Source: Acidobacteriota bacterium
GTDB lineage: Bacteria; Acidobacteriota; Thermoanaerobaculia; Thermoanaerobaculales; Thermoanaerobaculaceae
Length of the DNA stretch: 64,000 bases
Direction of reading: 5' to 3'
Assembly: GCA_003158745.1 (NCBI GenBank)
Contig: PMLC01000101.1
Location: 1 to 64,000, forward strand
Under the pieces are notes generated by a model. The model had not been told where the DNA came from. It saw nothing but the letters and a program-made list of their open reading frames with translations, and ran no database searches. A program made the translations under genes and the position numbers. Position 1 is the first letter of the stretch; each line of letters begins with the position of its first letter. Below are positions 1-64,000 of the stretch, piece after piece.

Positions 1-113
1 GCAGTTTCGACGGCGCCGCTGCCAGCCAGCTTGTTCCCCTGCTGCGTGAACTGCGCTGCCGCTGCGTGCGCAAGGAACAACATTCCGAGGACTGCACTTA
101 CATGCCGTGCCAT
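1..113 (-). CDS. Partial secreted repeat protein, N-terminus only (tandem paralog of the next gene)
   Basis: The reverse strand from ATG at 113 gives 37 codons before the window edge. The first 29 residues (MARHVSAVLGMLFLAHAAAA, a signal peptide ending near AAAAQ, then FTQQGNKL) match the start of the gene at 160-2043, and its upstream sequence with the GGAGGAGA ribosome site is also copied. It therefore begins a second copy of that FG-GAP-like secreted protein. Only 46 bases separate its start from the stop of the intact copy, so it is probably co-transcribed downstream of it. The rest lies outside the window. Confidence 0.85.
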   Translation of the reverse strand, partial: MARHVSAVLGMLFLAHAAAAQFTQQGNKLAGSGAVET

Positions 114-159
114 TGTCTCCTCCTCTCGCCGCTCACAAGCGCAACCATCGCAGCCGCTT

Positions 160-2043
160 CTACCGCTGCATGGCGACCGTGGTCGGGTCGTTGGTGATGT
201 TGTCGATCACCGAGGCAAAGGCGAACACCCCCGATCCCGTCTGCACCGTGATCGTGGCGTACCCACGGTCCATCGCCGTCTGCCCTGCCTTGCTCTTGAA
301 CGGTTGCGTCTCCTGCGCCCACAGCCCCGCCGCCAACGACACCGTGTAGTTGGCCAGCTTCGTCCCCGCACCGTTGAAAAGCTCCACCAGCACCGTCGCG
401 CTCCCCGTCCCCGTGTTGACCACCCCGATGTTGCACCGGTACGAGGCGTTCTCGACAAGTCCCGCGAGGTACGCGCTCGACCCCACCGCAAGTCCATCGC
501 CGGTGACCACCGCTGGGTAGTCCTGCCCCTGCGTGCCGTTGGGGTAGCAGCTCGCCGTGGACGAGACCTCGTTGTAGGTGCGCGCCGTGACCTTGAGCGG
601 CTGGTCGGAGAGAACCTCGAGCGCTCCCGAGTCGCTTCCATTGAGCTGCCCGACCACATCCGTGAGGATCGACTGCGTCGCAGCCGGCACGTACGTCGTG
701 TTGCTCACAACGCCGCCGCTGCCGTAGAACTCGATCTGTGCGTTGGCCTTCACCGTGCCTGGGTTGAGCAGGCCGAGGTCGCTCCGCCACTGGCTGTTGT
801 TCTTGCCGGCGTTGTGGCTCGCCACCGGCACCCAGACGACGTAGGCGGGCACCGAGAAGATCCACGCGGCGCCGGCACCTGAGTTGTCGTCCCACCCGCC
901 GACGATGGCGGTGGTGGCGTCCGCCGAGATCGCCACCGACTGACCCTGGTAGGCGCGCCCAACCTGACCCGTGCCGACCAGCTTGCTGCCCTGCTGCGAC
1001 CACACCCCGAGGCTCCGCGTGAAGATCCACGCCGCGCCGATCGGGGCGTCCTCGGGCCCTCCAATGACGGCGGTGTTCCCATCCGCCGAGATCGCCACCG
1101 CCATGCCCTGAGAGGCACTCGAGCCGGCGCCCGTGCCGACGAGCTTGCCGCCTTCCTGGAACCACCCGAAGCGGCTGCGCGTGAACACCCACGCGGCGCC
1201 GACAGAGGAGTCGTCGTCGGGCCCGCCGACGACGACGGTGTTCCCATCCGCCGAGATCGACACCGCCCTGCCCTGCTGGGCTGCCCCGGCAGCGCCTGTC
1301 CCTATCAGCTTACTCCCCTGCTGCGACCAGACCCCACCGCTGCGCGTGTACAACCACGCGGCACCGACAGAGGAGTTGTCGCCGTACCCACCGACGACGG
1401 CGGTATTACCGTCCGCCGAGATTGCCACCGATTGGCCCTGCAAAACGGAGGTCCCGACTGCGCCCGTGCCGACAAGCTTGCCACCCTGCTGCGACCACGC
1501 CCCCCCGCTGCGGGTAAACACCCACGCCGCGCCGAGGCCGGATTGGTCGTGGGACCCGCCAACGATGGCGGTGTTGCCATCAGCCGAGATCGCCACCGCG
1601 GTGCCCAGTTCGGCGCTGCCCGCGCCGACCAGCTTACTCCCCTGCTGAGACCACACCCCCCCGGCGCGCGTGTACACCAGCGCGGCGCCGGCATAGGAGT
1701 TGTCGCCGGGCGCTCCGACGATGGCGGTGGTCCCATCCGCGGAAATCGCCACCGAGGCGCCCTGCCCGGCGTTCCCGACGGCGCCTGTGCCGACCAGCTT
1801 GTTGCCCTGCTGCGTCCACGCCCCGCCGGTGCGAGCGAAAACCCACGCGGCACCGACCTGCGAGTTGTCAGCCCACCCGCCTACGATGGCGGTGTTCCCG
1901 TCCGCCGAGATCGCCACCGACCCCTGATTGGCAGCCCCGACGGCGCCCGTGCCGACCAGCTTGTTCCCCTGCTGCGTGAATTGCGCCGCCGCTGCATGCG
2001 CAAGGAACAACATTCCGAGGACTGCACTTACATGCCGTGCCAT
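160..2043 (-). CDS. Secreted seven-repeat FG-GAP-like beta-propeller with IWxPV C-terminal domain
   Basis: 627 residues with a signal peptide (1-20). Residues about 21-400 hold seven tandem units of about 50-55 residues, each built as W-S/T-QQG-x-KLVGTGAVG followed by VAISADGNTAIVGG and GAAWVFTR, the look of FG-GAP/integrin-type or Kelch-like blades; seven blades would close one propeller. The last ~220 residues form a separate domain beginning VWVPVASH, with two similar lobes (RSDLGLLN and RCNIGVVN), that recurs elsewhere in this window at 35642-39100 and as a remnant at 25058. The start ATG follows GGAGGAGAGA. No enzyme motif is visible; adhesion or surface display is inference. It is followed directly by a tandem paralog. 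Confidence 0.85.
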   Translation of the reverse strand: MARHVSAVLGMLFLAHAAAAQFTQQGNKLVGTGAVGAANQGSVAISADGNTAIVGGWADNSQVGAAWVFARTGGAWTQQGNKLVGTGAVGNAGQGASVAISADGTTAIVGAPGDNSYAGAALVYTRAGGVWSQQGSKLVGAGSAELGTAVAISADGNTAIVGGSHDQSGLGAAWVFTRSGGAWSQQGGKLVGTGAVGTSVLQGQSVAISADGNTAVVGGYGDNSSVGAAWLYTRSGGVWSQQGSKLIGTGAAGAAQQGRAVSISADGNTVVVGGPDDDSSVGAAWVFTRSRFGWFQEGGKLVGTGAGSSASQGMAVAISADGNTAVIGGPEDAPIGAAWIFTRSLGVWSQQGSKLVGTGQVGRAYQGQSVAISADATTAIVGGWDDNSGAGAAWIFSVPAYVVWVPVASHNAGKNNSQWRSDLGLLNPGTVKANAQIEFYGSGGVVSNTTYVPAATQSILTDVVGQLNGSDSGALEVLSDQPLKVTARTYNEVSSTASCYPNGTQGQDYPAVVTGDGLAVGSSAYLAGLVENASYRCNIGVVNTGTGSATVLVELFNGAGTKLANYTVSLAAGLWAQETQPFKSKAGQTAMDRGYATITVQTGSGVFAFASVIDNITNDPTTVAMQR

Positions 2044-2428
2044 TCTCTCCTCCTCTCGCCGCTCACCACCGGATTAGTTGGTATAACCATGCGACACTCG
2101 CACAGGAATGTCAAGATCTGACCTGCAAATGAGAAACCGTCCGGGCGGCAATGCCGTTGGGAGCGTCCGGGCTCGTGGTGCCTGTGTCGCCGGCCCGAGC
2201 GGATCTCCCGCCGCAAGCCGGCGTGGCCTTTCTCCTGGGGGCAGATAGTTCCTAAGGCACTTCCTATCCGCTACACCTTCGAGGCAGAGCGGGTAGTTTC
2301 TACCTGAGTGGTGGCTTCGCTCCTGGGTACAAAGTGCGCTTCCGGGTGAGGGGCCGGAGGCCTACTCTGGAAACGCGTTCGAGATCCAATTGGCAGCTCA
2401 CTGACGAACTCGAAGGGAGAGAGAGACT
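2044..2428. other. Intergenic region between divergent genes
   Basis: Besides the reverse promoter at 2086-2114 and the ribosome site GGAGGAGA next to 2043, I see no coding sequence. The forward small gene at 2429 must have its promoter here, but I cannot choose a convincing -35/-10 pair. Confidence 0.5.
2086..2114 (-). promoter_or_regulatory. Putative sigma70 promoter for the tandem repeat-protein pair
   Basis: On the reverse strand a perfect TTGACA (2109-2114) is followed after 17 bases by CATGGT (2086-2091), which matches the -10 consensus in only three positions. It lies about 45 bases upstream of the start codon at 2043. The second copy (start at 113) has no room for its own promoter, so this one may serve both genes. 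Confidence 0.4.
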
Positions 2429-2515
2429 ATGACGCTGATCCTCTTGATCGTTGTGTTGGTTCTTCTCTTTGGCGGAGGTGGTGGCTACTACTACAGCAGA
2501 CGGCGACGTCTGTAG
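2429..2515 (+). CDS. 28-residue membrane peptide with Gly5-Tyr3-Arg tail
   Basis: The ATG at 2429 opens a 28-codon frame: MTLILLIVVLVLLF, then five glycines, three tyrosines, Ser, four arginines and Leu, ending in TAG. It is preceded by GAAGGGAGAGAGA at good spacing and followed by a strong hairpin terminator at 2587, so it forms a complete transcription unit. The hydrophobic 14-mer followed by arginines predicts a single short membrane segment with the basic end in the cytoplasm. Tiny proteins of this form (hydrophobic stretch, glycine run, YY) occur in many proteobacterial and acidobacterial genomes without known function; DUF3309-type peptides are a loose analogue. Confidence 0.7.
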   Translation: MTLILLIVVLVLLFGGGGGYYYSRRRRL

Positions 2516-2586
2516 GGCGTTGCCCTGCACCTCACAACAACTTGGTCCGTTCCGAAACACAGCCGGCGGATGACCTGCCTGCCGAC

Positions 2587-2631
2587 GGCCAGAGGCGAAG
2601 CGAGCTTTCCATCGCTTCGCCGCTGGCCTTT
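2587..2631 (+). terminator. Intrinsic-terminator-like hairpin
   Basis: The arms GGCGAAGCGA (2594-2603) and TCGCTTCGCC (2612-2621) pair perfectly. After a symmetric 2-base internal loop they are extended by GGCCA (2587-2591) with TGGCC (2624-2628). TTT follows. The hairpin sits about 70 bases after the small peptide gene and before the YggT-like gene. Confidence 0.6.
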
Positions 2632-2708
2632 GCAAGCGCCGATACGGTGCGATCGCTCGAGCACCCGGAACATGCTCTCGAGCCCAGGGTTCAACACGGG
2701 AGGATGCG

Positions 2709-3224
2709 ATGGAAGACAACAAACTGACCGCCGACGAAGCCCGCCGTGTGGCTCAACACGAGTCGATGAAGTCGCAGGTCGAGCGGGATGTGAATGCCGA
2801 CATCGCCGAGCGTGCCGAGCATACGACCGGCGCCGAAGCGCACGAGATGGACCAGGTCGCCGGACGGTTCCGCGGTAAGGCCATCGGCGAGGTCGTCGGA
2901 ACGGATCGCGAAGTCAGACGTGCGCGCGTCCTCGCGCGCATTTCGCAAATCATCGATTATCTCTTCTACGTCGTCTACACATTGCTCGCGATTCGACTCG
3001 TGCTCGCGTTGATTGCAGCTCAATCAAGCAACGGGTTCGTGCAACTGATTCGAACCGTGACCGATCCTTTCTACTCCCTGTTCCGCGGGATCGTCGCAAG
3101 CCCATCGGCAGGTGGCTTCACCCTGGTCTTGCCGATCGTGATTGCGATCATCGTCTATGCGCTGCTCCACGCGGGCATCACCCGGCTGCTGCGCTTGATC
3201 GCACACCGCAGGACCGAGATCTAG
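2709..3224 (+). CDS. YggT family-like inner-membrane protein
   Basis: 171 residues; the ATG follows GGGAGGATGCG. Residues 1-75 are hydrophilic and highly charged, predicted cytoplasmic. Two or three membrane segments follow: about 80-105 (IIDYLFYVVYTLLAIRLVLA), a re-entrant stretch with the YggT-like signature TDPFYSLFRGIV (about 118-130), and about 140-165. YggT proteins (PF02325) are small membrane proteins of poorly defined role in osmotic stress and cell-division neighbourhoods. The long charged N-terminal extension is not part of the usual ~90-residue family member. Confidence 0.75.
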   Translation: MEDNKLTADEARRVAQHESMKSQVERDVNADIAERAEHTTGAEAHEMDQVAGRFRGKAIGEVVGTDREVRRARVLARISQIIDYLFYVVYTLLAIRLVLALIAAQSSNGFVQLIRTVTDPFYSLFRGIVASPSAGGFTLVLPIVIAIIVYALLHAGITRLLRLIAHRRTEI

Positions 3225-3389
3225 GAGCCTCTCCGAGGCGCCCCTACGGCCGCGGCTCTCTCGGCGACATTCCGCCCCCTCGCTGCACACCGCGGCGGTC
3301 TGGCCGTTTCACGGAACTGGTTCGACCCCCCAGGGGCCTCGAAGTGACAGAGATTCCCCTACGGCAAACGGTGCAAGGAATCCCCTCCG

Positions 3390-5570
3390 TCAGCGGTGGA
3401 GCTTCCGTCGCACGCGCAACGGCGTCTTGCCCGAAGAGGGGTGGGTCGCGTACACGCCGGCGCCGTAGCTGCCCGCGAGCAGCAGCGGCTGATCCTCATT
3501 GCTGATGGCCAGGGAGTAGACAAGGGGGTAGAAGATCGCACCCGAGTAATCCTGCCACGTCTCGCCGCCGTCAATCGAGCGAAGGACACCAAACCCCTCG
3601 CTGCCCGCGTAGACCACACTCGAGTCGCGCGGGTCGCGGACGAGACACTTGACAAAGCCGATATCCGATAGCTTCTTCTCCCAGGTCGTGCCGCCGTCGA
3701 TGGACTTGTAGATGTTGCCGCTCCAGAACCCCGCGCCAACGAGGATCTCGCTGCTGTTGCCGGGCATCACCGAGATCGCCTCGACGAAGTTCTCGTCCGC
3801 GAGGCCGCTCGATTGCCAGTGCTCACCGCCGTCGGTGGTGCGCAGGATGCCGCCGCCATACTGCGTCCCTGCCCACACCGTCCCGTCGTCGTTTGGATCG
3901 ATGGCGACCGCCAACACGGGGTTGAGGTAGCCACCGAAGAGAGGCAGCCCCTCATTCTTCTGCTCCCACGTGGTACCGCCATCGAGGCTGCGGTAGATGC
4001 CGTTCCCGAACAACGACCCGACGAAGTAGACCGACTGGCTGGCGCCACGCGCGGCCGTAACGACCAGCGGATCGGAGACCGCCGTGACCTCGCTGAAGGT
4101 CGTGCCGCGATCGGCGGAGCGATAGAGACCGAGATCAGTGGCCACGGTAACCACTTGGGAGTTGCGCGGGTCCACCACGATCGAGTAGACCTCTCCGAAA
4201 TTGAAGGCACTCAACGAAGATCCGCAAAGCGCTTGCGTCCAGCTCTGCCCGCCGTCGTGGCTGGCGAAGATGAAGCCGGTGCCGGTGCCCGCGTAGATCG
4301 CGCGCGGGTCGTGCGGGTCGAGGGCAACGCTTTGGACCTCGATCGCGGTGATCCCCTGCGAGACCTCCGACCAGGTCTTCCCGAGGTCCTGCGACTTCAT
4401 GACGCCGCCGGGGCTCGTGTAAGCGTTGTCGCGCGCGGCGAAAATGGTGTTCGGCTCGCCGGGACTGAGGCCTACATCGATGACTGCCAAGTTCCCTTCT
4501 GTCCAGTCGACCCCCCCATCCGTGCTCGTGTTGAAACCACCCGTACCCGCGATCGCGAAGAGGACATCCGGCTTCGTGGGATGAAAGTAGAGGCGCGACG
4601 ACATGAACCCGAGGAACTCGTAGCCCGTCGACCGCTGGACCCACGTCCCGGAGTCGAAACTATAGAACTGCCCGTAGATGACGCCGGTCAGCCGGTCCGC
4701 GTGATAGGGATCGAACGCCAGAGCCTCGATCTCCTCGAGCGAGTCGATCGACCCGGGCATGAACGGCACGCCGCCGTTGATCGCCGTCCAGGTTTCGCCG
4801 CCGTCGGTCGAGTGGAACGCGCCGTCAAGCTCGGTGCCGGCCGCAAGCTCGGCAGGCCGAGCGGGATTCAGGGCCAGGGCAAAGACGCCGTTGGTGTAGG
4901 GGTATCCTTGGTCGTAGCGGGGGATGCCCGCGTCCTTCTGCTGCCAGGTGGCGCCCCCGTCCACCGACTTGAAGACGGCGCCTATGGAGAAGGCGACCCC
5001 TCCCGCGAGCCCGGCGTAGAGAGTTCCGGCGTGGCCTGGGTCGATGGCGATGTTGAAAACGACCATGGAGGCCGGGAGGCCGGTGCCGGTCGGCGCCCAG
5101 GTCGCACCGGCGTCGATCGACTTCCAGACGCCGTCGAAGTCGGTGCCGGCCCATAGCGTGCTCGAATTTGTCGGATCGATGCGGAGGGTGCGAATCGCCG
5201 TGATGGTCAGCCCCATGCGGGCCGGCTGCCACGATGCTCCGCCATCGGTCGTCTTGAACACGCCCGCATCGCGCGTGCCGACATAGGCGACCTGCGCGTT
5301 GCCCGGGTCCACGGCAATCGAGGTCATCTCGCCGCCGAAGAGTGGGAGCGAGAGCCATTCGGGCCCACCGGAAGCTTCAGCAGCGGGGAGCGGCGATGCC
5401 GTGGTCGGAGCGAACGCCACGGATGCCCCCGATCGGCCTCGGCATACGCGGGCCGGCCCCACGCCGGACGCGAGCGTCGGGCTGCTTAGACTGACCAGCG
5501 CCATTGCGAACACCGGCGAGACAGCGGTCAGCGCTCGGCTCAAGGTACGACTGCACGCTACCTTCGACAT
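3390..5570 (-). CDS. Secreted Asp-box (BNR/sortilin-like) beta-propeller protein
   Basis: 726 residues from ATG 5570, chosen because GAGGTGG lies just upstream and a clean signal peptide follows (MSKVACSRTL to LASG). Upstream in-frame TTG 5612 and ATG 5591 are alternatives. The mature protein has about eleven Asp-box motifs of the form S/T-x-D-x-G-x-T/S-W (TTDGGASW, SIDAGATW, SVDGGATW, STDGGETW, SQDLGKTW, SHDGGQSW, SLDGGTTW and others), spaced about 50-70 residues. This pattern is shared by BNR repeats, VPS10/sortilin ten-bladed propellers and xyloglucanase-like proteins. No sialidase catalytic arginines or glycoside hydrolase acids are evident, so a binding role is as likely as enzymatic activity. 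Confidence 0.8.
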   Translation of the reverse strand: MSKVACSRTLSRALTAVSPVFAMALVSLSSPTLASGVGPARVCRGRSGASVAFAPTTASPLPAAEASGGPEWLSLPLFGGEMTSIAVDPGNAQVAYVGTRDAGVFKTTDGGASWQPARMGLTITAIRTLRIDPTNSSTLWAGTDFDGVWKSIDAGATWAPTGTGLPASMVVFNIAIDPGHAGTLYAGLAGGVAFSIGAVFKSVDGGATWQQKDAGIPRYDQGYPYTNGVFALALNPARPAELAAGTELDGAFHSTDGGETWTAINGGVPFMPGSIDSLEEIEALAFDPYHADRLTGVIYGQFYSFDSGTWVQRSTGYEFLGFMSSRLYFHPTKPDVLFAIAGTGGFNTSTDGGVDWTEGNLAVIDVGLSPGEPNTIFAARDNAYTSPGGVMKSQDLGKTWSEVSQGITAIEVQSVALDPHDPRAIYAGTGTGFIFASHDGGQSWTQALCGSSLSAFNFGEVYSIVVDPRNSQVVTVATDLGLYRSADRGTTFSEVTAVSDPLVVTAARGASQSVYFVGSLFGNGIYRSLDGGTTWEQKNEGLPLFGGYLNPVLAVAIDPNDDGTVWAGTQYGGGILRTTDGGEHWQSSGLADENFVEAISVMPGNSSEILVGAGFWSGNIYKSIDGGTTWEKKLSDIGFVKCLVRDPRDSSVVYAGSEGFGVLRSIDGGETWQDYSGAIFYPLVYSLAISNEDQPLLLAGSYGAGVYATHPSSGKTPLRVRRKLHR

Positions 5571-5796
5571 GGTCCACCTCGTCTCTTTCATCTCAAACCG
5601 CTTTTCGTCCAAACGTAGCGTCTTCGTTCATCACGACACCCCCGAGAACCGCGAGGGAACCGTTGCAACCTCGAAATCGGAGCTTAGCAAGGCGCAAGCC
5701 AAGCTCGTCCTGTTCGCTCTGAGCGTTCTCCTGCAACAGGATAGCCGGCCAAAGCGGAGAGTCCGCGGAGCGAGCGCGACCGTTCCGACAGCCATA

Positions 5797-5837
5797 GATA
5801 CCTGAGATGGTATCGCCGATACCTGGGGAGATATCTC
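5797..5837. promoter_or_regulatory. Palindromic operator cluster upstream of the TPR-kinase gene
   Basis: Three alternating half-sites, GATACC (5797-5802), GGTATC (5809-5814) and GATACC (5818-5823), form two overlapping inverted repeats. They are followed by the perfect 10-base palindrome GAGATATCTC (5828-5837). The cluster lies directly upstream of the -35 box at 5849, a position typical of an activator site. Confidence 0.5.
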
Positions 5838-5848
5838 ACGCCACGTAG

Positions 5849-5878
5849 TTGAGACGCAGCGCACGACTGCGCTATAAG
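5849..5878 (+). promoter_or_regulatory. Sigma70-type promoter of the TPR-kinase gene
   Basis: TTGAGA (5849-5854) and TATAAG (5873-5878) are separated by 18 bases. The predicted start of transcription is near 5885, only about 13 bases before the ATG at 5898, leaving a very short leader. Confidence 0.6.
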
Positions 5879-5897
5879 GACCAATGCGTAGGGATAC

Positions 5898-8186
<2,289 letters not shown>

Positions 8187-8201
8187 TTCCATCCTGACCG
8201 C

Positions 8202-9152
8202 TCATCGGGGGACCACCGGCGGCTGATGCGGGGCAAGGACGAGCTGCAGCAGGACAAAGGCGAACAACACCGTGTCGACGATGCCGAGCGCCCACCCCAG
8301 GTTCACGGCCTTGCTCGGGGCGATCCTGCCGCCGGTCGCCTCGCGCCGCTCGATGTGACCGAGCAACCAGGCGAGCAGACCCAGCGGATTGGCGACGCCG
8401 ATGATCCCGAGGAGCAGGATCACGGAGCCCTTGGTCGACGGGTACAACAACGTGCCGGTCGGCGTTCCGACCGGCGCCGGTACTCTCGGCGCGTCGCTGG
8501 GGACGGCAGCCCTTCGGCCGTCGACCACAGTGATGAACTCCGCCCGCTGGCTCTTCCACGTCGCTTCGAGGGCGGCCGAATAACCGACGACCGCCCACGG
8601 GGCACAGGATTGGATCTGTTGAAGCATCCGCTGCCCCAGGTGCTCGCGGCCGACCTTGACCTTGAGAATCGTGCCGTTCCGCGTGTGAACCTTCACCTCG
8701 ATCGTCCGCGCGCCCTTGATCCCGTTGACGTAGTGTTGGGTGTCGAGCCTGTACGCCCACATCACGTCCTCGAGGCGGACCAGGTCGAGCCCGTAGATAC
8801 GCTGTCGCAGCAGCCAGTGCGGCGTGACGGTCAGCGATTTGACACGCGCGACTGCCGAGTCGGCCAGCTCGAGACCGAGCTCGAGGTCGAGCAGGTACGG
8901 ATCGCCGTACCGCGCCGCGGCGCGCCAGGTTGGGTGCCAGGCCGTCTTCAGGCGGAACGCAAGCGCGGTCAGCGGCACGAGCGCGCAGCAGCTCAGGATG
9001 ATCCCCCAGACCAGCGCGGGGGCGCGGTCGGTCCCCACATTCTGGCTGGCCACAAAAAAGAGAAGCGCCCCGGCGAGCGCGAAGATCACGCCCGTGGTCA
9101 ACAGGTTCCTGTTGCTCCGTTTCATGTCCCTCGTGATGAATTGATCGGCCAT
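8202..9152 (-). CDS. Uncharacterised multi-pass membrane protein (DUF4190-like C-terminus)
   Basis: 316 residues from ATG 9152, chosen for the GGAAGGGGGACGAA ribosome site; an upstream-extended frame lacks one and is arginine-rich shadow. Two membrane helices lie at about 17-65 (LLTTGVIFALAGALLFFVAS and a following hydrophobic stretch). A soluble middle domain of about 150 residues follows, then a pair of helices (GSVILLLGIIGVANPLGLLAWLLG and a helix near the C-terminus) resembling DUF4190. The middle part (DPYLLDLELGLELADSAVARVKSLTVTPHWLL, here shortened in mention to its start) resembles YcxB/PH-like membrane proteins. Function unknown. It lies downstream of the sigma54 activator gene, but a 420-base gap argues against tight co-transcription. 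Confidence 0.7.
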   Translation of the reverse strand: MADQFITRDMKRSNRNLLTTGVIFALAGALLFFVASQNVGTDRAPALVWGIILSCCALVPLTALAFRLKTAWHPTWRAAARYGDPYLLDLELGLELADSAVARVKSLTVTPHWLLRQRIYGLDLVRLEDVMWAYRLDTQHYVNGIKGARTIEVKVHTRNGTILKVKVGREHLGQRMLQQIQSCAPWAVVGYSAALEATWKSQRAEFITVVDGRRAAVPSDAPRVPAPVGTPTGTLLYPSTKGSVILLLGIIGVANPLGLLAWLLGHIERREATGGRIAPSKAVNLGWALGIVDTVLFAFVLLQLVLAPHQPPVVPR

Positions 9153-9572
9153 TTCGTCCCCCTTCCGGGCTTCGTCCGCAAGTCGCGAACGCAAAGGAGA
9201 TGCCAGCCGAGGCCGCCTCTGGAAAAGGCCACGGATGAGGCACTTGACCGAGAGGCAGATCAGCCGGTACCGCCGGAAGTAGCGTTCGATACCCGCGAAG
9301 GTATGGCCGCTCCTCTCCCGCCCTTGGCGGGGCTCTTCGCGATGACCGTGGCGCCGTCTGTAGCGGCCGCCCGCCGGGCGGCCGGCCTTTGCCCGAGTGA
9401 GCAACCACGGCCGGCCAGCGGCCGGCCGCTACACAGGAAACCGGATAGCTACGGGGTCGGGAAAATAGTTCCTCGTCCCACCCGTGGAGGGACTCCTCGC
9501 GATGACAGGTCTCCCCACGGCTCTCCCGCGGCCGCTATGAACGAAAACGCTGCTATTGAACGAGAAACGGGA
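9153..9572. other. Intergenic region with an imperfect inverted repeat
   Basis: There is no credible gene. The stretch contains the GC-rich inverted repeat at 9360-9432 and two similar short segments, GGGGCTCTTCGCGATGAC near 9339 and GGGACTCCTCGCGATGAC near 9488, on either side of it. This suggests a decayed repeat element. Confidence 0.5.
9360..9432. repeat. GC-rich imperfect inverted repeat
   Basis: GTAGCGGCC (9360-9368) is perfectly complementary to GGCCGCTAC (9424-9432). The pairing continues imperfectly inward through CGGCCG-rich sequence to a loop near 9390-9404. It could be a REP/BIME-like element or a transcript-end hairpin for the sigma54 gene, which ends just beyond it on the reverse strand. 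Confidence 0.5.
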
Positions 9573-10997
9573 TCAGCGCCTGGCCGGATGCACGTCGTAC
9601 TTGTGGAGGGCGGAGACGAAGCGCGGGTATTCCCCTTCCGCGATGTTCAGCGCCTGCGAGAGGCGGCGCAGGCTCCCGCCGCTCTCGGCGTACCAGCGTC
9701 CCAGCAGCCCGCGCAACTCCTCGCGGTTGATCTCGCGGTCGAGGAAGCTGCGCCACGCCGTGTCCCAGAAGCAGCCGCCCGCGCGAAGCTCCGCGTCGGA
9801 GCGCTCCACCGCGTCACGCGCGGCGCCGGCCGGCGCCGCATCGTCGGCCCCAAGCAGCTCCGCGATCTCGCCGCCGATCGCCGGGCCTGGCAGGCTGATC
9901 CCGGCGCGCTTGAGCACGTGGATCAGCTCGCGCACGTTGCCCGGCCAGCCGTGGCGCAGCATCACCGTCCAGAACGCGTCGGTGACCGTCTTGCCGCGCA
10001 GCAGGTCGAGATGGTGCCGCACCAGGGCGCGGATATCCTCGGGGCGCTGCCGCAACGGGGGGATCGCGATCGGAAGCACGTTGAGCCGGTAGAACAGGTC
10101 GCTGCGGAACCGCTTCTCCTTGACCTCTGCGGCGAGGTCCTGGTTGCTCGCCGCCACGATGCGCACGTCGGCGTGCCGCTCCTGCGTCTCGCCGAGCACC
10201 CGGTACCGCCTCGTCTCGACGAACGCCAGCAGTTTCGACTGGAACGACGTGGGCACCTCGGAGACCTCGTCGAGGAACAGCGTGCCGCCCTCGGCCTCCT
10301 GGACCAGGCCGTGCGTGCGCTCGCTGGCGCCGGTGTAGGCGCCGCGGGCGTGACCGAACATCTCGCTCTCGAAGAGGTTCTCCGGGATCGACGGAACGTT
10401 CGCCACCACCAACCTGCCGGTCCGGCCGGAGTAGCGGTGGAGCAGCCCGGCGAGGTGGCTCTTCCCCACACCGGTCTCGCCGACGAGCAGCACCGGGTCC
10501 TCCTCCAGCGAGTAGCGCACCACCAGCTCGCGCACCCGGTTCATCGCCTCGCTCGGCCCCGTGATCCCGCCAGGTTCCATCTCGTCGCGCTTGATCGTCT
10601 CCAGCGTATCGCGCAGCAGCTCGCCCAGCACCTTGAACACCTCGCGATCGGCAGGCGAGAAGGAGCACTTGCTCCCGCTGTCCACATAGAGGAGAAACGT
10701 CTCGTCGATCGGCAGGATGACCAGGCTCTTCACGTACAGCACCCGCGCCGATTGCGGCAGGTCGTCGCCGTACGACGTCACCACCACGTCGTCCTCGTGG
10801 AGCGCGTCCCTGCGACTGATCGCTTCGCGGATCGCGCTCTTCGGGAAGCCCTCGCCGCTCTCGATGGTCTTCCCGGAGACCGACCGGCCACGGTGCCACA
10901 GGATCCGGCCGCCGGAGTCGAGCAGCATCGCGAGCGAGACGTCCTTCTCCTGCAGGAGCCGCCACAGCTTCGACTTGATGACCTCGATCATCCCCAC
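9573..10997 (-). CDS. Sigma54-dependent transcriptional activator with GAF-like sensor
   Basis: 474 residues. Residues 1-140 form a GAF-like sensor (AMLLDSGGRILWHRG, YVKSLVILPID). Residues 147-385 are the AAA+ sigma54-interaction domain: Walker A GETGVGKS (173-180), the GAFTGA loop as GAYTGA (219-224), Walker B GGTLFLDE (237-244) and the arginine-finger/sensor region RFRSDLFYRLNVLPIAIPPLRQR. The last ~35 residues (LRRLSQALNIAEGEYPRFVS) fit a Fis-type helix-turn-helix. There is no receiver domain, so activity is probably controlled by the GAF region. Tyr in GAYTGA is a recognised natural variant of the sigma54-contacting loop. I see no convincing -24/-12 promoter in the window to assign as target. 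Confidence 0.9.
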   Translation of the reverse strand: MGMIEVIKSKLWRLLQEKDVSLAMLLDSGGRILWHRGRSVSGKTIESGEGFPKSAIREAISRRDALHEDDVVVTSYGDDLPQSARVLYVKSLVILPIDETFLLYVDSGSKCSFSPADREVFKVLGELLRDTLETIKRDEMEPGGITGPSEAMNRVRELVVRYSLEEDPVLLVGETGVGKSHLAGLLHRYSGRTGRLVVANVPSIPENLFESEMFGHARGAYTGASERTHGLVQEAEGGTLFLDEVSEVPTSFQSKLLAFVETRRYRVLGETQERHADVRIVAASNQDLAAEVKEKRFRSDLFYRLNVLPIAIPPLRQRPEDIRALVRHHLDLLRGKTVTDAFWTVMLRHGWPGNVRELIHVLKRAGISLPGPAIGGEIAELLGADDAAPAGAARDAVERSDAELRAGGCFWDTAWRSFLDREINREELRGLLGRWYAESGGSLRRLSQALNIAEGEYPRFVSALHKYDVHPARR

Positions 10998-11434
10998 CTC
11001 TCCGCCCGCCCACGAGTCGTCGGTGGAACGATCCGCGTCTTTCCGCTACCCTCGACTCCTCCGATCGTCGCACATCAGACTCGCTGAATAAAGGACGGCG
11101 TTCAGGCGCCGGTGTTGGTGTTGGGGTCAGGCTTGCGTTGTTGCGTTGTTGCGTTGTTCGGTTCCAGTTCCAGTCAGCCTCGGAAAACCTCGAGTTGGCG
11201 GGCAGACGCCGAATCCGGGCGGCACCGCATCGCCGCACAGCGCGGTCTGGCCAGACCGGGGAATAGGGACGCGCCTTGCAAGCCATCGTCTGCCAAACCT
11301 GCTCCACTGACAAATACGCAACTACGCAGGCCTGGCCCCCTTCCCCCTTCCCTCCCTGTGGCTCCGACCGACCCCGAGCTGCAAGTCTTGCTGAGACCTT
11401 GACATCTCCCCTACCCCGGGTAGCATCGGCCCGC
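10998..11434. other. Intergenic region with a short tandem repeat
   Basis: It separates the divergent sigma54 activator and glycosyltransferase genes. It contains three perfect copies of TTGCGTTG at 11133-11156 and otherwise nothing I can assign; the forward frame that extends into it from 11435 has no ribosome site. Confidence 0.5.
11133..11156 (+). repeat. Three tandem copies of TTGCGTTG
   Basis: Exact 8-base unit repeated three times in an intergenic region; a simple-sequence tract with potential for length variation. Confidence 0.7.
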
Positions 11435-13101
11435 ATGACAAAGGAAAGTCCTATCCAGCCGCGCCGCGTCCGCCGTCTTCTGGCCCCCTTCGTTCGCGGC
11501 CTGGCACACCTCGGCCGGCGGTCGAGCGTCAGCACCATGCCTGGCGTCGTCGAGCTTGCACGTCGGCGTGCCACGGCCTTGGGTGGACTGACCGCGCGAG
11601 CAGGAGCCAAGGTAGGGCGTATCAGCGAGAGATCGGCGATTTGCGCGCTCGCTGTCATCGTGATGGCATGCACTGTCGTCGTCGTGCGCCACGGCTCGGG
11701 CGTCTCATCGGGATCGGACGGTTCGGGGTACTACAACCTCGCTCGCCTGCTGGCCAGCGGCCACTCGACCTGGGAGCTCAGGCCGGTCGCCGGCGTGACG
11801 ATGAGCACCTACAACCCTTCCATCTTCGGTCCGCTCGGGTTTTCCCCGGGCAAGCGGCCGGGCGAACTGGTTCCGGGGTACGAGCCGGGCTTGCCACTCC
11901 ACCTCGCGCTCGCAGCGCCGTTCGTCGGCTGGGACAAGGCGTGCGTCCTCGTCAACGTGCTCGCCGGGATCGCGACGCTCCTCCTGATCTATCACCTGGC
12001 ACGACGCCTCGGGCTGCCGCCCTGGTGGGGAGTAGCGGCGGTCGTTCTCTTCGCCCTCCTGCCTGTCAGCCTCATGTTCTACACGGGCCTGTTCAGCGAC
12101 GCCCTGGCGACGGCGTGGTGTGCGGCGGTGATGGCCCTCGCGATCGCCTCCCGCCGATCAGGCTTCCTCGCCGCTGTCGCCGGGTTTGGTTTCGGAATAG
12201 CCGTGACCGTCAGGCCTACTGATGCGCTGCTCGTGCTGGCGATCGCGGTGGCGCTGGATTGGCGCCGGCGGACGCTTCTCGGTTTCGTCGCAGGCGGACT
12301 ACCGGTGGCGATTGCCTTCATGGGCTACAACCTCCTACCTACGGGCATCTGATCGCCACCGGATACGGGAACCTGCCGGCGGAGTTCAGACTCTCGTACT
12401 TCTGGCCACGACTCGAGCACTTCACACTCTGGCTCTCGCGCTTCTGGACGCCGCTCGCCCTCCTGCTCTGGCTTGGAGTCCTTTACTTCGCGATCAGGCG
12501 AGAACGCAGATATCTGCTCGTTGCCGCGTGGTTTCTCCCTTTCGTCGCGTTCTACTCGTTCTATTTTCATTCCGACCACGCCTGGTGGTACCTGCGGTTC
12601 ATCCTCCCTGGGATCCCCGGCCTGCTCTTGGGTGCGCTCATGACCGCCTTTGACATGAAGCAATCGGTCGTCAGGCGCTGGAGCTCCCGGCGTGCGGTTC
12701 GTCCGTTGCTGGCCGGCGCGCTGCTCGGTGCGTTCGTATGGGCTGGCGTGTCCTCGCTCCACTGGCTGCGCTCGTTCGACGTGATCCATCTCGAGCGCGG
12801 CGACGTCGAGTACCCTCGCGACGTGGCGTGGATGCAGCGGCTGATTCCGGCGAATGCCGCCGTCGCCTGCATGCAGGTGAGTGGGGCGGTCTACACCTAC
12901 AGCCACTTTCCCGTGATTCGCGACGACATCCTCGACCCTGCGAGTGCGAGGCGTCTGGCGCAAGAGGTCGCGGAGCACCGAACGCCTGTATTCGCACTGC
13001 TCTTCGAGTTCGAGCTTCCCCGCTTCCAGCAGCGCTACGGGAGTGCTTTCCGCGAGGTCGGGCGGCTCGGTCGCGCGACGCTCTGGAAGCTCAACGACTG
13101 A
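11435..13101 (+). pseudogene. GT-C (family 39-like) membrane glycosyltransferase, frameshifted
   Basis: The first part, ATG 11435 to TGA 12352 (305 residues), has a basic cytoplasmic tail and a signal-anchor (AICALAVIVMACTVVVVRHG). The luminal-loop acidic motif GSDGSGYYNLA, as in GT-C enzymes that use polyprenyl-phosphate sugars, and several membrane helices follow. The second part continues in another frame from about 12342 to 13101 with further helices and a C-terminal soluble domain ending GRATLWKLND. Inserting one base near 12342 joins MGYNLLP to YGHLIATGYGNLPAEF, the usual NxxxxGxxxATGYG stretch of this family, giving about 555 residues. The two halves look otherwise healthy, so the defect is either recent or an assembly error. 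Confidence 0.75.
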
Positions 13102-13590
13102 ACCGCTTCGGCGCCAGACGGCTGAAGGCGCCTCCTAACCGGTCGAGCGGTCCGTCCCGAATAGGTACCTGATTGCATGAGCAGGCTGGTCTCCCGGTTT
13201 GCGGCATAGCGCAGAGCTCGCCAGTTGAACCGCAAATAGGTACCCGGTAGCACCGTCTCACCTTCCTGTGGAGGGGGCCTCGAGCGCACCGCGACTGTGA
13301 ATCACCTATGCCTGCCGGGGCGCAAGGGCGTGGTCAAGAGCCGGGATGGAGTCAGCCTGTGGGTGCGCCGCCGGGAGAGCCGACAGAGAGAGGGCCCTGG
13401 ATGCGCCGACCAACTGGACGAGCCTCACCGCCGTCTCGCAGGGAGTCTCGGCAAATGAGAGGCCATAGCTCCAAGTCAGCCGAATGCGTACCTGGCACCT
13501 CTTCCAGCTTGGTGCCCTACTGCGTCAACACGCTCCCGCCGCGTGTACCTCCGGGATTCCCGTGCGCGTCGCCTGAGGCGCGACGGCCTG
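13102..13590. other. Intergenic region between convergent genes, no gene seen
   Basis: It holds a GGCGCC...GGCGCC hairpin near 13120 that could end the glycosyltransferase transcript, and two copies of AATAGGTACC (about 13160 and 13236) of unknown meaning. No convincing coding sequence. Confidence 0.4.
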
Positions 13591-14472
13591 CTACCAGGTA
13601 TCCGTCTGGTCAGGCGCCCCTTGATCCTGGATCCGCCGCAGGTGGTAGATCACGGTGCGATCCTCGTTGACCGTCCCGCTGGGCGTCGTTGGCGGGTCCG
13701 GTCTGGCAGTGTGTTCGAGCGATTTCGTACCGTCCAGGAGACGAGCTGCCGGGTCGGTGTTGCCCGTGGAGAAACTGACTTGAGGATCGCCGGCACTGCA
13801 GGATTCAGTCGTGGGGTCGGGATTGTCGGATACGGGCTTCGCACCGCACCCCTGGTCGGACGTCGAAGACTCGACGATCACGGTCTGGCAGTTCACGTCG
13901 TTGCCGAAGGCACTGGCCTCCACGTGCCAACCGTCGTCCCTCCAATATACGGAGGCGAACGTCTTCACCGGACCCTTCGCGGACGAGTTCCTTGTCCTGC
14001 TTTCCGAATCGGATATCACCGAGTTCGCCCCGCCGCGGCAGACTCTGGGTTGAGTCCGACGCACGAATTGGGTGCTGCTCAGAGAGTACTCGACCTTCCC
14101 CGAAGGCCTGGCCCAGCAGACGGAGGGGTCAGGGCAGGGTTCAATGGTGATGGTCACGGTGGACGATTCGTGGTACTCGTCGTGCTGGTTGAAATGTCCA
14201 TCGCCTTTCATGAAGGCATGATTGATATTGGCCTTGCCCTCGCGGCGGTGATTTATCTCCTTTTTCCTTTCTATCGTGATTGTACCGACCCAGAAATCTC
14301 TTTTGGGCCGGGCGACGGGTGCGAGGAGGCAGTTGGCGGCCTGGCTGTCAGGCGCCCGCCGCCCGGGCGCGACGCTCGTCGAAGGCTCCGGCAGCTCGGC
14401 CTTCGTTGAATAGGTGTTGCCGCCGAGGCCCACCAAAGGAAACATCGCAACGATACCAACGAGTATTCTCAT
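13591..14472 (-). CDS. Secreted protein of unknown function
   Basis: 293 residues from ATG 14472, chosen because GAGGGCACGATC precedes it and MRILVGIVAMFPLVGLGGNT gives a signal peptide. The mature part is hydrophilic and beta-rich (GTITIE, STVTITIEPCPDP, GKVEYSLSS, FASVYWRDDGWHVEASAF), with several cysteines and a Ser/Pro/Thr-rich low-complexity C-terminus. I recognise no domain. A comparable open frame exists on the opposite strand at 13543-14409 but lacks a signal peptide and is Arg-rich, so the reverse gene is preferred. Confidence 0.6.
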   Translation of the reverse strand: MRILVGIVAMFPLVGLGGNTYSTKAELPEPSTSVAPGRRAPDSQAANCLLAPVARPKRDFWVGTITIERKKEINHRREGKANINHAFMKGDGHFNQHDEYHESSTVTITIEPCPDPSVCWARPSGKVEYSLSSTQFVRRTQPRVCRGGANSVISDSESRTRNSSAKGPVKTFASVYWRDDGWHVEASAFGNDVNCQTVIVESSTSDQGCGAKPVSDNPDPTTESCSAGDPQVSFSTGNTDPAARLLDGTKSLEHTARPDPPTTPSGTVNEDRTVIYHLRRIQDQGAPDQTDTW

Positions 14473-14953
14473 GATCGTGCCCTCAACCGAGATTCCCTTC
14501 TTGAACCTGGTCCAGCGATCATCATAGACGATCCCAGCCAATCTGCTGCCGGGCGAACACATACGCCGCGAGCGCGTCCCCCGCGGGAAACGCCAGCGCG
14601 GCGGGCGCGAGCGCCCGAACGGGGATGGACAGCCCTCCGAGGGGCCAGGCGCCGCCGGGCCGAGGTTGGTGCCTTCTCAGGTCTTCCTTCTTCAGCCATC
14701 ACCCCGTCTCGATGTTCCTCGAGAATACGAGCGTGTGCCGGAATTGCAACCCTTGGCGGCGGAGTTCGACGTGAGCTGGGGCGGGGACACGATTCCGACG
14801 TCGGCGCGTGGTTCGCCACGGCCCTCCGCGCGGCGCTCGGGGGCCTCGCGATGAACGAAGAGCGGCGTCAGACGAGGCAACCAGTCCGGATCGTGGGCTC
14901 GGGGGTTCCGAGGCCCTACCTTCGGCGGCGACTCTCTTTCACTCTCCGGCGGG
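14473..14953. other. Intergenic region with a possible reverse-strand C-terminal fragment
   Basis: On the reverse strand an uninterrupted frame of about 57 codons without a start ends in TGA near 14520 (it reads GLSIPVRALAPAALAFPAGD, then AAYVFARQQIGWDRL). It may be the tail of a lost gene; I cannot name it. Nothing else is supported. Confidence 0.3.
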
Positions 14954-15925
14954 TCACGGCGCCCCGTTCGGGGGGACGAACTTCTCGATGAACGACGCGG
15001 CGGCGTTGATGTCGTCGGTCACGAGCACGAATTTGCCATAGTCGTCCTTCTCGAGAAGCGTCTGGAGCAAGGCGTCCACCGGGCACGTCGTCCTCCAGTG
15101 CTCGCCGCCCAGGAAGACCATCGGGCTGAAGTGGCCGAAGGTCCGATAGAAGTTCTGCGCGGCGTTCTGGAAGATCTCCTGAACGGTCCCGGCGGTTCCC
15201 GCCGAAAAGACGACGCCCTGCCTGGCAACGGCAAGCAATCCGTCCTCGCGGATGCTGTTCTGGAAGTACTTGCCGATCATCGTTGCGAAAGGCGTCGAGG
15301 GCTCACTCCCGTATTGCCAGGTTGGGACGGCGAGGCTCTCCCCTGCTCCCACCTTCGCAAGCCCCTGGGCAATGTCATAGGCGGGCTTCAACCATTTGTA
15401 TCCCTGGGCGACCAGACCCTGGTCCACGGTCCCGTCGCTCGCGACGATCGCTCGCAGATCCGGCACTTTCGGCTCGGCTGAGAGCGCGCGAACCGCGGCA
15501 TCGAGGTCGCTGTCCCGAAGCGGCGCGTGAGCGGCCCCCAGGTGCGCGGCTTCCATCGCACCGGGACCCCCGCCCGTACACACGAGGATCCCCGCACGTG
15601 TCAGGAGGCGCGCAAGCTCGGCGATCTGGCGATAACCCGGCGCGTCCCGGTTCAACCCGTGCGCGCCCATGATGCCCGCGATCCTTCTCCGCCGCCGCAC
15701 CTGCTGGACCGCCTGCGTGATCGAGTTGTCGTGAAGGGCCTGCATCATCGCGACAAAAGGACTCCCGGGCGTGCTTCCCCCCTCCATCACAAAGTGACGG
15801 TAGATCCTGAAGTCCAGGCTCTCCTGGTACGACGAGGGGTTCGCGGGGACGAAGCCCGTGAAGAGCTCGGCCGGTTCGTAGAGAGACCAACGAATCGGCG
15901 TGAAGGGAATCTGCGGTGTAACCAT
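14954..15925 (-). CDS. LOG-like Rossmann-fold nucleotide-binding protein
   Basis: 323 residues; ATG 15925 follows AAGGGAAGCC, with an in-frame TTG three bases earlier. The core has the two LOG-family signatures: GGGPGAMEAA (about residues 119-128) and, for PGGxGTxxE, the variant SAGTAGTVQE (about 255-264). LOG/PpnN-type proteins are phosphoribohydrolases that release bases from nucleotide 5-prime-monophosphates. Here the first glycines of the second motif are replaced by Ala/Thr, and a ~90-residue N-terminal extension (SLYEPAELFTGFVPANPSSY) precedes the fold. Activity on nucleotides is therefore plausible but not assured. The gene is monocistronic by position. Confidence 0.75.
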   Translation of the reverse strand: MVTPQIPFTPIRWSLYEPAELFTGFVPANPSSYQESLDFRIYRHFVMEGGSTPGSPFVAMMQALHDNSITQAVQQVRRRRRIAGIMGAHGLNRDAPGYRQIAELARLLTRAGILVCTGGGPGAMEAAHLGAAHAPLRDSDLDAAVRALSAEPKVPDLRAIVASDGTVDQGLVAQGYKWLKPAYDIAQGLAKVGAGESLAVPTWQYGSEPSTPFATMIGKYFQNSIREDGLLAVARQGVVFSAGTAGTVQEIFQNAAQNFYRTFGHFSPMVFLGGEHWRTTCPVDALLQTLLEKDDYGKFVLVTDDINAAASFIEKFVPPNGAP

Positions 15926-16468
15926 CAATTGGCTTCCCTTTCTTGGGAGTTGAATCCGCGCGCGAGCCGCCGCTCGTGCCTACCCCGCACGGTCAGACAA
16001 TGAGGCATGAGCGGCGCGGACCCCCTCACCACGGTCTTGCGTCTGCTTTCCAGCTGCACGATATCACTCCTTTCTCGTCGCTCCTGCGCCGCCCATCCTT
16101 CCGTCGGTGCGAGGGCGCCACCGCAGGCGGCGGCGAGGCGCTGCCGATCGCAGAGGCGCGCCGCGCGGACGGAGATCCGATCCCGGCGCTGTTGGGCGCG
16201 GCGTTCGCACTGCTGCTGACGGCGCTCGGGGTCCGGCGGCTGGCCGGATGGCGATAGGACTGCTGCAGGCAGCGGCTGCCTCCCTTGACCGGGCCGAGAG
16301 GGTGGCCTACGATCGCTGCATCTTGATAGCACCATGGAAGCGGCCGTCGTTCGGGGTACGCGCTGTCGAGAGCCACGCCCACCGTGGGCGAGACATGGGG
16401 CGGAAGGTCGGCCGCCGTCCGTCGGGGGTCATCACGAACGCAGCGAGCGAGAAAGCCGAGGTGTCAAC
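15926..16468. other. Divergent intergenic region, no firm gene
   Basis: The region must hold the promoters for the reverse LOG-like gene and the forward gene at 16469. A forward frame ends at 16257 with a hydrophobic helix plus arginines (IPALLGAAFALLLTALGVRR), like a C-terminal sorting or anchor tail, but it has no ribosome site and no recognisable upstream domain. Confidence 0.4.
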
Positions 16469-17011
16469 GTGACCACATGCCATTCCTTCCACTCTGGTCC
16501 GGGCCGCCGAGCGGTCCTTCTGGCTGTCGCGGTCCTGGGCGTGGCGGGCATCGCAGGCGCCCAGAACCAGGTGAGCGGTACGTTCACCGTCAAAACCGCC
16601 ACGACCAAGTTTGCCTACGCCTATACCTACTGGAAGCCGAACTTCTTCGATGCCAGCAAAAAGGACCTCTTCGTGTTGCTCAGCGACGTCGCCGTCCCGC
16701 CAGAGGCGATCCCGAAGGACGACGCCGGCATCGCCACGATCGGCGGACTCGTGCGCGCGGGGAAGGTGCACGCGCTCGAGCTGCACTTCTCTCCGGCGAA
16801 GAAGCAACTGGATTCCGCCGAGAACGCCGCCGTCTACCACGTCGGGCTCGAGCCGGGCCGCTACGGAATGTCGGGAATGCACGTCTTCACGGCCAAGACG
16901 TTCACGGACACGCTCCTCGAGGGAACGGCGCGCACCGACGGCCCCCAGGACCACGAAGGCGTGCCGTGGCAATACGAAGTGCACTTCAAGGTCACCCTGC
17001 CCAAACCTTGA
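16469..17011 (+). CDS. Small secreted protein of unknown function
   Basis: 180 residues from GTG 16469, chosen because CCGAGG lies 6 bases upstream and a signal peptide follows (RRAVLLAVAVLGVAGIAGAQ). The mature ~145 residues look like one beta-sandwich domain: GTFTVKTATTKFAYAYTYWK, LFVLLSDVAVPPEAI, VHALELHFSPAKKQL, VYHVGLEPGRYGMSGMHVF, WQYEVHFKVTLPKP. I do not recognise the family; it resembles lone secreted beta-sandwich proteins common in acidobacterial genomes. It is convergent with the SLH protein gene that ends at 17155. Confidence 0.7.
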   Translation: MTTCHSFHSGPGRRAVLLAVAVLGVAGIAGAQNQVSGTFTVKTATTKFAYAYTYWKPNFFDASKKDLFVLLSDVAVPPEAIPKDDAGIATIGGLVRAGKVHALELHFSPAKKQLDSAENAAVYHVGLEPGRYGMSGMHVFTAKTFTDTLLEGTARTDGPQDHEGVPWQYEVHFKVTLPKP

Positions 17012-17154
17012 GGTCGCCAAGGTAAAGGCAAGGCCCCCGGCGGCACTTGATCACCACGCCTACGACGGACGGTGAAGTCGTACGACGGAGTAGCGCTGCC
17101 TCCCCACCTGACCGAATGCCGGCCGATGCCTTGGGGGGGCCTGGGTGCCCGCTC

Positions 17155-17814
17155 TCAGGGTCCGTACAGGTTGAAGTTGAACGCCTTGGTGATGAACACG
17201 GCCATCTGGTCGCGGTTGAGGGTGGTGGAGGGACAGTAGTTGCCGCCGCCGCAACCGGCGGTGATCCCGTTGGCCGCGATGTAGTGGATGAACCGACAGC
17301 CGCCGTCTGTGGGCGGCACGTCACCGAACACCGAGGTTCCGCCCGCCTCGCAGTCGTAGGTACCCAGGCCGGGAATCGTGCCTGAAACCGGGATGGGACC
17401 GGTGGCAATCGCCTTCGCCACGAACACCGCCATCTGCCAGCGGTCCACCGTCAGGCTCGGGCAGTAGTCGCCGTCGCCGCACCCCGACGTGATCCCCTTG
17501 GCCGCGATGTAGTGAATGAACTTGCAACCCGAATCAGTCGGCGCAACGTCGCCGAACACCGACTGGCCTCCAGAGACGCAGTTGTAGTCGCCCATGCCGG
17601 GGACCGTGCCGCTCGTCGGAACGTTGTTGCCCGCCAGCGCGATGGACAGGAAGACCGCCATCTGCCACCGGCTCGTGCCGATGCCGGGGCAGTAGTTGCC
17701 GTTGCCGCAACCCGCGGTGATGTTCTTGTGCAGCATGGTCTCGATGTAGCTGTACGCCCACCGCGTCGGCGGCACGTCCGCAAACGAGTTGCCGACGTGC
17801 AGCGTCCAGATCTT
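17155..17814 (-). repeat. Direct DNA repeat, copy A: triple-SLH coding segment
   Basis: It matches 20713-21372 base for base with a constant offset of 3558 and no indels. The longest nearly unbroken stretch is about 17461-17806, and scattered differences occur near the 3-prime end. The similarity stops abruptly at about 17815. Confidence 0.85.
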
Positions 17815-20703
17815 CACCTCGCCCGTACTCAGCTTCTCGCTGAGCGTGGTGTCCCAGTGCAGCACCGGGCGCACCGCGGGTGCGGAGACCTGGACGACGT
17901 AGCAGTTGCCCGTGGCGTCGTAGCAGTTCGCGGTCGCTCCGGGGGCGACCGTGCCATAGCCCGCCGCGGCGTCGGGGATCGTGTACTCGGCTCCGGCCGG
18001 GCCGGTGAGCAGCAGCGCCGCGCCCTTTGGGTAGTGGGTCGTCGTTCCGGTGTTGGTCCACGACGGGGCGACGAGTGCCGCCTCACCGGGCTCGAGGACG
18101 CCGTTGAGGTTGCCCGAGGTCCCGGTACCCGCGGCCGCGTCGACCGCCAGGGCCGCGGGCGCGAACCACAGCGGGAATGAGACCGCGATCTGGCCGATGT
18201 TGGACCACCCGGAGAGGTGCGGGACCCCGCCGCAACTGACGGTGGCCCGCGCCCGGTAGTAGTAGATCGTGCCCATCGCCGGCGTGTGGCTGACGCTCCG
18301 GCTCGTCCCGGTCTCGGAGAACGTGGTCGGGCTCGCGAAAGCCGAGTCGGTGGCCTCCTCCAGCTCATAGGTGCCGTCCGGGCTCGTCGCGCTCCAACTC
18401 ACGGTGTAGGTCTCGCCGGAGGAGGCGCCCGACGGCACGCTCAGCGCCGGAGCGTCCGGGTTCCCACAGGCCACGATGAGGTTAACGGTTGCCTGGTCGT
18501 CCTCGGCGGGATCGTGGTTACCCGGCGTGGAGTCGGGGTCGGGCTGGTCGCTCGTCAGCAGTTCCGCCGTGAAGGGCGCCACACCGAGGGTCGTCGCGGT
18601 CGCAGTGATGTGGAGCGTCGCGGACGCCGCCGGCGCGAGGCCGCCCGGGGACCAGACGCCGTTCGTGGGCACGTACGAGCCTTGCCCGTCGTCGGATGTG
18701 TAGAGCATGCCTGGCGGCACCGGGGCCGCCACCGTCAGGCCAGAGGCGGCCAGCGGACCCCGGTTTGTCAGCGTCACGGTAACGGTCACGGCGTCTGCGG
18801 GCCGGGGCACACCGTTGTCGACCGCAACCGCGACCTCGAGGTCTGCAGTGGGACCGCAGTCGCGCCAGGCAAAGGACTCCCCGCCCGCCACGCGCCTCGT
18901 CGCGGTGGCCGCGGCCGCGTAGTAGTTGCTGCCGAACCACTTCAACCCCTCGTTCCAGGTCACGCCGTCGGGGCTGTCGAGGATCACGCCGACGTCTCCG
19001 ACCGCGAAAGCCCCATCGCCGGAGAAGGCTACGGCGTTCAGGCTCCAGTGATCCGGTGTCTGTGCTTTCACCCAGGTCGAGGGGTCGGTCGCCGTGTACA
19101 GCCCGTTCCCCCCGACCGCGATCAGCAGCGAGCCGTTCGACGCGACGCCGTTGAGCTGGTACTCCCCGGCGATCGTGTGCTTGTCCCAGGTGAGGCCGTC
19201 CGGGCTGGTTTCGACCTCACCGTTCCAACCGACAGTCACCCATTGCGACCCGGTCCAGGCGACGCCGTACTGCCAGTAGTCGAATCCCGTCGTCGACGGT
19301 GCCGTCCACGTGAGCCCGTCGGGGCTCGTCAACTCGGTGTTACCCACAGCCAGGAACTCGCTGCCGTTCCATGCGACCGCCAACAACAAGGCGGAGGGGT
19401 CGGGCAGCGTCTGCGGCGTCCAGGTTACCCCGTCCAGGCTGGCGAGGATTCCATAGAAACCCACAGCCACGAAGCGCTCGCCATTCCAGGCAACGCCCGT
19501 AAGTTCCGGGGAGCCATCCACCGGATGGGGAGTCCAGACCACGCCGTCCGGGCTCGTCGCGGTGAAGCTCCCTCCCACGGCGACGAAGCGGTCGCTACCG
19601 CGCGCGATTCCCGACGCCCCCGTCCCTACTCCGGGGAGGACATAGCCCCAAACGAAGCCGTCGCCGCTTGCCATGATCACACTGAGCGAGCCGACCGCCA
19701 CGAACTTCCCGCCGGCCCAGGCGACACCCTCGAGCGTGTAGTACGCCACCGGCGCGACCGACGACCAGGTCGCGAGATCGGTGCTGGTCGCGATCACCGT
19801 CCTACCGTTGCTCGAGTTGTTGCCGACGACCACGTATCGCGTCCCGTCCCAGGCAACGCCGAAGCCGTTGGCCAGCAAGGAAGGCATCGTCCAGCTCCAC
19901 TGCACTCCGTCGGCGCTGCTCCCGACGAACCGGTAGCTTCCCGTGACCACGAACCGGTCCGCCGCCCAGATCACCGCGAAGAACTGATACCCGACGTTGG
20001 CTTGCAGCGTCCAGACGGCGGCGTCCTCGCTCGTCCAGACCACGCCGCCGGACTGCGGGTACACGAACTCGCCGACGGCGACGAAGCGCGAGCCGTTCCA
20101 TGCGACGCTCCACAAGTCGACGCCGTCGATAACGACCCGGGACCACCGCAACCCGTCAGCGCTCCGCAGCACCACCGAGTGGTACGGCGGCGAGAGCGCC
20201 TCCGTCTGGCCGACCGCGACGTAGAGCGCTCCCGTCCAGATGACCTTCATGAGAGTCTCTTCGCCGACGCTCGCGTGGACGAGCCAGCTCACGCCGTCGG
20301 GACTCGTCGCGACGGTGCCCCTGTACCCGACCGCGAGGAACTGTGCGCCGTCCCAGGTGGCCGACCGGAGGTTCAGACCGAGCGGGAGATCGCGCCGCGT
20401 CCATGTCGTCCCATCGGGGCTCGTCTGCACGTTCCCCGCGGACCCGACCGCCACGTACGTCCCGTTGCCGTACGTGATGTCAGCCAGGTTCTGCCCGATC
20501 GTGAGGGGCCGGGCAGTCTCCCACGGTCCGCAGCTCTGGCCGGAAGCCGGCGCGGGAGCGACGACGGCTCCCAGCATCAACACGGCGACCGCGGCCGCAA
20601 CGAACTGTCCTCCCTGAGCAATAGCTCTGCCTGTCAGGCGTTCGTCCGCGCCGGGCTTTGCCCGAGCTGTACGGATTTCCCCTGCCGCTCGGCTGTGCCG
20701 CAT
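17155..20703 (-). CDS. Surface beta-propeller protein with DUF11 domain and three C-terminal SLH repeats
   Basis: 1182 residues. Signal peptide within 1-56 (VAAAVAVLMLGAVVAPAPASG). Residues about 57-630 hold about twelve Asp-box-like units (TSPDGTTW, TSPDGVSW, RSADGLRW, ASLDGVTW), separated by FVAVG strands: one or two propellers. A DUF11/CARDB domain (DLEVAVAVDNGVPRPADAVT), a fibronectin III-like segment and a linker follow. The end has three SLH repeats (FADVPPTRWAYSYIETMLHK, VFGDVAPTDSGCKFIHYIAA and a third), each followed by GCGxGxYCP and QMAVF. SLH domains bind secondary cell-wall polymers in Gram-positives and anchor outer layers in some diderms. The start ATG overlaps its GAGGTG site with the stop of the upstream M14 gene 9 bases away, so the two form an operon. 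Confidence 0.88.
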   Translation of the reverse strand: MRHSRAAGEIRTARAKPGADERLTGRAIAQGGQFVAAAVAVLMLGAVVAPAPASGQSCGPWETARPLTIGQNLADITYGNGTYVAVGSAGNVQTSPDGTTWTRRDLPLGLNLRSATWDGAQFLAVGYRGTVATSPDGVSWLVHASVGEETLMKVIWTGALYVAVGQTEALSPPYHSVVLRSADGLRWSRVVIDGVDLWSVAWNGSRFVAVGEFVYPQSGGVVWTSEDAAVWTLQANVGYQFFAVIWAADRFVVTGSYRFVGSSADGVQWSWTMPSLLANGFGVAWDGTRYVVVGNNSSNGRTVIATSTDLATWSSVAPVAYYTLEGVAWAGGKFVAVGSLSVIMASGDGFVWGYVLPGVGTGASGIARGSDRFVAVGGSFTATSPDGVVWTPHPVDGSPELTGVAWNGERFVAVGFYGILASLDGVTWTPQTLPDPSALLLAVAWNGSEFLAVGNTELTSPDGLTWTAPSTTGFDYWQYGVAWTGSQWVTVGWNGEVETSPDGLTWDKHTIAGEYQLNGVASNGSLLIAVGGNGLYTATDPSTWVKAQTPDHWSLNAVAFSGDGAFAVGDVGVILDSPDGVTWNEGLKWFGSNYYAAAATATRRVAGGESFAWRDCGPTADLEVAVAVDNGVPRPADAVTVTVTLTNRGPLAASGLTVAAPVPPGMLYTSDDGQGSYVPTNGVWSPGGLAPAASATLHITATATTLGVAPFTAELLTSDQPDPDSTPGNHDPAEDDQATVNLIVACGNPDAPALSVPSGASSGETYTVSWSATSPDGTYELEEATDSAFASPTTFSETGTSRSVSHTPAMGTIYYYRARATVSCGGVPHLSGWSNIGQIAVSFPLWFAPAALAVDAAAGTGTSGNLNGVLEPGEAALVAPSWTNTGTTTHYPKGAALLLTGPAGAEYTIPDAAAGYGTVAPGATANCYDATGNCYVVQVSAPAVRPVLHWDTTLSEKLSTGEVKIWTLHVGNSFADVPPTRWAYSYIETMLHKNITAGCGNGNYCPGIGTSRWQMAVFLSIALAGNNVPTSGTVPGMGDYNCVSGGQSVFGDVAPTDSGCKFIHYIAAKGITSGCGDGDYCPSLTVDRWQMAVFVAKAIATGPIPVSGTIPGLGTYDCEAGGTSVFGDVPPTDGGCRFIHYIAANGITAGCGGGNYCPSTTLNRDQMAVFITKAFNFNLYGP

Positions 20704-20712
20704 CTAAGCACC

Positions 20713-21372
20713 TCACGGTCCGTACAAGTTGAGGTTGAAGCCCTTCGTAATGAACACGGCCATCTGGTCCCGGTTGAGGGTGGCGGAGGGGCAGTAGTTG
20801 CCGCCGCCGCAACCGGCGGTGATCCCGTTGGCCGCGATGTAGTGGATGTACTTACAACCTCCGTCGGTCGGCGCCACATCACCGAACACCGACTCTCCCC
20901 CCGCCTCGCAGTCGTAGGCGCCCAGGCCGGGGATCGTGCCTGCAACCGGAATCGGACCAGTGGCAATCGCCTTCGCCACGAACACCGCCATCTGCCAGCG
21001 GTCCACCGTCAGGCTCGGGCAGTAGTCGCCGTTGCCGCACCCCGACGTGATCCCCTTGGCCGCGATGTAGTGAATGAACTTGCAACCCGAATCAGTCGGC
21101 GCAACGTCGCCGAACACCGACTGGCCTCCAGAGACGCAGTTGTAGTCGCCCATGCCGGGGACCGTGCCGCTCGTCGGAACGTTGTTGCCCGCCAGCGCGA
21201 TGGACAGGAAGACCGCCATCTGCCACCGGCTCGTGCCGATGCCGGGGCAGTAGTTGCCGTTACCGCAACCCGCGGTGATGTTCTTGTGCAGCATGGTCTC
21301 GATGTAGCTGTACGCCCACCGCGTCGGCGGCACGTCCGCAAACGAGTTGCCAACGTGCAGCGTCCAGGTCTT
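20713..21372 (-). repeat. Direct DNA repeat, copy B: triple-SLH coding segment
   Basis: Second copy of the 17155-17814 segment, in the M14 peptidase gene. The preservation at DNA level, against fully different upstream domains, points to recent duplication or gene conversion. Confidence 0.85.
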
Positions 21373-24300
21373 CGAGGTGCCCGTCGACAGTGTCTCGACA
21401 AACGTCGCGTCGAAGTGAACCGGGCGGGAAGCCGGTACACCGATGTACATGGCGTAGCAGTTGGAGGTGGCGTCGGCGCAGGAGACCGCGGTACCCGCGG
21501 GCACCGTCCCGTAGTCGGCGCCATTGTGGTAATAGAGATACTGAGTCACGGCGTTGCCGGTGAAGAAGTGCCCGGTGCTCGTCACTGCAGTCCCGGCGGC
21601 CGTGTAGTTCTTCCAGGTCGGGGCCACAACCACAATCTCTCCCGGCTCGAACACGCCGTTCAGGTTCGAGCTGCCCTGCGAATAGGCGATCGTGTCCACG
21701 GCCAGCGCCGTCGGCCCGAAGGCGACGACGGTCGTTTGCACCGACACTGTGTTGTCGGAGGAAGCCGGGTCGGGCTGCGCAGAGGAGACGCTTGCTGCTG
21801 TCGTGATCGTGCCGGTCTGGGTTGGCGTCAGCTGGAGCGTGACCGTAGCGACGCCATTCATCACGAGCGTTCCGAGGGCGCAGGTGACCGGCCCGGTGCC
21901 GGAGCAGGAACCCTGACTGGCGGTTGCAGACCCGAGCGTCGCCCCGGCGGGAAGCGTCGCGGTGAGCGTGGTGCCGGTTGCGGTGAGCAAACCCCGGTCG
22001 GTGACCGTGAAGGTGATGGTGAACGGGGTGTTGATCGGGACGGGGTTGGCGCTGGCTTGGCCGACCACGCGCAGATCGGCGGATTGGGCGTCGAGGTTCT
22101 CGACGGACACGTTGGACGGTTTCAGTCCGTTGTATACCGGGTCGGTGCTCACCGCCGGTGCGAGGATGATGGAATACGCAATGGTGCCGTCCACGATCGT
22201 GTCGGGCACGCCCGTGACGGTGACTGTTTGAGGCGTGTTCCAGTTCGCGGGCGTGAATGCGAGGATACCTGGGGCCACCGTACCCTCGGTAGTGTCGGAC
22301 GACGACAGCCCGATGCTCACATTGGCGAGCGGCTCGCTCGTCAGGCTAACGGTGAAGGTGGCCGTGCCGCCGGCCTCGGTGGTGACGAGACCGCTGGTTG
22401 GCGTGACGTTGAAACCCGCGACATCGTCGTCGAGGAGTGTGCACGAGACGTCGGGCGGCTTGAGCCCGTTGTAGAGCAGGTCGGCGCTCACGGCGGGCCC
22501 GACGATGATCGTGTAGGGGATGGACCCACCTGCGATGAAGTTCTGGACTCCCGTGGTTGTAGCGGTTTGCGGCGCGTTCCAATCGTCGGGCGTGAACGTG
22601 AGGGCATCAGGGGCGATTGTTCCCACGGTCGTGTCGCTCGAGACGAGAGGGATCGTTACAGTTGCCGCCGGCTGGGCGGTGAGCACGACGGTGAATTGCG
22701 CGGTGCCACCAGACTCGGTAGTGACCAGACCCGAGGTGGGGTTTACCGTCACGCCGGCCTGTGCGGTCGTGGTGAGTACCGACGACCCCGAGACCGTCGC
22801 GTCCGCCTGCGACGTCACGGTGACGGTCGCGGTGTCTGTCGCGCCCGCGACCACCGAGGCGGGGATCCGGACGGTGACGGTGAAATCGGAGGAACCGCAC
22901 GGCGACACCGGCCCGACGCTGGCCTGCACGGTGACCGGCCAGGCGTTCCCGGCGACGCTGACGTTGTACGTGTCGTTCAGGGCGCCCGAGTTGCCGAGGT
23001 GCAGCGAGTAGGTGACCGTGTTGCCGGGATCGCCGAGACGGCCGTCGCTAGGTGGCTGGAGGGTGACAGCGTGGTTGGTCGCGGCGACGCAGAGGAAGCA
23101 CGCCGAGGGTGGCCCCCAATTGCCACCCGCGCTCTGGCTTTCGACGAGCACGAGGTGACGGCCTGGATTGAGTCCGGTGGCGTTCACGGTGCCCACGAGC
23201 CCTTCCACGGGCTGGTCAAAGCTCCCGTCGGCCGGGGACATTGCCTGTGTGGCCCCGCCCTCCCACGACGGGGTGTCAACGCTAAAGCGCGCGGCGGCCA
23301 CGTTCTGCACCGGCCAGGGGCTGGCGTAGCGGGTGGCGTCGGCGGTCGCGGTGAGGCCGACCGTTCCGCCCGGAATCACGCCGTTGGCGACCGCGACATT
23401 CAGCGTGTCAGGACCGGCAGGCAACTCGTAAGGTAGACGCGCGGCCTTGCAGGCATAGAACAGTGCGTTGCGGTTGACGGGGTACGTCGTGCTCTCGAAC
23501 GTCTGGCAGTCTTCGAAGAAGTCGACCCCGATCTCAAACGTGTAGGCGCCGATCCCCAGCTCGCCGTAGGCCCAATCGTCGCTGGTGCCGGTGGTGGGGT
23601 ACAGGTCGACCGACTGCTCCGGCGTGTAGTAGTTCAAGAAGGCGAACTTGCGCCCCAGCCGCTCGAGATCCGTCGCGTTCGGGGCCGGGTTCGACGTGAA
23701 TCCCCAGGGCCATAGCACGAGATCGGAGTAGGAGTGCAGCGTGACGAGAAGCCCGGTGGTGTCGGGTGGCGCCGGATCAGTGTCCCCTGGCCCGCGCTGG
23801 TCAGGGAAGATCGAAAGCACGTAGTTCTGCATCGCCGCCGTCTCAGGCTCTGAAACCGCGGTCGGTCCCTGGTACTCCTCCTCGCACGGGTCGGTTCCGG
23901 ATCCGCCCCAGTGGAAGTTCGAATTGCGGTTGCAGTCGGTGCCATACTGATCGCTCATCGTCGGCGGTACCGAACAGTTACCTCCGTTCGCGTTGTCTGT
24001 GTTCTTGCGCTGGTAGTAGCCCTGCTCGGCGAGTTTGTGGCCGTCTGGATTGGTCATGACCAAAATGTGAATCTCGTTGTAGTTGAGCAGCCAGGTGATA
24101 TCTGGGTCGCTGCCGTAGCCGGCGACGAGGTATTCGGCGAACCGGGCCGCCGTCTCGGCGGTGGTCAGCTCACGGGCGTGAATCTCGGCCATCAGGAAGA
24201 ACCGCGCCTTGGGCACGGCGCTCTGCGTGTTGGTAACGATCAGGACGTTGAGGTCGTAGCCGTGGCCGGCGCCGTGTGCGACCCTCTCCCAACTCTCACC

Positions 24301-24765
24301 GATGTTGATCCACGACGCCAGCGTCGGGTTAGCCGTGGCAAGGGCCTGCATGGAGGCGTAGGTTTCCTCGACGGTGCGGTAACACGGGTAACCGGGAATG
24401 CCGTTCACCTGACCGGGGAGCGCAACCAGCGGCTGGTTGAGTCGCGCCGTCTTCTCGTCGTCCACCTCGATCCGGTAGCCGGCCGCGATCAACCGTGCAA
24501 TCGTGGCGGTATCGGCCGCGGCAACCAGGTAGCTCTCGGCTCGATGTACTTCCCAGACGTCGAGGTGGCGGGCGAGAGCCGCCAGGTCCTCGCCGGGCAG
24601 GAAGTAGATCCTCACCACCGCGTCACCGTTAGGCGTGGCGGCCTCCTGGACCGTCTTGCCTCGCGCCGACTCCGCTGCGGCCGTTACTCCCCAAGCCACG
24701 CTGGAGGATACGAGGACGATGAGAACACACGCCCAGAACCTGTCGCCGATCCGGAGGTTTGTCAC
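20713..24765 (-). CDS. SLH-anchored M14 zinc carboxypeptidase
   Basis: 1350 residues from GTG 24765 (AGGGAAAGG site; a promoter 88 bases upstream fits this start better than GTG 24846). Order: signal peptide; propeptide-like domain (VRIYFLPGEDLAALARHLDV); M14 catalytic domain with HxxE zinc ligands His196/Glu199 (HARE), His344 (TLHSYSD), catalytic Glu411 (YTFEIG) and substrate-binding DCNRNSNF; then Ig-like and NEW/Calx-beta-like domains (two copies of NPTSGLVTTE...DTTxGTxAP), a DUF11 domain and three Cys-containing SLH repeats. M14 enzymes remove C-terminal residues from peptides; all key residues are present, so a cell-surface exopeptidase is likely. First gene of an operon with the SLH propeller gene. 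Confidence 0.92.
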   Translation of the reverse strand: MTNLRIGDRFWACVLIVLVSSSVAWGVTAAAESARGKTVQEAATPNGDAVVRIYFLPGEDLAALARHLDVWEVHRAESYLVAAADTATIARLIAAGYRIEVDDEKTARLNQPLVALPGQVNGIPGYPCYRTVEETYASMQALATANPTLASWINIGESWERVAHGAGHGYDLNVLIVTNTQSAVPKARFFLMAEIHARELTTAETAARFAEYLVAGYGSDPDITWLLNYNEIHILVMTNPDGHKLAEQGYYQRKNTDNANGGNCSVPPTMSDQYGTDCNRNSNFHWGGSGTDPCEEEYQGPTAVSEPETAAMQNYVLSIFPDQRGPGDTDPAPPDTTGLLVTLHSYSDLVLWPWGFTSNPAPNATDLERLGRKFAFLNYYTPEQSVDLYPTTGTSDDWAYGELGIGAYTFEIGVDFFEDCQTFESTTYPVNRNALFYACKAARLPYELPAGPDTLNVAVANGVIPGGTVGLTATADATRYASPWPVQNVAAARFSVDTPSWEGGATQAMSPADGSFDQPVEGLVGTVNATGLNPGRHLVLVESQSAGGNWGPPSACFLCVAATNHAVTLQPPSDGRLGDPGNTVTYSLHLGNSGALNDTYNVSVAGNAWPVTVQASVGPVSPCGSSDFTVTVRIPASVVAGATDTATVTVTSQADATVSGSSVLTTTAQAGVTVNPTSGLVTTESGGTAQFTVVLTAQPAATVTIPLVSSDTTVGTIAPDALTFTPDDWNAPQTATTTGVQNFIAGGSIPYTIIVGPAVSADLLYNGLKPPDVSCTLLDDDVAGFNVTPTSGLVTTEAGGTATFTVSLTSEPLANVSIGLSSSDTTEGTVAPGILAFTPANWNTPQTVTVTGVPDTIVDGTIAYSIILAPAVSTDPVYNGLKPSNVSVENLDAQSADLRVVGQASANPVPINTPFTITFTVTDRGLLTATGTTLTATLPAGATLGSATASQGSCSGTGPVTCALGTLVMNGVATVTLQLTPTQTGTITTAASVSSAQPDPASSDNTVSVQTTVVAFGPTALAVDTIAYSQGSSNLNGVFEPGEIVVVAPTWKNYTAAGTAVTSTGHFFTGNAVTQYLYYHNGADYGTVPAGTAVSCADATSNCYAMYIGVPASRPVHFDATFVETLSTGTSKTWTLHVGNSFADVPPTRWAYSYIETMLHKNITAGCGNGNYCPGIGTSRWQMAVFLSIALAGNNVPTSGTVPGMGDYNCVSGGQSVFGDVAPTDSGCKFIHYIAAKGITSGCGNGDYCPSLTVDRWQMAVFVAKAIATGPIPVAGTIPGLGAYDCEAGGESVFGDVAPTDGGCKYIHYIAANGITAGCGGGNYCPSATLNRDQMAVFITKGFNLNLYGP

Positions 24766-24852
24766 GATGCGCCTTTCCCTGGCCGAGCGAAGAAGCCGAC
24801 TACTGTTGGGACTGCGATGGAATTGCGATTGAAACGGTGTCGTCACGTCGCC

Positions 24853-24882
24853 AATTTACCATTGCAGTGTGAGGAGTCACAA
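24853..24882 (-). promoter_or_regulatory. Putative sigma70 promoter for the M14/SLH operon
   Basis: On the reverse strand TTGTGA (24877-24882) and TAAATT (24853-24858) are separated by 18 bases. Transcription would begin near 24845, giving an ~80-base leader before GTG 24765. Confidence 0.5.
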
Positions 24883-24987
24883 GGCCTCGCCCAGTTGACC
24901 TGGGTGGACCAATCGCGCAACGCCGCTCCCACGCCGGGGCGCTCCGATCGCTCCGCGAACGGCGAAACGGGCACCGGTGAAGGCCCT

Positions 24988-25056
24988 GGGACCGCGTGGT
25001 TCGAGGTTGAAGGCGGTGGTCTTGAAGGCGGCCATCTGGTTGCGCAGGAGCGGATC
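24988..25056 (-). pseudogene. Remnant of an SLH repeat 3-prime end
   Basis: The reverse strand reads PLLRNQMAAFKTTAFNLEPR and then GP. It aligns with the end of the intact SLH arrays (TLNRDQMAVFITKGFNLNLY, then GP) at the positions L, R, QMA, F, T, FNL and GP. No reading frame of useful length surrounds it, so it is a fossil of a third SLH-protein gene upstream of the M14 operon. Confidence 0.55.
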
Positions 25057-25057
25057 C

Positions 25058-25236
25058 GCCGGGGAGTGGGCGCAGGAGACGCAACCGTTCCAAAGCCAGG
25101 CCAGGCAGACGACGATGGACCGTGGGTGGGCCAAGATCACGGCACAGGCGGGACGGCGGTGTTCGGGTTCGCCTCGGTGATCGACATCTTCACTGACGAT
25201 CCGGCCACGGTGACCATGCAGTGGCAGCGGCTGAAC
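25058..25236 (+). pseudogene. Truncated, frameshifted remnant of an IWxPV-domain C-terminus
   Basis: The forward strand first reads GEWAQETQPFQSQARQTTMD and RGWAKITAQAG. After a shift near 25150 it continues in the next frame as VFGFASVIDIFTDDPATVTM, then QWQR. This matches the last ~60 residues of the protein at 160-2043 (LWAQETQPFKSKAGQTAMDR and FASVIDNITNDPTTVAMQR). There is no upstream part, so it is a broken 3-prime end lying head to head with the SLH remnant. Confidence 0.8.
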
Positions 25237-25333
25237 CCTTGTGGGCGACTCCGCAGGCGCCCACGTCCCGCACACCTGCAGCGGTCCACTAACAGCCGCC
25301 GGAGTCTCGCCGTCGCCGGGTCGCGTCAGCTCC

Positions 25334-26689
25334 TCACGGGCAGGTCGTGGCGAGGAACGCAGTTCCCGTGTAGTTGCCGAAGCAGTTCACGGTCCCACCA
25401 CCGAAGCTCGTCGTGCCGACGAGCTTTGAGGCGCCCACGGTGACCGCGAATCCCGACCCGTTGTTGAGCCAGTTCGTCGCTCCCGTGATGTTGCAGTTGC
25501 TGATGTCCGCGGACAGTCCGGACCCAGCAGTGTCGACGCCGTACCCCTGCGAGCTGAGGAAATCTCCGAGCAAGGTTGCGATGAGGTCGTGGGCGTAGAC
25601 CGCAGCGCCTGGTCCATGCGTGTAGACCTCGCTGTTGCGCAGGTCGAGGGCACCGCCTCCCCCGATGGCGTGGATGCCCCACTGAACAGCACCGTCGTAG
25701 ACGTAGAAACGCGAGTTGCTGATCGCCGGCGAGGCTCCGTTGCCGAAGAAGCCGTTGCTTGCACCCGAAGAGTTGTTCGAACCGTAGACGTTAACGCGGA
25801 CGCCGTCGAGACGCGCCTCGTCGGTGGAGCTGGCCGCCGCGAGGCCGAAGTTCAAGTTCGCCCCGTGAACGGTCAGCTCGCAGTCGACCAGCGAGAATGA
25901 GGTGTTGGTGTCGGCATAAACCCCGTACGCGGTCCCGGTCACGTTGGAGGGGTTTGACGCGGTGATTGTCACGTGCTCGAGAGCGACCTCGCTCGCCTGC
26001 GAGGAAAGGTCGACCGCGATCTCGTAGCTGTTGCCACCCGAGTTGTTGACCGTGAGGCGGCTGAGCTTGCCGTGGTCCCCCATGATCACCGTGCCGTGCC
26101 AGAAGTTCGAGAAGCCGATCGCCGTGATCACCGTAATGTCCCGGCCCGCACCTTCGAGGGCGGTGCGGGTGGGCAGCGTGAGCGAGCCCGAGCCGAGATC
26201 GTAGATGCCGGGTCCCAGCCGGATCAGCCACGGATTGCTCGCCGACGGCGCCTCTGACCCCGTGCTCGGGATCGCCGCCACCATCGAGAGCAGCTCGGTG
26301 CCCGAGTTGACATCGGAGCTGGCTTCGGCGGCCGGGTGGTGAAAGACGAGCACCGTGTGCGGCGGCCAGTTCGATGTCCCTCGGATTGCCTTCTCGATGA
26401 AGACCGCCATCTGGTCGCGGGTGACGGGCGTGCCAGGGCAATAGTTGCCGCCACCGCAGCCGGCAGTGATGCCGTCCAGACCGAACTGCTCGATCCAGGG
26501 GTCGAACCCCGTCGTGCACGTGATGTCGGCGAACGGCACCCCAGGCACGCACGCCGGCGGCGTGTAGACCGACAGAGTCGAGGCCGCCAGACCCTGTTCG
26601 ACTGCGACCTGCTGTGCTGTTGCCGGCACGACGCCGACCATCGCCAGGCACACCGCACCCACGCCGACGAACCGTGGCCGACCGATCAT
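25334..26689 (-). CDS. Secreted right-handed beta-helix protein with one N-terminal SLH repeat
   Basis: 451 residues from ATG 26689, preceded by AAGGAGG. Signal peptide to about residue 25 (VCLAMVGVVPATAQ). A single SLH unit at about 45-100 (FADITCTTGFDPWIEQFGLD, ITAGCGGGNYCPGTPVTRDQ, MAVFIEKAI) differs from its neighbours in lying at the N-terminus. Residues about 140-451 form a pectate-lyase-like parallel beta-helix with repeated short strands and Asn ladders (LSRLTVNNSGGNSYEIAVDL, VALEHVTITASNPSNVTG, ISNSRFYVYDGAVQWGIHAI). The family includes NosD-like and polysaccharide-degrading proteins; no lyase catalytic residues can be assigned, so binding or structural use is equally possible. Confidence 0.82.
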   Translation of the reverse strand: MIGRPRFVGVGAVCLAMVGVVPATAQQVAVEQGLAASTLSVYTPPACVPGVPFADITCTTGFDPWIEQFGLDGITAGCGGGNYCPGTPVTRDQMAVFIEKAIRGTSNWPPHTVLVFHHPAAEASSDVNSGTELLSMVAAIPSTGSEAPSASNPWLIRLGPGIYDLGSGSLTLPTRTALEGAGRDITVITAIGFSNFWHGTVIMGDHGKLSRLTVNNSGGNSYEIAVDLSSQASEVALEHVTITASNPSNVTGTAYGVYADTNTSFSLVDCELTVHGANLNFGLAAASSTDEARLDGVRVNVYGSNNSSGASNGFFGNGASPAISNSRFYVYDGAVQWGIHAIGGGGALDLRNSEVYTHGPGAAVYAHDLIATLLGDFLSSQGYGVDTAGSGLSADISNCNITGATNWLNNGSGFAVTVGASKLVGTTSFGGGTVNCFGNYTGTAFLATTCP

Positions 26690-27202
26690 GGGAAGCCTCC
26701 TTGCAATCTGCCCGGACACACCGGACTTTTCCTGCCGTCACCCCCCAATCGGCGGCGCCTCTGGGAATTGTTTATGCCCCGATTCTCTGCCTGGGCCCCC
26801 CAGCTGTCAAGACGAAAACTGACGCGCCCGGCACGCAGGCCACTTACAAGTCGACGAGGAGTTTCCGCGTGCTTTTTGTCTGCTGCGGTTGTGACTATTG
26901 GTCTTCCCTGAACCAAGTTAGGCGCCAGCCCGTTGTGAGAGCGTGGACGACTTGGTCCGCCACCGACAAATGGCCCACGTAGAGCTTGAGAGCAAATCCT
27001 CGTTCTTCCCTTTGTGGCAGGCGCTCGCGGCCAAGCAGGGAGAGCTCCATGCGGGGGCGCGGAGTGGCGCCGAATCGCCATCGTCGATCGCGACCGTGAC
27101 GGTTTGGTCCGGTGGTGGTCCTCCTTAGTGAACGGTACCGTTTGGCCCCAGTTGCGCGTAAGGAGTAAACTACATTTGATGTATTCACCGGAAAGGAAAC
27201 CC
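26690..27202. other. Divergent intergenic region with palindromes near its right end
   Basis: No coding sequence is convincing. The segment 26780-26930 is less GC-rich than its surroundings. The right end holds the palindromes at 27131 and 27171 and the GGAAAGGAAACCC ribosome site of the HTH gene. Confidence 0.5.
27131..27183. promoter_or_regulatory. Palindromes upstream of the HTH gene (candidate autoregulatory operators)
   Basis: A perfect 12-base palindrome AACGGTACCGTT (27131-27142) and an inverted repeat TACAT-TTG-ATGTA (27171-27183) lie 20-72 bases before the ATG at 27203. A weak TTGCGC/17/TTTGAT promoter overlaps the second. Operators of XRE-type regulators are usually such short palindromes over their own promoter. 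Confidence 0.4.
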
Positions 27203-27682
27203 ATGCCCAACATCGCGAAGGTTCTAAAGGACGAAGTCTCCCGCGTTGCCCGCCGGGAAACCAAGAAGGCTGTCGCCTCGGTCAGCAGGCCGGCCGCCGG
27301 GCTACGGCGCACGGCTGCCGACCTGAAGCGGAGGGTCGCCCAGTTGGAAAAGGAGCTGCGCCTACTCTGGAAGACGATTGACGGCCAGACGAAGGCTCAC
27401 TCGCCGTCGGCTCCCGAGACAGCCGACAAAGCGCGCATCACCGCCAAGGGCATGCGCAGCCTGCAGCGGAGGCTCCGACTGAGCGGGCAGGAGTTCGCGA
27501 GGCTCCTGGGCATCACGCCGCAGGTGGTCTACGGGTGGGAGAAGGCGACCGGCGCCCTGAGAATGAGGGCAACGACTCGAGCCGCCATTCTCGCTATCCG
27601 GGAGATCGGGGCGCGCGAGGCCCGAAAGAGGCTTGAGGAGATGAAGGGCACGAAGAAGCCGGGCAAGACGGCACCGAGGTGA
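27203..27682 (+). CDS. XRE-like helix-turn-helix DNA-binding protein
   Basis: 159 residues from ATG 27203 (GGAAAGGAAACCC upstream). The N-terminal ~65 residues are a basic coiled coil (VLKDEVSRVARRETKKAVAS, LRRTAADLKRRVAQLEKELR). Residues about 90-140 contain an XRE-type helix-turn-helix (MRSLQRRLRLSGQEFARLLG, ITPQVVYGWEKATGALRM), and the tail is Lys-rich. Proteins with this coiled-coil-plus-HTH arrangement are scattered in proteobacteria and acidobacteria, often next to mobile or decaying DNA. Here broken genes follow immediately. Target unknown; palindromes in its upstream region suggest autoregulation. Confidence 0.75.
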   Translation: MPNIAKVLKDEVSRVARRETKKAVASVSRPAAGLRRTAADLKRRVAQLEKELRLLWKTIDGQTKAHSPSAPETADKARITAKGMRSLQRRLRLSGQEFARLLGITPQVVYGWEKATGALRMRATTRAAILAIREIGAREARKRLEEMKGTKKPGKTAPR

Positions 27683-27829
27683 AGGCGCCGCCTGCCGAAG
27701 GGAACCGCCTGACCCTCCCTTTGGACGTGAGGTCAGAGCCCCTGCTTCTTTCTTGGGGCAACTTCCATGCCGGCTGCGCGCAAGGGTGAGGTCGCGTTGC
27801 CGGGCCCGTGAAGTCGCGTCCTTCCCTGA

Positions 27830-28252
27830 ATAACGCAAGCGCCTACGAAAGTACCGTCCTCGGCGGCCCCTGCCGACGCGGCTGCCAACGGCATTCACAA
27901 CGCCGCTACGATCGTCCCGGAGGCCGACGTCGATGCCAACCACAAGGTACGCATCGGCGATGGCAACGCTCAAACCGTCGCAGGCCAGGTGCCATCCTCG
28001 CCGTCCGACCGGCGGCTCAGGGAGAACATCCGCGACCTCGGTTTCGACTTCGTCATGCAACTCCGGCCGGTCTCGTCCACCTTGAAGCAGGGGAACGGCC
28101 GGACAGATATGGGATTCATCACCCAGCGCGTGGAAGCGTTGCTCGGAGGCGACTGCAACGCCCTCGGGATCGGCGCCGACGAGGATCACACCCTCTCCCT
28201 GCGCGGCACCGATCTGATCGCCGCGATGGTCAAGGCGGCGCAGGCGTTCTAA
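27830..28252 (+). pseudogene. C-terminal remnant of a peptidase S74 (intramolecular chaperone) protein
   Basis: The frame is open from just after a TGA at 27827 to the stop at 28252, but no start codon with a ribosome site is available; the first usable one is GTG 27989. It reads DANHKVRIGDGNAQTVAGQV, then SDRRLRENIRDLGFDFVMQL, RPVSSTLKQGNGRTDMGFIT and finally SLRGTDLIAAMVKAAQAF. This is the pattern of the self-cleaving S74 chaperone domain (PF13884) that trimerises tail fibres and some bacterial surface proteins: the SDxRLKxNI start, the DMGFI...Q box and the TDLIA.MVKA end. Only the C-terminus of a formerly longer protein remains. Confidence 0.75.
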
Positions 28253-28274
28253 CCGAAAACGACCGCAGGGCGCC

Positions 28275-28671
28275 ATGACCGTGACCGCTGAGCAGATCAT
28301 TCGGCGCTTGGGCCTCGAGCCGCTACCCGCACGACAAGCCGCTGTGCACCGCGATCTACTACTTCCTGACCGACGCGCCAGACTCGTTCCCTGCACTGCA
28401 CAGACTACCGACCGACGAGATCTACCACTTCTACGGGGGCGACCCGGTCGGTATGCTGCTGTTGTACCCCAAGGGACTCAGCGAGCGCGTGCGCCTCGGC
28501 CCCGACTTCATGCACCGGCGCCACGTGCAGATCGCGTTGCGGCGCGTCGTGTGGCAGGTCTCTCGCCTCGCCCCCGGCGGCCGATGGTCCTTGCTGGGCG
28601 CGACGATGGCGCCCGGCTGCACCGATTTGGACTACGTTGGAGGCGGGCGGGCGGAGATGGCGGCGCGCTAA
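28275..28671 (+). pseudogene. Cupin_5 (DUF985) family gene with internal deletion and frameshift
   Basis: ATG 28275 starts the typical MTVTAEQIIRRLGLEPL. The family then expects HPEGGYYRETYRS, but this is missing. The protein continues in the +1 frame as YPHDKPLCTAIYYFLTDAPD, HRLPTDEIYHFYGGDPVGML, LGPDFMHRRHVQIALRRVVW and ends GATMAPGCTDLDYVGGGRAE. The remaining cupin body is well conserved, so the loss is about 40-50 bases plus a frame change near 28335. DUF985 proteins are small cupins of unknown substrate. Confidence 0.8.
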
Positions 28672-28880
28672 CCGGAGGTTGCCGCGGAGATCGGGCGCCT
28701 TGCACGACTCTGACCGACGGCGACGTGCAGGCGCCGGACTGCGGCGACGCCACGAATGGACGGACCGCGACGAGCACGAAAGGAAAGAGCGACTGCTTCG
28801 ATGACTTTGACACGAAATCCGTGCGGGGCACCCACGAACAAGGCCCTGGCGCAACCGCACCGGATTGCTCGGACAACCTC

Positions 28881-29603
28881 CTAGGAGGAGGGGTTTCCCG
28901 GGGGCTGCAGTTCGCTGGCGATGAACCCGGACAGACGAGCCCGGTCATCCGAAGCGAGATCGACGTACTCCATCTCCACCTCGGCGATCACCCGCTTTTC
29001 CGCTGAACGGACCTCCCTGACGCGGAACACGCGGGCGCGGGTCTGGAGGGTGTAGGCGGGCAGCACGACCTCGATCTCGAATACCGCACCGATCTCCGGC
29101 GACAGATCCGTTTCGAGAAGCAGGCCTCGTAAGCTCACGTTCTTGACCACAAACTCGTACTCGGTCTTCAGCGAGATGAGCTGTTCGTTTGAGACCCTGA
29201 ACCGGCCCGTCACGCGCTGGCCGACCGTGATGATCGCTGAGCGCTCGAGGAAACGCATCAGGAGACCGGCCTTCTCCGTGAGCGTGTCGTTGAATGACAG
29301 GCCGGCCGCGTAGATCGGCATCGACTCGCCGAACTGGTTCCTTCGGGTCTCCTGGAGGTGACACCACGCAACCGTGGCGGATAGGCTGACCTGCTGCTCG
29401 TCGTCGTGGCGGAGCGTGACGGAGTAGCTGCGCCCAACCCTCACGGGGAGGGCGGACTCGAGCGCCACCCCGGTCAAGCTCACGTTGAGGATCCTCGCCT
29501 CGGTGTTGAAGTGTAATGTCCCCTGCACGTTGTCGACCGGGTACCTACGGCCGCTACGTTTTCTCGACTTGACGGGGTCGCTGCTCCGGTTCACTGCCCT
29601 CAT
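28881..29603 (-). CDS. Double PilZ-domain protein
   Basis: 240 residues from ATG 29603; a TTG nine codons earlier is an alternative and no strong ribosome site is visible. Two PilZ-like beta-barrels: the first at about 15-105 (RKRSGRRYPV then NVSLTGVALES), the second at about 125-230 (VTGRFRV then NVSLRGLLLETD). PilZ domains bind cyclic di-GMP through RxxxR and (D/N)xSxxG. The first copy has both motifs in recognisable form; the second keeps NVSLRG but its RxxxR is degenerate. A role in c-di-GMP-controlled motility or secretion is known for the family; no partner gene adjoins it. Confidence 0.8.
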   Translation of the reverse strand: MRAVNRSSDPVKSRKRSGRRYPVDNVQGTLHFNTEARILNVSLTGVALESALPVRVGRSYSVTLRHDDEQQVSLSATVAWCHLQETRRNQFGESMPIYAAGLSFNDTLTEKAGLLMRFLERSAIITVGQRVTGRFRVSNEQLISLKTEYEFVVKNVSLRGLLLETDLSPEIGAVFEIEVVLPAYTLQTRARVFRVREVRSAEKRVIAEVEMEYVDLASDDRARLSGFIASELQPPGNPSS

Positions 29604-30185
29604 AGTAGTCGAGGAACGAGGCCACGGCAATCACCGAACCCGTCCTGCGAATTTCACCTTCCCAACTCTTCAACGAGCCCTTGGCGCGGCAGTCGAAAGG
29701 CTCCGCCGCCCGGTTGGCATTCGACAGCTCCCCCACCCATAAGGACAGTTCACAGTTCTCCTGCACGGACCCACCAGCTCACGGCTCCCCCACCGCTTCC
29801 GAAGGACCCACCAAGGTCGAGTTGCTGAGCGCGTTCCTGAAGAAGAAACCTCTGGATCTCTCGCAGTTGGGAGGAAGCGCGCCGCCAGCCCTCGGCCCGG
29901 ACCAAGCGCATGACGTCCGGAATACGCGACGTGTCGCTCGGGGCCGGGCGCCTGGTTACCTTCTCGCTCTTTTCCAGACCGTGCCAGAAACAGGTTGGAG
30001 ACGCGGCTGTCGAGCGCACGCTTCCCTCGGTAGGGCAGGCGCTATCCCCCACAATGCCCCCCTGATAGTGCGACTTCGGTGAGGTTCCTGGAATGCGGGA
30101 ACAGGGGTGATCAGACCACGCGCACACGTTCCCGGAGCGACGGCTCCAAGCTGCCGTCCGGGGTCAAGTGCAGTACCCTCACTCC
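29604..30185. other. Divergent intergenic region, no firm gene
   Basis: No gene is supported on either strand. A reverse frame contains IPDVMRLVRAEGW near 29900-29940, which resembles the first helix of HicA toxins, but the conserved GSHxxYxH part is absent. Confidence 0.4.
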
Positions 30186-31055
30186 ATGACCCGAATCGGC
30201 GACCGCCCCCTCACCGACGACGACCCGGGCGGGCACGGCTGGCGTCGGCGCCGCGCCTCGAAGCTGCGCCTGTCCTTGCTCGTCATCCAGGGAGTGCTGG
30301 CGGCGTGCGACCTCAGTGCACAGAATTCGCCAATCGAGGTCAACCCCAACCGACCCACCTTCGCCAGCCCGGCACTGACCACTCAGGCAGGCGTAGCGGA
30401 GGTGGAGTGGGGCGTGCAGCAATCCGCTTTGCGGTCCGAGAGCACGGCATTCAGCACGCCCACGCTGCTGAAGCTCGGACTGGCGGCCGACTTCGAGCTG
30501 CGTATCTCGAGCAACGGCTTTCTTCGGCTTGGATCTGCAGGCGCAGCTTCGGCGACCGGGCTTGCAGACGTGGCTCTTGGGGTCCAGTGGTGCTATCTCC
30601 ACAAGGGGTTTCTCGGGACGGACCAGGCCCTCCAGGTGACCCATAAGTTCGCCACTGCAGATGCTGAGAAAGGCCTCGGCAGCGGAGTCGCGGACGACAC
30701 CGTGGTGCTCCTCTTCAGCCGCGACCTTGGTGCCAACCACGTTGATGTCAATTTCCTGTACACGTGGTTGGGGAAGACCGTTGCAAGAGGTGGCGGCCGC
30801 GAGTCGCAGCCGGCGGCGACAATCTCGGCGAGCCATGTCGTAACCGAGACATGGTCCTTCGGCGGAGAGGTCTACGGGATCGGCGGCACGCCTTCGACGC
30901 GCCGCATCGTCTCCAATCTCTGGTACGCGGCCTACAAAGTTTCCCGTCGTCTGGTGCTGGACGGCGGCGTTGACATCGGCCTCAGCCACGGTGCCCCGAG
31001 GTACTCTGTCTTCGCGGGCCTCACCTATGGCATTGGGCGTTTTCGGCGTCCCTGA
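30186..31055 (+). CDS. Outer-membrane beta-barrel, MetA-pathway (Phenol_MetA_deg) type
   Basis: 289 residues from ATG 30186 (GTG 30168 is an alternative; the ribosome site is weak). Signal region RASKLRLSLLVIQGVLAACDLSAQ in two stretches. The mature protein alternates short beta strands: NPNRPTFASPALTTQAGVAE, VEWGVQQS, LLKLGLAADFELRISSNGFL, GLADVALGVQWCYL, WSFGGEVYGIGGT, LVLDGGVDIGLSHGAPRYSV, and ends with an aromatic/basic terminal strand (GLTYGIGRFRRP). The NRPTFASPALTTQAGVxEVEWG opening (here abbreviated) is typical of PF13557 transporters. The ligand cannot be inferred. Confidence 0.8.
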   Translation: MTRIGDRPLTDDDPGGHGWRRRRASKLRLSLLVIQGVLAACDLSAQNSPIEVNPNRPTFASPALTTQAGVAEVEWGVQQSALRSESTAFSTPTLLKLGLAADFELRISSNGFLRLGSAGAASATGLADVALGVQWCYLHKGFLGTDQALQVTHKFATADAEKGLGSGVADDTVVLLFSRDLGANHVDVNFLYTWLGKTVARGGGRESQPAATISASHVVTETWSFGGEVYGIGGTPSTRRIVSNLWYAAYKVSRRLVLDGGVDIGLSHGAPRYSVFAGLTYGIGRFRRP

Positions 31056-31187
31056 GCGGCGGGTTGTGCGCCCCGATGCCAGAACGCTCCGACTCTCAGT
31101 CCCCGGAAGTGCGTTCGCCTGTCAACCCTCGGGACGAGGATTCGTCAGGCGCAACAGGGTGTAGTATGGTGTCCGGGGGGTAACGAA

Positions 31188-31358
31188 ATGTTCGAAGGTG
31201 CCTTTTCACCGATGCACTGGCTGGTCGTGCTGGCGATCGCGTTGCTGATCTTCGGACCCAAGAAGCTCCCCGAAGTCGGGAAGGGGCTGGGAACGGCGAT
31301 CCGGGGTTTCAAGGACGCTCTCAACGGCAAGGACGAGCAGACACCGCCCAAGCAGTAG
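31188..31358 (+). CDS. tatA: Sec-independent (Tat) translocase subunit TatA
   Basis: 56 residues. A short N-terminus (MFEGAFSPM) is followed by one membrane helix ([13 protein letters not shown]), the diagnostic hinge [14 protein letters not shown] and an amphipathic helix (AIRGFKDAL) with a short charged tail. TatA forms the protein-conducting assembly that passes folded proteins across the inner membrane together with TatC. The ATG follows a GGGGGG run, and TAGTAT at 31162 may be a -10 box. No tatB or tatC is nearby, so this is a stand-alone tatA/E-type gene. It is shorter than many TatA proteins (about 60-90). Confidence 0.92.
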
Positions 31359-31359
31359 C

Positions 31360-31385
31360 GACCTGAAGCTCCGGTACCTCAGGTC
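31360..31385 (+). terminator. Hairpin after tatA
   Basis: GACCTGA (31360-31366) and TCAGGTC (31379-31385) pair perfectly around a 12-base loop, beginning two bases after the tatA stop. There is no long T run, so termination efficiency is uncertain. Confidence 0.45.
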
Positions 31386-31639
31386 CTCGATACTTCTCCT
31401 GCGGTGGCCTTGTCTCTGCGTTGCCGAGCGCGACACTTGGAAGACCGACCGGCGTTGCGGGCCGTCCAGCCCACTATTTGTCTCGACCACAGCGAATTCA
31501 AACACTTTCTCAAACAGCTGATGCCGGTTACCTCGCCCTTGACGCTCGTGGCCCGGCCCGTGAAAAGTCGGCAGGCCGGCGAAAGTACTGCCGCGCTTGC
31601 CCTTTAGTAATAACTCACTAGAATCCCCAGGTCTCCGAG

Positions 31640-32977
31640 GTGATGATGCACGGTCGCAGGAGCCTGATCGGAGTTCTGCTCGTCGTGGGGGCCGCGCGAT
31701 GCGGGCCTGCGGACGCCCAGGTCACCGGCGAGCAGAGTGACGCCGCACCGTGGGGCTTGCACGCTCAGCTCACCGTGGTCGGCCAGGGGCACGGTGGTTT
31801 CCCCGCCGAGTACTCGGGCGCCAACAGCCTTTCATCTCAGCGCGAGATCAAGGCATCGGTCACGAGCTCGTTGTTCCTCGGGGTGCGCCTGTGGCGAGGC
31901 GCCGAGCTGTATGTCGTCCCCGAGGTGGCGGGCGGCAAGGCGTTGAGCGGCGCGGTCGGCGTGGCCGGGTTCCCGAACGGCGAGATCGAACGGGTCAGCG
32001 ATCCGCAGCTCAAGCTCTACGTCAGCCGCGCATTCCTCCGCCAGACATGGGGCCTCGACGACAAGAAGGAGACGGTGGAAGACGACCTACTCCAGCTTCC
32101 CGGTGACCAGGCAGTCTCGCGCCTGGTCCTCACGGCCGGCAAGATCGCGGTGACCGACATCTTCGACGACAACGCCTACAGCCACGACCCGCGCACGCAG
32201 TTCCTCAACTGGTCGCTGATGGACGGGGCGAGTTGGGACTACCCGGCCGACACTCGCGGCTACACATGGGGCATAGCGTTCGCGTTGAACCGGCCCACAT
32301 GGGCGCTGCGACTGGGCTCCTTCATGGTCCCGCTCGAGGCCAACGCGATGGCGCTCGATCACAACGTCAGCCGCAACCACGGGGATGTTGCCGAACTCGA
32401 GGTCCGCCAGCGACTCCTCGGACCGACCGGCAAGGTCAAGCTGCTCGCGTACCAGAACCACGCCCGCATGGGGACCTACAGCCTCGCTCTGGCAGAGGCG
32501 GGCCCCCTTCCGCCGGACGTCACGACGACGCGGCGGGACGGCACGCTCAAGTACGGCCTCGGCATCAACCTCGAGCAGCCCCTCTCGGACGCGGTTGGCG
32601 CGTTTGCGCGCTGGGGTTGGAACGACGGCCGGACCGAGACCTGGATGTTCACCGAGATCGACACGACCGCCTCGGCGGGTATCCAGATTTCCGGCACGTT
32701 GTGGGATCGCGCCCATGACACCGCCGGCATCGCGTTCGTGAGCAACGGGCTCGCACCCGAGCATCGCGACTATCTGGCAGCGGGAGGGTACGGCTTCATC
32801 ATCGGGGACGGCGCCCTCAACTACGGCCGTGAGCGGATTGTCGAGGCTTACTACGATTTCAAGATCATCAAGGGGATCGTCGTCGCTCCGGACTTCCAGC
32901 ACGTCACCAACCCCGCGTACAACCGCGACCGCGGCCCCGTCTCTATCTGGAGCGTGCGCTTCCACTGGCAGATGTGA
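31640..32977 (+). CDS. OprB-family carbohydrate-selective porin
   Basis: 445 residues with a signal peptide (RRSLIGVLLVVGAARCGPAD then AQ). OprB (PF04966) features are visible through the length: WGLHAQLTVVGQGHGGFPAE, SLSSQREIKASVTSSLFLGV, LTAGKIAVTDIFDDNAYSHD, FLNWSLMDGASWDYPADTRG, YTWGIAFAL, GLGINLEQPLSDAVGAFARW, DTAGIAFVSNGLAPEHRDYL and a final strand ending SIWSVRFHWQM with an aromatic penultimate residue. These porins admit glucose and other sugars across the outer membrane. It stands alone between tatA and a reverse HAD gene. Confidence 0.9.
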   Translation: MMMHGRRSLIGVLLVVGAARCGPADAQVTGEQSDAAPWGLHAQLTVVGQGHGGFPAEYSGANSLSSQREIKASVTSSLFLGVRLWRGAELYVVPEVAGGKALSGAVGVAGFPNGEIERVSDPQLKLYVSRAFLRQTWGLDDKKETVEDDLLQLPGDQAVSRLVLTAGKIAVTDIFDDNAYSHDPRTQFLNWSLMDGASWDYPADTRGYTWGIAFALNRPTWALRLGSFMVPLEANAMALDHNVSRNHGDVAELEVRQRLLGPTGKVKLLAYQNHARMGTYSLALAEAGPLPPDVTTTRRDGTLKYGLGINLEQPLSDAVGAFARWGWNDGRTETWMFTEIDTTASAGIQISGTLWDRAHDTAGIAFVSNGLAPEHRDYLAAGGYGFIIGDGALNYGRERIVEAYYDFKIIKGIVVAPDFQHVTNPAYNRDRGPVSIWSVRFHWQM

Positions 32978-33208
32978 TCCGGGCCCGGGTCGCAGGGACC
33001 GCCAGGCCGGTGGATCGCCATTGCAGACCCTCCAGGCCAGGCGAAACACTCCCCCGATACCATGGCCGTCGGTGAGCCTGGATCGATCCGGCAGCCCGTT
33101 TCCACCTCGGCCGCGGTGCCCGGGCCAAGTCCCTGGAGATGGTCTTCTGCGTGGCTACGGGCGTGCCGCTCGCCGGCGACCAGCAGGCGCCCGGTTGCGG
33201 GGGCTCCT

Positions 33209-33880
33209 CTACCGAACGATGAACTCGGCGAACTCCTGGACCGTCGCGAAGTACGCGACGCACGTCTCGCGCATAAAATCGCGAATCGAGGAGATGTCGT
33301 GCGCCCAGCCGGCGGCCGCGGCGTCCACCCCTGCCGTCTGGGCCATGACGATGCCCGGCTTGAGGTCGTCCACGACCAGCACGTCGCGCGGTTCCAGGGC
33401 AAGCTGCCGGACCGCCTCGTGGACCGGGAACGGGTTCGGTTTCCTCTTGTCCGGCTCGAGATCCCACCCAAACACGAGATCGGGCTCGACGCCGAGCGTT
33501 CCCGCCGCGGCTCGGTAGTGCCCCATGATGACGTGGCTCTCGGAGTGCGACACCACGGCAACGCGACCGCCGCGAGCCTTGTAGGTCGCCAACGCTTCGA
33601 GGAACCCCTGGTAGAAGTGAGGGGTCTCACGCGCCGTAAACTCCCGCCAGATCCGGTTCTCGACATCCAGTTCATCGGGGGTCAAGCGGAGCTCGTCGAC
33701 CAGGAAGTGCATGATTCCCGGGTCGCAGTTCTTCTGAAACCAGGTGTCGATATCGATCGGTGGCGTGCCGGGGCGCAGGACTTCCATCGACCTGAGATGG
33801 GCCGGGTAGTGGATCCTCCGCGTGCTGTCAACGGCCGTGTCGTCGTGATCGATGAGGAGACATCGGTATCGCGTAGGCAC
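33209..33880 (-). CDS. HAD-superfamily hydrolase
   Basis: 223 residues from GTG 33880, chosen because the HAD fold begins immediately (VPTRYRCLLIDHDDTAVDST); the longer frame adds low-quality sequence. HAD motif I is DHDDTAVD, with the nucleophile Asp followed by Asp two residues on. Motif II is VVSHSES. The motif III lysine lies in PDKRKPNPFP, and motif IV is LVVDDLKPG. A helical cap domain sits between motifs I and II. The arrangement suggests a phosphatase of the beta-phosphoglucomutase/phosphoglycolate phosphatase group (C1 cap), but the substrate is not predictable. Confidence 0.82.
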   Translation of the reverse strand: MPTRYRCLLIDHDDTAVDSTRRIHYPAHLRSMEVLRPGTPPIDIDTWFQKNCDPGIMHFLVDELRLTPDELDVENRIWREFTARETPHFYQGFLEALATYKARGGRVAVVSHSESHVIMGHYRAAAGTLGVEPDLVFGWDLEPDKRKPNPFPVHEAVRQLALEPRDVLVVDDLKPGIVMAQTAGVDAAAAGWAHDISSIRDFMRETCVAYFATVQEFAEFIVR

Positions 33881-34127
33881 CCCCAAGGCAACGGCAAGCG
33901 ATGATACCCCGGGTCGAGACCCAGGGGCATGTCCGAGCTTTAAGGCGAGTCCGCTGAAAACAGAGAACACCTGGGGCTCTGCTTCCGGCGTGTCAGTTGT
34001 TGAGTCCGCCCGTCCATGCATGCAACACCCGCAGGACCCGGATGCCGGATCCGGTCCGCTAGTGGTGCCCTCCGGGGGACAGGTAACGCGAGTCTCCTTC
34101 GCCTTTGGGCACGACCGAGAGCGAACG

Positions 34128-34661
34128 ATGAGCACAAAGTTCTTCTATGCGCTGATCTGGACGATCTCCGCAACCGTATTCCAGCTGCTCCTCTTCTTCT
34201 CGGGGTTCCAGACGGAGAAGCTCGCGACCGGGCAGTACCTGCACTGGCTGGGGTTGGTCATCGCCGCGGTCGTGCTGTGGCTGGGGATCAAGGCGGTACG
34301 CGACGAGAGACCCGCCCAACCGCTGGGCTACGGCCAGCGGCTGAGCGCGGGGGTTCTCATCTCGCTTTACGCCGGCCTGATGAGTTCCGTCTATACCTAT
34401 TTTCACTTCCAGTTTATCAACGTCAACTTCGCCGATTACACGATCGCGAGGAGCCGCGAGAAATGGGCGGCAGCCGGGTTGAGCGGGCCGCAGATGGACC
34501 GGGCGGAGAAGTTCACTCGCACGATGCTCGGGCCGGCGGTCCAAGCACTTATGACGCCGGTCATCACAGTGCTCATCGGTCTGGTGCTCTCCTCAATCAT
34601 CGCCGCGTTTCTCGAGAGCAAGTCTCCTGCAGTCCCGGACGCCGCGTCCCCGGCCTCATAG
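34128..34661 (+). CDS. DUF4199 membrane protein
   Basis: 177 residues from ATG 34128. Four membrane helices: about 5-27 (FFYALIWTISATVFQLLLFF), 37-55 (LHWLGLVIAAVVLWLGIKAV), 70-92 (RLSAGVLISLYAGLMSSVYT) and 138-160 (LMTPVITVLIGLVLSSIIAA). The signature YxxFHFxxINxxFADY lies after the third helix. This is the layout of PF13858 (DUF4199), common in Bacteroidetes and Acidobacteria and of unknown function; the cytoplasmic loop carries a KWAAAGLSxxQMDRAEKF helix. Confidence 0.85.
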   Translation: MSTKFFYALIWTISATVFQLLLFFSGFQTEKLATGQYLHWLGLVIAAVVLWLGIKAVRDERPAQPLGYGQRLSAGVLISLYAGLMSSVYTYFHFQFINVNFADYTIARSREKWAAAGLSGPQMDRAEKFTRTMLGPAVQALMTPVITVLIGLVLSSIIAAFLESKSPAVPDAASPAS

Positions 34662-34888
34662 TTCGACGCAGCAGCCCTCCCGCTCCTACGCTTGCTCCAG
34701 GGTCCGGCTCACCGGCAGGTAGGGATTCGCCGTAGCCCGTCTTGAGCTACGCGCGGTTGGAAAGACCAACACAAAGGGTGGACAGCAAAAGGGACAGGTC
34801 AGATGTCGCCACCGAGGCATCCGCTGGTGGTCGCGCCGTTGACGCCGCCCGTCTTGACTTTGAGGCCCACTTGTGAGAACATTTTTAA

Positions 34889-35368
34889 GTGAATACGACT
34901 GACAAGCTCCTCTCATCCGCATCGGCCCTAATGGTCTTCCTCGTTGTTTTGAGCATCCTGGGCTTTTGCTCGACGAGCGGTTTCGCACAGACTCAACATC
35001 CTGCATATCTGCACGCCCTTACCGATCTACGACACGCAAGAGCCCATCTGCAACGCCCCGATTCCGGAGAACTGCGGGAACAGGAAAGAAAAGCGATCTA
35101 TAGAATCGACGAGGCCATTAGCGAGATCAAGAAAGCTTCGATTGATGACGGAAAGGACCTCAACGACCACCCGCCGGTTGACGCCAAACTCGATTGGCCT
35201 GGCCGCCTGCATCGCGCTCTTGAACTGCTCAACAAGGCCCACAGCGATATCTCGCGTGAAGAGGACAATGCTTTTGCGCAGGGGCTACAACAGAGGGCGC
35301 TGGGGCACATCGATAAGGCGCGTCAGCACGTCAAAGAAGCCATTCAGGTCGTCGAAGGCGCCCGCTGA
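34889..35368 (+). CDS. Exported all-helical protein of unknown function
   Basis: 159 residues from GTG 34889. Signal peptide SASALMVFLVVLSILGFCST. The mature part is helical: HPAYLHALTDLRHARAHLQR, AIYRIDEAISEIKKASIDDG, KDLNDHPPVD, GRLHRALELLNKAHSDISRE, ALGHIDKARQHVKEAIQVVE. It belongs to a widespread family with the HPxYLHALxDLRxAR...IDDGKxLxDHPPxD layout, found in acidobacteria and Burkholderiales, without assigned function. Its codon use and base composition are clearly less GC-rich than its neighbours, and a TTGACT box lies 30 bases upstream, so it may be a more recent arrival with a nearly leaderless transcript. Confidence 0.75.
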   Translation: MNTTDKLLSSASALMVFLVVLSILGFCSTSGFAQTQHPAYLHALTDLRHARAHLQRPDSGELREQERKAIYRIDEAISEIKKASIDDGKDLNDHPPVDAKLDWPGRLHRALELLNKAHSDISREEDNAFAQGLQQRALGHIDKARQHVKEAIQVVEGAR

Positions 35369-35537
35369 TCAGCACATGCCTGTGTTCCTTATCGGCGGCG
35401 CGGAGCGCTGGCATTCGCGCCGGCAATCATGGCCGCCAACGCGCCAAGAACGTCCCTGTGTGTAGCCGAAACTCCATGGTGTAAAATCAGCAACTTGCGG
35501 CCTACGGCACACGAGCCCGCCGAGGCCACATTACGGT

Positions 35538-35566
35538 GTGTCATAGCGGTTCTTTCTCGCTATACT
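35538..35566 (+). promoter_or_regulatory. Sigma70-type promoter of the PKD/IWxPV protein gene
   Basis: GTGTCA (35538-35543) and TATACT (35561-35566) are separated by 17 bases. The predicted transcription start lies about 70 bases before GTG 35642. Confidence 0.6.
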
Positions 35567-35641
35567 AGCCGCGAATGGGCGACCTGGCGTAGGTCGCGAC
35601 AAGGTTGCGGGCACTGGCTCGTCCGAAAGCGGAGGTGGAGT

Positions 35642-38600
35642 GTGGGTGCAGGTGCAAAGGTCGGGTTGACGCGGATGATCTCGATGACGGTCATGTTGGG
35701 CATGGCGGCCCTGGCGGGCGCCGCCGACAGCGGGGACAGAGTCGGCGCGATGAGGGCGCTCGCAGCCAGGATCGATCGGGCGCAGGCGGCCGAAGCGGTC
35801 GTGGCGCCGTCGGTCCTCGCCAGTGGTGGCGGTTTCGCCCGCGCGTATGGGGGGGCCAAGGCCGACTTTGGGTATTTCATGGCACAGGTCGGCAACGACT
35901 ATGTTCTCTACGGCACGACACAGTCGTTCGGGCTCGGCATGTTCAACCCCTGGCTTACCGAGTTGGACGGGAACGGCAACCTCGTCTTCCAACAGGTGTG
36001 GGGGACGGCGCAGACCGAAACCGGCACGATCAATCCGACGCCCGACGGCGGGTTCTTCGTCAGCCTGGTCTCCCAGCCCACACCGGGACAGACGGTCGTG
36101 CAGCTCGTCAAGCTCAACAGCTCGTTGACAAGCGTCTGGCAGAAGCAGTACGGCACCGGCAGCGAGGGCCTGAAATCGGCCGTCGTGCTCAAGGACAACA
36201 GCTTCTTGATCGAGGGTTCGACGGTTCAGATCTCTGGCTCGACGATCACCTATGTCGGCACGTTGATCAAGACGGACTCCTCCGGCAACATCCTCTGGCA
36301 GAAGCAGTCCAGCTCATCGCAGCCGGTCACCCTGTATTTCGGCCAGCTCTCCGACGGGAGCTACATCGGCGTGGGCACAACCTCCGCGGCGTCCAACCCC
36401 GCCGACACCGACATCCTCGTCGTCAAGCTCGATTCCAGCGGCAACGTCACGTGGCAGAAGAGCTACGGCCCTTCCGCCGGGAGTTACGCGTACTCGGCCC
36501 TCCCGATCAGCGGCGGCTACCTGATCGCCGGTTCGACGACAGCCTTCGGGGCCGGCAAGTCCGACGTATGGCTCATCCAGATCGACACCTCGGGCAACGT
36601 GGTGAAGCAGGAGACGATCGGCGGCGCCGGCGACGACGTCGCGGTCCTCCAAGCCGTGACGGGTGGGTACCTGCTTTCCGGGTACACGGACTCCTCCGGC
36701 GCGGGCTCCTCGGACGGTTGGATGGCCTTCCTCGACTCCAATCTCAACGTGACCTCGTCGAAGACCTACGGCGGGTCCGGAGCCGACGAGGTGTTTGCCT
36801 TGCCCGATTCCACTGGCGGCTTCCTGCTGATGGGCACGACCTCCTCTTTCGGCGGCGGCGGGAAGAACGCTTGGGTGATCAAGACCGACGCCTCGGGCAA
36901 TCCGGTCTGGCAGAACGCCTACGGCGGCACGGGCATCGAGTCCGGCGAAATCGCCAGGCTTTCCGGCGGCGGGCTGATGCTGAGTGGATCGACCACGTCA
37001 TGGGGCGCGGGCGGCGACATGTTGGCGGCGCTTCTCGACGCCAACGGCCAACTCAACGGCTGTGAGCTGGTTCACCCCACGAGCGTGACCCCGGAGAACT
37101 TCTCGCCCACGGTGACTGCGACGAATGTGACGCCCGTGACCACGACCATCGCGGAGACGAACGCGACCATCACGGCCTCGACAATCTCGCTGAGCCCCAT
37201 CACCACGACTGCCACCGTCACCGATATCTGCGGCACCACCAGTGCGCTCACCGCCACGGCGAGCGCCAACGCGACGTCGGGGACCCCGCCGCTTTCCGTG
37301 ACCTTCACCGGCTCGGCCGCCGGCGGCACCTCACCGTACAGCTTCGACTGGAACTTCGGCGACGGCAGCGCCCACTCCAGTCAGCAGAATCCGACCCACA
37401 GTTACACCTCGGACGGCTCCTACAACGTCGTGCTCAAGGTCACCGACGCGACCGCAACAACAGCCACCGATAGCCACCTCTCTATCACTGTCTCGGCCGC
37501 CACCTGCACGCTGACCTGCCAGGCCTCCGTCCCCACCACCGGCACGGTGGACGTTGCGGTCAGCTTCACCTCCTCGGCCACCGCCTCCAACTGCGGCGGA
37601 ACGATCAACTACCTATGGAGCTTTGGCGACGGCCAGACGTCGACCGCGCAGAATCCGACCCACACCTACGCCCAGGACCAGACCTACGCCTGGACCCTCG
37701 TCGTAACCTCTGGCACTGGTAGTTGCAACAAGAACGGGAGCATCACGATCTCATCCTCCGCCGCCCAGCAAATCTGGATTCCGGTTGGGAGTCATGGCTC
37801 GGGTCTGAACAACAGCCAGTACCGGAGCGACCTCGGACTGCTCAACACCGGGACGGTCAGTGCCGACGTGCAGATCAAGGGGTACATCGGCGGCAGCTTG
37901 TTCACCAAGAACGTGGTGGTGGCGGCGGGAGCGCAGTCGATCCTCACCGATATCGTGCAACAGCTCGGGGCGAGCGGTTCGGGGGCGATCGAGATGATCT
38001 CCGACCAGCCGTTGAAGGTCACGACGCGGACGTACGACCAGTCATCGACGGGGACGTACGGGCAGGACTACTTGGCGGCGACGACGAGTCAAGGTCTCTC
38101 AGCGGGGCAGAGCGCCTGGCTGGGGGAGTTGACCGAGGATGCGGCCTACCGGACCAACATCGGGGTGACGAACACGGGAAGCGGGAACGCATCGGTCACG
38201 GTATCGTTGTACAACGCCACAGGGCATCTGCTGGCCAGTTACCAGGTGAGCTTGAGTGCGGGACAGTGGCAGCAGGTGACACAGCCGTTCAAGAACAAGG
38301 CGGCGCAGACGGCGATGGCGGCGGGATACGCAAAGATCGCGGTCAACTCGGGATCCGGGGTGCTGGCCTATGCATCGCTGATCGACAACGCAACCAACGA
38401 CCCGACGACGGTCAACCCGCTCGTCGCGGACTCGGGGACTGCCGTGTGGATTCCGGTAGGGAGTCATGCCTCGGGTCTGAACAACAGCCAGTACCGGAGC
38501 GATCTCGGGCTTCTCAACACCGGCTCGGTCAGCGCCAACGTGCAGATCAAGGGGTACATCGGCAGCAGCGTGTTCACCAAGAACGTGGTGGTGGCGGCGG

Positions 38601-39100
38601 GAGCGCAGTCGATCCTTACCGATATCGTGCAGCAGCTCGGGGCGAGCGGTTCGGGGGCGATCGAGGTGACCTCCAACGAGCCTCTGAAGGTCACGACGCG
38701 GACGTACGACCAGTCGTCGACGGGGACGTACGGGCAGGACTACCTGGCGGCGACGACGAGTCAAGGTCTCTCGGCGGGGCAGAGCGCCTGGCTGGGGGAG
38801 TTGACCGAGGACGCGGCCTACCGGACCAACATCGGGCTGACGAACACGGGAAGCGGGAACGCATCGGTCACGGTGTCGTTGTACGACGCCACGGGGCATC
38901 TGCTGACCAGTTACCAGGTGAGCTTGAGTGCGGGGCAGTGGCAGCAGGTGACACAGCCGTTCAGGAACAAGGCGGCGCAGACGGCGATGGCGGCGGGATA
39001 CGCAATGGTCAGGATCAACTCGGGATCCGGTGTGCTGGCCTACGCCTCCCTGCTCGACAACGTAACCAACGACCCGACCACGATCAACCCGCTACGGTGA
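35642..39100 (+). CDS. Large secreted protein: propeller, two PKD domains and two IWxPV domains
   Basis: 1152 residues from GTG 35642, fixed by GGAGGTGG just upstream; an ATG at 35675 is possible. Signal peptide ends near ALAGAADSG. Residues about 60-470 are Kelch/delta-60-like repeats (GGSGADEVFALPDSTGGFLL, WVIKTDASGNPVWQ). A Thr-rich linker leads into two PKD domains (FDWNFGDGSAH, YLWSFGDGQTS; both with the HTYxxDxxY end). The C-terminal ~440 residues are two copies of the IWxPV domain (IWIPVGSHGSGLNNSQYRSD, then RTNIGVTNTGSGNASVTVSL), nearly identical at DNA level. No enzyme motif is seen; adhesion or matrix function is inferred from PKD and repeat content. Confidence 0.88.
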   Translation: MGAGAKVGLTRMISMTVMLGMAALAGAADSGDRVGAMRALAARIDRAQAAEAVVAPSVLASGGGFARAYGGAKADFGYFMAQVGNDYVLYGTTQSFGLGMFNPWLTELDGNGNLVFQQVWGTAQTETGTINPTPDGGFFVSLVSQPTPGQTVVQLVKLNSSLTSVWQKQYGTGSEGLKSAVVLKDNSFLIEGSTVQISGSTITYVGTLIKTDSSGNILWQKQSSSSQPVTLYFGQLSDGSYIGVGTTSAASNPADTDILVVKLDSSGNVTWQKSYGPSAGSYAYSALPISGGYLIAGSTTAFGAGKSDVWLIQIDTSGNVVKQETIGGAGDDVAVLQAVTGGYLLSGYTDSSGAGSSDGWMAFLDSNLNVTSSKTYGGSGADEVFALPDSTGGFLLMGTTSSFGGGGKNAWVIKTDASGNPVWQNAYGGTGIESGEIARLSGGGLMLSGSTTSWGAGGDMLAALLDANGQLNGCELVHPTSVTPENFSPTVTATNVTPVTTTIAETNATITASTISLSPITTTATVTDICGTTSALTATASANATSGTPPLSVTFTGSAAGGTSPYSFDWNFGDGSAHSSQQNPTHSYTSDGSYNVVLKVTDATATTATDSHLSITVSAATCTLTCQASVPTTGTVDVAVSFTSSATASNCGGTINYLWSFGDGQTSTAQNPTHTYAQDQTYAWTLVVTSGTGSCNKNGSITISSSAAQQIWIPVGSHGSGLNNSQYRSDLGLLNTGTVSADVQIKGYIGGSLFTKNVVVAAGAQSILTDIVQQLGASGSGAIEMISDQPLKVTTRTYDQSSTGTYGQDYLAATTSQGLSAGQSAWLGELTEDAAYRTNIGVTNTGSGNASVTVSLYNATGHLLASYQVSLSAGQWQQVTQPFKNKAAQTAMAAGYAKIAVNSGSGVLAYASLIDNATNDPTTVNPLVADSGTAVWIPVGSHASGLNNSQYRSDLGLLNTGSVSANVQIKGYIGSSVFTKNVVVAAGAQSILTDIVQQLGASGSGAIEVTSNEPLKVTTRTYDQSSTGTYGQDYLAATTSQGLSAGQSAWLGELTEDAAYRTNIGLTNTGSGNASVTVSLYDATGHLLTSYQVSLSAGQWQQVTQPFRNKAAQTAMAAGYAMVRINSGSGVLAYASLLDNVTNDPTTINPLR
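37771..38442 (+). repeat. Direct repeat, unit 1: IWxPV domain coding DNA
   Basis: 672-base unit whose sequence recurs at the same offset of 672 in 38443-39097. Differences are mostly scattered single bases. Unit 1 ends in a short linker that joins it to the second unit. Confidence 0.85.
38443..39097 (+). repeat. Direct repeat, unit 2: IWxPV domain coding DNA
   Basis: Second copy of the 37771-38442 unit, ending at the stop codon. A change from Asp-Gln-Pro to Asn-Glu-Pro in SDQPLKV and Asn to Asp in LYNATG are among the few protein differences. Confidence 0.85.
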
Positions 39101-39632
39101 GGTTGAAGGGTGCGTTGCCGGTCACGTGCCCGGCGTGCCTCAGTGCGGCCTCCAGTTCTGCCGCGACCGGCGGGAGGCCGGAGGCTCCACGAACTCGGTC
39201 GGCGTGACTTTCGCAAGGAACGCCGGGCCGGTGGGCAGGCCGGCGTCGGCGACCAGCTTGCCTGTTTCGTTCTGGATCCGCGAAGAGGCGGTTGACCCAC
39301 GGTTCCCGGGGAACTGTGACGTCGTGCCAGTTCGACGCACAGAGAATGAGATTGTCGAAGGAACCCATGGCTCATCGGTCGGGTTTCGTCGCTAGGGCGC
39401 GATCGTCGGAAGCCCCTGCGGCGGCGGCCTGTCCCTCGAGACCGGCGACATCTGGCAGACCCACCAAGTTGTCGATATGGGCGACATCCGCCGGCCGGCG
39501 AGTCTTGCGGTCGGCGCGGACACCATGCTCGGACCCGTCTACTTTGCCTCCGGCGGCAAGGACTCGCACTACCCCTCCATGGCCGGAACCTCCTGGTCTC
39601 CCTACAACACTCCTCGCAAGGGAGTCGGGCGG
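39101..39632. other. Region between convergent genes with unidentified fragments
   Basis: No intact gene. The reverse strand shows two overlapping frames that look protein-like in sequence, FDNLILCASNWHDVTVPREP and then, shifted, NETGKLVADAGLPTGPAFLA. The forward strand shows MLGPVYFASGGKDSHYPSMA near 39520. These may be fossils of lost genes; I cannot name them. Confidence 0.35.
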
Positions 39633-40961
39633 TCATCGCGGGCGAGCTGTATCGTTCCGGACGACCTCGCCGCCCTTCATGACGAAGACGACCCGCTCCA
39701 TCGCGTCGATGTCGGCGAGCGGGTCCCCGTCCACGGCCACCAGGTCCGCGAGCTTTCCCGCCTCGACCGTTCCGGCGTCCTTCGTCCAGCCGAGCAGCTC
39801 GGCCGCGTTGACGGTGGCGGCCCGGATGGCGTCCAGAGGCGACATCCCACCGCGCACCAGCGCGCCGAACTCGTTCGACACGTAGTCGGCGTCGTCGTCC
39901 ACGCCGTAGGCGATCCTGACGTTGTGCTTGAGCGCCCTCTCAAAGCCCGACCGCTGCATCGGCAGGATCGCTTTCATCTTGGTGACGCTGGCTGCGTCCG
40001 CGCCGAGGGAGGCGGCCACGACCGCGCCGCGCTGGAACGTCTCGAGCGTCGGAACCAGCCAGGTGCCTCGTCCGGCCAGGAGCGCGGCCCCCTCCTCGTC
40101 GAGGCACGTGCCGTGCTCGATCGAGTCCACGCCCGCGCGCACGGCGGCCTTGATCCCCTCGGTGCCTTCGGCGTGCGCCATCACACGTTTGCCGGCGCGG
40201 TGCGCCACCTCGACCGCACGCGCCATCTGCGCCTCGGAAAGCTCTTGGACCCGGAAGTCGCTCGTTGGGTCGCCGACCCCGCCGGTGGCCATCAGCTTGA
40301 TCCAATCCGCGCCGAACTTGATGTCGTGCCGGACGGCGATGTCCATCTGGTCCACGGTGTCGGCGATGTTCGGCAAACGCCCGAGCGCGCGGTCAGGCGC
40401 GAGGACGTCCTCGTCTCCGTGCCCGCCGGTCAGCGAGATGCAGTTGCCTGCCACCGTCATTCGCGGGCCGCGAATCAGTCCCTTTGCAACGCTGTTTCGC
40501 AGCGCGACCTGACCATACGCCCACCCGGCATCCTCGCAGGCGTCCCGCATGCCGGTGAAGCCGTGGTCCAACATCACCTGCAGGTTGTGAACGCCCCAGA
40601 TCGCGGCCTGCGGCGCCGACATGCGCAGCGCAGCGGTCGAGGACAGGTCCTTCAGGTCCCCCATGATGTGGTCGTGCGCGTCGATGAGCCCCGGCAAGAC
40701 CGTGAGGCCGGAGAGGTCGATCACCGACACGCCCGACGGCACCGCGCCGCCGACGCTCACGATGCGGTCACCCTCCACGAGGATCACGACGCCTGACGCC
40801 GCCTGGCCGGACCGCACGTCGAGAAGGCGGCCCGCTTTGATGGCCACCTTGGCCGGACGCTGTGTTTCGGCCGGGGGAACCGCCGCCTGTGCCCACGCTG
40901 GTGACCCGAGAGCGACGAAGAGAATCGGAAGCACAACGTTTCCAGCAATGAGACGCTCCAC
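39633..40961 (-). CDS. Secreted metal-dependent amidohydrolase
   Basis: 442 residues from GTG 40961, fixed by TGAGGAGGTGCGCC; signal peptide LIAGNVVLPILFVALGSPAW then AQA. The amidohydrolase superfamily metal site is intact: HDH in GLTVLPGLIDAHDHIMGDL, a lysine in DIKFGADWIKLMATGG, His in RVMAHAEGTEG, His in DSIEHGTCLD and Asp in IAYGVDDDADY. The C-terminus returns to the small beta sandwich (GKLADLVAVDGDPLADI). This is the layout of Xaa-Pro/Xaa-Arg dipeptidases and imidazolonepropionase-like enzymes of the Sgx9260 group. Periplasmic di- or tripeptide cleavage is the best guess. Confidence 0.88.
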   Translation of the reverse strand: MERLIAGNVVLPILFVALGSPAWAQAAVPPAETQRPAKVAIKAGRLLDVRSGQAASGVVILVEGDRIVSVGGAVPSGVSVIDLSGLTVLPGLIDAHDHIMGDLKDLSSTAALRMSAPQAAIWGVHNLQVMLDHGFTGMRDACEDAGWAYGQVALRNSVAKGLIRGPRMTVAGNCISLTGGHGDEDVLAPDRALGRLPNIADTVDQMDIAVRHDIKFGADWIKLMATGGVGDPTSDFRVQELSEAQMARAVEVAHRAGKRVMAHAEGTEGIKAAVRAGVDSIEHGTCLDEEGAALLAGRGTWLVPTLETFQRGAVVAASLGADAASVTKMKAILPMQRSGFERALKHNVRIAYGVDDDADYVSNEFGALVRGGMSPLDAIRAATVNAAELLGWTKDAGTVEAGKLADLVAVDGDPLADIDAMERVVFVMKGGEVVRNDTARPR

Positions 40962-41107
40962 GGCGCACCTCCTCAGCCTGTCCCGATCGTAGTTCGGTGC
41001 ACTCGCGCGGCGCAAGCGGGCGGCTCCTCGATCAGTCGTGAGGTTCCCCGACGCGCCGCGCGGGGTCGGGATGTTCGCCGCCTCGTCTGACGCGAAACAG
41101 GGGGCGC

Positions 41108-42238
41108 TTACGAGATTCGGCCGAGGCGAATGTGACCCGCCTTGATCAGCCGGAGGAACACCAGCATCGCGTCGAGCTGGGCGACCGGGGTGATCTTCAA
41201 AATCGAGCCTACGGTGCTCGTGCCGTCGATACGGGTGAGGATGAATCCCTCCTCCGGAGACAGGTTCAGCCGGGCCATTTGAGAGATTTCCACGACGAGC
41301 TTCGGCACCCTGTCCAGCTTCACTCCATCGGCCTCGATCGTCTCGCGCAACGCTGCCTCGAGACGGACGACATCCTCGCGTACGACTGCGTTGTCGGGCC
41401 CCAGCGCGGCCGCCGCCCGGGCATGCCGCAGGGCGTGCTGGTAGTCCCCCGCCCTGAAGAGCCTCCCCGCCTCCGCGACGAGCACCGCTGGGTCGCTCAC
41501 CTGGACGGCAACGGCCGGCTGCACGTGCCGCGGGCGGACCACCTTGAGCTTGCCGGCCTCGACCATCCGTCGGAAGAGCTTCGCAACGAAGAACTCACTG
41601 GAATGGGTGTGGAGGCAGATCTCCCCGACCGAACGGTCGTCGTCGACGGACGCCAGGACAGCCCGTTCGCCTTCTTCCAGCTCCAGGCCGTCGAGCAACT
41701 CCCCGATGGCGACCGGAACTGCCTCCGCCGACGGGATCACTTTCCTGATGTCGTCCCAGTCGTCGAGGCGCTCCATCGCCTCGAGGGTGACGCCCGTGAC
41801 ACCGATCGATAGAGGTACCATCTCGTAGGCTGGAAGCTGGCCCTCCATGAACCGGAACTCCCCGTCGCGCCACGTGAAGAGGTCGTAGATCCCCTCCCGC
41901 GCCTTCAGCTGCAGCATCCGGTCCAGGTCCCCGGAGGAGATGTAGCCATCGTCGACGAGGATCTTGCCGAGGAGAACCCGCGTGAGCTCCTGCTGTGTCA
42001 TTGCGGTGGAGAGCTGCTGCTCGGTGATGAACCCGTGGCTGACGAGGAAGTGACCGAGATACTCCCGCGGGTCGCTCGATCCTGCCGCGATGATCTGGCC
42101 GTTCCGGAAACAGACCTGGCGCTCCAGCACCCCGTTACCCACCACCAGGGTGCCTGTCGCCTGCCCTCCGGCCAACGACTGCAGGAGGTCCGGAACGGGC
42201 ATGGTGCGGAGGTTGCCGGAGAGGCCCGTCGAACTCAT
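41108..42238 (-). CDS. DUF4388 (PATAN-like) regulatory protein
   Basis: 376 residues, cytoplasmic. Residues 1-105 are a DUF4388 domain (LSGNLRTMPVPDLLQSLAGG, QATGTLVVGNGVLERQVCFR, NGQIIAAGSSDPREYLGHFL). The middle has an inserted LGKILVDDGYISSGDLDRML element, as in type IV pilus-associated and GspE-N-like proteins. A helical, TPR-like stretch follows at about 250-300 (AEAGRLFRAGDYQHALRHAR). The end (LSPEEGFILTRIDGTSTVGS, ILKITPVAQLDAMLVFLRLI) resembles a PATAN/winged-helix module. Such proteins are linked to gliding, pili and response-regulator signalling in Geobacter, Myxococcus and Acidobacteria. No ligand residues can be read from sequence. Confidence 0.8.
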   Translation of the reverse strand: MSSTGLSGNLRTMPVPDLLQSLAGGQATGTLVVGNGVLERQVCFRNGQIIAAGSSDPREYLGHFLVSHGFITEQQLSTAMTQQELTRVLLGKILVDDGYISSGDLDRMLQLKAREGIYDLFTWRDGEFRFMEGQLPAYEMVPLSIGVTGVTLEAMERLDDWDDIRKVIPSAEAVPVAIGELLDGLELEEGERAVLASVDDDRSVGEICLHTHSSEFFVAKLFRRMVEAGKLKVVRPRHVQPAVAVQVSDPAVLVAEAGRLFRAGDYQHALRHARAAAALGPDNAVVREDVVRLEAALRETIEADGVKLDRVPKLVVEISQMARLNLSPEEGFILTRIDGTSTVGSILKITPVAQLDAMLVFLRLIKAGHIRLGRIS

Positions 42239-42465
42239 ATGGCTTTATTCTAGTGGCTCCGAGACTGGGGTGAGATACCGACACCGACCGGGCAAGAAGG
42301 ACCGCATGGATGGTGACCCGGCGCGTGATGTGACGCCCCCGAGAAGATATCGTTCGTGATGAAGGACGGAACCGTGGTCCTCCACCGGTAAGACCCCGAC
42401 CGTCGGCCGTTCTCGATCGCACGGGGCCGCGGTCCGCGACCGCGAGGCACGGTGATGGTGGTTCC

Positions 42466-44721
42466 TCACTGCTGGAACGCGTAACTCACTTTGAGGAAGA
42501 ACTGCCTGCCAGCCGGCACCAGCTCGTTCGCCGCGTTCAAGGCGCGGCTGTCGCCGTAGCCGAGGTAGAGGACCGTCTGCCAGTCTGGCGTGTAGGCGAA
42601 GAGGGCCGAACCGGTGAAGCTGCGATCGTTCGCCGACACGGAGCCTTCGTAGAGCACTTGGTTCCGAGTCGCGGTGTAATACTGGCCGATCAGCCGCAGA
42701 AAGGCGTGCGACGTGAAGTTGTAGCTTCCCTTCAAGCGTCCAATCTGCGCCGTGAAGAGACGGCCCGACACTTCGCCGATATCTACATTAAGCCACTGCC
42801 GCTCGGCGTTGAGGTCGAAAGCCAGATGGTCGGTCGGTTTGAGCGTGCCCGTGAGCTGGACGTCGGCGCCCCGTCCCGGCCTGGCGTTCGCCACGTCCGG
42901 CTTGTCTCCGACGAAGCCGGAGAGCGTGATGCGGGAGATTACACGACCCGGGTCGAGCGAGAGGTTGTAGTAGACCGTGAGGTCCGAGTCGATCACCTTG
43001 TCGCCGACGCGGTCTCGCTCGCGCGGCACGACGTCAATCTCGCCGTTGAGATTCAAGATGCCCACCGGACTCAAGAAGACGCCGCACTGCGTCTGGATGA
43101 CGCCTCCGCTCGGGAGCGCGGTGTCGTTGCAGAAGGGCCCTAGCGTGAGCTGGGAGAGGATGCCGGCGTTGTAGACGCTGTAGCCGACCACCGCCTTGTC
43201 AAATTTGTACCCGACCTGAGGCATGAACCCAAGATCGGCACGAAAATCCGCACCCACGTCCTGGTGCTGGGCGATGACCAGCCAGTGGTATCCGTCGTGC
43301 CTCCACTGCAGGTAACCCGCGTGGGAGGCGAGCCGCTGGCCGTTCCACGACGGGTCGAGGTCGGGAAGGTCGGGAGTCCGCGTGTCCGATAGCAACAATT
43401 GTCCGGCCACCTTGTCGCGTTCGCCCAGCCGCAAGAGGAAATCCGGGCCGAACACGCGGTTGTACCCGCCCCCCTCGCCGGTGCCGTTCTCGCGGTCGGT
43501 GACGAGCAGCCCACCGAACGAGGCGCCGAGGTCGTGCCGAATGCGGCCGATCGCTGCGACCGATGAGAACGCCTGGGGCGCGAAGCTGGAGGCCGTGGGG
43601 CCCGGGACAATCACACTCCCCCCGCCCCGATCCTCCGTGACCAGGACGGTGTACGCCGTCGAGTCGACCTTCCCCGTCGCCCTCGCACCCCACCTCGGCG
43701 AGGTGATTGTCCGGGTATACACTGCCTGGAAGGGAGTTTGGAACAGGTCGGTGCTTTCCAGGAAGAACGGGCGCTTCTCCGGATAGTTGATAGCGAACTG
43801 CTTGTTGATGGCGATCTGCCCGACGTCGGACTCGATCTGGGAAAAGTCCGGGTTGACGGTCGCATCGAGCGCGGTCCCGGCCGTAGGTGTCCACTTCACG
43901 TCGATGCCCCCGTTGCCGCCGACCGGGCTGTTGCGGAAGGAGGTGCCCGGGCCTTCGCGCGGAACCCCGTCCTCAGTCAGGGTCCCGTACGGCGCGACCA
44001 CCGTGTGCCCGCCGACGGGCAGGCCCTCGAGCCCCCTGATCGCCATTGCATGGCAAACCTGGCAGCTCGAATTGCGGGGCATTGGGTTGCTGTAGATCGC
44101 GTAACGATAGGCCCGCGGGTAGTTGCGCCAGACCGTGATTCCCCAGTTGAGCGGCTTGTCGCGGTCGTACCGCAACGTCGAGAACGGAACCCGGATCTCC
44201 GCCTGCCAGCCTTGCGGCGTGATCCGGGCGGCGGTGTCGTAGAAAAAGTCGGGAGAGAGGTCTTCGTTGCCTGTGCCGTCGTCGTAGATGCCGTCCGTCT
44301 GTTGCCCTCGCGGGTTGACCCGAAACTCCATCGCTGCCCGCCTATCGCCCCGGGTGTCGAGAAACACGGCGACGTTGTCGTCCGTTCCGATGATGCCGTC
44401 CCGTCCCACGAACGGTGCCCGGATCTTCGCCGGCTCCGGGTCGTCGCAGATGAGTCCGATGTAGAAATAGCGGTCGTCATAGGTAACGAGCGCGACCGTG
44501 CGGACCGGCGGTTCGACATTGTCTCCACGCGTAGTTTCGTAGAACTTCTCGATGCGCGCCGCACCATGCCATCCGGGGTCGTCGAGGTTTCCGTCGATTG
44601 CGATTGCCTGCGACGTCCGATGCAGTTCAAGGGGTGGCAGTGGCCCGGGCCGGCAGAACGCGTCGGAGGACGTGAGCGTACCTGCGAAGAGCACGATAGC
44701 GAGCAGGGGCCTACGCATCAT
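42466..44721 (-). CDS. CBM9-like plus DUF5916 outer-membrane protein with a CxxCH motif
   Basis: 751 residues with a signal peptide (LLAIVLFAGTLTSSDAF). Residues about 35-235 are a carbohydrate-binding family 9-like domain (IAIDGNLDDPGWHGAARIEK, DDRYFYIGLICDDPEPAKIR, RAAMEFRVNPRGQQTDGIYD, AEIRVPFSTLRY). Residues about 250-751 are the DUF5916 barrel (ALDATVNPDFSQIESDVGQI, YPEKRPFFLESTDLF, YLGYGDSRALNAANELVPAG) ending in an aromatic strand. Between them Cys220-Gln-Val-Cys-His224 makes a CxxCH haem-c attachment sequence, unusual at this spot. Typical of acidobacterial and Bacteroidetes surface proteins of unsettled role; sugar recognition is inferred. Confidence 0.85.
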   Translation of the reverse strand: MMRRPLLAIVLFAGTLTSSDAFCRPGPLPPLELHRTSQAIAIDGNLDDPGWHGAARIEKFYETTRGDNVEPPVRTVALVTYDDRYFYIGLICDDPEPAKIRAPFVGRDGIIGTDDNVAVFLDTRGDRRAAMEFRVNPRGQQTDGIYDDGTGNEDLSPDFFYDTAARITPQGWQAEIRVPFSTLRYDRDKPLNWGITVWRNYPRAYRYAIYSNPMPRNSSCQVCHAMAIRGLEGLPVGGHTVVAPYGTLTEDGVPREGPGTSFRNSPVGGNGGIDVKWTPTAGTALDATVNPDFSQIESDVGQIAINKQFAINYPEKRPFFLESTDLFQTPFQAVYTRTITSPRWGARATGKVDSTAYTVLVTEDRGGGSVIVPGPTASSFAPQAFSSVAAIGRIRHDLGASFGGLLVTDRENGTGEGGGYNRVFGPDFLLRLGERDKVAGQLLLSDTRTPDLPDLDPSWNGQRLASHAGYLQWRHDGYHWLVIAQHQDVGADFRADLGFMPQVGYKFDKAVVGYSVYNAGILSQLTLGPFCNDTALPSGGVIQTQCGVFLSPVGILNLNGEIDVVPRERDRVGDKVIDSDLTVYYNLSLDPGRVISRITLSGFVGDKPDVANARPGRGADVQLTGTLKPTDHLAFDLNAERQWLNVDIGEVSGRLFTAQIGRLKGSYNFTSHAFLRLIGQYYTATRNQVLYEGSVSANDRSFTGSALFAYTPDWQTVLYLGYGDSRALNAANELVPAGRQFFLKVSYAFQQ

Positions 44722-44908
44722 CTTCAGATACGCAAAGGGTGCACGGAGAGTTCTGCTCGGGCCCAGGACCCGACTTTGCCCTCGACCGCGGCGCCCTCAT
44801 CGGGCGGTGCGGAAGCGGAAGCCAGCATCTGCCGCGGTGCTCGTGTCGCGACGGCAAGCCGGTCGTCCTAGCCGGGAGCGGCCAGAAGATGCAAGTGCCC
44901 CGCATCCC

Positions 44909-45496
44909 TCACCACGGCCGATGGGGGCGGCGCGGTGCCGGCGGCTTGGCGTCCTTGAGGTTCGGGAGAGCCCCGCTCGCGAGAAAGGCGTCGACGTTGC
45001 GGAGAAGCCGCGCCACGTCGTTTGCAGTCATCCACGGGTTCGAAAGATGGTCCACGACCTCCAGGTCGGTCATCGCGAGCCGCCGCCCCTCCTCGATCGC
45101 GACCGCGTACCCCTCGACCTCGGTTGGCCGATCAACGTAGGCGAACCGCTCGTCCCACAGATCGAAGCCCTCTTCCAGCTGCCGGAGATGGGTGAGTTCG
45201 TGGAGGAGATCAAGGTAAATGTCGAGCTCTGCGCCCTCGCGAAAATACCGCTCTGAGAGAACGATGCAGGGTTTCTCCACATCCACGAAGGCGTAGCCGC
45301 GGTCGCCCCGAATCTGCACGAGCGCACGATCGAGGAGCCTGGCCCGCGCGGCCGGCTCGGCGGTGATCCGCGCGAGAGCCGGGCTTGCGGCCACTCCCGG
45401 GAGGATCGCGAGAAAAGGGTGGTCCCCGGCCGAAAGCGACCGGTCAACGCGCGCAAACACGGGCAGTGATTCAGGCATCGGCGTTTCGGGGACCAT
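44909..45496 (-). CDS. Putative zinc metalloprotease-like protein (HELTH motif)
   Basis: 195 residues from ATG 45496; a longer form from 45652 would overlap the divergent GNAT gene, and no strong ribosome site decides. The centre has HELTHLRQ (HExxH), with Glu in PTEVEGYAVAIEEG about 30 residues later, as in gluzincin-type zinc sites. Upstream it has RGYAFVDVEKPCIVLSERYF and LDIYLDLL, the strand and helix that lead into such a site. There is no signal peptide in the short form. Similar one-domain HExxH proteins of ~200 residues are annotated only as hypothetical. A peptidase is plausible; a non-catalytic metal site is possible. Confidence 0.65.
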   Translation of the reverse strand: MVPETPMPESLPVFARVDRSLSAGDHPFLAILPGVAASPALARITAEPAARARLLDRALVQIRGDRGYAFVDVEKPCIVLSERYFREGAELDIYLDLLHELTHLRQLEEGFDLWDERFAYVDRPTEVEGYAVAIEEGRRLAMTDLEVVDHLSNPWMTANDVARLLRNVDAFLASGALPNLKDAKPPAPRRPHRPW

Positions 45497-45650
45497 GGGC
45501 CGAACCGTGGCCCCGCGGCCCGGCACCCTAACGTCCCCCGGGACCAGATTGTACACAGGCGGGTACCACGAACCTTCACCGAGCGCGCCGGCCAACCGGC
45601 GTAGACTGCGCTCGAGGCGGTGCAACAGTGCCGCAAGGAGCCGGTGCCCC

Positions 45651-46079
45651 ATGTCCGAGATTGCGTACGAAGTTGTCAGCAGCGCCCCGACCGACGCCGT
45701 CGTCGGCCTCTACCAGGCCGGCGGCTGGTGGCACGAGGATCCGGTGAACCGCACCATCATCCCGCAGATGATCCGCGGCAGCTTCTGTTTCCTCGTGGCG
45801 CGGGAGCCGGACGGCCGCGTCGTCGGGATGGGCCGCGTCATCTCAGACGGCGTGAGCGACGCCTACATCCAGGATGTGGTGGTGCTCGACGCTTGCCGCG
45901 GCCGCGGCATCGGCCGCGAGATCGTCCGCCGCTTGACCGAGCGCTGCCTCGAGTCGCGAATCGGCTGGATCGGCCTGGTTGCCGAGCCGGGGACGCGGGG
46001 GTTCTACGAGCCGCTGGGGTTCCACGCCCTCGCGGGTTACGAGCTGATGATCCACGGAGGCGAGCCCGATGGACGTTGA
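45651..46079 (+). CDS. GNAT-family N-acetyltransferase
   Basis: 142 residues from ATG 45651 (AAGGAG upstream). The acetyl-CoA-binding motif A is clear: IQDVVVLDACRGRGIGREIV (R-G-R-G-I-G) at about 68-87. Strand-4 VISDGVSDAYIQD precedes it and motif B (GLVAEPGTRGFYEPLGFHAL) follows. The N-terminal half (GLYQAGGWW, FCFLVAREPDGRVVGMGR) is the usual alpha1-alpha2/beta sheet. The substrate cannot be told. It overlaps the next gene by 11 bases and should be translationally coupled to it. Confidence 0.88.
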   Translation: MSEIAYEVVSSAPTDAVVGLYQAGGWWHEDPVNRTIIPQMIRGSFCFLVAREPDGRVVGMGRVISDGVSDAYIQDVVVLDACRGRGIGREIVRRLTERCLESRIGWIGLVAEPGTRGFYEPLGFHALAGYELMIHGGEPDGR

Positions 46080-46983
46080 CCTCCTCGGCCTCAGCTTCAC
46101 ACCAATCGAGATCGGGGACCGGGCGCGCCTCGCCGATCTCCTGGAGCGCTACCCGCAACCCCTCTCCGACTACACCTTCGCGTCGCTTCTCGTGTGGTCG
46201 CCCGTCTATCACTACCACCACGCCCTCGTCGAAGGTGACACGCTGTTCGTGTCGTCCATGTTCGGGGGCCAGCGCCGCCCGAGCCTCCTGCAGCCCGTCG
46301 GCCAGTTCCCCGAGACGGTGCAGGAAATACTCTTGCAGCGCGCCCGTGAGCTCCCCGAACCGCTGCGGATCGAGTCCGTGAGCGAGGAGTTCCTGCTGAC
46401 GCACGCGGGTTTCGCCGCTCACTTCGAGGTCGCGCCGGTGCGCGACAGCGCGAACTACATCTATACCGCCGCGGACCTTGCCGGGCTTCCTGGCCGGCGC
46501 TACGCCGGCAAACGCAACCTGATCGCACAGGCCTCGCGCCTCCACTCATGGTCGGTCGAACCCCTCGATCCGAGCCGGACGGACCAGTGCATGGAGGTCG
46601 CGGACGACATTGCGGCCAAGCGGACCACCGACGCGGCGGTGACCCTCGAGCAGGAGACCCACGCCCTCGAGTGCGCACTTCGCCTCTTCGCACCGCTCGG
46701 TCTCCAGGGGCTCGTCCTCCGGGTCGCTGGACGCCCGGGAGCGTTCTCGATCTTCGACCGCCTCAACCCGACGACCGCAGTGGTCCTGTTCGAGCGCGCC
46801 CTGCGCACCGAGAAAGGCCTCTACCAGGTGATCAACCGCGAGACCGCGCGAGTGATCGAAGGACAGGGGTTTTCCCTCATCAACCGCGAGGAGGACCTCG
46901 GCGACCCGGGGTTGCGCAAGGCCAAGCTTTCCTACGAGCCGACGCGCCTGGAGATGAAGTACACGCTGACGCTTCGCGCGTGA
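46069..46983 (+). CDS. DUF2156 protein (phosphatidylglycerol lysyltransferase C-terminal-like)
   Basis: 304 residues. It belongs to PF09924 (DUF2156), a double-GNAT fold related to the soluble domain of MprF and FemAB-like transferases. Visible hallmarks: YTFASLLVWSPVYHYHHALV, DSANYIYTAADLAGLPGRRY, AGKRNLIAQASRLHSWSVEP, TLEQETHALECALRLFAPLG, GRPGAFSIFDRLNPTTAVVL, YQVINRETARVIEGQGFSLI, NREEDLGDPGLRKAKLSYEP. In characterised relatives the second GNAT lobe transfers an aminoacyl group from tRNA; stand-alone DUF2156 proteins are not characterised. Paired with a plain GNAT gene by an 11-base overlap. Confidence 0.88.
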   Translation: MDVDLLGLSFTPIEIGDRARLADLLERYPQPLSDYTFASLLVWSPVYHYHHALVEGDTLFVSSMFGGQRRPSLLQPVGQFPETVQEILLQRARELPEPLRIESVSEEFLLTHAGFAAHFEVAPVRDSANYIYTAADLAGLPGRRYAGKRNLIAQASRLHSWSVEPLDPSRTDQCMEVADDIAAKRTTDAAVTLEQETHALECALRLFAPLGLQGLVLRVAGRPGAFSIFDRLNPTTAVVLFERALRTEKGLYQVINRETARVIEGQGFSLINREEDLGDPGLRKAKLSYEPTRLEMKYTLTLRA

Positions 46984-47056
46984 GTTCCGGCGCGGCCCGG
47001 AGCCTGCCGCAGCTCGCGCCCGCTCGGAGACATCGCCTCCAGTGACGCGACCGTCG

Positions 47057-50000
47057 TCACGGGAGCTGGACGATGGTCGAGCCGCCCTCGTTGACAACGA
47101 AGGCCTGCGACACCTCCACGGCCGGGAGCGACAGCACATAGCTGCCCGCAGGGACGTTCCGCAGCTGGAGGTTGGGTTCTGAGAGCGCGATGCGCCCCAC
47201 CATGTTGAACAGCGAGAGGAGCGCCGGTTGCCCGGCCGCCGTGGCGATCGTTCCTGTGGCCGTGCCCGGGGCGAGCGTTTTAGGCCCGGCCTGAATGAGA
47301 AGGGTCCCGCCGGGCGTGAGCGAGATCGTCACCATCGACGACGGGACAGCAACGCCGTCAAGGCGCACGGGAGCGTAACCGGCTCCTGCGGCGATGATCG
47401 TGTAGGTCCCGGGGGCCAGGGAAGGAATTTCGCCCTGACCGTTGCCGTCAAGCGCGATCGAGGCGGGGCCGAACACGGGAGCGCTCTGGGGATCGAGCAC
47501 GCGAACCGTCACGCTCGACAAGGGCACGCCCGCGAGGCCATCCATGACCTTGATGCCGATTCCGGCACTCCGCTTCAGCGCCACCACGAGGGCGTCGGAG
47601 CTTTGATCGCTGGCGACCGCGTCGCGCGTGTCGAGCTGGTAGTCGGGTTTGCTCGTCGAAAGCGTGTAGGTCGCGTCGTCGAGGCCGCTGAACGAGAACT
47701 GCCCGGTGCTGTCGGTGGTCGCGGGGCGCTGGCCGGCCCCCCCGGCCGCGCCCGGGTCCTGCGACCGGATAGCCACCGTCGCGTTCGCCAGCGGCATGCT
47801 GGAGTCGACGTCCACGACCTTGCCGGCGACCGTGGCGCTTGGGAAGGTGATGTCCAGCGTCTGGTCGGAGCTCACCTCAACCGTCTGTCGCTGGGAGGCG
47901 CCGGCCTGGGCGGACATCGCGCTGACCGTGTACGTCCCCGCCTGGAGACCGGTGAGCTGGTACGAACCACCGTCATCCGTAGTCGCCGAGGCCTGACGGC
48001 CGCCGCCTCCCTGCAGGTTGGCGACGACCATCGCGCCGCTGATCGGCTGCCCGGCCTGCGAGACGCGCCCCGAGAGCGTGAAGCCCTGGTCGAACACGAG
48101 ATCGACCGTGATGACCGGCTGGTCCGCGGTTGTCGTGATCTGCTTCGTGACGCTGCGGGTCGAGCCGGTCGGGTCCGTCGCCGTTCCGCGCAGCGTCGCA
48201 ACACCGGCCGGCACGTTGTCAAACTCGAAGTGGCCGTCGGATCCGACGCGGGTGGACTGGAAGTACGAGTCGGCCCCCGCAGCGGTCACGGTCGTCCCGT
48301 TGATCGCCGTTGCGGGAAGCCCTGAAACCGTCCCTTGCACCGTGATCCCGAGCTGGAGCTGGAGCGCGACTGTCTGCGGCAGCTGCCCGGCCTGCAGCAC
48401 GACCTCTGACGGCGCCGAGGTGTGCGAGCCGAGAGCGGCTTCAGCTGTGTAGCGACCGGAGGCGAGGTGGTCGAAGCGGAACCCGCCTGCGGCGTCGGTC
48501 ACGTTGGTCTGGTTGACTGCCCCGCCTCCGAACCCGGCACCACCGGCTCCCGCCTGCACGAGCGTCACGTTCGCACTCGGGACCGGCTGGCCGGTGTCGG
48601 AGGCCACCGAGCCGAGGAGCACGCCGCCGGCCGTCAGCTTGACCTCGACGGTAGCGCCGTCGTCCGTCACCTGGACGCTCTGAGTCGCGTCGGTGTAGTC
48701 GGGGTGCGACACGTGCAGCAACTGCTTGCCGGTCGGAACGCCCTCCATCTCGAAATTCCCGTCCGTATCGGTGGTCACGTCGCCGTCGGACGCGGCGGCA
48801 GGCGCCGGGCCGCGCCCTGCCGCAGAGCCGGCAGAAGCGGTGGAGACCGTTGCGTTCGCCACGCCGGCACCAGTCGTCGCGTCGGAAACACGGCCCTTCA
48901 GAGTGGTGCCTCGGGTGATGAGCACCTCGACGCCGTCCGCGGTTCCGCCCTCCTCGACGGTCACTCCCGAGGTGCGAGCGGGCTGGTACCCCTTTGCGGT
49001 CACCGTGACGCTCCACGTCCCGGCGGGAACGTCCTCCAGCGTGAAGGTGCCGTCGGCGCTCTGCACGTCGACCGGCTGCCCTTCCCCGCCCCCGGTTCCG
49101 CCACCCCCTCCGCGCGGTCCGGCGCGCCCCGGGCCGCGGAAGCCGCCTCCCCGGTCAGGCTCGTAGGAGACCTGGAACTCCGTGATGGGGTGCCCGTCGC
49201 CCGCATCGACCGCCTTCCCCGTGATCCGGCCCGGACCAGCCGCCGTCAGCACCAGCCCGGTGGCGGGCGCCAGGACACCTCGCTTCCCCTCACCCATCCC
49301 GCCGGTCCCGACGAGCTGCAGGTCGTAGCTCTGCCTCACCTTGAGGCCGTCGATCGAGAACTCTCCATCGAAACCGGTCGGTTGGGCGGCCATTGCGGCA
49401 GCATCGAAGCGCGGACGGCCCGGCGAGGTCGCCCGGACGACGAACCCATCGGCACCCGCTCCCGACTTTCGCACCACGCGTCCGGAGATCACCGCGCCGG
49501 GGGTCAGCGTCACTTCGAGCGGGGCCGGCGATCCGTTCTTGGAGACCTTCACCGGCTCGACCCGCTCGGTCGCGTACCCCGAGCGCTTCACGGTCAGGAC
49601 GTACTCCCCTGGCGCCACGCCGCGGACGGCGAACTTCCCGTCGCCGCCCGTGGAGCCGCTCTTCGGTTCGGCGGCGCCTCCGGCTGCGCTGAGGATTCCG
49701 AGCGCGCGGCCGGGACCACCGCCTCCTCCGGGACCGCCACCCCCGAAGGGAAGCGATCGGGACAGTGCAACCTCGGCGCCTTGGATCGGCTGGGTGTCCG
49801 TACCCTTGACGACTCCACTCAAAACGGAGCCGCGCTTGAGCACGATCGCGAGTCCGGCCTTCGTGGCGCCGCCGACGAGTGTGAGGCCGCCGATCGTTGC
49901 CCGCTCGAAGTCCGGATGCGCCACCGCCAGCAGCTGGCTCTCGCCCGGAGCCAAGCGCGCCGCCTTGAACGTCCCATCGGCGCGCGTCCGAAACAGCGGC

Positions 50001-51280
50001 GACTCGTCGCCGAGCATCCGTCGAACGATCCGCTGCACGTTGACGGGGCCCATGCGGGTCAGCGACCCCTTGGCGTTGGCGACCGGCTGCCCGTTCTCGT
50101 CGGTCACCCGCCCCGACAGGGAAGCACCCAGGACGAGCGGGATGTCGAGCTTCTTCCTCTCTGCGGATTGCAGGGGAACTCTGGCATGCGTCCAGGGCAC
50201 GAATCGCGGCTCGTCCGCGCGCATTTGCCATGACCCCGGCGGCAGGTCCTGCAGGGCATAGGTTCCGTCCGGAGCGGATCGCGTCGTATGGTGTCGGGCG
50301 GCAGTGCGAAGCTCGATCCTGGTTCGCGGCACCGGGCGACCGGTCCCCGCATCCACGGCTCGTCCCACCAGGGCCGACGGCGGCCGGAGGACCAGCGCGA
50401 GCATCTTCCCCTGGGCCAATGGGAGCGCGACGCCGGCCTGCTCGAAATACCCGGCGCCGGCGGCATCCGCGACGACCGTGACGGTACCCTTCGGGGCGTC
50501 GGGGATCGTGAACGACCCGTCCATGCCCGTCTCCACCCAGCGAGTCATGGCCCTCCCCTCGAGTCGCACCAGGGCGCCGGCCGCGGGCGAGCGGCCGTCG
50601 GGCCGCCGGACGGCCCCTGAAACCGGCGCGCCGGCTGAGAGGACGATTGGTCCCACCGGGGCTCCGGCCTTCACGGTTCTGAGCAGTGCGCTGACCAGTC
50701 CCGCCTTTTCCACAGTCAGGGTGTTGCCTGTTGCGCTCGCGGCATCGAAGTGAAACGTGCCATCCGCGCCCGTTCGCGCGAAGCATGGAGCAGCCTCGAA
50801 TTCGGATTGCTCCGCGCGGTCGACCGGTGAGACGAGCACCACCTCCGCGTCAACTACGGGCTTGCCAGATCCGTCGTTCACACTTCCGTTGAGCTTGGTG
50901 CCGGGAAGCAGGGCGTGCTCTCCGATGTCCGCCGTCTCGGCGGCGTCCCAAGAACCGGCGACCGCGGCGGCCGCGGCGCCGCCGCCCTCGACCTGCAGGG
51001 TGACCAGCTTCTCCTTGCCGGGTTCGGAAGCGAGCGTGAGCACGAACGACCCGTCCTTGCCGGTCGTCACGGAGGCGATCGGCTGCGGGCCGGGTTGGCG
51101 GTGAGCCTCACGCCGGGCCTGATCGAACGGCCCCTCGTAGGGGACAGCCGAAACCGTCACACCTACGGCCGGTTGCTCGCCGATCAGGAACCGCCCCCGA
51201 AACTCCCCGGCGCTGGCCGGACAGACGACGCGGAGGAGCACAGCCGCGACAAATCCCAGCCGTAGCGTGAAACCTCTCAC
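47057..51280 (-). CDS. Giant secreted protein of repeated carboxypeptidase-regulatory-like domains
   Basis: 1407 residues from GTG 51280, chosen for GGAGGTACGTTC; signal peptide FVAAVLLRVVCPASAG. The rest is at least twelve transthyretin-like CarboxypepD_reg modules (PF13620), each opening with a strand such as LSGRVTDENGQPVANA, LVGRAVDAGTGRPVP, ITGKAVDAGDGHPI, LLGSVASDTGQPVPSANV or VAGKVVDVDSSMPLANATV and continuing with T-DG-x-F/Y. Gly-rich linkers (GGGGPGGGGGPGRA, GPRGGGGGTGGGEG) separate some. No peptidase or barrel domain is attached. Such arrays are thought to be stalks or adhesive fibres; function here is unknown. It is convergent with the DUF2156 gene. Confidence 0.88.
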   Translation of the reverse strand: MRGFTLRLGFVAAVLLRVVCPASAGEFRGRFLIGEQPAVGVTVSAVPYEGPFDQARREAHRQPGPQPIASVTTGKDGSFVLTLASEPGKEKLVTLQVEGGGAAAAAVAGSWDAAETADIGEHALLPGTKLNGSVNDGSGKPVVDAEVVLVSPVDRAEQSEFEAAPCFARTGADGTFHFDAASATGNTLTVEKAGLVSALLRTVKAGAPVGPIVLSAGAPVSGAVRRPDGRSPAAGALVRLEGRAMTRWVETGMDGSFTIPDAPKGTVTVVADAAGAGYFEQAGVALPLAQGKMLALVLRPPSALVGRAVDAGTGRPVPRTRIELRTAARHHTTRSAPDGTYALQDLPPGSWQMRADEPRFVPWTHARVPLQSAERKKLDIPLVLGASLSGRVTDENGQPVANAKGSLTRMGPVNVQRIVRRMLGDESPLFRTRADGTFKAARLAPGESQLLAVAHPDFERATIGGLTLVGGATKAGLAIVLKRGSVLSGVVKGTDTQPIQGAEVALSRSLPFGGGGPGGGGGPGRALGILSAAGGAAEPKSGSTGGDGKFAVRGVAPGEYVLTVKRSGYATERVEPVKVSKNGSPAPLEVTLTPGAVISGRVVRKSGAGADGFVVRATSPGRPRFDAAAMAAQPTGFDGEFSIDGLKVRQSYDLQLVGTGGMGEGKRGVLAPATGLVLTAAGPGRITGKAVDAGDGHPITEFQVSYEPDRGGGFRGPGRAGPRGGGGGTGGGEGQPVDVQSADGTFTLEDVPAGTWSVTVTAKGYQPARTSGVTVEEGGTADGVEVLITRGTTLKGRVSDATTGAGVANATVSTASAGSAAGRGPAPAAASDGDVTTDTDGNFEMEGVPTGKQLLHVSHPDYTDATQSVQVTDDGATVEVKLTAGGVLLGSVASDTGQPVPSANVTLVQAGAGGAGFGGGAVNQTNVTDAAGGFRFDHLASGRYTAEAALGSHTSAPSEVVLQAGQLPQTVALQLQLGITVQGTVSGLPATAINGTTVTAAGADSYFQSTRVGSDGHFEFDNVPAGVATLRGTATDPTGSTRSVTKQITTTADQPVITVDLVFDQGFTLSGRVSQAGQPISGAMVVANLQGGGGRQASATTDDGGSYQLTGLQAGTYTVSAMSAQAGASQRQTVEVSSDQTLDITFPSATVAGKVVDVDSSMPLANATVAIRSQDPGAAGGAGQRPATTDSTGQFSFSGLDDATYTLSTSKPDYQLDTRDAVASDQSSDALVVALKRSAGIGIKVMDGLAGVPLSSVTVRVLDPQSAPVFGPASIALDGNGQGEIPSLAPGTYTIIAAGAGYAPVRLDGVAVPSSMVTISLTPGGTLLIQAGPKTLAPGTATGTIATAAGQPALLSLFNMVGRIALSEPNLQLRNVPAGSYVLSLPAVEVSQAFVVNEGGSTIVQLP

Positions 51281-51488
51281 GAACGTACCTCCGTGTGAGT
51301 GTGGCACGGAATGTTCCCCAGTATGCCGCTCGCGACGCCGGCCGCCCGCCCTGTGTGACCGAAACCGTCCGGCTCTACTCCCAAGACGCCACGCGAGCCA
51401 ACGGGGTTACACGTGTGCTGAATCTCGCAACCCTTCACGCCGGCCCACGGGGCACCTCGCCGAGCACGCCCCTGGTATGATCGCCGCA

Positions 51489-51896
51489 ATGAACGCTCTC
51501 AAGTTGGCTGCCGTTCACGTCCTGACGCTGGTGACGTTCCTCCTGCTCGACGCCGTGTGGCTCGGCCTCGTGGCTCGCGAGATGTACAGACGGGAGATCG
51601 GCCACCTGCTCGCACCGAAGGTCCGGTGGGGCGCCGCGGTGGCGTTTTACGTCCTGTACATCGCAGGGCTCCTGCTTCTGGTGGTGCTCCCGAATCAGAG
51701 ATCTCCCTGGGTCCTCACGGCCGGGCTCGGAGCGGCTTTCGGCCTCGTTGCCTATGCGACGTACGACCTCACGAATCTGGCGACGCTCGTTCGCTGGCCG
51801 ATCTCCGTGACGCTGGCGGACCTCGCCTGGGGCGCGTTCGCGACGGCGATCGCCGCCGCTGCGGGCCGCGGTTACGCCCGCTGGCTGCTGCCCTGA
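51489..51896 (+). CDS. DUF2177 membrane protein
   Basis: 135 residues from ATG 51489 (ATG 51477 also possible). Four membrane helices: ALKLAAVHVLTLVTFLLLDA, VAFYVLYIAGLLLLVVLP, VLTAGLGAAFGLVAYATYDL and a last one (LADLAWGAFATAIAAAAG). Signatures of PF09945 (DUF2177): LLLDAVWLGLVAREMYRREI, then YATYDLTNLATLVRWP. The family is widespread and of unknown function. Its 5-prime side faces the giant repeat protein gene across 208 bases, and it is convergent with the tricorn-like gene 22 bases away. Confidence 0.88.
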   Translation: MNALKLAAVHVLTLVTFLLLDAVWLGLVAREMYRREIGHLLAPKVRWGAAVAFYVLYIAGLLLLVVLPNQRSPWVLTAGLGAAFGLVAYATYDLTNLATLVRWPISVTLADLAWGAFATAIAAAAGRGYARWLLP

Positions 51897-51918
51897 GCGT
51901 CGGCCTCCCGAGGCGCGG

Positions 51919-54900
51919 TCACCGCTTCGGCAGCTTCGCCAGGAGCACTTCCACCGCCTTCTCGAGCTGCTGATCACGCCCCTGTGCTACTAGCGCCGGA
52001 TCGTTCGCTACCAGGTAGGTGGGGGCGAGGTGCTTGTTCTCCATGATGTCGCCCTGCGTGTCGACGAGCGCAACCTCCGGGATCCCGAACACCAGGTTGC
52101 GATCCTGCAGGCGCTCCCACCACACCGACGTGCACGTCCCCGGGACCGGCATGCCAACGGTCTCGCCGAGCCCGAGCTGCGTGTACGCCATCGGGAAGCA
52201 GTGGGCGTCGGAGTAGTTCCCCTCGCCCATGATCACGATCGAAGGCTTGGTCCAGCGCTGCGAGGGCTCGATGCCGACCTGCTGGCCGCGCGGCACGTCC
52301 TTCGCATACACCTTCCCGCTCAGGAACACCGTCAGCGCCTCCACCAGGTTGCCGCCGCCGTTGAACCTCGTGTCGAGGATGATCGCGTCCTTGTCGACCG
52401 CGCGCCCGAAGATTTCCTCGAAAATCTCGCGGTAGGCGCCATCGTTCATCCCGCGGATGTGCGCGTAGCCGAGACGGCCGCCCGAGAGGCGATCGACCTC
52501 CTCGCGGCGCGACCTCACCCAGCGCTGGTAAAGCAGGCGCGACTGCTCCATCCAGGAGATCGGCTTGACGCTCTCCTCCCAGCGGGCTGCGCCCTTGGGG
52601 TCGAACAGAGCGAGCCGCACCGGGGTGTCGGCCTTGTGGTTGAGCAGGGGGTACCAGTTCGCGCCCGCCGCGATCTTCGCGCCGTCGATCGCCTCGATGA
52701 CGACGCCGGCCTTGATCCGGGTCCCCTGCTTCCCGAGCGGACCGCCCTCGACGACCTCGAGAATTCCGACCCCGTCGCCGGTGTGCTTCGGGTCGGGGAA
52801 GAAACCGAGCGCGGCAGTGGCGTCACCTTCCTGGTGCATCGGCCGGTAGCGGCCGCCGGTGTGCGAGGCGTTGAGCTCCCCCTGCATCTCGGAAATCAGC
52901 TCAGCAAAGTCCCGGTCGTTGTCGATGTACGGGAGGAACCGGGCGTACACCGCCTTCATCGCCTTCCAGTCCACGCCGTGCATCTTCACGTCGAGGAACT
53001 TCTTGAGCGTCTCGCGCCAAGCGTGCTCGAACATGTACGCCCGCTCCGCCGCCGCCTTGAGGTCCATCTTCGCCGACGCCTTCACCGGTGACGTCTTGCC
53101 CGACTCGAGGTCTACGGTCGTCAGCCGGTTGTCAGCGAGGACAAATGCTCTCTTCCCCTCCCGGTCGAGCTTGAGGTGGGCCTCCTTGGCGTCGAGCTTG
53201 GCGAGGAGCTTGACCTCCTTCTTGCGCTGGACGTACTTCCAGAGGTCGAACCCTTTCTCGAACTTTGCGAGGTAATAGAGCGTCTCGCCGTCCTGCGATA
53301 GCACCGCGCCGCCGATGTCGGCCGAGTGCAGCGAGAGACGGGTGATCCGGTCGTCGAGACCGGCAAACTCGATCGTCACGGGCTCGGGGAGCTTCGGGCC
53401 CTTTGCTTCTTCGGCGCTCTTCTCCTTGCCCTTGTCCTTCGCCTTGTCCTTGTCCTTCTCCTTGGCCTTCACCTGGTCGAACGCGGCCTCATCGAGGCGG
53501 TAGCGGTCCCACGCCTTGCCGGTGAGGAAGGCGGCGTAGACGTCCTGCTCCCGCCCCTCGCCGGCCTGGGCGCGCAAGCCTTGTCGGTCGGTCAGCCAGA
53601 ACAGGACCTCGCCCTTGCTGGCCCAGTGCGGAAGCACGTCCTCGTACCCGCTATTCGTCACGTTCACCAGTTGGCCCTCGCCCGACGCCGGGATCAGCCC
53701 AACCTCGGACGACCATCGGGTGTGGCTCAGGAACTGCACCGCGAACCATCGGCCGTCGGGAGACCACTCGTACCACTGATCGCCGTCTTCGTACGAGTAG
53801 TTGAGGTCACCGGGAAGGATCGTGCGGCTCTTGCCGGTTTTAACGTTCAGCACCTTGAGCGTGGTGCGCTCCTCGAGGTAGGCCACCTCGGTCCCGTCGG
53901 GCGAGAAGTGGGGCTGGAACGCCTCGAGGTCGCTCTCCAGCACCGGCGTCTCCTTGAGCGCCGTCGCGTTGAAGAAGTTCGGCTCGTCCTTGTCGGTCAG
54001 GTCGGTGCGATAGAGTTTCCAGCTTCCGCCGCGCTCCGAGGCGTAGAGCAACGTGCGCCCGTCGGGCGAGAAGCTCACCGAGCGCTCCTGCTCTGGCGTG
54101 TCGGTGATCCTCTTCGTGGTCCCATGCTCGGTCGAGGTCACGAAGACCTCGCCGCGGGCAATGAACGCAATCTCGCTGCCGTCCGGGGAGACGTCGAACT
54201 CGGTGATCTCGTCCGTCACGTCGATCGGCTTCACATCGAGCGTGCGCTGGTCGGCCGCCACCGACACGTCGAGACGCTTGCTCTGGGAGTTTCCGGCCGG
54301 TCGTACCCAGATCTCGCCGTCGAACGCGTAGCAGAGGTCGCCCTTCCCGGAGGCGCTCAGGAAACGCACCGGGTGCGTCGTGTGCGTGGTGATCTGGACC
54401 GGATGCTGCAGGTCGGCTAGGTCGAGCCGCCAGACGTTGAACGAGCCGCTTCGCTCAGACAGGAAGAACAGCGAGGTGTCGCCGGGCGCCCACACCGGCT
54501 GCCGGTTGTCCACACCGGAAGGCGTGAGCTGCGTGTGCTTCCCGCTGGCCACGTCGTAGAGGACGAGGTCGCGATTGAACGAGGAGTTGTCATGCTTCCG
54601 CCACTCGTGCTCGAAGCCCTTCAGGTCCGAGTAGGCGATCCGTTTGCTGGCCCGGTCGTAGACGGCGTACGGTGCCGGCGTGGTGAGCACCTGCTCGGGC
54701 ATTCCGCCGTCGAGGCCCACCTTGTAAAGCTCGGGTTGCGCGGGCGTCGGAAACAGCACGTTGGCCGCGGCGTCGAGGATCGCAGCGGTGAAAAGCACCG
54801 CCTTTCCGTCGGGCGTGAAGCTCGTCGGAGTCTCGTCGGCCGAGTGGAAGGTCAGCCGCTTGGCCTCGCCGCCCTCGGCGGGCATCACGAACACGTCGAA

Positions 54901-55191
54901 GTTTCCGTAACGGTCCGAGGCGAACGCGATCTTCGTTCCGTCCGGCGACCAGACTGGCATCGTGTTGTGGGCGTCGCTCACGGTCAGGGGCTCGGCCGTC
55001 CCACCCGTCGCCGGGACCTTCCAGAGGTTGCCGTGGTAGCTGAAAACCACGGTCCGGCCATCCGGCGAAATCGCGGGATAGCGAAGCCAGAGCGCAGGTT
55101 GCGCAGCCGGCGCCGGCACGGCCGCCGCGAGGCACACCGCCGCGAAGAAACCAAACAATGCCGTTCTGAAGCTACGTCCCGTCTCGATCAT
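51919..55191 (-). CDS. Tricorn-like S41 protease
   Basis: 1090 residues; ATG 55191 follows CCGAGGAGGGACG; signal peptide ALFGFFAAVCLAAAVPAPAA. Residues about 30-620 are two WD40/PD40-type propellers (WLRYPAISPDGRTVVFSYHG, PVWSPDGTKIAFASDRYG, SVSFSPDGRTLLYASERGG). A Lys/Asp-rich linker and the C1 core follow with Ser776-His777 (ELNASHTG), then a PDZ domain (GTRIKAGVVIEAIDGAKI) and the catalytic S41 core with DAIILDTRFNGGGNLVEALT and nucleophile Ser994 in GEGNYSDAHCFP. These correspond to the Ser/His and nucleophile of archaeal tricorn, which trims proteasome products. The signal peptide makes this an exported version. Confidence 0.92.
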   Translation of the reverse strand: MIETGRSFRTALFGFFAAVCLAAAVPAPAAQPALWLRYPAISPDGRTVVFSYHGNLWKVPATGGTAEPLTVSDAHNTMPVWSPDGTKIAFASDRYGNFDVFVMPAEGGEAKRLTFHSADETPTSFTPDGKAVLFTAAILDAAANVLFPTPAQPELYKVGLDGGMPEQVLTTPAPYAVYDRASKRIAYSDLKGFEHEWRKHDNSSFNRDLVLYDVASGKHTQLTPSGVDNRQPVWAPGDTSLFFLSERSGSFNVWRLDLADLQHPVQITTHTTHPVRFLSASGKGDLCYAFDGEIWVRPAGNSQSKRLDVSVAADQRTLDVKPIDVTDEITEFDVSPDGSEIAFIARGEVFVTSTEHGTTKRITDTPEQERSVSFSPDGRTLLYASERGGSWKLYRTDLTDKDEPNFFNATALKETPVLESDLEAFQPHFSPDGTEVAYLEERTTLKVLNVKTGKSRTILPGDLNYSYEDGDQWYEWSPDGRWFAVQFLSHTRWSSEVGLIPASGEGQLVNVTNSGYEDVLPHWASKGEVLFWLTDRQGLRAQAGEGREQDVYAAFLTGKAWDRYRLDEAAFDQVKAKEKDKDKAKDKGKEKSAEEAKGPKLPEPVTIEFAGLDDRITRLSLHSADIGGAVLSQDGETLYYLAKFEKGFDLWKYVQRKKEVKLLAKLDAKEAHLKLDREGKRAFVLADNRLTTVDLESGKTSPVKASAKMDLKAAAERAYMFEHAWRETLKKFLDVKMHGVDWKAMKAVYARFLPYIDNDRDFAELISEMQGELNASHTGGRYRPMHQEGDATAALGFFPDPKHTGDGVGILEVVEGGPLGKQGTRIKAGVVIEAIDGAKIAAGANWYPLLNHKADTPVRLALFDPKGAARWEESVKPISWMEQSRLLYQRWVRSRREEVDRLSGGRLGYAHIRGMNDGAYREIFEEIFGRAVDKDAIILDTRFNGGGNLVEALTVFLSGKVYAKDVPRGQQVGIEPSQRWTKPSIVIMGEGNYSDAHCFPMAYTQLGLGETVGMPVPGTCTSVWWERLQDRNLVFGIPEVALVDTQGDIMENKHLAPTYLVANDPALVAQGRDQQLEKAVEVLLAKLPKR

Positions 55192-55294
55192 CGTCCCTCC
55201 TCGGGCAAAGTCTCACCGCCAGGCACCGGCGGCCCGTGAAGTCTACGTGTTTCCGGTGTTCGGGTTTTGCGAGGGAGATCCCGACCGCGGGCGC

Positions 55295-56374
55295 CTACGC
55301 GGCGCTAAGGCGGAAGACCTCGACGAGCATCTTCACGGCTTTTTCCATGTCGGCGACGGCGACGCACTCCTCGGTCGAGTGCTCGTTCTGCGCGCCTATC
55401 CCGACGACCGCCATCTCGATCCCGTGGTTGTTGTAGATCGAGGCGTCGGTGAACCCGGTTATGAACACCGCCCCCGCATCGATGCCGAGGGTCTTCAGCG
55501 CCTGCTTAGCGACACGCACCGCCCAGGCATCCTCGGGGATGCGGACCGCGCGGCACTTCTCGTCCGCTACGATCTCGGCCTTCGCCCCGGCGGCTTCAAC
55601 CTCGGCGCGAATCGTGCGTGTCATCTGCTCGGCGAGGGCGGCCGCCTTGGCGTGGTCCCCGGAGCGGCACTCGGCGAGGAAGGTGCACTCGGCCGGAACG
55701 CCGTTGCGGATCAGGCCCCCGTTGATCACCCCGACGTTCGCCGTCGTCTCGTGGTCGATGCGGCCGAGCGGCAGTGCGCTGATCGCCTTCGCCGCGGCGC
55801 GAATGGCGTTGATCCCCTTCTCGGGGTCCATCCCCGCGTGGGACGCGCGTCCGGTCACCTTGACGTCGAGCGCGACGTAGGTGGGACCGCCGATGACGAT
55901 CGTGTCGAGGGTGTCGTTGTCCATCAGGAACCCGCGTCGCGCCGTGATGCGCGAGAAGTCCATCGCCCTCACGCCCAGCAGGCCGACCTCCTCCTGCCGG
56001 CTGACGGCGAACTCCACCGGCGGGCGAACTGACGCGACGCGCAGCGCCTCGAGCACTTCAGCGATGCCGGCCTTGTCGTCGGCGCCGAGGATGGTGTCGC
56101 CCTTCGACCGGATGATCCCGTCGTCGCCCAGCACGGGCTCGATGCCGACGCCCGGCTTGACCGTATCGCCGTGGCACGAGAGCAGGATCGGCTCCGTCGC
56201 TTTGCTCCCCTTGGGCGGGAACGACGCTATCAAATTCCCGTAGCCGTCGAGCGCCGGCGCCCCGCCGAGCGCGACGATCTCCTTCAGAAGGTATTCCATG
56301 AATCGGGCCTCGTTCCCGGATTCCGAGTCGATCCGGACCATTTCCATGAACTGGCGCACCATTCGCTCCGACAC
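55295..56374 (-). CDS. M20-family metallopeptidase (peptidase T-like)
   Basis: 359 residues from GTG 56374 (GGGAGGTG upstream), cytoplasmic. The dinuclear zinc site is complete: His68 (LLSCHGDT), bridging Asp99 (ILGADDKAG), catalytic Glu128/ligand Glu129 (SRQEEVG), Asp152 (FLMDNDT) and His332 (QNEHSTEE). The dimerisation domain lies between (YVALDVKVTGRASHAGMDPE, INAIRAAAKAI). The pattern fits the M20B peptidase T/PepT2 group, exopeptidases acting on di- and tripeptides. It lies 103 bases downstream of the tricorn-like gene on the opposite side of its promoter and in the same orientation, so peptide degradation may be a shared theme. Confidence 0.9.
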   Translation of the reverse strand: MSERMVRQFMEMVRIDSESGNEARFMEYLLKEIVALGGAPALDGYGNLIASFPPKGSKATEPILLSCHGDTVKPGVGIEPVLGDDGIIRSKGDTILGADDKAGIAEVLEALRVASVRPPVEFAVSRQEEVGLLGVRAMDFSRITARRGFLMDNDTLDTIVIGGPTYVALDVKVTGRASHAGMDPEKGINAIRAAAKAISALPLGRIDHETTANVGVINGGLIRNGVPAECTFLAECRSGDHAKAAALAEQMTRTIRAEVEAAGAKAEIVADEKCRAVRIPEDAWAVRVAKQALKTLGIDAGAVFITGFTDASIYNNHGIEMAVVGIGAQNEHSTEECVAVADMEKAVKMLVEVFRLSAA

Positions 56375-56473
56375 CCAGCACCTCCCTCGCGGACCACGGC
56401 TGGGACGAAGCGTACGAGCTTCGATCTCTCAGAGCAACCCGGCCCACCGCTCGTTTTCCCAGCCACCCGCCTG

Positions 56474-56647
56474 CTACTTGCTGGAAACGGCCTTCCGCTC
56501 CTCGGCGGTTTTCTTCTGCATGTCGGTGTACTCCTCGGGCGCTTTGCCCGCCGCGTCGGCGAGCGCCTTTCCCATCAGGGGCAGCGCCCAGGCTGTACGC
56601 CCCTCGCGCAGGAACAGGCGGCCCTTGAGACCGAAGGTGCAGAACAT
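56474..56647 (-). CDS. Small hypothetical protein
   Basis: 57 residues from ATG 56647, with GAAGG about 10 bases upstream. Sequence: FCTFGLKGRLFLREGRTAWA, LPLMGKALADAAGKAPEEYT, DMQKKTAEERKAVSSK; a mixed N-terminus and a charged helical C-terminus. The frame is open further upstream but becomes Arg/Pro-rich shadow. I do not recognise it. It may be a real small gene or the tail of a lost one; neighbours on both sides run in the same direction. Confidence 0.4.
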   Translation of the reverse strand: MFCTFGLKGRLFLREGRTAWALPLMGKALADAAGKAPEEYTDMQKKTAEERKAVSSK

Positions 56648-56825
56648 CCGCTTGCCTTCGAGCGCATGCCGGAACGCGCGGACGGATCGGGACGGCTCGC
56701 GGGACAAAACACTCCCGCCCGGCCACGGAACCTGGCTGGAGACGCGGGCAGAACCCGCCCGCCGGGCCGACGTTCGATTCAGTACGCGATGCCGGGCGCC
56801 CGTGCACCCCGGAGGTACGAGTGGA

Positions 56826-57173
56826 TCAGTAGCGGTTGCGCCCGCCGCCGAAACCACCACCGCGCCCACCGCCGGAGCCGCTGCGGCCGCCGCCGTATCC
56901 TCCGCGGCCTCCACCGAACCCACCGCGTTCGGTCTTCGGCCTGGCCTCGTTGACCACGATGGCCCGGCCACCGATCTCCTTGCCGTTGAGGCTCGCGATC
57001 GCGGCCCTGGCTTCACCCTCGTCGTTGAACTCGACGAATCCGAAACCCTTCGACCGGCCGCTGTCGCCGTCGGTGAGGATGCGGACCGATTCCGGCGTGC
57101 CGCACGTCGCGAACAGTTCCTTCAACTCGTCTTCAGTCGTGTTGTATGACAGGTTACCGACGTACAGCTTCAT
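56826..57173 (-). CDS. Glycine-rich RRM RNA-binding protein
   Basis: 115 residues. One RNA recognition motif at 1-80 with RNP2 LYVGNL (3-8) and RNP1 KGFGFVEF (about 42-49), then a Gly/Arg-rich tail (repeats of GGGRGG) ending NRY. Bacterial RRM proteins of this plan bind single-stranded RNA and are often cold-induced in cyanobacteria and others. A second RRM gene at 60482 shares the fold and the VVNEAR end of the domain. The start ATG is preceded by GAAAGGGG. Its neighbourhood also has a DEAD-box helicase at 59008, supporting a role in RNA structure handling. Confidence 0.93.
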   Translation of the reverse strand: MKLYVGNLSYNTTEDELKELFATCGTPESVRILTDGDSGRSKGFGFVEFNDEGEARAAIASLNGKEIGGRAIVVNEARPKTERGGFGGGRGGYGGGRSGSGGGRGGGFGGGRNRY

Positions 57174-57346
57174 ATTTGAACCCCTTTCGCGGCCGCGAAC
57201 CCGGACTCTCTCCAGGCCCGAACATCACACCATCGCCCGTCCGCCTGACGATGTGTGGGTGAGTATAGCCGGGTTGAGGCGCACGCAACAGCGGGGGCCA
57301 CAGTGACCAGACAACAGCACACGCGAGCCGCGCCGCAAGTCTGCGA

Positions 57347-58627
57347 CTACATCGAGGCGTCCTGCATGATCAGCCAGCGACCGCCGCGCCGCAGGAAGAC
57401 GAGGAGCGTCAACCCGGTGCGCGCCGAGCCGTCCGCCGCCCGCAGCGTCCAGCGGGCAACCAGGCTCACGCCGTGGACCCGGGAAGGGAAGGCGTCTCCC
57501 AGCAGCGTCACCTCGGTTCCCCACGCCTCGCGCGCCTCGAGCGGCTCGAGGGCCAGCGTGCCCATCGCGTCGCGCGTCGGGTATCGAGCCGTGTACCGGT
57601 CGAGCACCGCCTGCCGGCCCCGGGCCAGGCCCGACGGCGTGAGGAACACCGCGTCCTCGTCGTAGACCGCACAGAATGCGGCGAGGTCTCCCCGGTTCCA
57701 CGCCACCGCCTGCGCCCGCAGGAGGTCAGCCACCTGCTCTCTTGCCTCCTTCGATTGTCGCTCGTGAGCCACGTGATACCAGAGCGAGCCTCCCGGCTCG
57801 TTGTCGTAGCGATGAGACGTCGCGATCGCCGGGTCGGCGAGCACCTCGTCCGCCGGTGCGAATCGGTACCCGCGCGACTCGAGCCACGTGAAGAGCGCGT
57901 CCCACTGCGCCGACCCCACCTCGTTCGCGTGCAGCAGGAGAATCTGCGGGATCGTCCGGCCGAACAGCTTCTCGCCCATCTCCGTCTGCGTCGCCACCTC
58001 GTGGCGCAGCGCCGCCTGGTACTCCTCGGCGATCCGCTCCATCCCTTCGGAGTCTCTCGCGCGCCGCGCCTGAACCCAGCGCTCCTCGTACGACCAGTCC
58101 TGATCGTCGATGGTGACGGGCACCGACATCTGACCCGAGTGGCCGAGGTACTCGCGCATCGCGTCGAGCTTCGCCACGGTGTTACCCTCCGTCAAGTAAG
58201 GGAACCGGAAGAACCGCACCGTGCGGCCGTGCCTCTCGAGCAGGCCTGCAAGTCCGGCGCGCCCTGCCTCCACGTCCGCGACGTATGCCTCGGCACCGAT
58301 GTCGGAGTAGTCGGGGTGGCTCTTCGAGTGGTTGCCGAGCTCGTGGCCAGCCGCGAGCCACCTCTCAAGCAGCGCAACGTCGGCGGGGCCGGAGACGTTC
58401 CCCCATATCACGAACGCCACGGCCGGCACGTGGTGCCTGGCGAGAACGGCGAGCAGGTCCTTCGTGATCCTCTCCCGCTCCGCCGGATCGTTGTGCAGGT
58501 GGCCCATCGCTACCGGCAGGTCGTCCACGGTAACGAGAAGGGGCCTCGACGGTGCGGGGCCTTGTGCCGCAGCAGACACGGCCGCTGCCACGACCCCGAT
58601 CGAGAACATCCTGCACAACCACATCAT
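57347..58627 (-). CDS. Secreted NodB-type polysaccharide deacetylase with C-terminal SnoaL-like domain
   Basis: 426 residues from ATG 58627 (GGGAGGTCACG upstream); signal peptide RMFSIGVVAAAVSAAAQ. The NodB fold occupies about 25-290: motif 1 TVDDLPV, motif 2 GHELGNHSKSHPDYS with the HxxxH metal ligands, motif 3 FFRFPYL and the late ILLLHANEVG. The last ~125 residues are a SnoaL/DUF4440 cone-shaped domain (DLLRAQAVAWNRGDLAAFCA, VYDEDAVFLTPSGLARGRQA, VLDRYTARYP). NodB enzymes remove acetyl groups from chitin oligomers, peptidoglycan or xylan; the fusion to a SnoaL-type domain is uncommon and could bind a ligand. Substrate unknown. Confidence 0.88.
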   Translation of the reverse strand: MMWLCRMFSIGVVAAAVSAAAQGPAPSRPLLVTVDDLPVAMGHLHNDPAERERITKDLLAVLARHHVPAVAFVIWGNVSGPADVALLERWLAAGHELGNHSKSHPDYSDIGAEAYVADVEAGRAGLAGLLERHGRTVRFFRFPYLTEGNTVAKLDAMREYLGHSGQMSVPVTIDDQDWSYEERWVQARRARDSEGMERIAEEYQAALRHEVATQTEMGEKLFGRTIPQILLLHANEVGSAQWDALFTWLESRGYRFAPADEVLADPAIATSHRYDNEPGGSLWYHVAHERQSKEAREQVADLLRAQAVAWNRGDLAAFCAVYDEDAVFLTPSGLARGRQAVLDRYTARYPTRDAMGTLALEPLEAREAWGTEVTLLGDAFPSRVHGVSLVARWTLRAADGSARTGLTLLVFLRRGGRWLIMQDASM

Positions 58628-59007
58628 CGTGACCTCCCAACGGCAGGTTTCGCGCCGGCCCGAAGAGAAAGGTAGCACGGGGACGACGCACCGCGCGCCG
58701 CTTTCCAGAGTGCGTTTCATCCCAGTCAAGATGCGGCATGGAGCAGCCCGAGAACTTGGCGACCGAGGTGCAGAACGACGGCCCATGTACCTCGCTTGCA
58801 AGGCACGCCGAAATGTGAGACACTCTCTCCGTCGCAGCTTCGACACTCTCCGTTGTGATCTGCCGAGGCCGCTCGAACATGGTGCACGGCCCTCCAGGGC
58901 CCGGACGGCAGCCTCGCCGGCAAGTCTCCCGTTCCCCAACCAGCCGGAACCGAACCCGACGGTGCGTCGCGCCCTGTGCGCTCGCCCGCAGAAGGACAAG
59001 TGTGCAG
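58628..59007. other. Divergent intergenic region between deacetylase and helicase genes
   Basis: No gene seen. The 380 bases form the leader/promoter region of the DEAD-box helicase. Helicases of this kind often have long regulated leaders, but I cannot point to a specific structure. Confidence 0.4.
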
Positions 59008-60366
59008 ATGAGCTTCAAAGACTTCAGTCTCGACCCCGCGCTGCTGCGCGGGATCTCCGATCTCGGTTTCACGGACCCCACCCCGATCCAGGTGGCCGCC
59101 CTTCCCGAGGCCCTGGCCGGCCGCGACGTCCTCGCGGCCGCCATGACGGGCAGCGGCAAGACCGCCGCCTTCGTGCTGCCGGTCCTACAGCGACTCAAGA
59201 GCCACGGCGGCGGCGGCGTCACCCGCGCCCTCGTGCTTACCCCGACGCGCGAGCTCGCGGCTCAGGTGCGGGAGCACGTCGTGATGCTCGGGCGCCACAC
59301 CAACGTGCGATCGGCCGCCGTCTTTGGCGGCGTCAAGCAGGGTCCCCAAGAGCGCGCTCTCCGGTCCGGCGTCGATGTCGTCATCGCCACCCCCGGTCGT
59401 CTCCTGGACCACATCGGCCAGGGATCGGCGCGTTTCGACCGCCTCGAGATCCTTGTCCTCGACGAGGCCGACCGCATGCTTGACATGGGCTTCCTGCCCG
59501 ACATCCGGAGGATCCTCGCCAAGCTGCCGGTGAAGCGTCAGACGATGATGTTCTCCGCCACGCTCCCCCAGCCGATCGTGCAGCTGTCGCGCGCCATGCT
59601 GACCAACCCCGCGCGCATCAACGTCGAGCGCCAGGCCGCACCGGCCACCGGCGTCACCCACGCCGTGCTGCCTGTGCCCGAGAGGCTCAAGGCATCGCTG
59701 CTGGTCGAGTTGTTCCGCCGGGACGAGGTCCGAACCGCACTCGTCTTCACCCGCACCAAACACCGCGCGAACCGCCTCGCGCTCCATCTGGGCAAGGCCG
59801 GCATCGCGTGCGACAGGATTCACGGCAACCGAAGCCAACCGCAGCGCGAGGCCGCACTCTCGGCGTTCAAACGCGGGCAACTGCGCGTCCTGGTCGCCAC
59901 CGACCTCGCCTCGAGAGGGATCGATCTGGTTGACCTGCCGCATGTGATCAACTTCGACGTGCCGGCGCAGGTCGACGACTACATCCATCGCGTCGGCCGC
60001 ACCGCCCGAGCCGAGGCCACCGGGAACGCCATGACCCTGGCCACCCCGGGCGACGAGCAGGCAATCGCGGCCATCGAGCACGTCGTGGGCCGCCGCATCC
60101 CCCGCCGCACGCTGGAAGGCTTCAACTACGCCGATATGCCTGCCGGAAACCTCGAGGTCCCGATCGCCGAGAGGATCGCCGCGATCCGAGCCCAGAAGGC
60201 CGGAGAGCGCACTCGGGCCCGGGCCAACGCCGAACGGCGTTCCCGGACGGGCACACCGTCCCGAAACGGAGGGGGCGGGGCCGGCAGTCGGGCCGCCGCT
60301 GGTGCGGGCTACGGCGCCGGTGCTCATCGTCGTTCCAGCAACCAGCGCCGGGGAAGCGGCCGATAG
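59008..60366 (+). CDS. DEAD-box ATP-dependent RNA helicase (RhlE-like)
   Basis: 452 residues from ATG 59008; GTG 59002 has better spacing to AAGGA and may be the true start. All helicase motifs are present: Q motif (FTDPTPIQ), I AMTGSGKT (45-52), Ia PTRELA, Ib TPGR, II DEAD (152-155), III SAT, IV VFTRTK, V ATDLASRGID, VI HRVGRTAR. The C-terminal ~60 residues are basic and Gly/Arg/Ser-rich (RSRTGTPSRNGGGGAGSRAA), typical of the RhlE group. RhlE-type enzymes unwind RNA in ribosome assembly, mRNA turnover and cold adaptation. An RRM protein gene follows 115 bases downstream in the same direction. Confidence 0.93.
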   Translation: MSFKDFSLDPALLRGISDLGFTDPTPIQVAALPEALAGRDVLAAAMTGSGKTAAFVLPVLQRLKSHGGGGVTRALVLTPTRELAAQVREHVVMLGRHTNVRSAAVFGGVKQGPQERALRSGVDVVIATPGRLLDHIGQGSARFDRLEILVLDEADRMLDMGFLPDIRRILAKLPVKRQTMMFSATLPQPIVQLSRAMLTNPARINVERQAAPATGVTHAVLPVPERLKASLLVELFRRDEVRTALVFTRTKHRANRLALHLGKAGIACDRIHGNRSQPQREAALSAFKRGQLRVLVATDLASRGIDLVDLPHVINFDVPAQVDDYIHRVGRTARAEATGNAMTLATPGDEQAIAAIEHVVGRRIPRRTLEGFNYADMPAGNLEVPIAERIAAIRAQKAGERTRARANAERRSRTGTPSRNGGGGAGSRAAAGAGYGAGAHRRSSNQRRGSGR

Positions 60367-60481
60367 ACCCGCATGGCGGGGAATCGGCCGGAGGCACGGC
60401 GCCTTCAACGTATGTCGGAACCCCGACGGCCTCGCATCCTGCATCATCAAGAGACGACCGCCGGAGCAAAGGAGATCTGAA

Positions 60482-60805
60482 ATGAAGCTCTACATTGGGA
60501 ACATTCCGTTCGAAGCGAGGGAGGACGAGCTGCGCGACCTCTTCACTCCCTTCGGCACCCTTGGCAGCGCAACCGTGATCGTCGATCCGAGGAACGACCG
60601 CTCCCGCGGATTCGGGTTCGTCGAGTTCGTCGACCCTATGCACGGCAAGGCCGCGATCGCAGGCATGAACGGCCAGGAGGTCGGTGGTCGCAAGCTCGTC
60701 GTCAACGAGGCGAGATCGCGGGATGGCGGATCCTCAGGATATCGGGGAAACCGCGGCTCTTATGGCGGCGAGCGCGAGCGCGACGGCGGCCGTCCGAGGT
60801 ACTGA
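60482..60805 (+). CDS. RRM RNA-binding protein
   Basis: 107 residues; ATG 60482 follows AAAGGAGATCTGA. RRM at 1-80 with RNP2 LYIGNI and RNP1 RGFGFVEF, and a short Gly/Arg/Ser/Tyr tail ending GGRPRY. Compared with the RRM at 56826 the domain is similar but the tail is shorter and less repetitive. Being directly downstream of the DEAD-box helicase gene, it is probably co-transcribed and may be its RNA-binding partner; that link is inference. Confidence 0.93.
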   Translation: MKLYIGNIPFEAREDELRDLFTPFGTLGSATVIVDPRNDRSRGFGFVEFVDPMHGKAAIAGMNGQEVGGRKLVVNEARSRDGGSSGYRGNRGSYGGERERDGGRPRY

Positions 60806-60809
60806 ACCC

Positions 60810-60854
60810 GCCGCCCGGGTACCGGCCGCGGGCGGCATGCGGGTCACACGACCC
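60810..60854 (+). terminator. Tandem hairpins after the helicase-RRM pair
   Basis: GCCGCCCG (60810-60817) pairs with CGGGCGGC (60829-60836), and GGGTC (60841-60845) pairs with GACCC (60850-60854). They begin five bases after the RRM stop codon. There is no T tract. Confidence 0.45.
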
Positions 60855-60872
60855 TCGACGATCCGCCTCGTT

Positions 60873-61080
60873 TAGGAGCTTGTCCGAGTAGTGGGGCGAG
60901 TCGCGCGCAAGAGGCTTGCGAGGCGCAAGCAAGGCGCGCGGAGGAAACCGATGCCGGGGCATCGTCGACAACCGGCAATGCAGTATGTGCCAGCAATACA
61001 CCTGTGGCCGGAGATTTACGACGGCACGGGGCCATTTGCTGCGTTGGTGCTCCTTGCCGAGGGTCCAATCATGACGTGAC
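60873..61080. repeat. Putative dispersed repeat or MITE-like segment
   Basis: It begins with TAGGAGCTTGTCCGAGTAG, a sequence I recall as the end of small dispersed elements in many Gram-negative genomes. It continues with a stem-rich CGCGCAAG...GCTTGCGAGGCGCAAG stretch and has no credible gene. The matching opposite end is not found within the window, so the element may be truncated at the start of the gene at 61081. Confidence 0.35.
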
Positions 61081-61925
61081 GTGGGCCGCCTCGCCTCCGC
61101 CTTCTGTCGCACAGTCCTACTCGCGCTGGCGCACGCCTCTGAGGTTGCAGCCGCCGTTCAGCCGTTTGTCATTGCGCAACCGACGGTGGTGACGGCGCCG
61201 ATGGACGTGGGCGACGTCATCGTCGTGGACGGCGGCTCCCTCATCGTGGCGGGCGTCGCCGAGCCCGGTTTCCGGCTCAGCGGCAAGCTGCTCGTAGTCG
61301 GCCACGGCGCGGTGCGGCTGGCCGACTCCGCGTCGTGCAGGTGATGAGCGTGTATCACGGACAGCACGTCGTGGTGGCCTCGGAGAACAGCACTCTGGTG
61401 GCCGAGCACTGCCGTTCGGACATGGAACCTCTACAGGCGGGCACCGCGGCGATCCAGGTGCGCGACTCGCAGATCGGGGAGCTGCTCGCCATGGACTCAT
61501 CCTCGGGGCCACTCGACGAGGTGGTGGTAGACGGCAGCGACGGCTACTTCGAGGGAAACGGCACTGCCAAAGTGGAGGCGTACGGCTCTACCTCTACCTG
61601 CGACGTTCGAGCTTCGGGCAACGCAACCCTCGAGCTTCACGGCAGCCGCCTGCTGCCCTACCCGACCGACACGACGGACGCCTTCAGGTGCTTCGGCGCC
61701 TACGACGACGGCCGGCTGCTCCTCGACGCGACACCGGCCACCAGCACCGCGAGAGTGACGGGCCGAGGGGTGGTCGCGACCGTCTGGCTCAGCGACGCCC
61801 CCGCGCATCCGCCGGCGACCGGTCTCCCTCTCTACGGCACGGTTGCTCTCTATCCGCTCGATCCGGCGGTTGCGCCTTTCTCATGGCGCCTCGAGGCGGT
61901 CGATCCGTGGTCGGCCGCGCCGTAG
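61081..61925 (+). pseudogene. Beta-rich exported protein, frameshifted near 61330
   Basis: The first frame, GTG 61081 to TGA 61344, gives a signal-like N-terminus and short strands (VGDVIVVDGGSLIVAGVAEP, GKLLVVGHGAVRLADS). The second, to TAG 61925, continues QVMSVYHGQHVVVASENSTL, VEAYGSTSTCDVRASGNATL, TSTARVTGRGVVATVWLSD. Adding one base in the CTCCGCG run near 61330 joins them as ADSRVVQVMSVYHGQ, about 281 residues. The repeated short strands suggest a beta-solenoid. The start has no good ribosome site and abuts a repeat-like segment, so the 5-prime end may also be damaged. Confidence 0.55.
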
Positions 61926-62152
61926 CTCCTCGGCCAGGGGCAAGGCAGCGTCCAGGGCGGCGTGCCCGGCACGTGGGGCGGCGCCGACCCGCGCATGACC
62001 CAAGAGCTTCGCACCGTCGTGACCGACGGACTCGGCCGCAATCTGATCGCGCGCCTCGCCGTCCCGGGCCTTCACGCCTCCCGCCGCCATCTCGCCCGCA
62101 CCCGCTGAATCGCCCGGGCGAGGAGAGCGACGGCAGACCGACCGGGGGTCCG

Positions 62153-63277
62153 TCACCAGCCGCGGACGGGATGCCACTCGCCGACGACGTCGGCGCCGCG
62201 CAGCACCGCGTAGCGGTCGAACAACGCCGCCGCGAGGCACGAGTGGTTCGGCACCGCCCGGAGGAGCGAGCCGATCGGGAACTCTCCCGGCCTGAGATCC
62301 CGGGCCGAGCGCACGACACCGTGCTCCTGCGAGAGCGAAACCACGCGCAGGTGCTCGATCGGTACGCCGCGGACATCGAGCACGATGCCGAAGCCGCACT
62401 CCGGAACCACGTGTAACGGCCCCGGGTCCTTGGAGAGCGCCAGCGCCCCGCCGTCCACCAGAAGCTCGCGCCGCCGCGGGTATCTCCCTATGACCCGCAC
62501 GAGCACGGTGAAGGCGACGTCCTCCAGGGCACAACTGCCGATCGCGACCTGGGTCGCGTCGAAGAAGACGTAGTTGCCGGGCCGCACCTCGGTGATGCCG
62601 GCCAGGTCCTCTGCGACGGCCAGCGTCGGCGTCGAGCCGATGCTGACCTCCTCGACCGGAACGCCGGCGTCCCGCAACCGCGCAGCCAACACCACCATGA
62701 CATCGCGCTCGTGAGCCGCGACGGCGCGGATCTCGTCCCTCCCCCGGCAGCGGTACGACTGGCCCGCGTGCGTCAGGATCCCCCTGAAGTCGATGTGCGG
62801 CGATGCTGCCAGCCGTCCGGCCAGCGCTACGATGCCGTCCCGTTCAGGGTCAACACCGGCCCGGCGGCCACCGCAGTCAACTTTGAGGAACACGGAGAAC
62901 CGGATGCCATGCTCGCGGGCGCAGACCTCGACCGCGTCGGCGGCAGCAGGATCGTCCAGCAGCACGCTGATGCGGTCGAGTTGCTGTGAGAGCCGCGCCG
63001 CGGCCGCGAGCTTCGCCGGCACGATCGGCACCGCGTAGGTGATGTCGCGAAAGCCTCCGGCCGCGAAGAACGCCGCCTCCGCGAGCGTCGAGACGGTGAT
63101 CCCGCCGAAATGGCCGCCCACCTGCAGGCGCGCCGCCTCGATCGTCTTGTGCGTCTTGACGTGCGGCCGCAGGCGTACCCCCAGGCTGGATGCCTTCTCG
63201 CTCATGCGGGAAGCGTTGCGCTCAACAACCTCGAGGTCCACAAGGGCGGCGGGAGTGCCGAGGTCCTCCACACGCAT
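62153..63277 (-). CDS. Fold-type III PLP enzyme, D-threonine aldolase / D-serine dehydratase-like
   Basis: 374 residues from ATG 63277; the upstream-extended frame is shadow and the ribosome site is weak. The alanine-racemase-like barrel begins EDLGTPAALVDLEVVERNAS with the PLP lysine in RPHVKTHK (Lys41). FLKVDCGGRRAGVDP and GILTHAGQSY follow, then the C-terminal beta domain (ELLVDGGALALSKDPGPLHV) with the metal-binding His/Cys pair in PNHSCLAA typical of eukaryotic-type D-serine dehydratase (DSD1) and D-threonine aldolase. It converts a D-hydroxy amino acid; which one cannot be told. Confidence 0.85.
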   Translation of the reverse strand: MRVEDLGTPAALVDLEVVERNASRMSEKASSLGVRLRPHVKTHKTIEAARLQVGGHFGGITVSTLAEAAFFAAGGFRDITYAVPIVPAKLAAAARLSQQLDRISVLLDDPAAADAVEVCAREHGIRFSVFLKVDCGGRRAGVDPERDGIVALAGRLAASPHIDFRGILTHAGQSYRCRGRDEIRAVAAHERDVMVVLAARLRDAGVPVEEVSIGSTPTLAVAEDLAGITEVRPGNYVFFDATQVAIGSCALEDVAFTVLVRVIGRYPRRRELLVDGGALALSKDPGPLHVVPECGFGIVLDVRGVPIEHLRVVSLSQEHGVVRSARDLRPGEFPIGSLLRAVPNHSCLAAALFDRYAVLRGADVVGEWHPVRGW

Positions 63278-63546
63278 GACCGCAAGGGTAGCAGGCGGCG
63301 CGGTGTCCTCGGGCGCGGACACCGGTGGCCCAGCGCTCCACCCGCCAAGGCCCAGCCGCGGCGCAAGGAGGGGGCCTGATCGCACGACCATGTGCACGCC
63401 GATAGCGCGATCTCAAGTCGGTGAGGTGAAGACTTCCAACTGCGCCTTGTTGGCACGGTCTATGCGTACAGCTATGACGAATTGGTGCAAGGGCACCGCG
63501 GCGAGCGGGCAGAATATCCTCACCCGCCCGGCGGGGAGGGAAGACC

Positions 63547-64000
63547 ATGAAGACCAATCCGCTTCGTCACTTGTGGCTTTTGAGCGCGCTCGCCCTCAGT
63601 CTGTATTGCGACGCCGCGGTCTGGGCGCACACAACGCCGGTTCCGCTCGAGACGACCAGGCAGGTCGGCGCAACCGCGATTGTCTACAAGGGACCTCAGG
63701 TGGAACTCGTGCTGTCGTATCGTTTCGCCAAGCAGAACCCGACGGGCAACTGGCTCATGCTGGATACCGTGATGACTGCCGCCACCGCGCCGCTCGAGCT
63801 TCCGCGGACCGCGATCTCGGTGCGCACGCCGAACGGCGATGTCGTGCCGCTCGCGACGCAGCAGTCGTTCGGCAAGGCCTACCCCGAGCTTGCGGCCAGC
63901 ATCGCGCGGGCCAACGCCTTCCTGGAGCCGATGGGTTACCTGCTCCCGCACCGACCCAGGCGAATGGACTACTTCTCGGAGCCTGGCCGCCACCTGGCGT
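63547..64000 (+). CDS. Partial secreted protein of unknown function (N-terminus)
   Basis: ATG 63547 follows GGGGAGGGAAGACC and opens 151 codons to the window edge without a stop. Signal peptide: basic MKTNPLRH, hydrophobic LWLLSALALSLYCDA, cleavage near VWA-HT. The mature part starts as a beta-rich domain (VPLETTRQVGATAIVYKGPQ, VELVLSYRFAKQNPTGNWLM) and continues IARANAFLEPMGYLLPHRPR. I do not recognise the family; the remainder lies beyond the window. Confidence 0.75.
   Translation, partial: MKTNPLRHLWLLSALALSLYCDAAVWAHTTPVPLETTRQVGATAIVYKGPQVELVLSYRFAKQNPTGNWLMLDTVMTAATAPLELPRTAISVRTPNGDVVPLATQQSFGKAYPELAASIARANAFLEPMGYLLPHRPRRMDYFSEPGRHLA

Follow-up and report, generated by a model that had tools for sequence, protein, structure and literature searches.

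The ASRAH superfamily was named in 2009 by De Souza, Iyer and Aravind, and both Anabaena ASRT (2II7) and Thermotoga TM1070 (1NC7) belong to it (PMC2739507). Its members are eight-stranded beta-sandwiches with a well-conserved Trp that starts strand 1 and a near-absolute Asn that ends strand 2. The solo proteins, ASRT and TM1070, are tetrameric, and the secreted ASRAH domains occur as dyads or tetrads. A ligand, 1,2-ethanediol, adjoins H25 and C29 of TM1070, and the binding of sugars by ASRAH domains is a prediction made from gene context (PMC2739507). The 2009 work thus already covered the superfamily together with its predicted function and its secreted dyads; what is new here is an unnamed and greatly expanded family within the superfamily.

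Domain copies in the window

The window, by which we mean the whole 64-kb stretch of DNA that was analysed, encodes a domain of about 215 residues that is present as three intact copies in two proteins with signal peptides and as one decayed remnant. The features are as follows.

35642..39100, + strand: gene of the tandem-copy protein, about 1152 aa from GTG 35642; the translation has a signal peptide, a repetitive beta-rich head, two PKD domains and two domain copies
37256..37750, + strand: two PKD domains, N-terminal to the domain copies (Pfam PKD_4/PKD matches at residues 610-682 and 701-774, counted in the frame from 35429)
37772..38428, + strand: domain copy 1, lobe A about 37772-38086 and lobe B about 38087-38428
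38444..39097, + strand: domain copy 2, lobe A about 38444-38758 and lobe B about 38759-39097; stop 4 residues past its end
160..2043, - strand: gene of the single-copy protein, 627 aa; the translation has a signal peptide, FG-GAP repeats and one domain
163..837, - strand: domain copy 3, in gene 160-2043; stop 4 residues past its end
25055..25221, + strand: decayed remnant, the last approximately 57 domain residues, in two frames by tblastn (E 4.7e-15) with a frameshift near 25150

GTG 35642 was taken as the start of the tandem-copy protein because a signal-peptide-like sequence, MISMTVMLGMAALAGAA, follows it immediately; the open frame itself extends back to ATG 35429. The Pfam scan matched PKD_4 in this protein at 3.3e-28 and FG-GAP_2 in the single-copy protein at 2.3e-15, the latter in six stretches.

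The original prediction of a recurring domain of about 215 residues was correct. The intact copies retrieve one another in tblastn searches of the window at E 1e-74 or better, and the motifs W(I/V)PV(A/G)SH, RSDLGLLN and R(T/C)NIG(V/L)xNTG are found in them as described. Copies 1 and 2 share 91% of their residues and 93.4% of their nucleotides, which points to a recent duplication, and copy 3 has 59% and 55% identity with copies 1 and 2, respectively (tblastn). A fossil copy had also been proposed near 25058. This is a genuine remnant, its DNA sharing 82% identity with the 3' end of gene 160-2043, but it spans the last 57 or so residues only, and these lie in two frames.

Internal duplication and fold

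The two halves of the domain had been suspected of being homologous, and they are. BLASTP between halves gives E values down to 6e-7, and profile-profile comparison of lobe A with lobe B gives a probability of 96.6% (E 5.6e-10). An AlphaFold2 model of the domain, built from 64 domain copies (those of the window plus others in public acidobacterial genomes), consists of two beta-sandwich lobes of eight strands each (pLDDT 97.5, pTM 0.91), and lobe A modelled separately reached a pLDDT of 93.5. By these computations, an internal duplication gave rise to each unit of about 215 residues, which is a dyad: it consists of two eight-stranded beta-sandwiches of the ASRAH type (ASRT fold). Tandem units, such as those in 35642-39100, are tetrads.

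The identity of the fold comes from Foldseek searches against the PDB. The best match of lobe A is Thermotoga TM1070 (1NC7; TM 0.78-0.80, probability 1.00), and the next matches are the Anabaena sensory rhodopsin transducer entries 2II7, 2II8, 2II9 and 2IIA. After ASRT, the next plausible folds, with a TM of about 0.5, are those of Ruminococcus flavefaciens carbohydrate-binding modules (5AOS/5AOT/5FU2-4). The two-lobe model matched 1nc7_D with a probability of 1.00 and a TM of 0.65 by target. Many GH2/beta-galactosidase matches of the whole domain ranked above 1NC7, and these were discarded (TM about 0.2, rmsd 15-19).

Searches of PDB sequences, whether by a single copy or by a profile, gave no significant match. 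Comparison of lobe A with ASRT by hhalign gave a probability of 74.8% (E 2.6e-5) for an ASRT profile that combined 1NC7 and 2II7 with four ASRTs of Acidobacteriota, and of 68.2% in another comparison; the reversed, column-shuffled and PKD controls for the 68.2% comparison were all at 5.4% or less. The profile similarity by itself is moderate, and the structure bears the main weight of the argument. Taken together, we have very little doubt that the domain has this fold and belongs to the ASRAH superfamily.

Relation to named families

No Pfam or NCBIfam family scores above its cut-off for the window copies, whether the full proteins or sets of 15 and 64 domain copies are scanned. Pfam ASRT (PF07100) comes within 0.4 bit, one window protein scoring 24.6 bits with a cut-off of 25. 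However, the PF07100 signature SHExxCxxN is absent from the domain, R and G standing in place of H25 and C29; judged by this score and this replacement, the domain is not an ASRT ortholog.

By member count the best Pfam relation is DUF5719 (PF18986), to which 8 of the 64 copies match at E <= 0.01. The window copies are below its gathering score of 26.2, and among ten relatives scanned singly, one (L103, 27.1 bits) passed it, aligning with positions 61-143 of the 319 in the model, that is, with part of the model only. DUF5719 is a mainly actinobacterial family, and it is possibly identical with the third of the ASRAH families treated in 2009. FxLYD, GbpA_D3, Slr4, Big and Por_Secre_tail were also considered as identities for the domain and rejected, the matches being weak. 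Our literature search turned up no paper for DUF5719 and only PMC2739507 as bearing on the ASRAH superfamily. The earlier statement that the domain falls in no named family consequently stands for the window copies at the Pfam/NCBIfam level but not at the level of the fold, where the name is ASRT/ASRAH.

Distribution and copy number

The genome from which the window comes has 35 domain matches, remnants included, when searched with a profile of the 64 copies. When 84,980 species genomes were scanned with a pattern, 47 loci were obtained, all titled Acidobacteriota or its classes and many of them Thermoanaerobaculia. These loci were selected by a motif that lies at the end of the domain itself, and so the sample is skewed to the C-terminal type; the own-genome count is free of that bias. 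The domain is present in 67 of the 297 genomes in the phylum sample and in 50 of the 61 in the class sample, where there are often 15 to at least 49 copies per genome. Plasmid, phage and viral collections contained no relatives of the domain, and so spread by plasmids, phages or viral contigs was set aside as an explanation.

A crude test found a signal-peptide-like start in 112 of the 120 frames that are complete at the 5' end, which would suggest that the domain proteins are secreted.

Position and architecture

As originally predicted, the domain is attached to unrelated heads; these include FG-GAP, PKD, Ig, BACON, Flg_new_2, M6 peptidase, beta-lactamase, subtilase, LVIVD and LamG, among others. 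A constant C-terminal position had also been claimed, and the pattern here is more complicated. The 25 domain proteins of the own genome consist of 11 with the domain at the C-terminus, three with it near the C-terminus, five with little besides the domain (one of these is a truncated C-terminal type) and six with the domain N-terminal and 94-499 residues behind it. In the class sample, 57 proteins picked by score, the domain is C-terminal in 27, not C-terminal in 17, stand-alone in six, near the C-terminus in three and cut off in four. Dyads that stand alone right behind a signal peptide are common (L044, L174 and L196), and the regions that follow N-terminal copies are cupredoxin-like, CARDB, PKD or collagen-like. 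Tandem copies are present in 5 of the 25 own-genome proteins and in 20 of the 57 class-sample proteins. Since it occurs in stand-alone, N-terminal, C-terminal and tandem forms, the domain is a mobile module.

In a FastTree phylogeny of 131 domains, which has several long branches outside the clade of the window copies, the position switches between C-terminal and N-terminal or stand-alone at least 12 times. Within the clade that holds the window copies (support 95), all 27 rows are C-terminal, either as single domains or as one or the other copy of a C-terminal tandem. The sister clade of this subclade includes the N-terminal copies L170, L175, L181 and L188. A constant C-terminal position is therefore a property of the window and of its subclade but not of the family, in which N-terminal copies, stand-alone copies and repeated switches occur.

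Conserved residues and a candidate ligand face

Some of the superfamily traits are recognizable in the domain. The Asn that closes strand 2 of lobe A (N26) is conserved at 94-95%, and its lobe B counterpart (N135) at 49-53%, where the other residues are mostly E, D or S. The strand-1 Trp is the W of WIPV/WVPV in all three intact window copies and is present in 28 of the 64 aligned domains overall. A near-invariant aromatic residue opens strand 2.

We know of no ASRAH ligand apart from the 1,2-ethanediol of 1NC7. In the profile alignment, the lobe A residues opposite H25 and C29 of TM1070 are R19 and G23; their equivalents in lobe B, as given by the lobe repeat, are R128 and G132. Among the most conserved residues of the domain are R128 (95-96%) and N130 (86-97%). 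Because R128 and N130 are on alternate residues of the strand, like H25 and C29, the ligand face may persist with a different chemistry, and so the alignment suggests that the domain may have a ligand face at the TM1070 site. The conserved Arg, Asp and Asn residues could also merely bind the two lobes to each other.

The explanation that best fits these observations as a whole, and one that we consider probable, is that the domain is a dyad ASRAH module, a mobile accessory of secreted proteins that holds a ligand or glycan. Binding of a ligand or glycan as the function of the domain is a separate matter, which we predict tentatively and with slightly more doubt than confidence. That the ligand would be a glycan, and that the module would serve in attachment, we infer by extension from the prediction made for the superfamily. 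In this scheme the protein would be exported by Sec, after which the module would fold independently. It would then bind a small-molecule or glycan ligand non-covalently, using the face of the sheet that matches the TM1070 ligand site. Finally, the bound module would retain its head (a propeller, an Ig/PKD stalk or a hydrolase) on a surface or on extracellular polysaccharide, as a carbohydrate-binding module does.

Alternative explanations

The dyad or tetrad might simply rebuild an ASRT-like tetramer, in which case the domain would be a structural spacer or oligomerisation module that stiffens or multimerises secreted proteins without a ligand. The tetrameric state of the solo proteins and the dyads and tetrads of the secreted ones noted above are consistent with this, as are the frequent tandems and the fact that the domain adjoins PKD, Ig and other stalk domains of the beta-sandwich type. 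However, the common single and stand-alone dyads that directly follow a signal peptide indicate that a stalk function is not required, and the most conserved polar residues are on the face of the TM1070 ligand pocket. We regard a purely structural role as unlikely.

A second alternative concerns only the C-terminal subclade, which might be a non-covalent cell-surface anchor by which diverse heads are held to one polysaccharide of the producing cell. Its members are C-terminal without exception and are found behind FG-GAP, PKD, Ig, M6 peptidase or beta-lactamase heads, which speaks for this alternative. However, the sister clade contains N-terminal copies, and the same residues are conserved in N-terminal and C-terminal copies. 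We consider such a specialised role for the subclade rather improbable. The fuller form of the idea, in which the subclade would be an unnamed surface-retention system of Thermoanaerobaculia-type Acidobacteriota that uses a two- or four-lobed ASRAH module to tie tens of heads to one shared cell-surface glycan, is just as doubtful.

The original prediction offered anchoring or sorting as the role of the domain and proposed co-occurrence with a sortase-like or secretion gene as a check. A C-terminal sorting signal for a dedicated machine (sortase, exosortase/PEP-CTERM or T9SS-like) would agree with the C-terminal position of every window copy and with the presence in the own genome of sortase (PF04203) and of one marginal exosortase match (25.8 vs 25.7 bits, and this only with neighbouring matches). 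Sortase is present in 28 of the 61 class genomes. The domain is found in every one of these 28, and none of the 11 genomes without the domain has a sortase. However, 18 genomes of the class sample with at least 14 domain copies have no sortase, and so sortase is not required. The tails past the domain, a few residues long, contain no LPxTG and no PEP-CTERM-like motif, and a C-terminal hydrophobic stretch is present in only one of 87, that is, there is practically no C-terminal membrane helix. The tail was also considered as a signal by itself, but its [AT]Mx(R/K/W) ending is partly repeated after internal tandem copies (PMTR, NMK and GMH) and so belongs to the domain. TIGR04183 reached E 0.44 only, and SprA had no match in the own genome, where no control matched either. 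With many N-terminal and stand-alone copies in addition, the sorting-signal reading is largely refuted for the family, and we consider it very improbable. Of the two roles originally proposed, sorting is contradicted by the positions, the tails and the sortase distribution, and non-covalent attachment is possible, above all for the C-terminal-only subclade.

Comparison with known systems

A very common but unnamed domain of Acidobacteriota can now be assigned to a superfamily whose fold is known and for which a ligand face is predicted, and dozens of hypothetical secreted proteins per genome gain a testable function. The ASRAH superfamily is at the same time widened to include a mobile, massively expanded extracellular module. 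If it were true that the C-terminal subclade binds one self-glycan, this would be a new mode of protein display on Gram-negative cells, and the subclade would be a non-covalent Gram-negative counterpart of S-layer-homology and cell-wall-binding modules.

The T9SS C-terminal domain (TIGR04183) and the sortase and PEP-CTERM signals resemble one subclade of the domain in that they are C-terminal behind unrelated secreted heads. They differ from the domain in that it is not obligatorily C-terminal, is about 215 aa long, has two lobes and contains no processing motif. The carbohydrate-binding modules of R. flavefaciens are also accessory modules of secreted proteins; no sequence relationship to them was found, and so the analogy is one of fold and use only. 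The actinobacterial lipoprotein ASRAH family has a lipobox Cys after the signal peptide, whereas both window proteins are without such a Cys.

In conclusion, the closest described relatives are ASRAH/ASRT proteins, with which the acidobacterial domain shares the beta-sandwich topology, the terminal Asn of strand 2, an Arg in strand 7 (SRLD vs SRTY) and, in secreted forms, the dyads and tetrads. The ligand signature SHExxCxxN of the ASRT-like family is replaced in it by (W/F)R(S/T)DLxLxN and (F/Y)RTNIGxxN, and whereas ASRT and TM1070 are solo, cytosolic proteins, the acidobacterial domain is apparently secreted and is duplicated and joined to many types of heads.

Distribution within the class

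Most families of the Thermoanaerobaculia-type class other than f7 have at least 15 copies of the secreted dyad in the genomes sampled, and a gap in the distribution lies in genus g10 of family f7, where the domain is missing from nearly all of the sampled genomes, though these are near-complete. This genus displays a sharp loss or absence of the domain.

In some genomes of the class (G067, G042 and G192; loci L126-L128), the many secreted-dyad copies are accompanied by ASRT orthologs of the ordinary kind, which match PF07100 at E values of about 1e-55. One of these orthologs is close to the Anabaena protein (E 6e-55).

Remnants, repeats and neighboring genes

The window features concerned are:

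8-136 and 1938-2066, direct repeat
25055-25221 (+), decayed domain remnant
25318-25697, duplicated DNA
about 25330-26740 (-), open frame
31640-32977, carbohydrate-selective porin, OprB (E 4.8e-41)
35642-39100 (+), gene with the tandem domain copies

A second decayed remnant is present in the same genome (L046, contig C77, 1534-1702). It keeps the same last ~55 domain residues as the remnant at 25055-25221 and suggests that these domain paralogs have been lost repeatedly. The duplicated DNA is 83% identical to positions 355-733 of locus L033, and both of these sites in the genome are close to a domain copy or remnant. In the window, it overlaps the minus-strand frame, which looks like a right-handed beta-helix protein.

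The 129-bp direct repeat (93.8% identity) pairs the very start of the contig with the 5' portion of the gene at 160-2043. It looks as though another gene of the FG-GAP/signal-peptide type started just outside the window. The porin gene precedes the tandem-copy gene by 2.7 kb.

N-terminal copies

In L163, L191, L195 and L100 (1391-3883), the domain copies are N-terminal and are followed by long Gly/Ser-rich repeats (VAHDGTLxGDGTxxxPLG), which resemble those in phage-tail or trimeric surface proteins.
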